38,576 nucleotides of DNA from Verrucomicrobiia bacterium (GTDB taxonomy: Bacteria; Zixibacteria; MSB-5A5; DSPP01), in the NCBI GenBank assembly GCA_035574275.1, contig DATLYY010000026.1:1-38576 (forward strand). The letters are read 5' to 3'. Position 1 is the first letter of the stretch, and each line of letters starts with the position of its first letter. A model generated the notes under the pieces. The model made no database searches. It was not told the DNA's origin and saw nothing but the letters and a program-made list of their open reading frames with translations. Positions 1 through 38,576 of this stretch are shown one piece after another. The position numbers were made by a program, and so were the translations under genes.

Positions 1-518
1 AAGAGGCGGTGAATGCCCGCCACGCCGACGTCGTAAATCCGCTCCACTTCCGCTCCCAGACACTCGGCGGTGAAGGCGGCTTCCTCCGCCACCGGAATGT
101 CGGAGGTGCCGGCGGAAAGGACACCGATTTGGCCCAGATGAGCCCCCCCATGCCCGGTCGGTAAAAAGAGCGCCCGGGCGGCCGAATTGTATATGGTTTT
201 AGGAAAGGTTTTTCTCAATTTGGCGCCGATCGTCCCTTCAAGACGCGTGACCAGAATGCCGGAGCCCTCCGCCGCCAGCGCGGTGATGATTTTTTTCAAC
301 TGCGGAAACGTTTTGCCCGCCGCAAAGACCACTTCGGGAAATCCTTTGCGCAGGCGGCGGTGGTGGTCCAGCTTGGCGAAACCCAAATCCTCAAACGGTA
401 AGTGCTTCAGCCGGGCGTAGGCGTCCGGCAAAGAAAGATTCCCGGCGGAAAGTTCGGACAAAGTTTTTTCCAAAGCGGGCCAATCCGCCCCGCTTTTTCG
501 GTGATTGGATTTTTTCAC
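1..518 (-). CDS. larB: LarB, pyridinium-3,5-biscarboxylic acid mononucleotide synthase (3' end outside window)
   Basis: LarB carboxylates and hydrolyses nicotinic acid adenine dinucleotide, the first step in making the nickel-pincer nucleotide cofactor of lactate racemase-type enzymes. The visible 172 residues show the family N-terminal block FEDLGFAKLDHHR (about 42-54), then RKGFPEVVFAAGKT, and the PurE-like carboxylase core with SAGTSDIPVAEEAAFTAE (135-152) and YDVGVAGIHR. The start is GTG at 518, whose bases overlap the dusB stop (GTGA), so translation is probably coupled to dusB. An ATG start would not recover the N-terminal block. The frame runs off the window at base 1, leaving roughly the last third of the protein unseen. 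LarC and LarE are not in view. Recognition is by family memory of the motifs and is strong. Confidence 0.9.
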   Translation of the reverse strand, partial: MKKSNHRKSGADWPALEKTLSELSAGNLSLPDAYARLKHLPFEDLGFAKLDHHRRLRKGFPEVVFAAGKTFPQLKKIITALAAEGSGILVTRLEGTIGAKLRKTFPKTIYNSAARALFLPTGHGGAHLGQIGVLSAGTSDIPVAEEAAFTAECLGAEVERIYDVGVAGIHRL

Positions 519-1498
519 GCTGCGTCCGAAACGCACCGGCCCGATTCCAAATAGGGGAGCAGGGCTTCGCGCAGTTGGGCAAGCGTTTCGAGCGTATTGA
601 TTTTCTGGCGCAGCTCGGAGGCCTTCGGAAATCCCTTGATGTACCAAGCGATATGCTTGCGCATTTCCTTCATTCCGAAATGCTCCCCAATCCGGGCGCA
701 AAGCTTTTCGGCATGCTCCAGACAAACCATCGCTTTTTCCGGCACGGAGGCCTCCGGAATTTTTTGGCCGGTTTCGAGGTAGTGATGAATCCGCCCCATG
801 ATCCAAGGGTTGCCCAAAGCGGCACGGGCTATCATGACGGCGTCGCAGCCGGTCTCTTCCAGCATCCGCTTCGCATCCTCCGGCGAGGTGATGTCGCCGT
901 TCCCCACCACCGGGATTTCGACGGCCTGCTTCACCCGGGCAATCACCCCCCAGTCCGCCTTCCCCTCGAAGAACTGCTGGCGGGTGCGGGGATGGATGGT
1001 CAAGGCAACAGCCCCCAGATCCTCGGCGATTTTAGCCGCCTCGGGGGCGTTAATGGAATTGTGATCCCAGCCGGAGCGGATTTTAACCGTCACCGGAACG
1101 GCGGACCCCTTGATTACGGACTTGATTATCTGGGCGAACAGTTTCAAATCCCTAAGGAGCGACGAGCCGCCGTTTTTTTTGGTCACCTTATGCACGGGGC
1201 AGCCGAAGTTGATGTCGATCAAATCCGGTTTTAGGGCCGAGGCCCGGCGGGCCGCCTCCCCCATCACATACGGGTCGCAGCCGAAAAGCTGGAAGCCGAC
1301 GGGGCGCTCGGACTCGTGAAATTCCATGTACCGCTCGGTCTTGGCGTTGCCGCGGGAAATCCCGTCGGCTGAAATCATTTCGGAATAAACCATGGAGGCC
1401 CCCAGCTGTTTGGCCAGCATCCGGAAGGTGATGTCCGTAATGCCGGCCATCGGCGAAAGGAAGGTTTTCCCCTCTATGCTCAAGTTCCCCACCTTCAT
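515..1498 (-). CDS. dusB: tRNA-dihydrouridine synthase, DusB-like
   Basis: FMN-dependent reductase that converts uridine to dihydrouridine in tRNA D-loops, using NADPH. The 327-residue protein has the N-terminal FMN-barrel motif FLSPMAGITDITFR (13-26), the catalytic-cysteine block DINFGCPVHKVTKKNGG (95-111, Cys100), the TVKIRSGWD strand, the HPRTRQQFFEGKADW block and VVGNGDI. Length is normal for the family. The frame stays open far upstream to 2269, but ATG 1498 gives the family N-terminus and the extension would run antisense through the FHA gene, so it is rejected. The stop overlaps the larB GTG start. In many bacteria dusB precedes fis; here larB follows instead. The 120-bp gap to the divergent FHA gene should hold both promoters. 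Confidence 0.95.
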   Translation of the reverse strand: MKVGNLSIEGKTFLSPMAGITDITFRMLAKQLGASMVYSEMISADGISRGNAKTERYMEFHESERPVGFQLFGCDPYVMGEAARRASALKPDLIDINFGCPVHKVTKKNGGSSLLRDLKLFAQIIKSVIKGSAVPVTVKIRSGWDHNSINAPEAAKIAEDLGAVALTIHPRTRQQFFEGKADWGVIARVKQAVEIPVVGNGDITSPEDAKRMLEETGCDAVMIARAALGNPWIMGRIHHYLETGQKIPEASVPEKAMVCLEHAEKLCARIGEHFGMKEMRKHIAWYIKGFPKASELRQKINTLETLAQLREALLPYLESGRCVSDAA

Positions 1499-1618
1499 AC
1501 CGACAAATATAAAGGAGTTTGCGGCGCCCGACAAGACGGGCCGTTTCGGGCCTTCGGACTCGAGGGGCGCCGGGGGTAGTTCCGATTTCGGTCGGAAGGG
1601 GAAAGGAGAAAACCGGAT

Positions 1619-2314
1619 ATGCCGGAAATCATCGTAAAATACGAGGACAAGGTCATCGAGCGGGTGGTGACCGAGAAAAAAAGGATCACCATCGGGCGGA
1701 CCTCCGACAACGACATCGTGCTCGACAACCGGGGGGTCTCCCGCCGGCACGCCCAGATTGAGTTCAACGGACCAAACGCCATCATCATCGACAACGACAG
1801 TTTGAACGGCACCTTCGTCAACAACCGCAAGGTGACCGAGGAGCTGTTGAAGGACAACGACGTCATCACCATCGGCAAGTACGCGTTGGTCTTCCACAAC
1901 ATTTCCGACAAATCCACCCGCCCGGAGCATCTGGACGGCACGATGGTTTTGAAGACCAAGCGCCACAAGGAACTGGTGGAACGGGACGCCCGGGAGCGGG
2001 CCTTGGTGGAAAAGTTCGGCGGTCCGATTTTGAAGGGGGAGCTCAACACGGAGACCAAGGAGTTCAAGCTGGAGCGTGACGTGGTCACGGTGGGGAAATC
2101 CAAATTTGTGAACGTAAAGGCCAAGGGATTTTTCCTTTCCGGCATCCAGGCCAAGCTGGTGCAGGAAGACGGGCGCTGGGTTTTGGTAAACGTGGGGCGT
2201 GCCGGCCGGGTGAAGGTGAACGGCGAGGCGGTAGACCGCTACGTTTTGCGCAACGACGACATCATCCAAGTCGGCAAGTCGATTTTCCGGTTTATCGAGG
2301 GCCAGAGCCGGTGA
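1619..2314 (+). CDS. Tandem FHA-domain protein
   Basis: Cytoplasmic 231-residue protein with a canonical N-terminal forkhead-associated domain, the module that binds phosphothreonine peptides. Visible hallmarks are ITIGRTSDNDIVL (GR at 26-27), SRRHAQIEF (Ser41, His44) and NGTFVN (63-68). A second FHA-like fold covers about 150-227: it keeps the strand pattern VVTVGKS, VNVGRAGRVKVNG and DDIIQVGKSIFRF but lacks the SxxH pair, so it probably does not bind phosphate in the usual way. ATG 1619 is preceded by AAAGGAG. The stop overlaps the next GTG by 4 nt. Its place in an operon with a Ser/Thr kinase suggests it is a substrate or adaptor of that kinase (inference). TRPEH and DGTMVL in the linker (residues 100-111) offer threonines that could be phosphorylated. 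Confidence 0.9.
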   Translation: MPEIIVKYEDKVIERVVTEKKRITIGRTSDNDIVLDNRGVSRRHAQIEFNGPNAIIIDNDSLNGTFVNNRKVTEELLKDNDVITIGKYALVFHNISDKSTRPEHLDGTMVLKTKRHKELVERDARERALVEKFGGPILKGELNTETKEFKLERDVVTVGKSKFVNVKAKGFFLSGIQAKLVQEDGRWVLVNVGRAGRVKVNGEAVDRYVLRNDDIIQVGKSIFRFIEGQSR

Positions 2315-3039
2315 GGTTCGCTTTCTTTTCCGACGTCCACGCCAACTGGGAGGCGTTGACGGCGGTTTTGGAGGATTTTGCGCGCCAGAACGTGGAGCGC
2401 TCCTTTTTTTTGGGGGACGCCGTGGGGTACGGGGCGGACCCGAATCCCTGCATCAAGGCGATCTGCGAGGCGACCAAGGTCCGGCTTTTGGGAAACCACG
2501 ACTACGCCGCCCTGGGGCAGATTGAAACCGCACAATTCAACCAGTATGCCCGGCTCTCCATCGAATGGACCAAGGAGGTGCTCACCGCCGAGTCCATTCA
2601 GCTCCTTTCCGGCTTTGTCGTGCAGGAGGAACTGGATGATTTTCATCTCGTGCACGCCACCCCCAAAACCCCCCTCGAATGGGAGTATTTGCTGGACTTG
2701 GACGACGCCGAGGAGAATTTCAATTACTTTTCCAAACAGGTTTGTTTGATCGGGCATTCCCACAAACCCTTGATCGTCCGCAAGCACAAAGAGGAGCATG
2801 CCGCGCTGTTTCCGGAGACCGCCGTCGTTCTGGAGCCGGACTGGCGCTACATCATCAACATCGGCTCGGTGGGGCAGCCGCGGGACGGTAACCCGAAGGC
2901 CTGTTATTTGCTCTGCGACACGGAGAGCCGGGAGGCCCGGCTCGTGCGGGTGGCCTACGACGTGGCCGCCGCCCAAAAGAAGATGAAAGCTTTGAATTTG
3001 CCGGAGTATCTGATTGAACGGATTTCGGCGGGGCGCTGA
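2311..3039 (+). CDS. Calcineurin-like metallophosphoesterase
   Basis: 242-residue two-metal phosphoesterase. The full set of metal motifs is visible: SDVHAN (Asp8, His10), GDAVGYG (Asp36), GNHDYA (Asn62, His63), HATP (His115) and GHSH (His149, His151). The 'GDxVGYG' form is typical of the family often labelled YfcE/diadenosine tetraphosphatase-like, whose substrates are mostly unknown. It starts at GTG 2311, overlapping the FHA stop, and its TGA shares one base with the kinase ATG (TGATG), so all three genes are probably translated as a unit. The context makes a role in reversing the kinase's output, or in cleaving a nucleotide signal, plausible. Neither can be read from sequence. Confidence 0.88.
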   Translation: MRFAFFSDVHANWEALTAVLEDFARQNVERSFFLGDAVGYGADPNPCIKAICEATKVRLLGNHDYAALGQIETAQFNQYARLSIEWTKEVLTAESIQLLSGFVVQEELDDFHLVHATPKTPLEWEYLLDLDDAEENFNYFSKQVCLIGHSHKPLIVRKHKEEHAALFPETAVVLEPDWRYIINIGSVGQPRDGNPKACYLLCDTESREARLVRVAYDVAAAQKKMKALNLPEYLIERISAGR

Positions 3040-5426
3040 TGTTTAAAAAATTTCAGGGGTTCATTCTTTACATTTTAATCACCCTCTTCGTTCTGGCTCT
3101 CTATTTGGACCGCCAGCCGGCCGTGGAAAAGATGGATTTGAAGCTGGCCGACCAGATGTTCCGGCTGCGGGGAGCCGAGCCGGTCGGGACCGAGGTGGCC
3201 ATTGTGCAGATCGATATGCAGGTTTCCAATTTTCTGGGACGCTATCCTTGGAGCCGAGAACGCTGGGCCGGGGTTTTGAACGCCCTCTCTTTGTACCGCC
3301 CTAAAGTGATTGCCTTGGAACTGGCCCCCGGGCTCGTGGACCGTTCCGACACCTCCATTTTGGGCACCTATCTTTTGGCCGATGTTTTGGAGCGGGGGAA
3401 AAACATCATCGTCCCCTTTAGTTTCGTTCCTTCCGAGCAGACTCCCTCCACCCTTTCGGCGCCAAACTATTTTTCCGCCGAGGCCTTTCCCGCTGCCGAC
3501 TTAGAGTTGAAATCCCTTCCCCTTACCGCCGCCGGAGGGGTGAACTATCCCGACCGCGCCTTCGCCGAAAAGGGGGCCGGGCTGGGGCACAACACCCAGT
3601 TGCCGGACGGGGACGGTACTTTGCGCTGGCATCCCTTGGTCGTCAATTTCGAGGGGTTGTACTATCCCTCCCTCGCCTTGACCACCGCCCGGCTTTATTT
3701 GGGGCTTTCCAAAACCCAGTGCGCCGTTTTGCCAAATGGAGGGGTCAAACTGGGAAACACCGTGATACCGACCGACCGGCAGGGGCGGCTTTTCATCAAC
3801 TACGCCGGGCCGGCGGGGAGCTTTAAAACCTACAATCTTTCCGACGTTTTGCAGGGGCAAATCGACCCCAACGCCCTGAAGGGGAAGGCCGTGATTCTGG
3901 CCAAATCGCCGCTCGGTTTGGCGGGAACGTTTAAAACGCCGGTGGAGCCGGCCCTTTCCACCGCCGAGCTTTGCGCCAATCTGGTGGAAAGCATCCTCCA
4001 GCGCCGGTTCGTGAAAACGCTGACCATCAGCAAATTTCTGGACATTTCGTTTTTGATTTTAATCGGCGTTTTAGCGGCCTTTCTTCTGCCGCAGGTCACG
4101 CTCACCTACCGGCTGATCATCCTGGGGATTTTCCTGGTGGCGCTCACCAACCTTTCCTTCGTTTTGTTCAACGCCTTCGGGATTTTGACCAAGCCGTTTT
4201 ACGCCATTTTGGAGCTGGTTTTCTTTCTGGCCGCAAGCCCGGTTTTGAAAGCCAAGCGGACCGAGGTGGAGGTTTTGGACGAGTACTCCTACGACTACGC
4301 CCAGCCGGAATCGGTCGCCCCGCGGAAGGCGGCCGACCGCCCCCCCATGGATGAAGGAGAAGGGGAGGAGCTGACCGGAGAGGTCTCATCCGCCGAAGTG
4401 ACGGCCGAAACGCCGGAGGCCAATCGCTCGGAATACGTCCGCACGGAGGGGATGCCGGAGCCGGAGATTATTGCCGGGGAGGAAACGCTGTACGAGCAGA
4501 CCTCGCTCCAGCCGAAAAAACCGGGTTCCGCCCACCAGCCGCTGGACCGCCCCAAAACCCTGGGGCGCTACGAAATCCAGGAAGTGCTGGGAAAAGGGGC
4601 GATGGGGACCGTTTACAAGGGGCTGGATCCGGCCATCGACCGGCTGGTGGCCCTGAAGACCATCCGGCTCGATTCCGTGGCGGAGGAGAGCGAAATACAG
4701 GAACTGAAGGAGCGGATGGTGCGGGAGGCCAAAGCCGCCGGCAAGCTTTCCCATCCGAACATCGTCACCATTTACGACGTGGGGCACGAGGGGGATTTGC
4801 AGTACATCGCCATGGAGTATCTCGAAGGGTACACGCTGGAGGAAATCATCAAGCGGCAGGTGGTGCTGAATTACAAAATCGTGGCCAAGCTGATTGTGCA
4901 GGTGTGCGACGCTCTGGATTACGCCCACGACCGGGGAATCGTCCACCGGGACATCAAGCCGGCCAACATCATGGTGATGAACAATTTTCAGGTGAAGGTT
5001 ATGGATTTCGGCATCGCCCGGCTGGAGACCTCCGCCTCGATGACCCAGACGGGCATCGCGATGGGCACTCCCAACTATATCTCCCCTGAGCAGCTGCAGG
5101 GAAAGCCGGTGGACCGCCGGTCCGACATCTTCGCTTTGGGGGTGGTGATGTACGAATTTTTGACCCAGGAAAAGCCGTTCCGCGGGGAGAACTTGAGCCA
5201 GCTCATTTACAACATCATCAACCACAACCCCCCCTCCCCGGTGGAAAAAAACGAAAGCATCCCGATGATTTTGAACCGGGTCACCATGCGGGCCATTGCC
5301 AAAGACCCCCAGGAGCGCTACCAAAGGGCCGGCGAACTGGCCGCCGAATTGAAAGAGTTTTTGGCCTCCTTCATTCTCTCCGCCCCAAAACCCCGCCAGC
5401 CGGCCGGGCAGCAGACCCAGGCGTAG
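3039..5426 (+). CDS. CHASE2-domain transmembrane Ser/Thr protein kinase
   Basis: 795-residue membrane receptor kinase. A first membrane helix (about 7-22) leads to an extracytoplasmic CHASE2 sensor (about 30-325; VAIVQIDMQ, PWSRERWA, GRLFINYAGP). Three hydrophobic helices follow (about 335-400), then an acidic linker and a cytoplasmic Hanks-type kinase (about 508-775). Kinase motifs are intact: glycine loop GKGAMGTVYKG, VALK (Lys540), HRDIKPANIM (Asp638), DFGIAR (Asp656) and GTPNYISPEQL. Order is unusual compared with PknB, since the sensor is N-terminal and the kinase C-terminal. It is the last gene of the operon with the FHA protein and phosphoesterase, so it probably senses an envelope cue and phosphorylates the FHA protein or other targets (inference). 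There is no PASTA domain. Confidence 0.93.
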   Translation: MFKKFQGFILYILITLFVLALYLDRQPAVEKMDLKLADQMFRLRGAEPVGTEVAIVQIDMQVSNFLGRYPWSRERWAGVLNALSLYRPKVIALELAPGLVDRSDTSILGTYLLADVLERGKNIIVPFSFVPSEQTPSTLSAPNYFSAEAFPAADLELKSLPLTAAGGVNYPDRAFAEKGAGLGHNTQLPDGDGTLRWHPLVVNFEGLYYPSLALTTARLYLGLSKTQCAVLPNGGVKLGNTVIPTDRQGRLFINYAGPAGSFKTYNLSDVLQGQIDPNALKGKAVILAKSPLGLAGTFKTPVEPALSTAELCANLVESILQRRFVKTLTISKFLDISFLILIGVLAAFLLPQVTLTYRLIILGIFLVALTNLSFVLFNAFGILTKPFYAILELVFFLAASPVLKAKRTEVEVLDEYSYDYAQPESVAPRKAADRPPMDEGEGEELTGEVSSAEVTAETPEANRSEYVRTEGMPEPEIIAGEETLYEQTSLQPKKPGSAHQPLDRPKTLGRYEIQEVLGKGAMGTVYKGLDPAIDRLVALKTIRLDSVAEESEIQELKERMVREAKAAGKLSHPNIVTIYDVGHEGDLQYIAMEYLEGYTLEEIIKRQVVLNYKIVAKLIVQVCDALDYAHDRGIVHRDIKPANIMVMNNFQVKVMDFGIARLETSASMTQTGIAMGTPNYISPEQLQGKPVDRRSDIFALGVVMYEFLTQEKPFRGENLSQLIYNIINHNPPSPVEKNESIPMILNRVTMRAIAKDPQERYQRAGELAAELKEFLASFILSAPKPRQPAGQQTQA

Positions 5427-5492
5427 CTCATTTCTTTTTTGACGCCGCCCCAACTTTTCCGCCGTCCAGGGCTTGACTCGGCGGCTTCTGCC

Positions 5493-5540
5493 TTTGGAAA
5501 GCGGCTTTCCCAAACCGGCGCGAGCCCCTCCTTTTATTTT
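5493..5540 (+). terminator. Possible terminator hairpin of the kinase operon
   Basis: TTTGGAAAG at 5493-5501 pairs with CTTTCCCAAA at 5505-5514 (9 pairs, one bulge, 3-base loop). T-rich sequence follows only about 20 nt later (5531-5543), so intrinsic termination is not certain. A second stem, CCGCCG/CGGCGG, lies just upstream. Confidence 0.35.
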
Positions 5541-5547
5541 TTTCCGC

Positions 5548-5576
5548 TTGACTATCAATTTCCGGCTTTGTATCGT
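5548..5576 (+). promoter_or_regulatory. Sigma-70-type promoter for the orphan RNA
   Basis: TTGACT at 5548-5553 and TATCGT at 5571-5576 are separated by exactly 17 nt, placing the predicted start near 5583. No gene on this strand begins downstream before 8323, so the promoter points to a non-coding transcript. The sequence before the -35 (CTTGAC) resembles the other promoter candidates in this window at 23445 and 37186. Confidence 0.6.
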
Positions 5577-5582
5577 ATTAAT

Positions 5583-5746
5583 AGTTGAAGGCCGGTCCCC
5601 AACCGGCTGGGACGAACAACCGCTCTTTTGAAAAAAAGAGTAACGCCCAGAAGGGCGAGGAGGTGAGACGAAAAAACCGTAAACCTTAGCTCGAGGCCGA
5701 GTATCTCACTATCCAGTGTTTCGGTTGTTAGTCGCCTCTTTTTTTT
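5583..5746 (+). ncRNA. Candidate structured small RNA (unassigned family)
   Basis: About 164 nt with strong nested complementarity. A closing helix P1 pairs 5611-5622 with 5722-5733 (11 of 12 pairs, one G-A mismatch). Inside it are CTCTTTT-GAAA-AAAAGAG (5623-5640, GNRA loop), CGCCC-AGAA-GGGCG (5644-5657), and GTGAGA (5663-5668) pairing with TCTCAC (5704-5709), which encloses a CTCG/CGAG hairpin (5690-5701). A further GCCGGT/ACCGGC hairpin lies 5' of P1. Eight T residues follow at 5739-5746. A promoter sits directly upstream and a hairpin terminator directly downstream. I compared it by eye with tmRNA, RNase P, SRP, 6S and common riboswitches and found no match. With no gene after it, a trans-acting or protein-binding RNA is more likely than a riboswitch. 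Confidence 0.6.
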
Positions 5747-5751
5747 CTTCA

Positions 5752-5774
5752 GTCCGCCGCGAGCGGGCTTTTTT
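5752..5774 (+). terminator. Rho-independent terminator
   Basis: GTCCGC (5752-5757) pairs with GCGGGC (5763-5768) around a 5-base loop, followed at once by six T (5769-5774). It would end the small RNA transcript and, lying between convergent units, also shield the minus-strand acyltransferase gene. Confidence 0.65.
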
Positions 5775-5821
5775 ATTGCCGGTTTTGAGACCGCCGGATT
5801 CGGCTTTTGTTTCAGGAGAAG

Positions 5822-6940
5822 CTACAGCCGCCTTTCCCAAATCCGGTATTTTTTGTAGAGCTTGGAGCCCCAAACCTCCATAATCCGGTTCATCAAATAG
5901 TTGTCCTCCAAAATCCAGGACATCTCGGAGGTGAGGTAGCCCTTTTTCATCCCGGTAAAATAGGACTCGGTGGAAAGGACGTTGTCAATCCCCCGCTTGC
6001 GGTACTCCGGCAAAATTCCCAAGGTAATCGTGCGCGCCCCGTTTATCGTTTTTTTCACTTTCAGATGCCACAAAAGCTTGAAGAAGCCGAAGGGAAAAAG
6101 CCGCCCGTTCAGCTTGATTAAAACCTGGTTGATATCCGGCAAGGAAAGGCAGAAGCCGACCGGTTTCCCCTCCACTTCGGCGATCAAGGCAATATCGGGA
6201 TCGACGAAGGACTTCATCTCCTTGGCCGCGTGCTCGAACTCCGCATCGGTCATCGGCACGAACCCCCAATTCTTCTCCCAGGCCTGGTTGTAGATTTCCT
6301 TCAGGATTTTCACCTCGGAAGCGAAATTTTTCAGCGAGAGGGGACGAATGTGCACCCGCTCCTTTTCCTTCACTTTCTGGGCCAGCCGGGTCATCCGCTC
6401 CGGCGGGCGGTTCTCCTCGTCGGTCAAATAGGCGAACAAATCCTTGGCTTTTTGGAAACCGAGCTTTTCAAAAAGCTCGTTGTAGTAGGGGGGGTTGTAG
6501 GGCATCTGCACGACCGGCGGCGAGTCAAACCCCTCCAATAGGAATCCCCACTCGTCGTTGGAGGAGAAATTGGCCGGCCCCCGCAGAAACTCCATTTTCT
6601 CCTCCCGGGCGGCCTCTTCCACTTTCTCCATCAAGGCAGCGGCGAAGTTTACGTCGTTTTCGCACTCGAAAAAGCCGAAGAAATAAACCTTTTCCCCGTG
6701 GAAGCCGTTGTGGGCCTCGTTCAGAATGCCGGCCACCCGGCCTACGGGACGGCCGCCATCATACGCCATAAAGTAGCGCACCCGGGCATGCTGGAAAAAG
6801 GGGTTTTTGGCCGGATTGAAAAACGATTTCCGCTCGGACAAAAGGGGCGGCACCCAGCAGGGGTCCCCCTTATAAAATTGGTACGGAAATTTTATGAAAA
6901 GGGAAAGCCTGCCCGGTGGAATCTCCCGGACTTCGAGCAT
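5822..6940 (-). CDS. GNAT-like N-acyltransferase (YghO-type), candidate ceramide synthase
   Basis: 372-residue soluble protein whose sequence matches the YghO-type GNAT-like family as I remember it: FPYQFYKGDPCWVPPLLSER near the N-terminus (18-37), then VGRVAGILNEAHN, EGFDSPPVVQMPYNPPYY, and a C-terminal acetyltransferase-like core with TITLGILPEYRKRGI and SWILEDNYLMNRIME. Such proteins have two GNAT-like halves. ATG 6940 shares its A with the stop of the upstream serine palmitoyltransferase-like gene (TGATG), so the two are tightly coupled. In Caulobacter, ceramide synthase is a bacterial acyltransferase unrelated to the eukaryotic enzyme. The coupling here makes N-acylation of a sphingoid base the best guess for this protein, but that is inference. 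The reading frame stays open upstream inside the neighbouring gene; that extension is rejected. Confidence 0.75.
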   Translation of the reverse strand: MLEVREIPPGRLSLFIKFPYQFYKGDPCWVPPLLSERKSFFNPAKNPFFQHARVRYFMAYDGGRPVGRVAGILNEAHNGFHGEKVYFFGFFECENDVNFAAALMEKVEEAAREEKMEFLRGPANFSSNDEWGFLLEGFDSPPVVQMPYNPPYYNELFEKLGFQKAKDLFAYLTDEENRPPERMTRLAQKVKEKERVHIRPLSLKNFASEVKILKEIYNQAWEKNWGFVPMTDAEFEHAAKEMKSFVDPDIALIAEVEGKPVGFCLSLPDINQVLIKLNGRLFPFGFFKLLWHLKVKKTINGARTITLGILPEYRKRGIDNVLSTESYFTGMKKGYLTSEMSWILEDNYLMNRIMEVWGSKLYKKYRIWERRL

Positions 6941-8121
6941 CAAATAATCCCGAAGGCCTTCCCCAGTTTCTTGAAGGTCTCCAGGACGAAATCCAACTGG
7001 TCGTCCGTGTGCGTGGCGGTGTAGCTGGTGCGGATCAAGGCCTTCCCCGGGGGGGTGGCCGGGGAGATGATGGCGTTGGCGAAAATCCCCTCGTCCAGAA
7101 GCGCCCGCCAGAACTTGAAGGCGTCCAGGTCTTCGCCGATGAAAACCGGCACGATGGGGGTTTCGGTGGCACCGATGTCGAACCCCAAAAGCTTGAACTC
7201 CTTGTGCATCCGGCGGGTGATTTCCCACAAACGCTCCCGGCGCTCCGGCTCGGACTCGATGATGTCCAAGGCGGCAATCACCGCGGCGACTGCGGAGGGG
7301 GGCATGGAGGCGGAAAAAATCAGCTCCCGGGAGAAATGCTTGATGTATTCAATCACCCCCCGCTCTCCCGCGATGAACCCTCCCAGGGAGGCGAACGACT
7401 TGGAGAAGGTCCCCATGATTAGATCCACCTCCTCCTCCAGCCCGAAGTGCTCGGCCGTTCCCCGCCCCTGCTTCCCCAAAACCCCCACGGCATGGGCGTC
7501 GTCCACGAGCAAACGGGCCTTGTGCTTTTTGGCCAGCTTCACCGCCTCCGGCAGACGGACAATATCCCCCTCCATCGAGAAAACGCCGTCCGTCACCACC
7601 AGCTTTCCCGCCCCGTGATCCAGCTTGGACAAAATCCGGCACAAGTCCTCCATGTCGTTGTGCAGGTATTTGATGGTCTTGCCGAAGGAGAGCCGGCAGC
7701 CGTCCACGATGGAGGCGTGGTCGGCCCGGTCGACGATTATGAAATCCCCCTTGCCGACCAAGGCGGAGATGGTCCCCAAATTGGTCTGGAAACCGGTGGA
7801 AAAGGCGAGCGCGGCCTCCTTGTTCACGAACTTCGCCAGCCGCCGCTCCAGCTCGATGTGCAAATCGAGCGTCCCGTTCAAAAAGCGGCTCCCCGTGCAT
7901 CCGGAGCCGTACTTCAAGGCCGCCTGGGCGGCGGCCTCTTTGACTTTGGGATGGGAAACCAGCCCCAGATAGTTGTTTGAGCCGATCATCAAAAGTTTTT
8001 TGCCGTCCATCACCACCTCGGTCCCCAAGGCGGAGGAAATGGGGTGGAAATAGGGATAGAGCCCGGCTTTTTGGGCCTCCTCGGCGCGGGTATCCTTGTA
8101 ACATTTGTCAAAAAGATCCAT
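6940..8121 (-). CDS. spt: Serine palmitoyltransferase-like alpha-oxoamine synthase
   Basis: PLP enzyme that joins an amino acid to an acyl-CoA or acyl-ACP with loss of CO2. The 393 residues show the family layout: SNNYLGL (48-54), GSGCTGSRFLNG (72-83), DHAS (134-137, PLP-stacking His135), TDGVFSMEGD (178-187), DDAHAVG (207-213) and the PLP lysine in FSKSFASLGG (Lys241). The N-terminus MDLFDKCY...AGLYPYFHPI is the form I associate with bacterial serine palmitoyltransferases rather than BioF or Kbl. ATG 8121 gives that N-terminus; the frame extends 38 codons further without similarity. Neighbours (GNAT acyltransferase overlapping, CerR-like reductase divergent) support sphingolipid rather than biotin synthesis. 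Glycine C-acetyltransferase remains the main alternative. Confidence 0.82.
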   Translation of the reverse strand: MDLFDKCYKDTRAEEAQKAGLYPYFHPISSALGTEVVMDGKKLLMIGSNNYLGLVSHPKVKEAAAQAALKYGSGCTGSRFLNGTLDLHIELERRLAKFVNKEAALAFSTGFQTNLGTISALVGKGDFIIVDRADHASIVDGCRLSFGKTIKYLHNDMEDLCRILSKLDHGAGKLVVTDGVFSMEGDIVRLPEAVKLAKKHKARLLVDDAHAVGVLGKQGRGTAEHFGLEEEVDLIMGTFSKSFASLGGFIAGERGVIEYIKHFSRELIFSASMPPSAVAAVIAALDIIESEPERRERLWEITRRMHKEFKLLGFDIGATETPIVPVFIGEDLDAFKFWRALLDEGIFANAIISPATPPGKALIRTSYTATHTDDQLDFVLETFKKLGKAFGII

Positions 8122-8209
8122 ATCGAATCGCTTTTTTCCCTCGCTGCCGTTAACGAAAAAGTTTATCTTAACGGCTGGCCGAATATATGTCAAGCCAATC
8201 GAAGCGGCA

Positions 8210-8250
8210 ATGAAAAAAGCCCTCGTCCCCGGCAAAACGGGTTTTTTTTT
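8210..8250 (+). repeat. Decayed copy of the start of the downstream reductase gene
   Basis: From ATG 8210 the sequence matches the first ~40 bases of the gene at 8323 with roughly 80% identity (ATGAAAAAAGC..CT..GTC.CCGGC...CGG plus a T run). The frame soon becomes unreadable as the same protein. It looks like an old tandem duplication of the gene start, or less likely chance. Confidence 0.4.
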
Positions 8251-8284
8251 CAGTGTTGCGCCGGGAGTTGTTCCGGACGCTCAT

Positions 8285-8303
8285 GTCGGGAGTGACTCCC
8301 GAC
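8285..8303. promoter_or_regulatory. 19-bp palindrome between divergent sphingolipid genes
   Basis: GTCGGGAGTGACTCCCGAC is a perfect 9-bp inverted repeat around one central base. It lies 20 bp before the reductase ATG, in the divergent gap with the serine palmitoyltransferase-like gene. No T run follows, so an operator is likelier than a terminator. A related half, CGGGAGT, occurs at about 8263-8269. Confidence 0.45.
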
Positions 8304-8322
8304 CCAACTCGGGTGCGCTTTT

Positions 8323-9309
8323 ATGAAAAAAGCGCTGGTCACCGGCGGCAACGGTTTTTTGGGCTCCCACCTGGCCGAGTTTCTTTTGAAAAAGGGGTAC
8401 GAGGTCTCCGTTTTGGTGCGGCCGGGAAGCAAACGGGACAACCTGGACTATTTTACCGGCTACAAAATTCTCGAAGGGAATCTGGAGGACCCCGTCCGTC
8501 TGCGGAAGTTGGTCGAGGGGCAGGATTTGGTCTTCCACGCCGCCGGTTTGATTCGGGCCCGGAGCCGCGAGGAGTTTTTGGAAGCGAACCATCTTGGCAC
8601 AAAAAAATTGCTGGAGGCGGTCGCCGCCGCCAACCCCAAACTTTCCCGCTTTGTGTACGTTTCCTCAATGGCCGCCGCCGGGCCTTCTTTGGACGGGCGT
8701 CCGAAAAAGGAAAGCGACGCCTGCAATCCCATCACCCCCTACGGGGAGTCGAAATGGGAGGGGGAGATTGAAACGTTGAAGCACGCCGAAAAATTTCCGG
8801 TGACGGTGGTTCGCCCCCCCGCCATCTACGGCCCGCGCGACCGCGGCATGTTCACTTACTTCCGGCTGGCGGCGCGCGGCTTTTATCCCTTGGTTGGCAA
8901 GGGGGACAGCTTCGTTTCCATCGTCTCCGTTTTCGATTTGGTGGAAGGGATTATCGCCGCGGCGGAAGAGCCGAAGGCCTCCGGGGAGGTTTTCTTTCTG
9001 GCGGAAAATAAAATCTACTCCTGGCGGGAGGCGGGGCAGATCATCGCTTTTGCCTGCGGCAAGGCGGGGCGGCCTTTGCGGATTCCAAAATGGTTTCTCC
9101 TCGCCGCCGGGGAAACCAACCAGTTTGTCGCCGGGCTTTTCGGCCGGGCTGCGCTCATTTCCCGCTGGAAGGCCTTGGATTTGTCGCAAAAATTCTGGAC
9201 CTGCGACGTTTCCAAGGCGGAAAAAACCTTCGGCTACCAGACCCGCTACCCCCTCCCCGACGGCGCGCAGGTCACCTACGACTGGTACAAAAAGATGGAG
9301 TGGCTGTAA
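8323..9309 (+). CDS. NAD-dependent epimerase/dehydratase, candidate ceramide reductase (CerR-like)
   Basis: 328-residue extended short-chain dehydrogenase. The Rossmann motif TGGNGFLGSH is at 7-16, FHAAG at 71-75, catalytic Ser in YVSSMAA (112-118) and YGESK (Tyr140, Lys144), then the RPPAIYGPRDRGMF block typical of extended SDRs. In bacterial sphingolipid synthesis a protein of this family (CerR in Caulobacter) reduces the 3-keto group of oxidised ceramide. Here it diverges from the serine palmitoyltransferase-like/acyltransferase pair, which supports the same role. The fold alone would also fit a nucleotide-sugar epimerase or 3-beta-HSD-like enzyme. ATG 8323 places the Rossmann motif at the expected distance. 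No Shine-Dalgarno sequence is evident. Confidence 0.78.
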   Translation: MKKALVTGGNGFLGSHLAEFLLKKGYEVSVLVRPGSKRDNLDYFTGYKILEGNLEDPVRLRKLVEGQDLVFHAAGLIRARSREEFLEANHLGTKKLLEAVAAANPKLSRFVYVSSMAAAGPSLDGRPKKESDACNPITPYGESKWEGEIETLKHAEKFPVTVVRPPAIYGPRDRGMFTYFRLAARGFYPLVGKGDSFVSIVSVFDLVEGIIAAAEEPKASGEVFFLAENKIYSWREAGQIIAFACGKAGRPLRIPKWFLLAAGETNQFVAGLFGRAALISRWKALDLSQKFWTCDVSKAEKTFGYQTRYPLPDGAQVTYDWYKKMEWL

Positions 9310-9335
9310 AATCTGTCTTTCTGGCCGTTGTTGAG

Positions 9336-10028
9336 CTACTGTATTTTGTCGGACTTCTGAAGATTGTGGCGGGCGCAAAGGAGTTTCACGTTGGCTGCCG
9401 TAATGCTTGTGCCCCCTTTTGAATACGGCAAGTCATGGTCAAAATGCAGTTCATCACCTGCGCCACAGATAACGCACTTTCCGCCGTCCCGCTTCCACAC
9501 TTCTTTTTTGATTTCTGAGGGAATCAGTCTTGAACGCGGTGTTAAAGAGTTGTTTTGACTGGTCTTGGGCTGCGGCGATTCGGAGAGCGTTAGAATGAAT
9601 CGGAAGGTTTTGCGTCTGCCGTCTTCCACGATTCTGTAATCCACCAAATCAAAAATTCCCTTGAGCGACCATACCCCCGAAAGTATTTTTTCATACACCT
9701 TGACACGTTCCGGTTTTTGCGTTCCGCTTTTGTAACCTTCCACGCTTCTTACAAAAAAACCGTTCTGCGTTAACTGGCCGGAAGGATATTGAAGCGGTTG
9801 GTCGAGACGCTTTGGATTTTTGATCCCCTTCACTTTTGGGGTGTCATGGCCTTCGTATTCAATCGCTACCCCATTCTTAAGGATTTTGTCCCGATAGGGC
9901 GCATTTTTTCTTTGGGACATCAAAATTACCGAATAGTTTGGATTAAGTCTAAAGTTCATTCCCCGCTGGAGAGTTTGAACATTCTCCTTGTCGCACATTT
10001 CCCGATAGCTCAGAATTTCATCAATCAT
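9336..10028 (-). CDS. Probable SRA-HNH modification-dependent endonuclease
   Basis: 230-residue protein with a C-terminal HNH nuclease: KCVICG (Cys185, Cys188), LHFDHDLPYSKGG (His195, His198) and NVKLLCARHN (Asn213, Cys218, His221, Asn222). This is the zinc-stabilised HNH form. The N-terminal half carries NGVAIEYEGHD (52-62) and GIFDLVDYRIVEDGRRKTFRF, which resemble the YDG/SRA fold that flips out 5-methyl- or hydroxymethylcytosine. Together they suggest a type IV, modification-dependent restriction enzyme. No methyltransferase is nearby, as expected for type IV. Base composition is clearly more AT-rich than the neighbours, a sign of recent transfer. It is 13 nt downstream of the exported-protein gene on the same strand, with no clear ribosome site. 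Confidence 0.72.
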   Translation of the reverse strand: MIDEILSYREMCDKENVQTLQRGMNFRLNPNYSVILMSQRKNAPYRDKILKNGVAIEYEGHDTPKVKGIKNPKRLDQPLQYPSGQLTQNGFFVRSVEGYKSGTQKPERVKVYEKILSGVWSLKGIFDLVDYRIVEDGRRKTFRFILTLSESPQPKTSQNNSLTPRSRLIPSEIKKEVWKRDGGKCVICGAGDELHFDHDLPYSKGGTSITAANVKLLCARHNLQKSDKIQ

Positions 10029-10041
10029 TACTAAGTGTAAT

Positions 10042-10572
10042 CTATTTCAAACGGCCGACTTGCAGGCAGAAAAGCGCACCCCAGAAAGACTTTTTGGGGT
10101 TGATGTCTCCAAGTCCGTAGAGACCAAAGCCTACATTCGCGTGGCGGAAAGGGGTCACAAAAAGCTGGGTTTCGAGGGGTATGCCAACGGTTGTGAAACT
10201 CTTTTCCCCTCCGCGCCGTCCGCCAGCCAGGCCGATTCCGGCCGAAGCCGACGCAAAAGTTGTCCTGCTTTTTGTGATTACGCCGTAAAGTGCGCCCGCG
10301 TCCCACGCCCGGTCCGGATTGCCGCATCCACCAAAAAGGCAGATTTGGAATTCTTCGAAGTAAGCGGTGCGCAGCGAAAAAAGCCCGGGGTTGTGTTTGT
10401 AGGACAGGCCGAGTCCGATACCGGGAAGTCCCGGCTCCACGCCGGATGAAAACCCGGCCCCAATGTTTAACCACCACAACTTGCGCGGGGTGCCCAAGTC
10501 CTGTGCATGCAGGGTCGCCGCACTCACAATTCCCGCCAAAACAAAACCTGCAACGAGTCGGGCAGCCTTCAC
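10042..10572 (-). CDS. Small exported protein, possibly a beta-barrel
   Basis: 176-residue protein with a clear signal peptide (about 1-24, VLAGIVSAATLHAQ). The mature part alternates glycine, aromatic and polar residues (LWWLNIGAGFSSG, GIGLGLSYKH, SASAGIGLAGG, NVGFGLYGLGD), which is the texture of a small outer-membrane beta-barrel or a surface protein in FCB bacteria. I do not recognise a named family. The start is GTG 10572, only 4 nt after the ChrB-domain stop. Two cysteines (CLFGGCGN) could form a disulphide. Confidence 0.7.
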   Translation of the reverse strand: MKAARLVAGFVLAGIVSAATLHAQDLGTPRKLWWLNIGAGFSSGVEPGLPGIGLGLSYKHNPGLFSLRTAYFEEFQICLFGGCGNPDRAWDAGALYGVITKSRTTFASASAGIGLAGGRRGGEKSFTTVGIPLETQLFVTPFRHANVGFGLYGLGDINPKKSFWGALFCLQVGRLK

Positions 10573-10576
10573 CGGT

Positions 10577-11008
10577 TCATTTCACCTTTTCTCTGCAATA
10601 CCCATACAACGCATCATACACAATAAACTCTTTTTCCAAAATCTCATGGTCGTTTTTCAGGCCCAAGGTGCGGAACCCTTCGGCGATGGCTTTCAGCCCC
10701 GGGGCCTCCGGGCGGCCGTACAGGTCGGACTGCAGGTCCGCCCCGTGGACGATTTGGGCCAGCATTTCAACCGCCGGGTCGTGAATGTGGTACTTGGCCA
10801 AAATCGCCTCAAAACTGCATTTGCCGTCGTGATGCCCCAACTCCACGCCGGGGGCATCGAAGGGAATCGCCCCCTCCTTTTCGGTCATTTCCTGCACTTT
10901 TTCCGCCGGCACGAACAAAAACTCCGCCTTCGGGTCCACGAATTTGCATATCAGCCACGGACAGGCCACCCGGTCCACTTTCACTTTTTCACGGGTTATC
11001 CATTTCAT
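10577..11008 (-). CDS. ChrB C-terminal-domain protein (chromate-resistance family)
   Basis: 143-residue stand-alone version of the ChrB C-terminal domain. Its signature VDRVACPWLICKFVDPKAEF (11-30), then FVPAEKV, GAIPFDAPGVELGHHDGKCSFEAIL (47-70) and VYDALYGYCR is distinctive. Full ChrB proteins carry an N-terminal regulatory domain that is absent here, and no ChrA transporter is nearby, so a chromate role should not be assumed. The domain keeps conserved Cys, His and Asp residues that could bind a metal. ATG 11008 is chosen because it follows a strong GGAGG; an in-frame ATG 24 nt upstream lacks one. It heads a three-gene minus-strand cluster. Confidence 0.85.
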   Translation of the reverse strand: MKWITREKVKVDRVACPWLICKFVDPKAEFLFVPAEKVQEMTEKEGAIPFDAPGVELGHHDGKCSFEAILAKYHIHDPAVEMLAQIVHGADLQSDLYGRPEAPGLKAIAEGFRTLGLKNDHEILEKEFIVYDALYGYCREKVK

Positions 11009-11115
11009 TCTGCCTCCTTTTTCCGCTTGCACCCAATTTAAGCAATTGTCGAATTTACAACAACTTTGCCACCAAAATTGTGGCGGTTTTAAATCAAAAA
11101 TGCCTGAAACAAAAT

Positions 11116-11131
11116 TGTTTCACGCGAAACA
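11116..11131. promoter_or_regulatory. parS-like centromere site
   Basis: TGTTTCACGCGAAACA differs by one base from the chromosomal parS consensus TGTTTCACGTGAAACA, the site loaded by ParB. The inverted repeat is 10 bp per arm (11112-11121 and 11126-11135). It is intergenic, between the ChrB-domain and cyclase genes, in an AT-rich patch. No parAB gene is in view. ParB tolerance of the central C is assumed, not shown. Confidence 0.6.
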
Positions 11132-11184
11132 ATTTGGATAAGTGCTGGTTTTTCAGCGGCTTGTTTGAGAGCAAAAAGGGTTTT

Positions 11185-11808
11185 TTACCGCTCGATTAAA
11201 ACCGCCCGGGCGGGGGCGCCGTCGCCGTCCTTGATTTTCAACGGCAGGCAAAAAAGCTCGTATTTCCCGGGCTTAACGTAGGAAAGATTAACCCCCTCCA
11301 AAATCACGGTGCCGGCCTTGAGCAGGGCGAGATGGCTTTGCAGTGTTTTGGCGTCGAACTTTTCAATCGAGAGATAATCGATGCCGACCAGCTTCAGTTT
11401 GCGGGTGGCCAGATATTCGGCGGCGGCCGTGGTCAAATAGGTGTAGTTGCGGGAAAACTCCTTCCGTTCCCATAAAAAGGAGTTCTTGGTCTTGAAAATC
11501 ACCCGTTCGGCGGTGAATTTGTGCCTTTGCAAAACGGGCAGGGTGATTTCATCCTCGATGCCGATATCCACCACCTCGCATTCCCCGATTAAGGTATCCA
11601 GCGGGATTTCGTTTGCCTTGGTTCCGTCCGCCAGCAAATGATAGGGGGGGTCGATATGGGTGCCGGCGTGCGTGGATAAACAGAGCCGGGAGGTGTTCGG
11701 GTCTCCGGCCGGGCCCACCTGCGTCAACGGCACAATCTCCACCGGCGGGTCGCCGGGATAAACCACCAGTTCCGGGGAAATCCGCACGGAAATGTCGTGA
11801 ATTTTCAT
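11185..11808 (-). CDS. Cyclase-family / kynurenine formamidase-like metal hydrolase
   Basis: 207-residue member of the cyclase family (PF04199), metal-dependent hydrolases that include kynurenine formamidase KynB. The metal site HAGTHIDPPYH (47-57) is complete. The N-terminus IHDISVRISPELVVYPGDPP and the GIDYLSIEKFD block are also typical. ATG 11808 gives the usual N-terminus; the frame stays open 52 codons upstream into the divergent promoter region and is not supported. No kynurenine or tryptophan-catabolism gene is near, so the substrate cannot be named. Confidence 0.88.
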   Translation of the reverse strand: MKIHDISVRISPELVVYPGDPPVEIVPLTQVGPAGDPNTSRLCLSTHAGTHIDPPYHLLADGTKANEIPLDTLIGECEVVDIGIEDEITLPVLQRHKFTAERVIFKTKNSFLWERKEFSRNYTYLTTAAAEYLATRKLKLVGIDYLSIEKFDAKTLQSHLALLKAGTVILEGVNLSYVKPGKYELFCLPLKIKDGDGAPARAVLIER

Positions 11809-11957
11809 ATCCCTATCTAAGTGTTCGGCAAAAACGGCCCGGCATAAACGGGGGGAAAATAGGGATTTTCGAGTGAAAAGGGAAGAATCCGGCTCCGTGC
11901 AATAAATTGCGTCTTTTTCGACTCGGCCGGAAATGTTATCTTCCCGGCCGAACGGCG

Positions 11958-12473
11958 ATGTCAAGAACGGAACAAAAATTCACGCTTCCGGCCATCTGGG
12001 CCCCCTGGCGGGAGGGGTTTATTTTTGGGGAAAAGGAGAGGGGTTGCATCTTTTGCCGCCGCTTGAAGCGAAAGAAGGATAAGGCGGACTTTATTCTTTT
12101 TCGGGGCGAGCGGAGTTTTATCATTATGAACCTGTACCCCTACACCAGCGGGCATTTGATGATTGTCCCCAACCGGCATATCGCCGAGCTTTCTGATTTG
12201 GCGGAAGAGGAGTCGGCGGAGATGATGGAGCTGGCGGCGAAATCGATCGGCGCGATGAAAAAAACGATGCGGCCGGAGGGGTTCAATCTCGGAATGAATT
12301 TGGGGCGGGCCGCCGGCGCCGGGGTGGCCGGGCATCTGCATTTGCACGTGGTTCCCCGCTGGCCGGGGGACGCCAACTTTATGCCGGTGGTCGGAAAAAC
12401 AAAAGTTTTCTCGGTGGGGTTGCAAAAAATTTATGATTTATTATATCCCCATATGCGGGGCCAACGAAAATGA
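11958..12473 (+). CDS. HIT-family hydrolase (Ap4A phosphorylase-like)
   Basis: 171-residue histidine-triad protein that cleaves or transfers nucleotide phosphates. The triad HLHLHVV (126-132) is intact, with FRGERSFIIMNLYPYTSGHLMIVPNRH (His74) upstream. CIFC (30-33) and a further histidine could bind zinc, as in the ATP-adenylyltransferase/Ap4A-phosphorylase-like branch, which also begins with the WAPWR block seen at 14-18. ATG 11958 is chosen because the WAPWR block is normally near the N-terminus. Its stop overlaps the start of the HTH-pseudo-aconitase by 4 nt (ATGA), so the two are co-translated and may act together. Confidence 0.9.
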   Translation: MSRTEQKFTLPAIWAPWREGFIFGEKERGCIFCRRLKRKKDKADFILFRGERSFIIMNLYPYTSGHLMIVPNRHIAELSDLAEEESAEMMELAAKSIGAMKKTMRPEGFNLGMNLGRAAGAGVAGHLHLHVVPRWPGDANFMPVVGKTKVFSVGLQKIYDLLYPHMRGQRK

Positions 12474-13954
12474 GCAAAATCCCAACCAAAACGCAACTGG
12501 TGGAGCTGCAGAAAAAGCACAAAACCTACGAGCGGATCGGCGAGGCGCTCGGCGGAGTTCCCCCCTATCTGGTTTCCTACTGGATGCGCAAGAAGGATGT
12601 GCCCAAGGTCTCCGAGCCAAAATTTTCCCGTTATCAAATCCAGTCCGCCTGGGAGGAGACCGGCTCGGACGTACAGGCCGGGCTGCTTTTGGGGATTTCC
12701 AAAGCCGCCTTTTACCGCTGGCGGAGGGTGTACGGGCTGGTTGAAAAACCAAAGGTTTTGAAGCTGCATCAACTGGATTTGGGAATCGGGCTGCCGCGCC
12801 GCGAGGCCTACAAAAAGGCCACCGTTTTGGAGCAGGTTTTGTCGGAAAAACTGCCGGGAAAAGAAATACAGGTGGGGGAACAACTGGAGGTGATGCCCGA
12901 CCGGGGGGCGGTCTGGCTGGCGCCAGAGGAGTTGCCGGACTGGCCGGAACTGGAACGCCCCTATCCGGTGAATCTGTTTGAGTTTTTCAACCCGCTCGTC
13001 CGTTCCGGCTCCGGCACCATCCGAGGGGAGGAAAAAATCGAAGGGCGGGTTTTTTCCGCCGGGGACGGCGTTTTTCATCAACTGCTTTTTGAACAGCGGC
13101 TTCCCCGACCGTTTGAATTGGTGGGATCCGCCGGGCACCATCTTTCCGCTCTTTCCGGCTTTGGCGCGGTCGTTTTTCCCACCGAGCGGGAGCGGTTGGC
13201 GGAAGGACATCCGATTGCTTTGACCGTGCCGAAGGTGTACCAGATTGTCCTCACCGGCAAGCTTCCCCAGGGAGTGACGGCAGCCGACGTGGTTCTTAAT
13301 TTACAGGGGAAAATTTCCCCTTCCTGGGACTGGAACGGCTTGGTGGAGATTTTGGGGGAGGGAGTCGATATGCTATCGGCGGAAGAGCGCTTCAATTTAG
13401 CCAATCTAGCAAGCGAGCTTCACTTTCAATCAGTCACCGTCGCCGCGCAGAAGCCCCCCGCACCCGAGCCGCGGCTGGGGGATTGGAAGGTGCCACAACT
13501 ATCGCTCGATTTATCCACGGTCGAGCCGCAAGTCCGCCATTACCCGGAGGGGCTGGTCGGCGAACCGGTTTCCGGTTTTTCGGACCGGAACGTGGAGCGG
13601 GTCTTTATCGGCGGCTGCCAGAGCGGAAATCTGGAGGATTTAGAAACCATCGCCCGGCTTCTGGAAAACCGGGTGGTGGCGGAGGGGGTGGAACTTTCCA
13701 TCTTTCCTGCCTCGCGAACCGTTTACCGCAAGGCGGCGCGCAAAGGGGTTATGGATACGCTGGTTGGGGCGGGGGCCTATGTTTTCCCGCCGGGGAGCAA
13801 TCCGGTTTCCTGGACGGGGAAGATTTTTTCCACCACGGATCGGGCCTGCCTGGAGCATTTGAACCCGCGCAACGTCTGGACCGGCTCGTATTTGACCGGT
13901 CTGGCCTCCGCTTTGACGGGAAAGCTTACTGATCCGAGAAGTTTGTTTCGATAA
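12470..13954 (+). CDS. HTH domain fused to a degenerate LeuC/aconitase-like protein
   Basis: 494-residue protein. Residues 1-92 look like two helix-turn-helix units (YERIGEALGGVPPYLVSYWM at 20-39; Fis-like GLLLGISKAAFYRWRRVYGL at 71-90). From about 105 on, it aligns by eye with 3-isopropylmalate dehydratase large subunits: GVFHQLLFEQ (200-209), IVLTGKLPQGVTAADVVLNL (259-278), RVFIGGCQSGNLEDL (377-391), FPASRTVYRKA and the closing TGKLTDPR. The catalytic GDSHT-type block is replaced by GSAGHH (219-224). Of three Fe-S cysteines only Cys383 remains; the other two positions read Ser443 and Val446. Enzyme activity is therefore unlikely, and a DNA-binding sensor derived from an aconitase is the best guess. 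The frame is clean over its whole length, so it is not a pseudogene by appearance. Confidence 0.8.
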   Translation: MSKIPTKTQLVELQKKHKTYERIGEALGGVPPYLVSYWMRKKDVPKVSEPKFSRYQIQSAWEETGSDVQAGLLLGISKAAFYRWRRVYGLVEKPKVLKLHQLDLGIGLPRREAYKKATVLEQVLSEKLPGKEIQVGEQLEVMPDRGAVWLAPEELPDWPELERPYPVNLFEFFNPLVRSGSGTIRGEEKIEGRVFSAGDGVFHQLLFEQRLPRPFELVGSAGHHLSALSGFGAVVFPTERERLAEGHPIALTVPKVYQIVLTGKLPQGVTAADVVLNLQGKISPSWDWNGLVEILGEGVDMLSAEERFNLANLASELHFQSVTVAAQKPPAPEPRLGDWKVPQLSLDLSTVEPQVRHYPEGLVGEPVSGFSDRNVERVFIGGCQSGNLEDLETIARLLENRVVAEGVELSIFPASRTVYRKAARKGVMDTLVGAGAYVFPPGSNPVSWTGKIFSTTDRACLEHLNPRNVWTGSYLTGLASALTGKLTDPRSLFR

Positions 13955-14031
13955 TACTACGGAATGTGTTGGCGGCACATTGGCTTCTGTAATCCGCCTA
14001 TTCGTCGAATCTTAAATTAATTTCCTGATTT

Positions 14032-14928
14032 TTAGAAGAGCCGTTCCCGTTTGGCGATGTAGCCGAAAAGGGCGCGGTCAAACGGCATCGACGTGTCCAA
14101 GAGCTGGTAGTCGATTAAATTTTTGCGGCATTCGGACAAATAATGGCGGGAAAACTCCTCCACCGCCTTTTGATACTCCCGGCGTACCTGCCAGGGGAGG
14201 GTGTTGATTTTTTCGCCGGTTTCCAAATCCTCGAAAATCGCCTCCTTGTGAAAGGCAAAAGTGCGCTCCATCGGATCCAGAATATGAAAAACGATCACCT
14301 CGTGCCCCTTGTGGCGGAAATGCTTCAAACCAAAAAGCACCTCCTCCGGATTATCCAGCAAATCGGACAACAGGATCACCAGCCCTTTCCGTTTAATCCG
14401 CTCGGCCATTTGATGCAGCGTGGGGGCCGTTTTTGTCTTGGACGAGGGTTGGGTATGCTCGAGGGTGGTCAAAAGTGGGCCCAAGTGCACCCGTTTGGAA
14501 CTCGGAGGCAGGTAGCCTTTAATGGCCTGGTCGTAGGTCACCAGTCCCACGGCATCCTTTTGGCGGATTAAAAGGTAAGCCAGCGCGGCGGCCAGATAGG
14601 AGGCATATTCAAACTTCGAGATTTTTTGCGAACTGTAGCCCATTGAAGCGGAGCAGTCCAAAAGCAGATAGGCCTTTAAGTTGGTTTCCTCCTCGAATTC
14701 CTTGACGAAGTAGCGATCCCGCTTGGCAAAAATCTTCCAGTCCAGATTTTTAACCGAGTCGCCGGTCATATAGGGGCGGTGCTCGGCGAACTCCACCGAA
14801 AAGCCGTGGTAGGGGCTTTTGTGCAGGCCGGTGATGAACCCTTCCACAATCAAGCGGGCCTTGAACTCCAGCCCCTTGATTTTGGAGATCGCTTCCGGGA
14901 AAAGGAATTTTTTGGAGGTCTCCGGCAT
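14032..14928 (-). CDS. DUF58 / von Willebrand A-like protein
   Basis: 298-residue cytoplasmic protein of the DUF58 family. The signature GLHKSPYHGFSVEFAEHRPY (34-53), then GDSVKNLDWKIFAKRD (56-71), is complete. The following vWA-like fold has the metal-site triad DCSAS (Asp91, Ser93, Ser95) and LLSDLLD later. DUF58 proteins are encoded beside MoxR AAA+ ATPases and are thought to act with them in chaperone-like assembly or metal insertion; the MoxR gene lies directly upstream on the same strand. There are no membrane helices, unlike longer DUF58 members. No BatA/B-type genes follow. Confidence 0.92.
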   Translation of the reverse strand: MPETSKKFLFPEAISKIKGLEFKARLIVEGFITGLHKSPYHGFSVEFAEHRPYMTGDSVKNLDWKIFAKRDRYFVKEFEEETNLKAYLLLDCSASMGYSSQKISKFEYASYLAAALAYLLIRQKDAVGLVTYDQAIKGYLPPSSKRVHLGPLLTTLEHTQPSSKTKTAPTLHQMAERIKRKGLVILLSDLLDNPEEVLFGLKHFRHKGHEVIVFHILDPMERTFAFHKEAIFEDLETGEKINTLPWQVRREYQKAVEEFSRHYLSECRKNLIDYQLLDTSMPFDRALFGYIAKRERLF

Positions 14929-14944
14929 TAAAAAATGCTCACTT

Positions 14945-15039
14945 TGTCATGCCGAGCACAGCGAGACATCCGGGAGGAGTGGGGTGTTTCCCCACCCATC
15001 CCAGATTCCTCGCCCCGAAAGTCGGGGCTCGGAATGACA
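14945..15039. repeat. REP-like palindromic repeat between moxR and the DUF58 gene
   Basis: TGTCATGCCGAGC at the left end and GCTCGGAATGACA at the right end are inverted copies, enclosing GTGGGG/CCCCAC and CCCCGA/TCGGGG hairpins. Ends of the type TGTCATTCCGAGC...GCTCGGAATGACA are familiar as interspersed elements in many uncultivated bacteria. It sits in the middle of a likely operon and could modulate DUF58 expression through RNA structure. Confidence 0.7.
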
Positions 15040-15078
15040 AGGGCGGCTTTTGCATTGATGTTGCGGAGGACACAAGTA

Positions 15079-16083
15079 TTATTCCTTTACGTCCTGCAAA
15101 AGTCGGGAGATGATTTCGGTGGTGCCGACGCCGTCCGCTTCGGCATTGAAAGAGGCGACGATGCGGTGGCGCAAAACCGGGTGGGCGCAGAAGCGGACGT
15201 CTTCGATAGACGGCGAAAAACGGCCGGAAAGAATCGCCTTTACCTTAGCCCCCAAAATCATATACTGCGAGGCGCGCGGGCCGGCCCCCCAAGAGACCCA
15301 GTTTTTAATGTATTCGTGGGTGCCGTTTTCCAATGGGCGTGTGGCCCTTGCCAATCGTACCGCATATTGAATGATGGAATCGGCCACCGGAACTTTACGC
15401 ACCAGCTTTTGCAAGGACAGAATCTCCGGCGCGGACATCACCTTGCTCAACTGGGCATCCATAGCCGAAGTGGTGGTGCGGACGATGGTTTCCTCGTCCT
15501 TGTCCGAGGGGTAGCCAATCAAAACGTTGAACATAAAGCGGTCAAGCTGCGCTTCCGGAAGGGGATAAGTGCCTTCCTGTTCAATCGGGTTTTGGGTGGC
15601 CAAAACAAAGAAAGGCAAATCGAGCGGAAAGGTCTGGCCGGCGGCGGTGACTTCGTACTCCTGCATCGCCTGCAAGAGCGCCGCCTGCGTTTTGGGGGGG
15701 GTGCGGTTGATTTCGTCCGCCAGGATGATATTGGCGAAAATCGGCCCCTTTACGAACCGGAAGGCCCGTTTGCCGGTGGTTTTATCCTCTTCCAGAATCT
15801 CCCCGCCGGTGATGTCGGAAGGCATCAAGTCCGGAGTGAACTGGATTCTGGAAAACTTCAAGTCCAAAACCTTGGCCAAAGTGGAAATCAAAAGCGTTTT
15901 GGCCAAGCCGGGAACGCCGATTAATAAACAGTGGCCGCCGGCCAAAAGGGCGATCAAAAGCTCCTCGATGACCTCCTTCTGGCCGACGATGACTTTGGAG
16001 ACCTCGGCATCAATTCTCTCTTTGGCTTCTTTCAAGCGACGGGCCGCTTCGATATCGGAATGCGCAAGCTCTTTTTCAACCAT
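15079..16083 (-). CDS. MoxR-family AAA+ ATPase
   Basis: 334-residue AAA+ ATPase. Walker A is GVPGLAKT (56-63), Walker B is IILADEINR, followed by the MoxR-specific TPPKTQAALLQAMQE and the sensor-1 region LATQNPIEQEGTYPLPEAQLDRF. Lid residues follow to the end. MoxR ATPases usually pair with vWA/DUF58 proteins and remodel or activate target complexes; the partner lies 150 bp downstream on the same strand. The start at ATG 16083 follows AAGGTG. A good promoter lies upstream at 16138-16165. Confidence 0.95.
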   Translation of the reverse strand: MVEKELAHSDIEAARRLKEAKERIDAEVSKVIVGQKEVIEELLIALLAGGHCLLIGVPGLAKTLLISTLAKVLDLKFSRIQFTPDLMPSDITGGEILEEDKTTGKRAFRFVKGPIFANIILADEINRTPPKTQAALLQAMQEYEVTAAGQTFPLDLPFFVLATQNPIEQEGTYPLPEAQLDRFMFNVLIGYPSDKDEETIVRTTTSAMDAQLSKVMSAPEILSLQKLVRKVPVADSIIQYAVRLARATRPLENGTHEYIKNWVSWGAGPRASQYMILGAKVKAILSGRFSPSIEDVRFCAHPVLRHRIVASFNAEADGVGTTEIISRLLQDVKE

Positions 16084-16137
16084 TTTTCACCTTATTCGGC
16101 ATGTTTTTTTCTTTAACCGGTACCCCTCTACGCTCCT

Positions 16138-16165
16138 ATTATACGCTCGAAAAGGCGCGAAGCAA
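16138..16165 (-). promoter_or_regulatory. Sigma-70 promoter for moxR
   Basis: On the minus strand TTGCTT (16165-16160) and a perfect TATAAT (16143-16138) are 16 nt apart. The transcript would start near 16131 and run into moxR. Confidence 0.6.
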
Positions 16166-16221
16166 GCGGTTTTATGGCATAAACGAAAATCGGGTTTTGG
16201 TCGATAATCTTAAGGAATTAT

Positions 16222-17181
16222 ATGGTCAAAAACAGGCGTCTAAAAAGGGCGGTTTGGGGGGTGGTTTGCTTCCTCTTCCTGGTCTTTTCTCATGAAGTGC
16301 AGGCGCAGGAAAGCCCGGAGCAGGGGGCCAAGGACAGCGTCACCCAGAAGGGATTGCAGTTTTTGTGGAACACGGTGATGCGGACCGACTCCGCCAATTA
16401 TTGGTTGTTTTCCGACTCGCTGAAAAGCCTCCACCGCTTTGTGGGGGTGGACGGTCCCTCCCGGTATCAGGACTGGATGCAGCCGGTGGTGCGTTTCGAT
16501 TCGGCCCGGATTCTGGACGCCGTGGTCTGGACCTTGGATACGGCCAGCGTTTACATCGAAACCTTCGGCCCGCGGGCCTCGGCCTATCATCCGATTGAGA
16601 TATTGAAATTCGTTTATGAATCTGGGACGTGGAAGTTTGACGGCTTTGGGATAAAAAGCGAGGATGAAAAGAAGCTGGTGGCGGCCCAGACCTGCTATTT
16701 CAACGGCGACGGTTCGGCCTACCTCTGTTCGGCCTATGAGCTGCCCCACTACCGCATCTGGAAACTGGTGATAACCAAAGACAGCGCCGACGGGGAGGTT
16801 GTTTTTTCCCGCTCCTTTTCCCCCTACGCCCCGAACGAGGAGGATTACCAGTACATCGAGGGGATGCAGTTGGAGCGTTCCGATTCGGGGCAATGTCTGG
16901 TGGTTTGGGGTTCGCGCGGGGGCGGGGTGAAGACCCGCATTATCATCCAGCGCAACGGGCAATTTGTGGAAGCGGCCAGTTTTTCTCCCCAGTTTCCGGA
17001 GTTCGCCTTGGTGGACGAAGCGGGCGGACAGGCGATAGTAGTCGCACGGGAAAAGATACGGAACGACTGGGCGGAAGCGTCGGTTGGCGAACTGCCCGTC
17101 GCTGATGTGTACGTCTGGCGGGAAGGCTCTCTCGTGCTTTTGCGTAGTGTGCCGTGGAAGGACCGGTTCAGCGCCCGGTGA
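16222..17181 (+). CDS. Exported protein of unknown function
   Basis: 319-residue protein with a typical signal peptide (KNRRLKRAVWGVVCFLFLVFS, cleavage near HEVQAQ at about 27-29). The mature part is rich in aromatic residues with repeated strand-like segments (VRFDSARILDAVVWTLDTAS, TWKFDGFGIKSEDEKKLVAA, GEVVFSRSFSPYAPNEEDYQ), suggesting a beta-sandwich or small propeller. I do not recognise a family. ATG 16222 follows AAGGA. The stop overlaps the GTG of a 29-codon membrane microprotein. Expected location is periplasm or cell surface. Confidence 0.75.
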   Translation: MVKNRRLKRAVWGVVCFLFLVFSHEVQAQESPEQGAKDSVTQKGLQFLWNTVMRTDSANYWLFSDSLKSLHRFVGVDGPSRYQDWMQPVVRFDSARILDAVVWTLDTASVYIETFGPRASAYHPIEILKFVYESGTWKFDGFGIKSEDEKKLVAAQTCYFNGDGSAYLCSAYELPHYRIWKLVITKDSADGEVVFSRSFSPYAPNEEDYQYIEGMQLERSDSGQCLVVWGSRGGGVKTRIIIQRNGQFVEAASFSPQFPEFALVDEAGGQAIVVAREKIRNDWAEASVGELPVADVYVWREGSLVLLRSVPWKDRFSAR

Positions 17182-17267
17182 TTTTTGCCTTAATCGCCAT
17201 TGTAGTTTTTCTCCTCGTTATCGGAGCTTTTCTTTTATTTGACAGCGAAGAAGAGCCGGGGAATTAG
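17178..17267 (+). CDS. 29-residue single-span membrane microprotein
   Basis: A short frame beginning at GTG 17178 overlaps the preceding stop as GTGA, the same arrangement used by real genes here (larB, the phosphoesterase). It encodes one strongly hydrophobic helix (MIFALIAIVVFLLVIGAFLL) followed by an acidic tail FDSEEEPGN. This is a credible one-pass membrane peptide, with the tail probably cytoplasmic or periplasmic by topology not resolvable here. It may assist export or anchoring of the upstream protein (inference). Chance cannot be excluded at this length. Confidence 0.5.
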   Translation: MIFALIAIVVFLLVIGAFLLFDSEEEPGN

Positions 17268-17271
17268 CGGT

Positions 17272-18621
17272 TCAGGCTTTCTCCAATGAACTTACCAATT
17301 CCACATGAAACGTATGAGGGTACATATCGACCGGAATCACCCGCTTGAGTCGGTAGCCCCCTTCGGCAAAAAGTTTGGCGTCGCGGGCGAAGGTGGTGGG
17401 GTTGCAGGAGACGTAGGTAATTTTTTCGGCGCCGAGCGGCAGAACGTCCCGAATCACTTTCGGGTGCAAACCGGCGCGAGGGGGATCCACGATTATCCGG
17501 TCGAACTTTCGGCTATCCAGCCGGTACTGCTTGGCAATCTTGCGGGCTTCGCCTAAAACAAAACGCACGTTTTCCACACCGTTTTCTTTTTTGTTTTTCT
17601 CGGCCATTTCAATCGCCTCCGGCACGATTTCCACTCCTTCCACTTCTTTGGCGTAGGGCGAAACGAAAATGGAAATGGTTCCCGCGCCGCAGTAGAGGTC
17701 TAAAACACTCTCCTTTCCGGAAAGCACGCACACCTCCAACGCCGTTTGGTACGGCTTTTCGGTTTGGCGGGAGTTGGTCTGCAAAAAAGTTTTGGCGGAA
17801 AGAAAAAAGTTGAATTTCCCGATTTTCTCCTTGATAAACGGTTTTCCCCACAGAACAATCTCTTCTTCGCCAGTGGCGATCTGGGCCTTGGTGGGGTTGA
17901 TCAGGTGCAGAACGGACGTGATTTGCGGGAAACTTCGTACAAGCTCCTGCGCCCAAGCTTTCAGGTCAGCTTCCCCTTTGGCGGTCACGAGAGCGACCAT
18001 TACCTCATCGGTGTTTTTTCCTTCGCGTATGACCAGAAAGCGCAAAAAACCTTCGTGCGTGTGCCAATTGTAGCCGGGAAGTCCGGAGCGGGTGAAAAAG
18101 TCGCGGCAGAAGGCGACAATTTGGTTGGAGAGTTCGGACTGGAGAAAGCAGGACTCCACGTTAAACATTTTTTCAAAATGACCCCGCTCGTGGAGGCCCA
18201 AAACCAGTTTTCCATTTTGGTCGGCAAAGGAAAATTCCATTTTGTTGCGGTAGAAAAACGTGTCCGGCGAGGGGATAATCGGCTCCACCGGCGGGTTGGG
18301 AAAGCCGCCCAGTTTTTGTAAGCTCTCGCGTACTAACTTTTCTTTCTCTTGTATTTGCTTTTCATAGTTGAAATCTTGATAAACACAGCCGCCACAGGTG
18401 CCGAAGTGCGAGCAGCGGGGAGGGATGCGGTCGGCAGAGGGTGTTAATACTTCCAGCAAACGGCCTTCGAGAAAACCCTTACGGCGGCGCAAAATTTCGG
18501 CCTTCACAAGTTCCCCGGGCAGACCGTAGTCCAGAAAGACCGCTCTTCCGTTGTGCCGAGCCAACGAACGGCCGGGATAGACCAGTTTTTCAATCGTCAG
18601 TTCCAAAATTTCTCCGGGCAT
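17272..18621 (-). CDS. RlmD/TrmA-family RNA uracil-C5 methyltransferase
   Basis: 449-residue SAM-dependent enzyme that methylates uracil C5 in rRNA or tRNA. An N-terminal TRAM-type domain (ELTIEKLVYPGRSLARHNGR, 7-26) is followed by a 4Fe-4S cluster motif CSHFGTCGGCVYQ (about 70-82). The SAM site VLDLYCGAGTISI, the DPPRAGLHP block and the nucleophile motif VSCNPTTFARD are all present. The cluster argues for the RlmD/RumA branch over plain TrmA, but the exact target uridine (1939, 747 or 54) cannot be fixed from sequence. No clear Shine-Dalgarno precedes ATG 18621. It diverges from the ETF-quinone oxidoreductase gene. Confidence 0.93.
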   Translation of the reverse strand: MPGEILELTIEKLVYPGRSLARHNGRAVFLDYGLPGELVKAEILRRRKGFLEGRLLEVLTPSADRIPPRCSHFGTCGGCVYQDFNYEKQIQEKEKLVRESLQKLGGFPNPPVEPIIPSPDTFFYRNKMEFSFADQNGKLVLGLHERGHFEKMFNVESCFLQSELSNQIVAFCRDFFTRSGLPGYNWHTHEGFLRFLVIREGKNTDEVMVALVTAKGEADLKAWAQELVRSFPQITSVLHLINPTKAQIATGEEEIVLWGKPFIKEKIGKFNFFLSAKTFLQTNSRQTEKPYQTALEVCVLSGKESVLDLYCGAGTISIFVSPYAKEVEGVEIVPEAIEMAEKNKKENGVENVRFVLGEARKIAKQYRLDSRKFDRIIVDPPRAGLHPKVIRDVLPLGAEKITYVSCNPTTFARDAKLFAEGGYRLKRVIPVDMYPHTFHVELVSSLEKA

Positions 18622-18670
18622 ACTTAGGGTAAAGTAGTCAACAAAGCCGGTTTTTGGTAGCCGATTGCGC

Positions 18671-18699
18671 TTGTGGGGGATCGGGATGCGTTATATACT
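18671..18699 (+). promoter_or_regulatory. Promoter giving a leaderless ETF-QO transcript
   Basis: TTGTGG (18671-18676) and TATACT (18694-18699) are 17 nt apart. The predicted start falls at 18706-18708, coinciding with ATG 18708, and no Shine-Dalgarno sequence is present. Confidence 0.5.
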
Positions 18700-18707
18700 C
18701 TCCCGCA

Positions 18708-20372
18708 ATGGAGGGTAAATCGTTCCGTCCGGCCGATTTTCAGCCGGAGCTGCCCGTAGAACAAATCATTTTGCAGGAAGCCCCCTCGTCTGAAGGGGTG
18801 GAATTTGACGTGCTATTTGTCGGCTGCGGGCCGGCCTCCTTGGCGGGGGCTATAAAGCTGGCGCAGCTGGTCAAGTCCGAAAACGAGAGGACCGGCGGCG
18901 CACTTGGCAACTTCACCATCGGCATCGTGGAAAAATCGGCCGAGGTGGGGCACCACATTCTTTCCGGGGCGGTCATCAATCCCCTGCCGTTTAAGGAGCT
19001 TTTTCCCGAATTGCCGATGCATGAAATCCCCTTCGCCGGGCCGGTGCAAAGGGACAAGGTTTTGTTTTTGACCGAGAAATCGGCCGTTCGATTGCCCACC
19101 CCCCCGACGATGAAAAACCACGGCAACTATGTGGCTTCGCTTTGCGAGGTGGTGCGCTGGCTGGCCCAGCAGGCGCAGAATATGGGGGTGGAGATTTTCA
19201 CCGGCTTTCCGGTGAGAACGCTTTTGGCCAAGGACAGCGCCGTCATCGGGGTGCGCACGGCCGATTCGGGACGGAACCGGGACGGCTCGGAACTCCCCAA
19301 CTTCCAGCCCGGAACGGACATCGCCGCCAAAATCGTCGTTTTGGGAGAAGGGACGCGCGGCTATTTGACCCAGGCCTATCTAAAATGGCAGAATATCTCT
19401 TCGCCGAACCCCCAGATTTATGCTTTGGGAGTCAAGGAAGTGTGGCAGTTGAAAAAGCCCTTGGACACCGTGGTGCATACAATGGGCTGGCCTTTGGATA
19501 CAAAAACTTTCGGCGGGAGTTTTTTCTATCCTCTGCAGGAAAATCAGGTTGCCATTGGGCTGGTGGTCGGGCTGGATTATCCGAATGCCGCAACCAACGT
19601 CCATCAGCTTTTGCAGGAAATGAAGCTGCATCCCTTCTTCCGCCCCTACTTTGAAGGGGGAGAGCTGTTAGAATGGGGGGCCAAAACGATTCCGGAGGGG
19701 GGATATTGGTCGCTTCCTGTCCGCCTTTCCGGCGCTGGAGTCGTATTGACCGGTGATACCGCCGGGTTTGTGGAGGTTGCCTCGCTCAAAGGGGTTCACT
19801 ATGCAATGACTTCCGGCATCCTCGCGGCCAAAACGATTTTCGAGGCGTTGAAGAAAAAAGATTTTTCGGTGGAGAGTTTGTCAAGTTACGATCGTGCGGT
19901 TAAAGAAAGCATAATCCTCAAGGATTTGCACCGAAGGCGGAATATGCGTTTGGCGTTCAAATCCGGCTTTTGGCTCGGCAGCCTCAAGGCCGGGCTTTCA
20001 TACGTAACTCACGGGGCGTTTTTCGGCGGACAGATTAAAGTCGAGCCGGACAGCGAGGCGCTTCGTTATTCCGGTCAGCCGAAGCCCTTCACGCCGGATG
20101 GAAAATTGACCTTTCGCAAACTGGACGCTGTTTTCAAGTCCAAAAACGCCACCCGGGATAACATTCCCTCCCATCTTTTGGCGGCCAAGGATGTTAACCC
20201 TGTTGTCGGCGAGTTTTACGCCCAGCTCTGCCCGGCGGGCGTCTATGAGGTTGTTGATGGCAAGCTGCACATCAACCCGCCCAACTGCATCGACTGCAAG
20301 GCGACCGACGTTCTGGCCCCCCGCTGGACCCCGCGCGAAGGGGGAAGCGGGCCGAAGTACGCAAAGATGTAG
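18708..20372 (+). CDS. Electron-transfer flavoprotein-quinone oxidoreductase
   Basis: 554-residue FAD and Fe-S enzyme that passes electrons from ETF to the quinone pool during fatty- and amino-acid oxidation. FAD motif GCGPAS is at 39-44; VEKSAEVGHHILSGAVINP and HTMGWPLDTKTFGGSFFYP are family blocks, as is GDTAGFVEVASLKGVHYAM. The C-terminal cluster domain is recognisable (CPAGVYEV, Cys508; NCIDC, Cys527 and Cys530; EGGSGPKY) but the fourth ligand, normally in CxxCxxC, is Thr533. The cluster may thus be altered or lost. ATG 18708 is taken over an 18-codon upstream extension because it fits the promoter. No ETF genes are in the window. Confidence 0.92.
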   Translation: MEGKSFRPADFQPELPVEQIILQEAPSSEGVEFDVLFVGCGPASLAGAIKLAQLVKSENERTGGALGNFTIGIVEKSAEVGHHILSGAVINPLPFKELFPELPMHEIPFAGPVQRDKVLFLTEKSAVRLPTPPTMKNHGNYVASLCEVVRWLAQQAQNMGVEIFTGFPVRTLLAKDSAVIGVRTADSGRNRDGSELPNFQPGTDIAAKIVVLGEGTRGYLTQAYLKWQNISSPNPQIYALGVKEVWQLKKPLDTVVHTMGWPLDTKTFGGSFFYPLQENQVAIGLVVGLDYPNAATNVHQLLQEMKLHPFFRPYFEGGELLEWGAKTIPEGGYWSLPVRLSGAGVVLTGDTAGFVEVASLKGVHYAMTSGILAAKTIFEALKKKDFSVESLSSYDRAVKESIILKDLHRRRNMRLAFKSGFWLGSLKAGLSYVTHGAFFGGQIKVEPDSEALRYSGQPKPFTPDGKLTFRKLDAVFKSKNATRDNIPSHLLAAKDVNPVVGEFYAQLCPAGVYEVVDGKLHINPPNCIDCKATDVLAPRWTPREGGSGPKYAKM

Positions 20373-20443
20373 TTTTCGAAGCGAAACTCCGGTGGGCCCC
20401 TGCGGTATAAACAGTGAGAGGCCCGGAGGGAGAAGGGAAAGAC

Positions 20444-21103
20444 GTGAAGCACCCGGTTTCTGATTCTCAACAAGATTGGCAAAAGCCTCTCGCCTTATTT
20501 TTTGGCCTTTGTCTTCTTTCTGGCTGCGGTAAACCGTATGTGGTGGAGGATTTTGAGTCCACTTACAAACCGCGTGCCAGCTTGGTGGCGATTGCCCCGT
20601 TATCCAACCTTTCCACCGAGCCGGAAGGGGAGCGGGCGGATGAAGTGCTTCGGGAGGAGATTTATTCCGAGATGGCCCGTCACCAAGATGAATTCACCGT
20701 GGAAATTCAGGACATCGCCGAAACGGACAAGATTTTAGCCCGGCACAACCTAAGTGCCGAGGAGGCCGCCCGGCTGCCGGGCGCTGATTTGTGCCGGCTT
20801 TTGGGGGTGGATGCAGTGGTGAAGGGGAGTTTGCTCAAGTACGTAAACCGGAGCATGCTGGAGCAGGCGGCGGAAAAGGCGGTTTTCGACACGGTCACGA
20901 CGGCAGGCAGCGAAATCAAGGCCAAGCTCTCCATTTACGATGCGCAGGAAGGGAAGTTGGTTTGGCAAGAGGATTTTGAACAAAAGGGGGACAAAGCCGG
21001 CTCCGTGGACGTATTGCGCGAGAATGTGGCCTGGTCATTTTCGCGGAGCTTTCCTTACCGCAAGAAAAAAATAGGCATTTTCCGGGAAGTCACCGGATTT
21101 TAA
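20444..21103 (+). CDS. Lipoprotein, GNA1162/DUF799-like
   Basis: 219-residue lipoprotein with signal and lipobox FFGLCLLSGC (lipidated Cys28). The mature domain starts SLVAIAPLSNLSTEPEGERADEVLREE and includes LLGVDAVVKGSLLKY and AKLSIYDAQEGKLVWQEDFE, the pattern of the GNA1162/DUF799 family, which shares a fold with the TolB N-terminal domain and CsgG-like secretion lipoproteins. GTG 20444 is chosen because it follows AAGGG and gives a standard signal; the frame is open from GTG 20414. Its partner lipoproteins, common in DUF799 operons, are absent, so its role in the envelope is unknown. Confidence 0.78.
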   Translation: MKHPVSDSQQDWQKPLALFFGLCLLSGCGKPYVVEDFESTYKPRASLVAIAPLSNLSTEPEGERADEVLREEIYSEMARHQDEFTVEIQDIAETDKILARHNLSAEEAARLPGADLCRLLGVDAVVKGSLLKYVNRSMLEQAAEKAVFDTVTTAGSEIKAKLSIYDAQEGKLVWQEDFEQKGDKAGSVDVLRENVAWSFSRSFPYRKKKIGIFREVTGF

Positions 21104-21109
21104 CCTTAA

Positions 21110-22420
21110 TTAGTCCCCGTTGGGGAGATTCATGCCTTCGCCCTGCTTCAAAAGCAGCAAAATCTCTTTCTGCACCGGCTGGGTGGTTACTTCCGCCCGG
21201 CCGGAGTGGATGAACATGTCAATTTCAGAACGAAAGCCGTATTTCCCCTCGAAGTAAATCCCCGGTTCGATGGAAAAGCAGACCCCCGGCACCAGCTCCC
21301 GGCGGTCATGGGTTTCAAAATTATCGATGTTCACTCCGTTGCCGTGCACCTCAACGCCGATGGAATGCCCCGTGCGGTGGGTGAAATTGGAGCCAAAGCC
21401 CGCTTTTTCGATTACTCCGCGGGCCACGTCATCCACTTCATAGCCGAAGGTTTTTTGGCCTTTGGCCATCCGTTCCGTCACGAATTGAATGGCTTTGTCC
21501 CGCGCTTCGACTTCCACCGCCCAGATTTTGGCAATCTCTTCCGGCAGTTTGTCTCCGACGTAGCCCATCCAGGTCATATCACCGTAAATTGCGCCGGCGG
21601 TGTCCTTTTTGGCCCACATATCGATTAGAACCAAATCCCCTTTCTTAATCGGGGAAAAAACTTCCGCCGTCGGCAGATAATGTGGGTTGGCGGCGTTGGC
21701 ATTCACCGCCACTATCGGCGGGGAGTCGGCGGTCATCCCGTATTCGGAATAGTAGTTCCAGATGAACTGCTGGACTTCGTACTCATCGGTCGACTGGCCG
21801 GCTTTGATTTTTGCGGCAATCTGGGCAAACGCCTTGTCCTTGATCTCATTCAGGGATTTTACCGCATACAGGTGGGTTTGGTATTCCGCCGGGGTCAAAA
21901 CGGCTTGAAAGGCTTGCACCAAATCGGCGGACGAGACCACTTCGACCCCCAAAGAACGCACCAGTTCGACGGTGCCCGCATCCACACGGGAGACGTAAGG
22001 GATGGCATTCTTGGGAGAATATTCCATCGCCACTTTATTGACGCCAGCAAGCATTCTGGCCAGCTTGGCCTCCAGTTCCTTCCAGGCGGAAAAAAGCTCC
22101 CGCTTCCCCGGAATGCCGTCGAAGTTGTGGTATTCGATACGATGGTACAATCCCTGCGGTTCCCCCTTCTTGGGAATGAAGTAAAACCAGCGGCGGGTCT
22201 GCTGGCCGCGGATGCCCATAAACTCGGCGGCCATCGGGTTGGAGCGGCGGAAATCGTAGAGCAGCCAGCCATCCAGGTTGTTTTCCCGCAGATATTTTTG
22301 CGCCGCTCTTATTTTCTCTTCCATCGGTGCTCCCTTGACGTTCGGCTGCGATTGGGAAACGGAACCAAAACTGAAAACCAAAAACGAAAGACCGAGAACC
22401 ATACGCCGGACCTTGTGCAT
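21110..22420 (-). CDS. M24 metallopeptidase (Xaa-Pro aminopeptidase-like), possibly exported
   Basis: Creatinase-fold metallopeptidase. The two-metal site is intact: DMWAKKDTAGAIYGD (two Asp), HRTGHSIGVEVHG (His), SIEPGIYF (Glu) and FRSEID (Glu). An N-terminal creatinase domain (LDGWLLYDFRRSNPMAAEF) precedes it. Start choice matters. ATG 22420 adds a convincing signal peptide (VLGLSFLVFSFGSVSQSQ), so the enzyme would be exported. ATG 22324 lacks it but has a strong AAGGGAG at proper spacing and gives a cytoplasmic form of about 404 residues. Dual localisation from two starts is possible. A GTG at 22471 also lies in frame. Confidence 0.88.
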   Translation of the reverse strand: MHKVRRMVLGLSFLVFSFGSVSQSQPNVKGAPMEEKIRAAQKYLRENNLDGWLLYDFRRSNPMAAEFMGIRGQQTRRWFYFIPKKGEPQGLYHRIEYHNFDGIPGKRELFSAWKELEAKLARMLAGVNKVAMEYSPKNAIPYVSRVDAGTVELVRSLGVEVVSSADLVQAFQAVLTPAEYQTHLYAVKSLNEIKDKAFAQIAAKIKAGQSTDEYEVQQFIWNYYSEYGMTADSPPIVAVNANAANPHYLPTAEVFSPIKKGDLVLIDMWAKKDTAGAIYGDMTWMGYVGDKLPEEIAKIWAVEVEARDKAIQFVTERMAKGQKTFGYEVDDVARGVIEKAGFGSNFTHRTGHSIGVEVHGNGVNIDNFETHDRRELVPGVCFSIEPGIYFEGKYGFRSEIDMFIHSGRAEVTTQPVQKEILLLLKQGEGMNLPNGD

Positions 22421-22492
22421 CGCACGGGAAGGTAAAACCCGCCTCCATCTTTTGCAAGTTGCCTTTTTCACCTCCGCTCGTATCTTCGAGCC

Positions 22493-23401
22493 GTGTCAAA
22501 AAAGGTTTTCAACCAGTTGAAAAAACTGATTACCGAGAAAAAAAATCCTCGTTCCCGGCGGATTGACCGGCTCCCCACCCTGCAAGTTTTGAAAATCATC
22601 AACGCCGAAGACCGCCGGGTGCCCGCCGCCGTGGCCAAAAAACTGCCGCAGATTGCCCGGGCTTCCGAACTTTACTATCAAACCTATCAAAACGGTGGGC
22701 GGATTTTTTATGTTGGAGCCGGGACCTCCGGCCGGCTGGGGGTTCTGGATGCCTCCGAGCTTCCCCCCACATTTGGTGCCGACCATCGGCGAATCAAGGG
22801 GTTGATTGCCGGGGGATACCCAACACTCGTCCGTTCCCGGGAAGGAGTGGAGGATGATAAGTGGGCGGCTGTTTCGGATTTGAAGAAAGAAAGGCCGGAC
22901 TCGGGCGATTTGGTCATAGGAATTTCCGCCTCCCGCCGAACCCCTTATGTGGCGGCGGCTTTAAGCTATGCCCGGAAGAAGAAGGCCAAAACAATATTTA
23001 TTTCTGCCAACCCGAAGCCGGTCGTCCCAATCCCGGCAGACGTGAATATCTCCGTCGTTGTCGGCCCGGAGGTTGTGGCGGGCTCCACCCGGATGAAAGC
23101 CGGCACGGCCCAAAAACTAATCTTGAACATGATTTCAACCGCGGCGATGGTGAAACTGGGAAAAACCTATGGCAACGTGATGGTGGATTTGAGAGGGACT
23201 TCGGAAAAGCTCGTGGAGCGGGCCAAAAAGACTTTGATTGATTTGACTGGGTTGTCCTACAAGCGTGCCTCCTGCCTGCTTCAGGAGGCCGGGGGGCATT
23301 TAAAGACCGCCTTGGTGATGGCACAAAAGAAGGTTTCCGCCCCGGAAGCAAAAAAGCTTCTGAATCAGGCCCAAGGGCGGCTGTTCCGCATTTTGAAGTA
23401 G
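22493..23401 (+). CDS. murQ: N-acetylmuramic acid 6-phosphate etherase
   Basis: MurQ cleaves the lactyl ether of MurNAc-6-phosphate to GlcNAc-6-phosphate and D-lactate in cell-wall recycling. The 302 residues carry LITEKKNPRSRRID (12-25), the SIS-fold site YVGAGTSGRLGVLDASELPPTFG (catalytic Glu89 in DASE), the second acidic block REGVEDD (116-122), and VVVGPEVVAGSTRMKAGTAQK. It starts at GTG 22493, divergent from the M24 peptidase. The usual 'CPPTF' cysteine is Leu90, a mild variation. No AnmK, NagZ or MurNAc transporter lies nearby. Confidence 0.93.
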   Translation: MSKKVFNQLKKLITEKKNPRSRRIDRLPTLQVLKIINAEDRRVPAAVAKKLPQIARASELYYQTYQNGGRIFYVGAGTSGRLGVLDASELPPTFGADHRRIKGLIAGGYPTLVRSREGVEDDKWAAVSDLKKERPDSGDLVIGISASRRTPYVAAALSYARKKKAKTIFISANPKPVVPIPADVNISVVVGPEVVAGSTRMKAGTAQKLILNMISTAAMVKLGKTYGNVMVDLRGTSEKLVERAKKTLIDLTGLSYKRASCLLQEAGGHLKTALVMAQKKVSAPEAKKLLNQAQGRLFRILK

Positions 23402-23444
23402 CAAACCCGGTAATACCGGCACCGGCAGCCCTTCCAGAAAAAGC

Positions 23445-23472
23445 TTGACAAGCCCCAACCGGGCCTTAACTT
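23445..23472 (+). promoter_or_regulatory. Promoter for the IPTL-CTERM gene
   Basis: A perfect TTGACA (23445-23450) is followed after 16 nt by TAACTT (23467-23472). The -35 context CTTGACAAG is repeated exactly at the 37186 promoter, suggesting a shared housekeeping pattern. Confidence 0.5.
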
Positions 23473-23569
23473 TAAGGTGAATTAACTGTCAGAACCGAGG
23501 GGGTTTTGACCTGTTCATTTTGAACGTCGGGTTTTTGTGCTTTTTCTTTGGGTCAAAAAAGGAGGTCAA

Positions 23570-24106
23570 ATGAGTTTCAGAAAAAAATTTTTTGTGGCAA
23601 TTCTCACTTTCGCTATACTTTTTCAAGCCGGTCTTGCTTGGGGTGCGCGGGTGATTATCAGCGGGACCGGCTCGACGGATGCCATCGACACGCTGACTTT
23701 TTCCGGCGGTTTTCTGGCCCGGCCGGCCGGAGCCCCGGCGGCCAGCGAAATGCTTATTTTCAGCACGTTTGACGGTGACAGCCCGAGCACCGTGCGCAAT
23801 CGGATCGTGGCCGTGGGGGACAGCCTTTCCAGCTTTACGGTTACCCCGGTGATAGGCAGCCCGAATGAGTTCGAGGTTCAAAACAATCCGCCGGGCGGCG
23901 CTTTGGTAATCACGCTCAACGGGCAGGAAGTGAACTCGGATGTGGAAGGCAGCGCCTTCAGCAAGGCGGGCCAGTACTTCAAGCTGACGGCCACCCAGAT
24001 CCCGACCCTTTCGGAATGGGGATTGATTCTCTTCGCCACCCTGCTTCTGGCGAGTCTGGTCTGGTTTATCCGGCGGAAACGGAAACCGGCAAGGGCGAAA
24101 GCTTAA
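23570..24106 (+). CDS. IPTL-CTERM exosortase substrate protein
   Basis: 178-residue envelope protein. It has a signal peptide (1-25, VAILTFAILFQAGLAWG), a beta-rich mature region, and at the C-terminus the tripartite sorting signal IPTLSEWG (144-151), a hydrophobic helix (LILFATLLLASLVWF) and a basic tail RRKRK. This is the IPTLxxWG-CTERM signal recognised by exosortase H, whose gene follows. ATG 23570 is fixed by GGAGG five bases upstream. The mature domain is small, lacks cysteine, and matches no family I know. It probably ends up cell-surface or secreted after processing. Confidence 0.9.
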   Translation: MSFRKKFFVAILTFAILFQAGLAWGARVIISGTGSTDAIDTLTFSGGFLARPAGAPAASEMLIFSTFDGDSPSTVRNRIVAVGDSLSSFTVTPVIGSPNEFEVQNNPPGGALVITLNGQEVNSDVEGSAFSKAGQYFKLTATQIPTLSEWGLILFATLLLASLVWFIRRKRKPARAKA

Positions 24107-24124
24107 AACCGGAAGGACGAAAAA

Positions 24125-24158
24125 ATAAGCCCGTCCCGAAATTTCGGGACGGGCTTAT
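24125..24158. terminator. 34-nt perfect palindrome between substrate and exosortase genes
   Basis: Bases 24125-24141 and 24142-24158 are exact inverted copies (17 bp per arm, core CCCGTCCCGAAA/TTTCGGGACGGG), flanked by an A run on the left and ATTTTGATTT on the right. As RNA it forms a very stable hairpin with U-rich flanks on either strand. It probably terminates most substrate transcripts and lets few through to the exosortase genes, which start 12 nt later. Confidence 0.75.
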
Positions 24159-24169
24159 ATTTTGATTTG

Positions 24170-24715
24170 ATGACCGGCGCTTTCCAAACGACAAAATCCG
24201 GGCGGGCCGCCCTGCTGAAAGCCGTTTTTGTTTTCTTTGGCGCGCTGGTTTTCTTCTTCTGGGTTTTTAACAACGGCTGGGCTTTCCGGCACTTCATCGC
24301 CCCCTACACCAGCTTGGTTGCCTTCGTGGCCGCTTCGATTTTCAGACTTTTCGGACAGGCAGCCCTCCAAGCCGGAACTATTGTGACGGTTAATGGAAAT
24401 CCCCTTTCGATTGCCACCGGCTGCAACGGGGCGGAGGCCATGGCACTCTACTTTTCGGCCATTTTGGCCTTTCCGACCGAATGGAGGCAAAAACTCGTTG
24501 GCCTGATTTTGGGGTTGGTCGGGATTTTCACAATCAACCAGGTCCGGGTAATCGGGTTGTTTATAGTGGCGATGGTAAAACCGGAAATTCTGCCGGAAGC
24601 CCACAACTACGCCGGACAGACCTTTGTAATCGTCATGGGGATGGCGCTCTGGTGGTTCTGGGCGGAACGGTTTACGGGAGCAGGCAATGCCAAAAACGCT
24701 GAAGACGGCCGTTAA
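24170..24715 (+). CDS. xrtH: Exosortase H
   Basis: Membrane cysteine transpeptidase/protease that processes CTERM substrates. 181 residues with several hydrophobic helices and the catalytic triad in the family positions: ATGCNGAEAM (Cys85), INQVRVIGLF (Arg126) and HNYAGQTFVI (His145). Short length without the C-terminal EpsI-like domain fits the XrtH class, and the preceding gene encodes an IPTLxxWG substrate, the XrtH target. ATG 24170 lacks a Shine-Dalgarno sequence and lies directly after a strong hairpin, so expression is probably kept low. The 3' end overlaps the next gene by 29 nt. Confidence 0.92.
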   Translation: MTGAFQTTKSGRAALLKAVFVFFGALVFFFWVFNNGWAFRHFIAPYTSLVAFVAASIFRLFGQAALQAGTIVTVNGNPLSIATGCNGAEAMALYFSAILAFPTEWRQKLVGLILGLVGIFTINQVRVIGLFIVAMVKPEILPEAHNYAGQTFVIVMGMALWWFWAERFTGAGNAKNAEDGR

Positions 24716-25277
24716 AGTTATTGTTATCTATCTGACGGTCTTTGCCATGTGGCTTTTGGCCGCGGAACAATATCACCTGTTTTTGGGAAAGACGGCTGGA
24801 AAACTCATCCCGCTGGTCGAAGACTGCTCGGTCGGCCGCATTGAGTACGACGACGGGATACGCTACGAAATCAGTTTTTACGACCCGGCGGCCCGTCAGG
24901 TTTTGACCGCCCGCGGGGTGGTGGATGCCGTGCAATACGGCTATCCTTTGGTCACCTTCCTCACTTTGGCCATCGCCTTTCCGGGACCCAGGAATTGGAA
25001 AGCCCAAAAAAGGATTTTTCTGACCGTTTTGGGGGCGGCTCTTCTTTTTTTCCTTTATTCGATTTTTATCGTGGTGGCCGTGTATGAATTTTTGGGGCAG
25101 TACGAAGCGGCTTTGTTGAAGGAAAACTGGATTGCCCGCCTTTTCCCCCCCGCTGTTTATACCCGATACGAAATCCCGCTTTTGGTCTTTCTGGGGCAGG
25201 TTATCCCGGTTTTTCTCTGGGGGGGGCTTTTCGGTCGGTCCCTCTTTGCGGCCAAAAAAACACCCGCCTTTCGGTAA
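24687..25277 (+). CDS. Exosortase H-associated membrane protein
   Basis: 196-residue membrane protein with about four hydrophobic helices (VKVIVIYLTVFAMWLLAAEQ; VTFLTLAIAFPG; IFLTVLGAALLFFLYSIFIV; IPLLVFLGQVIPVFLWGG) and one extracytoplasmic loop (about 40-80) containing CSVGRIEYDDG. Proteins of this size and layout accompany XrtH in several lineages and are annotated as XrtH-associated. The gene overlaps xrtH by 29 nt, supporting a joint function, perhaps as a subunit or substrate-release factor. No catalytic motif is evident. Confidence 0.82.
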   Translation: MPKTLKTAVKVIVIYLTVFAMWLLAAEQYHLFLGKTAGKLIPLVEDCSVGRIEYDDGIRYEISFYDPAARQVLTARGVVDAVQYGYPLVTFLTLAIAFPGPRNWKAQKRIFLTVLGAALLFFLYSIFIVVAVYEFLGQYEAALLKENWIARLFPPAVYTRYEIPLLVFLGQVIPVFLWGGLFGRSLFAAKKTPAFR

Positions 25278-25283
25278 AAAAGC

Positions 25284-25309
25284 AAACGGCCTCCTTCCGG
25301 AAGCCGTTT
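25284..25309 (+). terminator. Hairpin after the exosortase operon
   Basis: AAACGGC (25284-25290) pairs with GCCGTTT (25303-25309), with TTCCGGAA in the loop. T content downstream is low at first and rises at 25329, so it is a moderate terminator candidate. Confidence 0.45.
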
Positions 25310-25612
25310 CTCCCTCGAATTACCCCCTTTTTGGTACCCCTCTCGCGCAGGGCGCCAAGAGCTTTTCAAGCTTTTTTCCCTCGGAGACAGCACTCCCCCA
25401 CCGCCCAGCCGAATGGACACACGCATAGACAGACAGATGGGTCCTAAGCGAATAAGTTGGGATATCATCCCCCCGTACCGAGGGGCAGGCGGAGTGCTGC
25501 CTTCGATTACAGATTACGGGGGCTCGTCGAAAAAGGTTGCAAAAAAAAGTGAATTTGAGTCGAAAAACTTGATTTATTAAAGAAAATAAAGGGAAGGCGC
25601 CCCGCCCGGGGA
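25310..25612. other. Non-coding convergent gap with a long-range inverted repeat
   Basis: No credible gene. CAGCACTCC (25388-25396) is matched by GGAGTGCTG (25491-25499), 94 nt apart, enclosing a CCCC/GGGG hairpin at about 25471-25485. The outer arms and inner hairpin could be a structured RNA or a decayed mobile element. No poly-T tail or good promoter was seen. Confidence 0.35.
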
Positions 25613-25987
25613 CTATTCCATCAGGGAGAATTTTCGCAAAACCGACTCTATGTCGTTCATCCGGAAGGGCTTGTTCAGAAAACCGTCCGCTTTGGCGTCC
25701 ACCAGCTCCTGTTCGGTCGCCTCGGTCGAGTAGCCGGTTATCACCACCACGGGAAGCTCGGGGAATTTGTCTTTGACCGCCCTTAGAAGCTCCAAACCGG
25801 TCATTTTGGGCATCCGCAGGTCGGTGATTAAAAGCGAGAAGTCCTTCTCGTTCAATAAGGAAAGCGCCTCTTCCCCGTCGGCGGCCCTTTGGGAGGCGAA
25901 ATCGAACACCTCCAGCATGTCCGACAACAAATTGGACATATTGGGGTTGTCATCCACGATTAAAACCCGGCGATTCTCGTTTTCCAT
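25613..25987 (-). CDS. Stand-alone response-regulator receiver protein
   Basis: 124-residue CheY-like receiver without an output domain. Acidic pocket VDDN (Asp12, Asp13), phospho-acceptor LLITDLRMP (Asp56), switch VVITGYS (Thr84) and NKPF (Lys106) are all intact, so it should be phosphorylated by a histidine kinase. None is encoded here. ATG 25987 starts the receiver; the upstream open extension covers the 3' end of hflX and the intergenic gap and is not supported. It lies 65 nt downstream of hflX on the same strand. Single-domain receivers act in chemotaxis, phosphorelays or by binding partners. Confidence 0.93.
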   Translation of the reverse strand: MENENRRVLIVDDNPNMSNLLSDMLEVFDFASQRAADGEEALSLLNEKDFSLLITDLRMPKMTGLELLRAVKDKFPELPVVVITGYSTEATEQELVDAKADGFLNKPFRMNDIESVLRKFSLME

Positions 25988-26052
25988 TCGGCTATATCCC
26001 CTTTCTATCTTCGGCAAAAAAAGGGGAAGGATTAACCGGAAAAAGCGGGCTT

Positions 26053-27255
26053 TTACGAGGGGAGCAAGCGGGCTGAACGGCCGTTTTGGTTTTGAGCCGA
26101 CCAGCGCAAGAAAGATTCGATTTGGTTGGTCAAATTGAGAACGCCGGTGCCTTTTGCCGCCGATACCAAGGCCACACCCCACGGACTGCAGAGATTGGAG
26201 ATTTGAGATTGGAGATTCGTCCACTGTGTAGAACCACCCCTTGGGACTTCGTCTCCGTCCCCCTTAAATTCAGGGGGGCAGGAATCGGGCGGGAGCCGGT
26301 CGATCTTGTTCAACACCAAAATGGTGGGGATTTTGTCGGCCTTCAAAGACGTTAAAATCTCCTGCACGGCGGCGATGTTTTCGCGGAAATTGGGTCCCGA
26401 AAAATCCACCACATGCAGAAGCAGGTCGCTCTCGGCCGCCTCGGAAAGGGTGGAGCGGAAGGAGGCCACCAGATGGGTAGGCAGTTTTTTGATGAAACCG
26501 ACGGTGTCGGTCAAAATCACTTTTGGAAAGTAGGGGAATTTGAGAACCCGCGTGGTGGAATCCAAAGTCGAAAAAAGGCGGTCTTCCACCTTGGTCTGCG
26601 AGCGGGTGAGGCAGTTGAAAAGGGAGGATTTTCCCGCATTGGTGTATCCCACCAAGCTGACGCGGTACACTTCGCTCCGCTTTTTGTGCTGGACGGCCCT
26701 TTGGTGGTCGATTTCCATCAGCACTTTTTTCAAGTGGGTGATTTTGTGGCGCACCTGCCGGCGGTCGGTTTCCAACTGGGTTTCGCCGGGGCCGCGGGTG
26801 CCGATGCCGCCGACTTGCCGCTCCAAATGCGACCAGCGTCCCGCCAGCCGGGGGAGGAGATATTCCAGTTGGGCCAGCTCCACCTGCGTTTTGGCCTCGC
26901 GGGTTTTGGCCCTTTGGGCAAAGATATCCAGAATCAAATCCGTCCGGTCAATCGTGCGGACGCCGGTCAGTTCCTGCAGATTGGCCACCTGCGCGCCGGT
27001 TAATTCATCGTCGAAAATGATGACGTTCGCGGAGGTTTCCTCCGCAATGGCCTTGATTTCCTCCGCTTTTCCCCGGCCGATGAAATAGGCGGCGTCCGGC
27101 GCGTGGCGCCTTTGGGCAACCTGGCCGACGACGATTGCCCCGGCGGAGGTTGTTAGGGCCCCCAATTCGGCCAGCGTTTCGGATGAATCGCTGTTTTTGG
27201 AAACTCCGGCCAGAAGCGCTTTTTCCTTGGGGCGGGTGGTTACGAGTTTAATCAT
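26053..27255 (-). CDS. hflX: HflX ribosome-associated GTPase with an in-frame repeat insertion
   Basis: HflX splits or rescues stalled ribosomes under stress. The 400 residues show the N-terminal HflX domain (YFIGRGKAEEI, FDDELTGAQVANL, RTDLILDIFAQRA), the GGIGTRGPGETQLETDRR signature (149-166), and G motifs GYTNAGKSS (203-211), DTVGF (250-254), NKID (316-319) and SAAKG (365-369). NKID and SAAKG are normally about 20 residues apart; here the gap is about 45, because residues ~325-358 are encoded by a repeat (PPEFKGDGDEVP.GG, then TNLQSQISNL) also found outside the gene. The insertion keeps the frame and sits in a surface loop, so the protein probably still works. Confidence 0.93.
   Translation of the reverse strand: MIKLVTTRPKEKALLAGVSKNSDSSETLAELGALTTSAGAIVVGQVAQRRHAPDAAYFIGRGKAEEIKAIAEETSANVIIFDDELTGAQVANLQELTGVRTIDRTDLILDIFAQRAKTREAKTQVELAQLEYLLPRLAGRWSHLERQVGGIGTRGPGETQLETDRRQVRHKITHLKKVLMEIDHQRAVQHKKRSEVYRVSLVGYTNAGKSSLFNCLTRSQTKVEDRLFSTLDSTTRVLKFPYFPKVILTDTVGFIKKLPTHLVASFRSTLSEAAESDLLLHVVDFSGPNFRENIAAVQEILTSLKADKIPTILVLNKIDRLPPDSCPPEFKGDGDEVPRGGSTQWTNLQSQISNLCSPWGVALVSAAKGTGVLNLTNQIESFLRWSAQNQNGRSARLLPS
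26187..26280. repeat. Interspersed repeat inserted in frame in hflX
   Basis: Bases 26232-26277 match the intergenic copy at 27414-27459 at 43 of 46 positions. Next to it, 26187-26220 contains tandem AATCTC/GAGATT units. The whole block corresponds to the extra residues of HflX between the G4 and G5 motifs. Confidence 0.8.
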
Positions 27256-27305
27256 CTATCTGTTTAAATATACGAAAAAGCGGCGGAAAATGGAGGGATT
27301 GAAAG

Positions 27306-27349
27306 GCAACCTCACCCCCTGACCCCCTCTCCGATGCGGAGAGGGGGAA
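27306..27349. repeat. Hairpin repeat, copy A
   Basis: 44 bp, 43 identical to the copy at 27956-27999. It contains an 11-bp stem with a 3-base loop (CCCCCTCTCCG at 27323-27333, CGGAGAGGGGG at 27337-27347). Confidence 0.85.
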
Positions 27350-27413
27350 ATTGTGAGGCAATTCATGAATTGCCCCTACAAAAACGGGCAGGCACAAGAC
27401 CTGCCCCTACGAA

Positions 27414-27459
27414 AACCACCCCCTGGGACTTCGTCTCCGTCCCCCTTAAACACAGGGGG
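27414..27459. repeat. Repeat shared with the hflX insertion
   Basis: 43 of 46 bases match 26232-26277. It includes the short inverted repeat CCCCCT/AGGGGG. Read on the minus strand it would encode FKGDGDEVPGGG, close to the HflX insert peptide, but no gene is present. Confidence 0.85.
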
Positions 27460-27955
27460 ACAGAAAGAGCAAGTTAAGGGAAGGGGGGACAGGCCGTTGG
27501 GCCTGCCCCTTGGCCTTTCCTTTTTTTGTTTCTTTTGTTTCGTGCGACGGGTTTTAAAACAGCCGTGAAAGTGGAGACGGGACATTTTTTATGGTAGGTC
27601 CTCTCCGTGCGGCCGCCTGTGTAGTTGAACTGCTCCGCGCGCGACGGACTCCGCGCGGGCGCAAGGCTGGTCTATGTCCGCTTTCCCTTTCAAGGAGAAG
27701 CGGGGGTTTAGCTAAAAAAAAGCGGCTGTCCTTTCCCCCCGACCATTGAGGAGAAATCAACCCCATAAAGAGTGAAAACCGTGAATTATGGTCGGTACCG
27801 GCTTTCGGTCTCCTTTTGGGGTTCGGCCCGGTCACGCCAGTTGCGCCGAGCCGACCCGATGCACGAGAGGGATGGCGGCTTGGGGGTTAGCCCGAACCAC
27901 GTCCCTCTATAAATAGCCTCCCTTGCGATATTCACTCTGAAGTTGTAGTGAATTT

Positions 27956-27999
27956 GCAACCTCACCCCCTGACCCCCTCTCCGATACGGAGAGGGGGAA
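27956..27999. repeat. Hairpin repeat, copy B
   Basis: Same orientation as copy A 650 bp away, with one base difference in the loop (ATG to ATA). The conserved stem and variable loop suggest that structure is what is maintained. Confidence 0.85.
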
Positions 28000-28088
28000 G
28001 GGCGTATCGCAATACGCACCTACAAAGACAAAGAAGGAAAACGAGCAGGCACCCCTCGAGTTCCCTCGGGGCAAGCGAAGTCCTGCCC

Positions 28089-28805
28089 CTACTCTTGGGG
28101 GAAGGCGAAAAAAGAATCCGGAAAGGCGGGGTTGATGGCCACCGTGTCCAGTTGCAAGTCCAGGTAATTTTGCGCCCCGCGGCGGACGGTGATTAGGCGG
28201 GGGAAGTAGATTCCCTCCACCGGTTCGTAGGCGGCCAGGGCGGCGGTGATGCCATTGGCCGGGGAATAAAGCTCCTTGGGATGGTAGGTTTCTTCGTCCA
28301 GAAAAATCCAGAGTTCGCCAGTGGTGGAATCGAAGCTTTTGACCCAAAAGCAGCGGGTTTTGTCGATGAGCGTATCCCGCCCAATCTCGGAGTACTCATT
28401 GCCGATTTTTTGCAGGCGGGAAAGGCCGTTTTGGGCGAAAAGGGCAAGCGGGCTTTGGGTGAGTTTGAACGGCTTTTCGGCTCCGAAGCGCCGCCAGCCG
28501 GAGTTCCCGTCAAAAACCTCGGTGGAGCTCCAAAAGCTGGTTTCAATCTGCGAGCGCAGTTTTTGGCCTTCCTGCGCAAAGTCGATTTTGACCGGGCTTT
28601 TGCCCGCCAGCGTTCCCCGCCCGGAGATTTGCACGCCGGAGAGGGCCAAAAATTTCTCCCCCCCCAGAGCAAAAATCATTTTGGAAATCGGATTTTCGAT
28701 ATCCGCTTTCTCTAACTTGGCAGATTTTTTGGTGGTCTTGGCGGTAATCCAGACCGGCGCAATCAATATCAGTAAAACGGCCGTTGTCCAAGCGAGCTTC
28801 TTCAC
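28089..28805 (-). CDS. Exported protein, LolA-like outer-membrane lipoprotein-sorting fold suspected
   Basis: 238-residue protein with a signal peptide (about 1-22, WTTAVLLILIAPVWITA). The mature part opens with KMIFALGGEKFLALSGVQISGRG and continues through GQKLRSQIETSFWSSTEVFDGNSGWRRFG to TGELWIFLDEETYHPKELY and a closing beta region. This order (ALGG..., 'gxG' strand, FDG..GW, YhPk) resembles the LolA/LppX-like family of periplasmic lipid-binding proteins. Exact membership is unsure. The start is GTG 28805 and no Shine-Dalgarno is visible; there is no internal alternative that keeps the signal. Divergent from the FG-GAP gene. Confidence 0.72.
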   Translation of the reverse strand: MKKLAWTTAVLLILIAPVWITAKTTKKSAKLEKADIENPISKMIFALGGEKFLALSGVQISGRGTLAGKSPVKIDFAQEGQKLRSQIETSFWSSTEVFDGNSGWRRFGAEKPFKLTQSPLALFAQNGLSRLQKIGNEYSEIGRDTLIDKTRCFWVKSFDSTTGELWIFLDEETYHPKELYSPANGITAALAAYEPVEGIYFPRLITVRRGAQNYLDLQLDTVAINPAFPDSFFAFPQE

Positions 28806-28907
28806 GAGAGTAATTTACCATTCTTTGGCATTTTTTCCACTTAATTCCGGTTGATGTTATCCTTTCCTCTTCTTATCTTACACTCGAAAGGCGGAGGAAA
28901 ATATAAA

Positions 28908-30512
28908 TTGGGACGCCTGCTTTTAATAACCACTTCGCTGCTATTCTCTACAAATTTACTCTTTGGGCAGGGCAGTTACCTCAACATTATGGGCATCATC
29001 CGCGGCGACAGTGCAGGGGCACAGTTTGGAAAAATGGTAGTACCTGCTGGGGACGTGAATGGCGACACCCTGCAGGATTTTTTGGTTGGGGCTTTTCACT
29101 GCTGTCCAAACGACCTCTGCTGTCCTCCACGCGGTGCACAAAAGGTTTACCTTTTCTATGGAAAAAAAGATGGCTTTGATACAATCCCTGATCTGATTTT
29201 CCAACATAAGGCACAACTGGAGTGCTTGGGAGACCTAAATGGTGATGGGCAGGCCGACTTCGGCATGCGCGAATCGGGGCAGAAGTATCGATTTTCTGTT
29301 TATTATGGCGGGGCTGGCCTGGATACCTTTCCAGACGGATATGTTAAGGGGGACAGTTCAGATATTTTCGACCAATACGGTCTCGATGTGTCCGTAGGTA
29401 AATGGAACGACCTCAGCGACCACCAAATCGCCCTCGGTGTCACTTTTACAGGCGTGCCGGGATCTGACTCCCTGCGCTTTTATTGTTACAACGTTACCCA
29501 GAACTCAATCGATTCGGTTGCTTTTTGGAAACCCGAGTTACCGTTTAAAAGTGTTTTTGGTGGCCGTATTCGAATGCTTGGAGATGTAGACGGAGATGGA
29601 TTTGCGGATTTGGCGGTCGGGCGCGAAAGTGGAAGTGATGCTGTGCCTGGTACGGTCGAAATCTATTTGGGGGGAATCACCCTCGATACAATTCCTGATA
29701 TCATCCTGTATCCGCCATCAAGTGTCTCATCTACAAATAGAAAAAGCTTTGGCCGCTCGGTTTTTGGTGTGGGAGATTTGAACGGTGACGGGCGAGCCGA
29801 ATTCATTGTGACCGCGCCTTATACACCTCTTCTCTATTTTGGTGGTAATCCTTTGGACACCTTACCCCGTTTTGTGTTAGATAGGCTGGGGGACCATTTT
29901 GCCAACGGTGGGGACATTAACGCGGATGGCTACAGCGACCTCTTGATGGGGCGGGACGAATCTCCGCTTACGGGATTTGCCTACGTCTATTATGGCGGAC
30001 CTTCCATGGACAGCGTCAGAGATTTGGAGATACACGAGCGTGATTTGCCCTATCCCGCGTCCGGTTTCGGTCAGACCGTAGCGGGCTTGGGCGATGTTGA
30101 CGGGGACGGGTCGAATGATTTTGCAGTCGGCTCAACTTCAAATTTGGTTGCCGACCAGGACTATGGCTACCTCTGGGTCTTTAGGGGTCTTCAACCGTCC
30201 ACAGGAGTGAACGATGAGAAGCACAATATCCCACGGCACTTTACCCTGGAACAAAATTATCCCAACCCCTTCAATTCAACCACGCTGATTTCTTACACCC
30301 TTTCCCGAAGAGCGCAGGTGCGTTTGGGGATTTTCAATATTGCCGGACAGTTGGTGAAGGTATTAGTTGATGAGGAGCAATCGGCGGGGAGTCATCAGAT
30401 TTCTTGGGGAGGGGAGGATTCCAAAGGCAGGCCGATGCCGAGCGGGATTTATTTGTACAAGCTTTCGTTTGAAGATGAAGTGCAGGTTAAAAAGATGGTA
30501 TTGGTGAAATAG
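28908..30512 (+). CDS. FG-GAP repeat surface protein with type IX secretion C-terminal domain
   Basis: 534-residue exported protein. A signal peptide (MGRLLLITTSLLFSTNLLFGQ from TTG 28908) leads to an integrin-alpha-type propeller with at least six calcium-loop motifs (GDVNGD, GDLNGDG, GDVDGDG, GDLNGDG, GDINADG, GDVDGDG). The last ~85 residues are a Por/T9SS type A sorting domain: LEQNYPNPFNSTT, then LGIFNIAGQLVKVL and MPSGIYLYKL. It should be exported by T9SS and anchored or released. TTG 28908 has GGAGG ten bases upstream; ATG 28854 would lengthen the signal by 18 residues. The gene is visibly more AT-rich than its neighbours. Confidence 0.9.
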   Translation: MGRLLLITTSLLFSTNLLFGQGSYLNIMGIIRGDSAGAQFGKMVVPAGDVNGDTLQDFLVGAFHCCPNDLCCPPRGAQKVYLFYGKKDGFDTIPDLIFQHKAQLECLGDLNGDGQADFGMRESGQKYRFSVYYGGAGLDTFPDGYVKGDSSDIFDQYGLDVSVGKWNDLSDHQIALGVTFTGVPGSDSLRFYCYNVTQNSIDSVAFWKPELPFKSVFGGRIRMLGDVDGDGFADLAVGRESGSDAVPGTVEIYLGGITLDTIPDIILYPPSSVSSTNRKSFGRSVFGVGDLNGDGRAEFIVTAPYTPLLYFGGNPLDTLPRFVLDRLGDHFANGGDINADGYSDLLMGRDESPLTGFAYVYYGGPSMDSVRDLEIHERDLPYPASGFGQTVAGLGDVDGDGSNDFAVGSTSNLVADQDYGYLWVFRGLQPSTGVNDEKHNIPRHFTLEQNYPNPFNSTTLISYTLSRRAQVRLGIFNIAGQLVKVLVDEEQSAGSHQISWGGEDSKGRPMPSGIYLYKLSFEDEVQVKKMVLVK

Positions 30513-30571
30513 TTAACCTCCTCTTGTAGGAACTCCCGGTTTTAGTTAGATTGGCCAACCAAGGCAGGCAG

Positions 30572-30611
30572 CCCGCTTTCCACCGCCGGTTGGCAACGAA
30601 AGCGGGGTTTT
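30572..30611 (+). terminator. Terminator after the FG-GAP gene
   Basis: CCCGCTTTC (30572-30580) pairs with GAAAGCGGG (30598-30606), then G and TTTT (30608-30611). A competing GCCAACC/GGTTGGC pairing could form instead. Confidence 0.6.
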
Positions 30612-30629
30612 GGCGTTGCCGACAAAAGT

Positions 30630-33600
30630 ATGCCCGAGATCGCCCCGCCGGTTTTTTTGAAGGAAGGCCAACTGGTGGAACGGCTTTTGGAGACGTTCCA
30701 AAAGACCCGCCCCGCGCAGGTGGTGCTCTCCCGGCTGGCCGTAGGGCTGGAGGCGTTTCCGGTCGGGCTTTCCGGGTCTTCCCGCTCGTTTCTTCTGGCC
30801 TCCGCCTTCCAAAACCGCACCGGCATCAAGCTGGTCATCGCCCCCAAGGAAGAAACGGCCCTAAATCTGCAGCAGGATTTGGCCACCCTTTTGCCGGAGG
30901 AGGAGATACTTTATTTCCCCTCGTTCGGCATCGAGCCGTTTTATCCGCATCGAGTATTGGAAGACATCGCCGGGCAGCGGATTTCGGTTCTTTCGCGTTT
31001 GTGTGATAATCCCAACGCCATCGTAATAACCCTTGCCCAAGCGGTATTGGAGCCGACTTTGCCCAAAAATTTGCTTTTGGAAAACCGCTTGGAGGTGGCC
31101 GCCGGTTTGGAAGTGGAACAGGAAAAACTGGTGGCGACTTTGGAAAATTTGGGCTATCGCCGGGTGCCGATGACCCAGGAGCCGGCGGATTATTCCGTGC
31201 GGGGGGGAATTGTGGATGTCTTCCCCTTGGCCGCCGCCGTTCCCATACGCATCGAGTTTTTCGGCGACAAGGTGGAGTCGTTGCGATCCTTTTCGGTTTT
31301 GGATCAGCGTTCCAAGGAGAAATTGGAAAATTTTGTTCTGCTTCCCAATCGGGAAGTTTTTTTAGAATCCGAGCGGGTCACCAAGACCTTAAAATCGCTG
31401 TCGGAAGATTTTTCCGCGCCGTTTTTTGGGGAAAAGGAACTTTCCAACCGCTTTCCGGCCCTCGAATATCTGGCGCCTTTTTTGGGAACTTCGATGGGGA
31501 ATTTGGAGGAGTACCTATTGCCAGAACTTTCGGTCGTGGCCTGGCTGGAAAACGAAGAGCTGGAATCCCGCAAGAAAGAGTGGTTTGAAAAGGGGAAACA
31601 GAACGAAACGGCCTGGGAAAAAGCGTTCAACGCCTCTGGGAAGGAAATCCTCGAGCGGGCGGAAAAGGGATGGGAGAATCTGCGTTCCCGCGGCGGGCTG
31701 GTTTTCCCAGCCGTCGGGCTTTCCGGCCCCAACCGCATCATCTTTGCCACGGCGCCCCTGCCTTCGCTCGGACGCAATCTTTCCATTTGGGCCAAGGAAG
31801 TTACCACCCTCTCGGAAAAAGGGATCCGTTCGTTTCTATTCTGCGAAACGGAGGAGGAGAAAAACCGGGTCGGCACCCTTTTGGAAGATGAGCGGATGGC
31901 CTTGGCGCCGGAGGTGGGACGTTTTTCCGAGGGGTTCATTTATCCGGATGCCGGTTTTGCAGTCTTTACCGAACATCAGCTTTTCGGCCGGAAATTAAGA
32001 AGTCGCCCCAAGCGCAAGGCGCGGGAGGGAATTGCCTTGGCCTCCTATACCTCCCTTTCCCCCGGCGATTTTGTGGTGCACGTCGATTACGGTCTGGGGC
32101 GGTTTTCCGGCTTGACCACGGTCACAGTGGAAGGGGAAAAGACCGACTGTCTTTTATTGGCCTATGCCGGGGGGGACAAACTCTACGTTCCGATCGAGCA
32201 GTTCCGCCGCGTCCAGAAGTACGCCGGCAAGGAGGGGGAGCCGTCGCTAACCAAGTTAGGCACCAAAAGCTGGGAGCGGGCCAAGGAGAAGGTGCAAAAG
32301 GCGCTGGCGGAGATGGCGCGGGAGCTTGTCGCCTTATACGCCGCGCGCAAGGCCCAGCCGGGGCACGCTTTTTCGACTGATTCGGCCTGGATGCGGGAGC
32401 TGGAGACCAGCTTTCCGTACGATGAAACCACCGACCAGAACGAGGCGATTGATGCCGTCAAAAAGGATATGGAGTTTGCCGCGCCGATGGACCGGCTGGT
32501 TTTGGGGGATGTCGGCTTTGGCAAAACCGAGGTGGCTGTTCGCGCCGCCTTGAAAGCCGTGGCGGACGGCAAGCAGGTGGCCGTTTTGGTGCCGACCACG
32601 ATTCTGGCTTTGCAGCATTTTCTCACCTTCGGCGAGCGGCTGCTCCCGTTTCCGGTGCGGATTGAACTGCTTTCCCGTTTTCGCCCCGCCAAAGAGCAGA
32701 AAAAAGCAGTGGAGGAATTGAAAAAGGGGCAGGTGGACGTCGTGATTGGCACGCACCGGCTTTTGGCCAAGGATGTCGGTTTCAAGGATTTGGGGCTTTT
32801 AATCATCGATGAAGAGCACCGCTTTGGAGTCGTTCAGAAGGAGAAGCTGAAAAAAATCAGGGAAACCGTCGATGTTTTGACCCTTTCCGCCACCCCCATT
32901 CCGCGCACGCTGCAGCTCTCGCTTTCCGGGGCGCGGGATTTGTCGGTCATCTCCACCCCGCCGCGGGGGCGGCTGCCGATTCAGACCGAGATTTTGCCCT
33001 TTTCCGATGAGGCGGTGCGTGACTCTATTCTTTTTGAACTGGAGCGGGGCGGCCAAGTGTTCTTCGTCCACAATCGGGTGGAGACGATCGAGGGGATGCG
33101 GAACTATCTATTGGATTTGATTCCGGGACTCAAGCTGGGGGTGGCGCACGGCCAGCTTTCGGAGGAGGCGTTGGAGCGGGTGATGGTGGATTTTCTGGTG
33201 CGGAAGTATGATTTGCTTTTGGCCACCTCGATTATCGAGTCCGGGCTGGACATCCCTTCCGTCAACACCTTGATTGTCAACCGGGCCGACCGCTTCGGGC
33301 TGGCGCAGCTCTATCAGTTGCGTGGGCGGGTGGGGCGCAGTTCGGAAAAAGCGTTTGCCTATTTTTTCACGCCTCCTTGGAGCTCGCTCACGGATACCGC
33401 CAAAAAGCGGCTGAAGGCGATTGCGGAATTCACTGAGCTCGGCTCCGGTTTTTATCTGGCGATGCGGGATATGGAAATCCGCGGGGCGGGGAATTTGCTC
33501 GGCCCGCAGCAGCATGGGTTCATCGAGGAGGTCGGCTTCGATTTGTACTGCCAGCTTTTGGAGGAGGCGGTGGGGCAAATCAAGGGGGAGACGCGGGCCA

Positions 33601-34043
33601 TCCGGCCGGAGGTCAAACTTTCTCTGCCGATCACTCCCTTTTTGCCCCAGGATTACGTATCCTCCTCCCCCGAACGGATCGAAGTGTATAAAAAACTTTC
33701 GGAGATGAAGAATTTGGCGGAACTGGAGGATTTCAAGGCGGAGCTGGTTGACCGCTTTGGGCTCCTCCCCCCCAAGGCGGAGGAACTTTTACGGATGGTG
33801 GAAGTGAAAGTCCTGGCGCTCGAGAAAAAAATCGGGGAGTTGAAGGCTTCGGGCGGGCGGCTGGAGGCGGTCTTCACCCCGGAATTTCCGGCCACGCGCA
33901 AGACCATCGAGGAACTGCGGCTGCGGCTGCCGGATGCCATTGAGTTCGCCTTTACACCGGGGTTCGCCCTGCGCATTGAAAGCTCGGCCCGCCGGGGAAC
34001 GGAAATTTTGGACGAGGCCAAAAAGCTTTTATTAAGCATATAA
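30630..34043 (+). CDS. mfd: Transcription-repair coupling factor
   Basis: Mfd removes RNA polymerase stalled at lesions and recruits UvrA. The 1137 residues are full length. Order: UvrB-like N-terminal domains (to about 350, SVRGGIVDVFP), polymerase-interacting CarD-like domain (about 475-545, GDFVVHVDYGLGRFSG), superfamily-2 translocase with Walker A GDVGFGKTEVA (near 626), DEEH (near 727), SATPIPRTLQ, LRGRVGRS in the second RecA lobe, and the C-terminal TRCF domain (YVSSSPERIEVYKKL). ATG 30630 gives the full N-terminus though no Shine-Dalgarno is apparent. It heads a cluster with two parvulin genes 6 nt and 0 nt apart. Confidence 0.97.
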   Translation: MPEIAPPVFLKEGQLVERLLETFQKTRPAQVVLSRLAVGLEAFPVGLSGSSRSFLLASAFQNRTGIKLVIAPKEETALNLQQDLATLLPEEEILYFPSFGIEPFYPHRVLEDIAGQRISVLSRLCDNPNAIVITLAQAVLEPTLPKNLLLENRLEVAAGLEVEQEKLVATLENLGYRRVPMTQEPADYSVRGGIVDVFPLAAAVPIRIEFFGDKVESLRSFSVLDQRSKEKLENFVLLPNREVFLESERVTKTLKSLSEDFSAPFFGEKELSNRFPALEYLAPFLGTSMGNLEEYLLPELSVVAWLENEELESRKKEWFEKGKQNETAWEKAFNASGKEILERAEKGWENLRSRGGLVFPAVGLSGPNRIIFATAPLPSLGRNLSIWAKEVTTLSEKGIRSFLFCETEEEKNRVGTLLEDERMALAPEVGRFSEGFIYPDAGFAVFTEHQLFGRKLRSRPKRKAREGIALASYTSLSPGDFVVHVDYGLGRFSGLTTVTVEGEKTDCLLLAYAGGDKLYVPIEQFRRVQKYAGKEGEPSLTKLGTKSWERAKEKVQKALAEMARELVALYAARKAQPGHAFSTDSAWMRELETSFPYDETTDQNEAIDAVKKDMEFAAPMDRLVLGDVGFGKTEVAVRAALKAVADGKQVAVLVPTTILALQHFLTFGERLLPFPVRIELLSRFRPAKEQKKAVEELKKGQVDVVIGTHRLLAKDVGFKDLGLLIIDEEHRFGVVQKEKLKKIRETVDVLTLSATPIPRTLQLSLSGARDLSVISTPPRGRLPIQTEILPFSDEAVRDSILFELERGGQVFFVHNRVETIEGMRNYLLDLIPGLKLGVAHGQLSEEALERVMVDFLVRKYDLLLATSIIESGLDIPSVNTLIVNRADRFGLAQLYQLRGRVGRSSEKAFAYFFTPPWSSLTDTAKKRLKAIAEFTELGSGFYLAMRDMEIRGAGNLLGPQQHGFIEEVGFDLYCQLLEEAVGQIKGETRAIRPEVKLSLPITPFLPQDYVSSSPERIEVYKKLSEMKNLAELEDFKAELVDRFGLLPPKAEELLRMVEVKVLALEKKIGELKASGGRLEAVFTPEFPATRKTIEELRLRLPDAIEFAFTPGFALRIESSARRGTEILDEAKKLLLSI

Positions 34044-34049
34044 AGAGAG

Positions 34050-35810
34050 ATGGAAAGGATGAAAATGAGGCGTTACGGGAGTTTTGTTTTTTTGACGGCT
34101 TTTTTGGTCTTTTTGGGTTGTTCCAAAAAATCCAAGAACACCGCCGTCGTGGCGGAAATCGGCGGCGAAAAAATTACGATCGAGGATATAACCGGCCAAC
34201 TCTCACTGCAGGGGCGGCTTTTCGGCTCGCCGGAGGAGGAACTGGCGGAAAAGCAGCGGATTCTGGATAGCATCGTGGAGGCCCGGCTTTTGTTGCATGA
34301 AGCGTACCGCGAAAAGCTGGACCAGGACAGCTTGATAAAAGCCTTTGAGGAACTGGAGCGCCCCCTCTTTTTGATCGATGCTCTCTATTTCAAGGAAGTG
34401 CGGGACAAAGCGATGCTCTCCAGTTCCGAAGTGCTTCGCTACTACCGCGCCTTTCGCAACGACCGCTGCTTTAAGCAGATATTGGTTACGGACGGGCGTT
34501 TGGCCGACAGCCTTCTGCGACTTTTGCGCAAGGGGGCCCGCTTTGACAGCTTGGCGGCGGCCCATACCAAAGACCCGATCTCAGCCCCGAAGGGGGGGGA
34601 TATCGGTTGTTACGGCTGGAGCCGCAAGCCACCCGGCGCCCTTCTGGAGCAGACGGCCGAATTGGAGAAAGGGGAACTCGCCGGCCCCTTCCGTCTGCCG
34701 GAGGGATTTTTGATTTTGCAGTGCTACGAGGAGCGGCCGGCCGAACTGCCGGACCTCAAGGTTTTTGAACCGGAGCTACGCGCGTTGTTGGAGCCGGACC
34801 GGAGCCTGCGCCGTTCGGCCGAGTACGTAGCGGAAGTGCGCAAGAAGCTGGATTTTCGCATCATAGACTCCACGGCCCGTTTCGTCAACCGGATGCAGCG
34901 GGAGCTTTCCACGGTGCGCGTTCCCGGGCAGCCGGAGCGGTATTCCGTCTACATCCGCACGGAGGAACTCGCCCCCGCCCAGCGCGACATGCCGCTGGTT
35001 GTTTACAAGGGGGGTACGGTGACGGCGGGGCAGTTTTTGGAGACCCAGCAGGGGAGCGCCCCGATGGCCCGGCTGGTTCTGGACACCACCGAACGGACCG
35101 AGGCGATGCTTTTCCAGCTTGTTTTCCGGGATGCCATGGTCCAGACGGCCCGCTCCCACGGGCTGGAGAAAGATCCGGCGTATTTGAAGCGGTTGAAACA
35201 GGCCGTGGAAAACCAGATGGCGGCGCTCTATAAAAGCCGCCTTCTTTCCGGCCTGCCGTTCGACACGGGCCGGGCGCAGGCCTATTTCCGCGCCCACCCG
35301 GAGGAGTTTGTTCTGCCGGCGGCCGTGCATCTCTTCGAGGTGAACCGCACGATGCGAGGGGACATTCTGGCACTGAAGGACAGCGTTAAAAACAAACCGC
35401 AATTCGTGGCGGCCGCCTCCCGGCTCACCAACCGGGTCCGGCTGCGCCCTTCGGGAGGGGATCTGGGCTGGGTGGAACAGCATCAGTTTCCGGAGCTTTT
35501 CGCCCAAGCCGCCAAGATGAAACTGGGTCAGATTGCAGGCCCGGTGGAGCTGGCGGATGGCAGTTTTTCCCTGATTTATCTCGAAGCCAGACGTCCCGAG
35601 CGCAAGCAAAACTTTGCCGAAGTCCGCAACGCCCTTCTGGAACGGCTCTGGATAAAAGCGGAGGATTCCGCCTTTGCCGCCTGGATGGGAAACCAGAAAA
35701 AACAGCTGAAGGTGGCCGTTTATCCGGAGGTTTTGGAAAAAACCATCGACCGGGCCTACTACGCCAAGCTGAAGGCCTGGCAGGATAAGCAGCAGGGAGG
35801 GGCGGGTTAG
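34050..35810 (+). CDS. Parvulin-domain lipoprotein (PpiC/SurA-type prolyl isomerase)
   Basis: 586-residue periplasmic lipoprotein, lipobox FLVFLGC (Cys24). A SurA-like N-terminal helical domain (40-140) precedes one parvulin domain (about 148-235: FKQILV, GGDIGCYGWS, LAGPFRLPEGFLILQ) and a second, more diverged one near 425-515 (RPSGGDLGWVEQHQFPELF, AGPVELADGSFSLIYL). The active-site pattern is only partly kept, so chaperone activity may dominate. ATG 34050 follows AAAGAGAG; ATG 34059 is possible. It probably helps fold outer-membrane proteins together with the next gene, which begins directly at its stop. Confidence 0.88.
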   Translation: MERMKMRRYGSFVFLTAFLVFLGCSKKSKNTAVVAEIGGEKITIEDITGQLSLQGRLFGSPEEELAEKQRILDSIVEARLLLHEAYREKLDQDSLIKAFEELERPLFLIDALYFKEVRDKAMLSSSEVLRYYRAFRNDRCFKQILVTDGRLADSLLRLLRKGARFDSLAAAHTKDPISAPKGGDIGCYGWSRKPPGALLEQTAELEKGELAGPFRLPEGFLILQCYEERPAELPDLKVFEPELRALLEPDRSLRRSAEYVAEVRKKLDFRIIDSTARFVNRMQRELSTVRVPGQPERYSVYIRTEELAPAQRDMPLVVYKGGTVTAGQFLETQQGSAPMARLVLDTTERTEAMLFQLVFRDAMVQTARSHGLEKDPAYLKRLKQAVENQMAALYKSRLLSGLPFDTGRAQAYFRAHPEEFVLPAAVHLFEVNRTMRGDILALKDSVKNKPQFVAAASRLTNRVRLRPSGGDLGWVEQHQFPELFAQAAKMKLGQIAGPVELADGSFSLIYLEARRPERKQNFAEVRNALLERLWIKAEDSAFAAWMGNQKKQLKVAVYPEVLEKTIDRAYYAKLKAWQDKQQGGAG

Positions 35811-37097
35811 ATGCGGCTTGTCCGGGCATTCATTCATCTCCTTCCCCTGCTGGCGTTCGCCCCGCTGCGGGCGGAGGACACCCTCACCGTGGATAAAATC
35901 GCTGCCGTCGTCGGCAAGGAGGTCATCACCCTTTCCGAGTTGAATTTGCAGACCCAGCTGTATCTGACCCAGTCGGGCCAGCCCCCCGGTGATTCGGCCG
36001 CCGTCGCGGCGCTGCAGAAAAAATTGCTGGAGCAGATGGTGACGGATCAACTGCTTTTGCAGCAGGCCTCCCGCGACAGCGGTTTGAAGGTGACCCCTGT
36101 GGAGGTGAACGCCGCCGCAGAAGAGCAATTGAACCGGGTGAAAAGCCAGTTCCCCACCCCGGCGGCCTTTGCGGCGCAGTTGGCCCGGGAGGGGCTCTCC
36201 GAGCGGGAGCTTTTGAAGCGCTACCGGGAAACGGTGCGCGGGGAGCTTTTGAAGCAGCGCTTGATCGCCGCCCGGCTGGCCCGGGTGACCGTGGCGGATT
36301 TTGAGGTGCGGAAGTTTCATTCCGAGTACGCCGATTCGCTCCCCCAGTCCCCCAAGCAAGTGCGACTTTTTCAAATCCTTTTGCCCGTGGAGCCGGCCGG
36401 TCCCACGCTCGATTCCTTGAAAGCCAAAGCGGAGGCGGTCCTGGCGGAAATCAAGGGCGGACTCGATTTTGGGGAAGCGGCCCGGCGCTATTCGGAAGAC
36501 CCGTCCGCCGAGCGGGGCGGGGACATCGGCAGCTACGGGCGGGGGGAACTGGTGCCGGAGTTCGAGCGGGCCGCCTTTGGGGTCAAGGTGGGGGAACCGG
36601 CCGGGCCGGTGAAAACCGTGTTCGGTTTTCATCTCATCAAAGTGCTTTCCAACGACGGGCGCAAGGTTCACACCCAGCATATTCTCTTCGGCCTGCATCC
36701 TTCCGCCGCCGACAGCGCGCGGGTTTCGAAGCTGGCCGATTCGCTGATTGCCCGGTTGAAAGCGGGGGAGCCGTTTGCCGATTTGGCCAAGAATTTTTCC
36801 GCGGATGAGGAATCGAAGAAAGCGGGTGGGGATTTGGGCTGGTTTGAAATTCCGCAAATCAACCCGGCCTTGCAGCCGGCCGTGGACGGCATGAAAACGG
36901 GGGACTACCGGGCGGTAATTTCCCCCGCGGGGTTTCATCTTCTTTATCTTTCGGATTTGAAGGAACCCCATATCCTCTCCTTGGAATCGGACTGGGACGT
37001 AATCAAGGAGATGGCCCGCCGCAAGAAGACGGAGCGGCTGGTGGCCGACTGGGTGGAGGAGCTAAAGAAAAAGACCTACGTGGATATTCGGTACTGA
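35811..37097 (+). CDS. surA: SurA-like periplasmic chaperone/prolyl isomerase
   Basis: 428-residue periplasmic protein with a signal peptide (1-21, LLPLLAFAPLRAE). Domains follow the SurA plan: N-terminal chaperone module (VDKIAAVVGKEVITLSELN, 27-45, through about 175), parvulin 1 (about 182-282: RLFQILLPVEP, GGDIGSYGRGELVPEFERAAF, FGFHLIKVL) and parvulin 2 (about 286-382: HTQHILFGL, GGDLGWFEI, GFHLLYL). SurA guides beta-barrel proteins through the periplasm. The ATG abuts the previous TAG with no spacer, so translation is coupled. Symbol is given by architecture; orthology was not tested. Confidence 0.88.
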   Translation: MRLVRAFIHLLPLLAFAPLRAEDTLTVDKIAAVVGKEVITLSELNLQTQLYLTQSGQPPGDSAAVAALQKKLLEQMVTDQLLLQQASRDSGLKVTPVEVNAAAEEQLNRVKSQFPTPAAFAAQLAREGLSERELLKRYRETVRGELLKQRLIAARLARVTVADFEVRKFHSEYADSLPQSPKQVRLFQILLPVEPAGPTLDSLKAKAEAVLAEIKGGLDFGEAARRYSEDPSAERGGDIGSYGRGELVPEFERAAFGVKVGEPAGPVKTVFGFHLIKVLSNDGRKVHTQHILFGLHPSAADSARVSKLADSLIARLKAGEPFADLAKNFSADEESKKAGGDLGWFEIPQINPALQPAVDGMKTGDYRAVISPAGFHLLYLSDLKEPHILSLESDWDVIKEMARRKKTERLVADWVEELKKKTYVDIRY

Positions 37098-37105
37098 AAA
37101 ACGCC

Positions 37106-37122
37106 CCCTGGCCGGACCAGGG
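37106..37122 (+). terminator. Possible terminator after surA
   Basis: CCCTGG and CCAGGG (37106-37111, 37117-37122) form a 6-bp stem with a 5-base loop; only three T follow. Weak. Confidence 0.4.
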
Positions 37123-37185
37123 TTTCCGCATCTCTTTGTGCTTCAGCGCAATAGAAGAAAGTGAAACTGCTCACATAAAAAATCC

Positions 37186-37214
37186 TTGACAAGGAGCCGC
37201 GGCGAACCTAAATT
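37186..37214 (+). promoter_or_regulatory. Distal sigma-70 promoter upstream of the PD40 gene
   Basis: A perfect TTGACA (37186-37191), 17-nt spacer, then TAAATT (37209-37214); predicted start about 37221, some 207 nt before the gene. Confidence 0.6.
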
Positions 37215-37220
37215 TATATT

Positions 37221-37372
37221 TAGCTAATGGAGCTACTGACTCCATTGAATGGTTTAATTTGTAAAAGCCGCTCCGGGAAGCAAGGAGAGCTTTTGCTTTA
37301 TAGCTGGACGGTTGCGGTATTTTTGGGAGGTTCTCGGGCCCCATCTTCGGGACTTAAGAGGCGAGATTTCGG
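37221..37372 (+). ncRNA. Structured leader or small RNA candidate
   Basis: The stretch downstream of the distal promoter has no gene but forms AATGGAG/CTCCATT (37226-37232 with 37240-37246), a two-part hairpin AAAAGC..CTCC/GGAG..GCTTTT (37263-37294), and TCTCG/CGAGA (37332-37336 with 37362-37366). A second promoter follows at 37373. It could be a regulatory 5' leader or a separate RNA. No known riboswitch motif was recognised. Confidence 0.4.
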
Positions 37373-37402
37373 TTGACAATCCCTTGTTGTGCCTCATCTT
37401 AT
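37373..37402 (+). promoter_or_regulatory. Proximal promoter of the PD40 gene
   Basis: TTGACA (37373-37378) and TCTTAT (37397-37402), spacer 18 nt; start near 37409, 19 nt before ATG 37428, with GAGGAGG (37417-37423) between. Confidence 0.5.
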
Positions 37403-37427
37403 GGTTAGCTCAAACCGAGGAGGTTCA

Positions 37428-38396
37428 ATGAGTAGGTTGTCTTTTCTGGCCGTTTTGCCCCTTTGTCTTTTTTGCACATCTCTTTCCGCACAGCCCGTCT
37501 TTTCCCCACCGGTCAACTTAGGCCCAAAAATAAACACTTCTACGATGGAGTCTGACCCTTTCTGGGATGCACCGAGAAAGCGGCTTTACTTTGTTTCAGC
37601 AAGGGATAATGAGATTCCTTACATATTCTTTTCCGATTGGACAGATACCGGGTGGGCTGATCCCGTAAAATTGGGGCCGCAGATAAACACTGGGGAAGAA
37701 CTATCTCCGAGTGTGTCCATGGACGGACAAAAGCTCTATTTTGTGGCATCCGCCAGACAGGGCTACTTATGGGATATTTGGGGTTCTTCCTGGAATTCTT
37801 CCCTAAATGACTGGGGAGAGCCACAGAACTTGGGGCCGCCTGTGAACACTCCAGCTCCAGGAGCGGAGTTTTCGGCTCATATCGCACCGGATGGCCGATT
37901 GTTTTTTACTTCGACCAACGACCCAGACAGTTTGTTCCCCTCCGGTCGTTGTGGCATTTATGCCAGCGTGTGGAATGGCTCATCCTGGTCGGTTCCCCAA
38001 CTGCAGTGGGGATGCGACGGGCGAGACCCGCAATACCCGTCGGTGCCGGCCGATGGCCAATGGCTTTATTTTAATCACTTTGGTGAGATATTCGCAGTTG
38101 CCTGGGACGGTTTGGGCTGGGTGCCGCCGACCTATAAGCTCAATCAGCAGCTTGGAGGCAGAGCCGCACATCCCTCTATCACCCCTTCTGGGGACAGTTT
38201 GTTTTTTACCGGCACACCAGACTTGGGTGGCTTTGGCGGCAACGACATTTGGATGGCAAAAAGAGTAATACCTGGAAAAGTTTCTGCGATAAGAAAAGAA
38301 AACTTAGTTTTTCTCGTTACTGTTTTGCTTTTAGCGGGAATTTATTGGGTAGTGCGTGTGAGCCTTAAACCCGCAAACAGATTGGAGGAATCATGA
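37428..38396 (+). CDS. PD40 beta-propeller exported/membrane-anchored protein
   Basis: 322-residue protein. A signal peptide (LSFLAVLPLCLFCTSLSAQ, to about 22) is followed by WD40-like PD40 repeats: DGQKLYFVA, DGRLFFTST, DGQWLYFNH and SGDSLFFTG, each with the preceding NLGPxIN-type strand. Such propellers occur in TolB and in OmpA-linked surface proteins of FCB bacteria. Unusually, a C-terminal hydrophobic helix (LVFLVTVLLLAGIYWVV) and basic tail anchor it in the membrane. ATG 37428 is set by GAGGAGG; a GTG at 37389 would spoil the signal peptide. The gene is more AT-rich than the mfd-surA block. Its stop overlaps an ATG of a disrupted next gene. Confidence 0.88.
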   Translation: MSRLSFLAVLPLCLFCTSLSAQPVFSPPVNLGPKINTSTMESDPFWDAPRKRLYFVSARDNEIPYIFFSDWTDTGWADPVKLGPQINTGEELSPSVSMDGQKLYFVASARQGYLWDIWGSSWNSSLNDWGEPQNLGPPVNTPAPGAEFSAHIAPDGRLFFTSTNDPDSLFPSGRCGIYASVWNGSSWSVPQLQWGCDGRDPQYPSVPADGQWLYFNHFGEIFAVAWDGLGWVPPTYKLNQQLGGRAAHPSITPSGDSLFFTGTPDLGGFGGNDIWMAKRVIPGKVSAIRKENLVFLVTVLLLAGIYWVVRVSLKPANRLEES

Positions 38397-38437
38397 ACTT
38401 CTTTTTGTAGTTTTGGGGGGAGCTTATGGGATAGCAG
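38393..38437 (+). pseudogene. Start of a disrupted gene cut by an IS end
   Basis: GGAGGA precedes ATG 38393, which overlaps the PD40 stop (ATGA), but the frame stops after five codons (MNFFL). If the T run had one more T, the frame would read MNFFFVVLGGAYGIA, a plausible membrane segment, up to 38437 where an IS end begins. This looks like the remains of a coupled gene hit by a frameshift and an insertion. The frameshift could also be a sequencing error. Confidence 0.4.
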
Positions 38438-38576
38438 TGTACTGCTCCCCTTTAGTCAAGCGGCCTGATATGGAGTCATCGGGCTGAGGTTATAGGTTTT
38501 CTCGAACCTGTTCGGCGGCTGGTAGCCCAGGGCCGAGTGCAGGTAGGTTTCGTTGTACGTTTCGATCCAGCCGTTC
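38438..38576 (-). mobile_element. End of an IS3-family (IS150-type) insertion sequence
   Basis: The terminal TGTACTGCTCCCC at 38438 closely matches the IS150-type end TGTACTGCACCCA, and the transposase C-terminus lies just inside. The rest of the element lies beyond the window. Confidence 0.75.
38456..38576 (-). CDS. IS3-family transposase OrfB, C-terminal 39 residues
   Basis: The partial frame ends in the integrase-core tail typical of IS3 OrfB: WIETYNETYLHSALGYQPP, then RFEKTYN and a short end. The WI..YN..R.HSALGY..P pattern is diagnostic for the DDE transposase C-terminus after its catalytic Glu. The stop lies 18 bp from the IS end, as expected. The N-terminal part and OrfA are outside the window. 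Confidence 0.9.
   Translation of the reverse strand, partial: NGWIETYNETYLHSALGYQPPNRFEKTYNLSPMTPYQAA

Follow-up and report, generated by a model that had tools for sequence, protein, structure and literature searches.

The window, a 38,576-nucleotide stretch of DNA from a genome of the class Ca. Zixiibacteriota, encodes a protein that joins a predicted N-terminal tandem HTH to a LeuC/aconitase homologue with a broken active site. This protein is probably a pseudoenzyme that binds DNA, most likely to regulate transcription, and that descends from an active HTH-LeuC enzyme with a LeuD partner. Its HTH part is basic, near-invariant and always tied to a gene of the HIT family, and a predicted DNA-binding regulator is the simplest reading of this combination. 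Among open-licence PMC papers, none was found that describes an HTH-LeuC fusion. The features of the locus are collected in Table 1.

Table 1. Features of the HTH-LeuC locus and of its upstream region (positions within the window).
Feature	Position	Strand	Details
Putative cyclase	11185-11811	-	PF04199; divergent from the HIT gene
Inverted repeat GAAAAT-AGGG-ATTTTC	11855-11870	.	about 90 bp upstream of HIT; candidate operator (weak)
HIT-family hydrolase, Ap4A-phosphorylase-like	11958-12473	+	171 aa; PF01230, E=4.7e-18
Tandem-HTH/LeuC-like fusion ORF	12470-13954	+	494 aa, open frame
Predicted HTH unit 1	12488-12592	+	residues 7-41; helices 7-16, 20-26, 32-41; AlphaFold2 pLDDT about 80-90
Predicted HTH unit 2	12629-12730	+	residues 54-87; helices 54-64, 67-74, 78-87; AlphaFold2
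Degenerate LeuC/aconitase domain	12821-13951	+	residues 118-494; PF00330, PRK00402, alignment with intact relatives
GSAGHH for G-x-D-S-H-T catalytic block	13124-13141	+	residues 219-224; alignment, register uncertain by one residue
Cys383, sole Fe-S ligand retained	13616-13618	+	alignment
Ser443..Val446 replacing Cys-x-x-Cys Fe-S ligand pair	13796-13807	+	alignment

An earlier note on this DNA had described a full-length LeuC-like homologue with an intact reading frame, and the analysis agrees with this description. The Pfam family Aconitase (PF00330) matches residues 189-317 at E=1.3e-30 and a second stretch as well, with a score of 107 bits against the curated cut-off of 28.7, which places the protein in the aconitase superfamily. 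The NCBIfam model PRK00402 (the LeuC/homoaconitase group) covers residues 194-490 at 131 bits against a family cut-off of 385; thus, the window protein is a divergent homologue and not a LeuC. Its best PDB sequence match is 4kp2 (E=3e-22), and its solved relatives are the large subunits of archaeal homoaconitase and isopropylmalate isomerase. The predicted LeuC-like fold is based on these sequence profiles; in an AlphaFold2 model of the full protein, built from a two-sequence alignment, the LeuC part has a pLDDT mostly of 20-45. A protein with 80% identity, which keeps the architecture and all of the active-site losses, occurs in a sister species, the only match when genome contigs were scanned with the window protein as the query.

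The active site was read by aligning the protein to the LeuC of the same genome and to intact relatives, and the lost residues are given in mitochondrial aconitase numbering. The protein had been called catalytically dead on the grounds that its GDSHT-type block reads GSAGHH and that Ser443 and Val446 stand in place of the last two Fe-S cysteines. Both replacements are confirmed by the alignment; the block reads G219-SAGHH, with D165 and S166 of the D-S-H-T motif lost. In addition, D100 and H101 of the L-D-H motif now read N-P, and the substrate arginine pair is incomplete, with R458 present and the second arginine (R452) now His, so that neither the DSH block nor the arginine pair of a catalytic LeuC is whole. 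The three cysteines of such an enzyme are reduced to C383, which is retained together with H203-Q204, E293 and R458. LeuD is not found next to the gene; the downstream gene lies on the opposite strand and encodes a DUF58 protein. The same genome carries a separate LeuC and LeuD pair on contig C77 and a further aconitase on contig C20.

Of 133 genomes of Ca. Zixiibacteriota, the class within which the count was made and in which many genomes are drafts, 121 gave a single HTH match in the profile search, among them 77 of the 79 high-quality ones. Some of the 12 genomes that gave no HTH match are incomplete, and in one of them (G006) a fragment of LeuC lies at the edge of a contig. At 120 loci, examined together with as much as 8 kb of flanking DNA per side, the HIT gene lies upstream of HTH-LeuC without exception and is directly adjacent in 116, the commonest spacing (47 loci) being a 4-bp overlap. 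The HIT neighbour is therefore conserved across the class, and HTH-LeuC beside it is a near-universal single-copy gene. In the window, the HIT stop overlaps the fusion start by such a 4-bp ATGA (12470-12473), in agreement with the co-translation proposed in the earlier note.

The HIT family is tied to Ap4A-type nucleotides. The window member matches PF01230 and carries the H-x-H-x-H motif in the form HLHLH, a motif that was found by pattern in 108 of the 120 HIT neighbours and that most of the inspected exceptions still show. Its best PDB matches are 6af2 and Ap4A phosphorylase (3ano/3wo5), with E values from 6e-38 to 1e-36, and among named structures it is nearest to Ap4A phosphorylase. The match to the Rv2613c-type Ap4A phosphorylase (3ano) has E=5.5e-37; we know of no link between that type of enzyme and a LeuC-like regulator.

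Several other genes were observed in these neighbourhoods. At L159 (family f15), HIT and HTH-LeuC are separated by a gene whose 175-aa product has cysteine motifs. In 35 genomes of 10 families, the neighbourhood of the pair includes a gene for a TrmA/RlmD-type uracil methyltransferase, mostly 2-5 genes upstream; in the window, such a gene (17272-18621, minus strand) lies four genes downstream of the pair, on the other strand. Genes named by eye as SbcC/Rad50-like ATPase precede HIT in 18 genomes and those named as SbcD-like phosphoesterase in 12, in families f5, f6, f11, f13, f14 and f18 (for example, L161 and L181). The window also encodes, at 3039-5426 on the plus strand, a Ser/Thr protein kinase (PF00069) with a fused CHASE2 sensor domain (PF05226).

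The class contains enzyme domains at different stages of decay. A full LeuC active site is present in 11 of the 120 loci, all in families f4, f10, f13 and f16, and ten of these members have an intact LeuD directly downstream, while LeuD was unmatched in the eleventh (L134), whose gene lies near a contig end. For one of the intact relatives, L034, the matches to 4nqy and 4kp1 have E values of about 1e-139. Twelve members, in families f9, f11, f14 and f19, have the three cysteines without the DSH block or the arginine pair; of the remaining 97 members, 95 have lost all three motifs, and two retain one motif other than the cysteines. LeuD decays in parallel: it is degraded beside the degraded LeuC in f11, f14 and f19; in a few f9 genomes it is both displaced and degraded; and in the remaining decayed lineages it is absent, except in two f7 genomes. 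In that family, L147 and L154 have an intact LeuD after a decayed HTH-LeuC, unlike the parallel decay seen elsewhere. The alignment of decayed members indicates that substrate and cluster positions are randomised except Glu262, with no new consensus, and that the fold-core residues D273, E293, G296, D338 and G435 are invariant.

These data bear on the proposal, made in the earlier note, that the protein perhaps senses isopropylmalate, a related acid or iron. A sensor of this kind, in which such an acid or a cluster would switch DNA binding, would have company in the aconitase superfamily, where IRP1 and AcnB are known regulators, and the invariant fold core is in its favor. Moreover, as all three cysteines persist in 12 decayed members, an Fe-S sensor is possible in those members. 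The window protein, however, is without two of the three cysteines, D100/H101, D165/S166 and R452, and the pocket positions hold many different residues. LeuA was not matched in f10, f13 and f16, three of the four families with an intact site. With the pocket gone and LeuA unmatched there, isopropylmalate sensing is weak for the window copy and was given up as the leading idea; sensing of any of the proposed ligands is not supported for this copy, and we consider a metabolite or iron sensor unlikely. Judged from its residues, the window protein is also unlikely to work by a cluster switch, two of the ligands being lost.

The analogy with IRP1 drawn in the same note is a loose one. IRP1, as an apo-aconitase, binds RNA hairpins via the aconitase fold itself and needs a cluster switch. 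AcnB (PMC4150767) likewise binds RNA with its enzyme fold once the cluster is lost. The window protein resembles both as an aconitase-superfamily protein with a nucleic-acid role, predicted in its case; this part of the analogy stands, whereas the mode of action is unlikely to carry over, since the window protein has a dedicated fused HTH and mutated cluster ligands.

The two HTH-like units expected at the N-terminus were recovered by structure prediction. AlphaFold2 models residues 1-105 as six helices in two trihelical units with a mean pLDDT of 82, and the units align with each other above shuffled sequences (score 44 versus 22 +/- 4.4, P=0.0005). The HTH fold is assigned from this model; Pfam HTH_23 and HTH_28 match unit 2 only, below their curated cut-offs. 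A fold search with the HTH domain gave no significant match, the DNA-binding domains of Mos1, Myb and LysR being among the top ones. The HTH is near-invariant across the class and basic, with a median net charge of +11 against about 0 for the remainder of the protein, and the third helix of both units is basic and invariant (Y37-W38 and K41-K42 in the first, W84-R85 in the second). When plasmids and viral contigs were searched for the HTH unit, none was found.

A candidate operator, treated here as a weak lead, is the palindrome in the intergenic region between the divergent putative cyclase and HIT genes. No second exact GAAAATNNNNATTTTC site occurs in the 2.5 Mb genome, and phylogenetic footprinting revealed conservation of the palindrome in the sister species amid 62%-identical DNA (0 of 200 column shuffles). 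Its weakness as a lead follows from the footprinting of other clades, in which the palindrome was not seen outside the window's genus. Dyad enrichment over the upstream regions of all clades returned A/T runs only and no class-wide operator. Defining a regulon by a one-mismatch palindrome scan was attempted and rejected, as 28-32 sites per genome are too many.

The lack of an operator common to the clades would fit an HTH-like domain that is not part of a classical transcription factor and whose target is instead RNA, a protein partner or the nucleoid as a whole, as would the sub-threshold Pfam matches and the fact that aconitases are known RNA binders. Nevertheless, both units show the helix pattern of a sequence-reading HTH with an invariant basic third helix, and DNA-binding domains figure prominently in the best fold matches, which makes this possibility quite improbable.

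The history of the fusion was reconstructed from two trees. In the tree with LeuC, a check suggested in the earlier note, all fused LeuC domains group together, separate from the unfused paralogues (SH-aLRT 100), so there was a single fusion event. The HTH and HIT tree recovers the genome families, f11 excepted, and thus fits vertical descent. Dollo parsimony on the latter tree gives three losses of the complete site; as the placement of f1 and f2 is weak, the safe statement is that the complete site was lost at least twice. Counted residue by residue, the losses (23 for the three cysteines and 18 for DSH) are overstated owing to isolated f9 rows, and only the complete-site count was used.

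Selection also differs between the two parts of the protein. For the HTH, dN/dS ranges over 0.005-0.10 in close pairs whose LeuC domain has decayed, and the LeuC part of these pairs, with 0.07-0.34, evolves faster yet remains under purifying selection, whereas in the two comparable intact pairs (f13 and f16) the order is reversed, with 0.05-0.06 for the LeuC part and 0.08-0.10 for the HTH. Between the window protein and its counterpart in the sister species, the values are 0.085 (HTH) and 0.165 (LeuC part), and the frame is open in both. The protein is thus maintained, and its most guarded part has moved from the enzyme to the HTH. The branch that carries the LeuC part of the window lineage does measure 2.9 changes per site, as might be expected of a decaying pseudogene or a relic without present function, but this reading is contradicted by the dN/dS values and open frames, as well as by the retention of a single copy across the class, and is hardly credible. 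Just as improbable is an enzyme with a new activity in a remodelled pocket: purifying selection on the fold core would suit it, but the lost polar set has not been replaced by a new conserved one, and the window locus has no LeuD to complete the active site.

For the preferred reading, a DNA-binding pseudoenzyme, we infer the following course of events. Early in the class, the large subunit of an active LeuC-type hydro-lyase with a LeuD partner would have been joined once to a tandem HTH, and the fusion placed behind the HIT hydrolase gene. A few families would still carry an apparently bifunctional enzyme with LeuD, while most lineages, that of the window among them, would have lost catalysis, then the Fe-S ligands, and LeuD, keeping the HTH and HIT. 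In the window genome, the HTHs would be the part that contacts DNA, with the LeuC-like domain as a folded scaffold for assembly, partner binding or a lineage-specific ligand, and the protein would act with the HIT enzyme. More tentatively, and with rather less than even confidence, the class may preserve the steps from enzyme to regulator, namely an active gated factor, intermediates that have only the cluster ligands left and could sense iron or redox state, and end-stage DNA-binding scaffolds, the window protein being one, that work with HIT (Ap4A-type).

Among known systems, the LeuC/HacA large subunits of isopropylmalate/citramalate isomerase and homoaconitase (4kp1, 4nqy, 4kp2) have a domain in common with the window protein, which differs from them in the added N-terminal tandem HTH, the loss of the active site and of two cluster ligands, and the missing LeuD. 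PutA, BirA and NadR are trigger enzymes with a DNA-binding domain. HTH-LeuC is similar in joining an enzyme to a predicted DNA-binding domain, and its intact families would fit the trigger-enzyme type; it derives, however, from a different enzyme family, and catalysis has been lost in most members.

To our knowledge, most enzyme-derived regulators are known in their finished form. In the present case, a single-copy gene that nearly all genomes of the class carry has an enzyme domain that is intact, half-decayed or fully decayed depending on the lineage, always next to a conserved HTH and with LeuD decaying in step, and this graded series makes the order of loss, and the role of the kept domain, testable. 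An uncultured phylum gains a candidate core regulator linked to a HIT hydrolase. If the proposal is true, the intact lineages would have metabolite- or cluster-gated transcription factors that join an Fe-S hydro-lyase to a DNA-binding domain.
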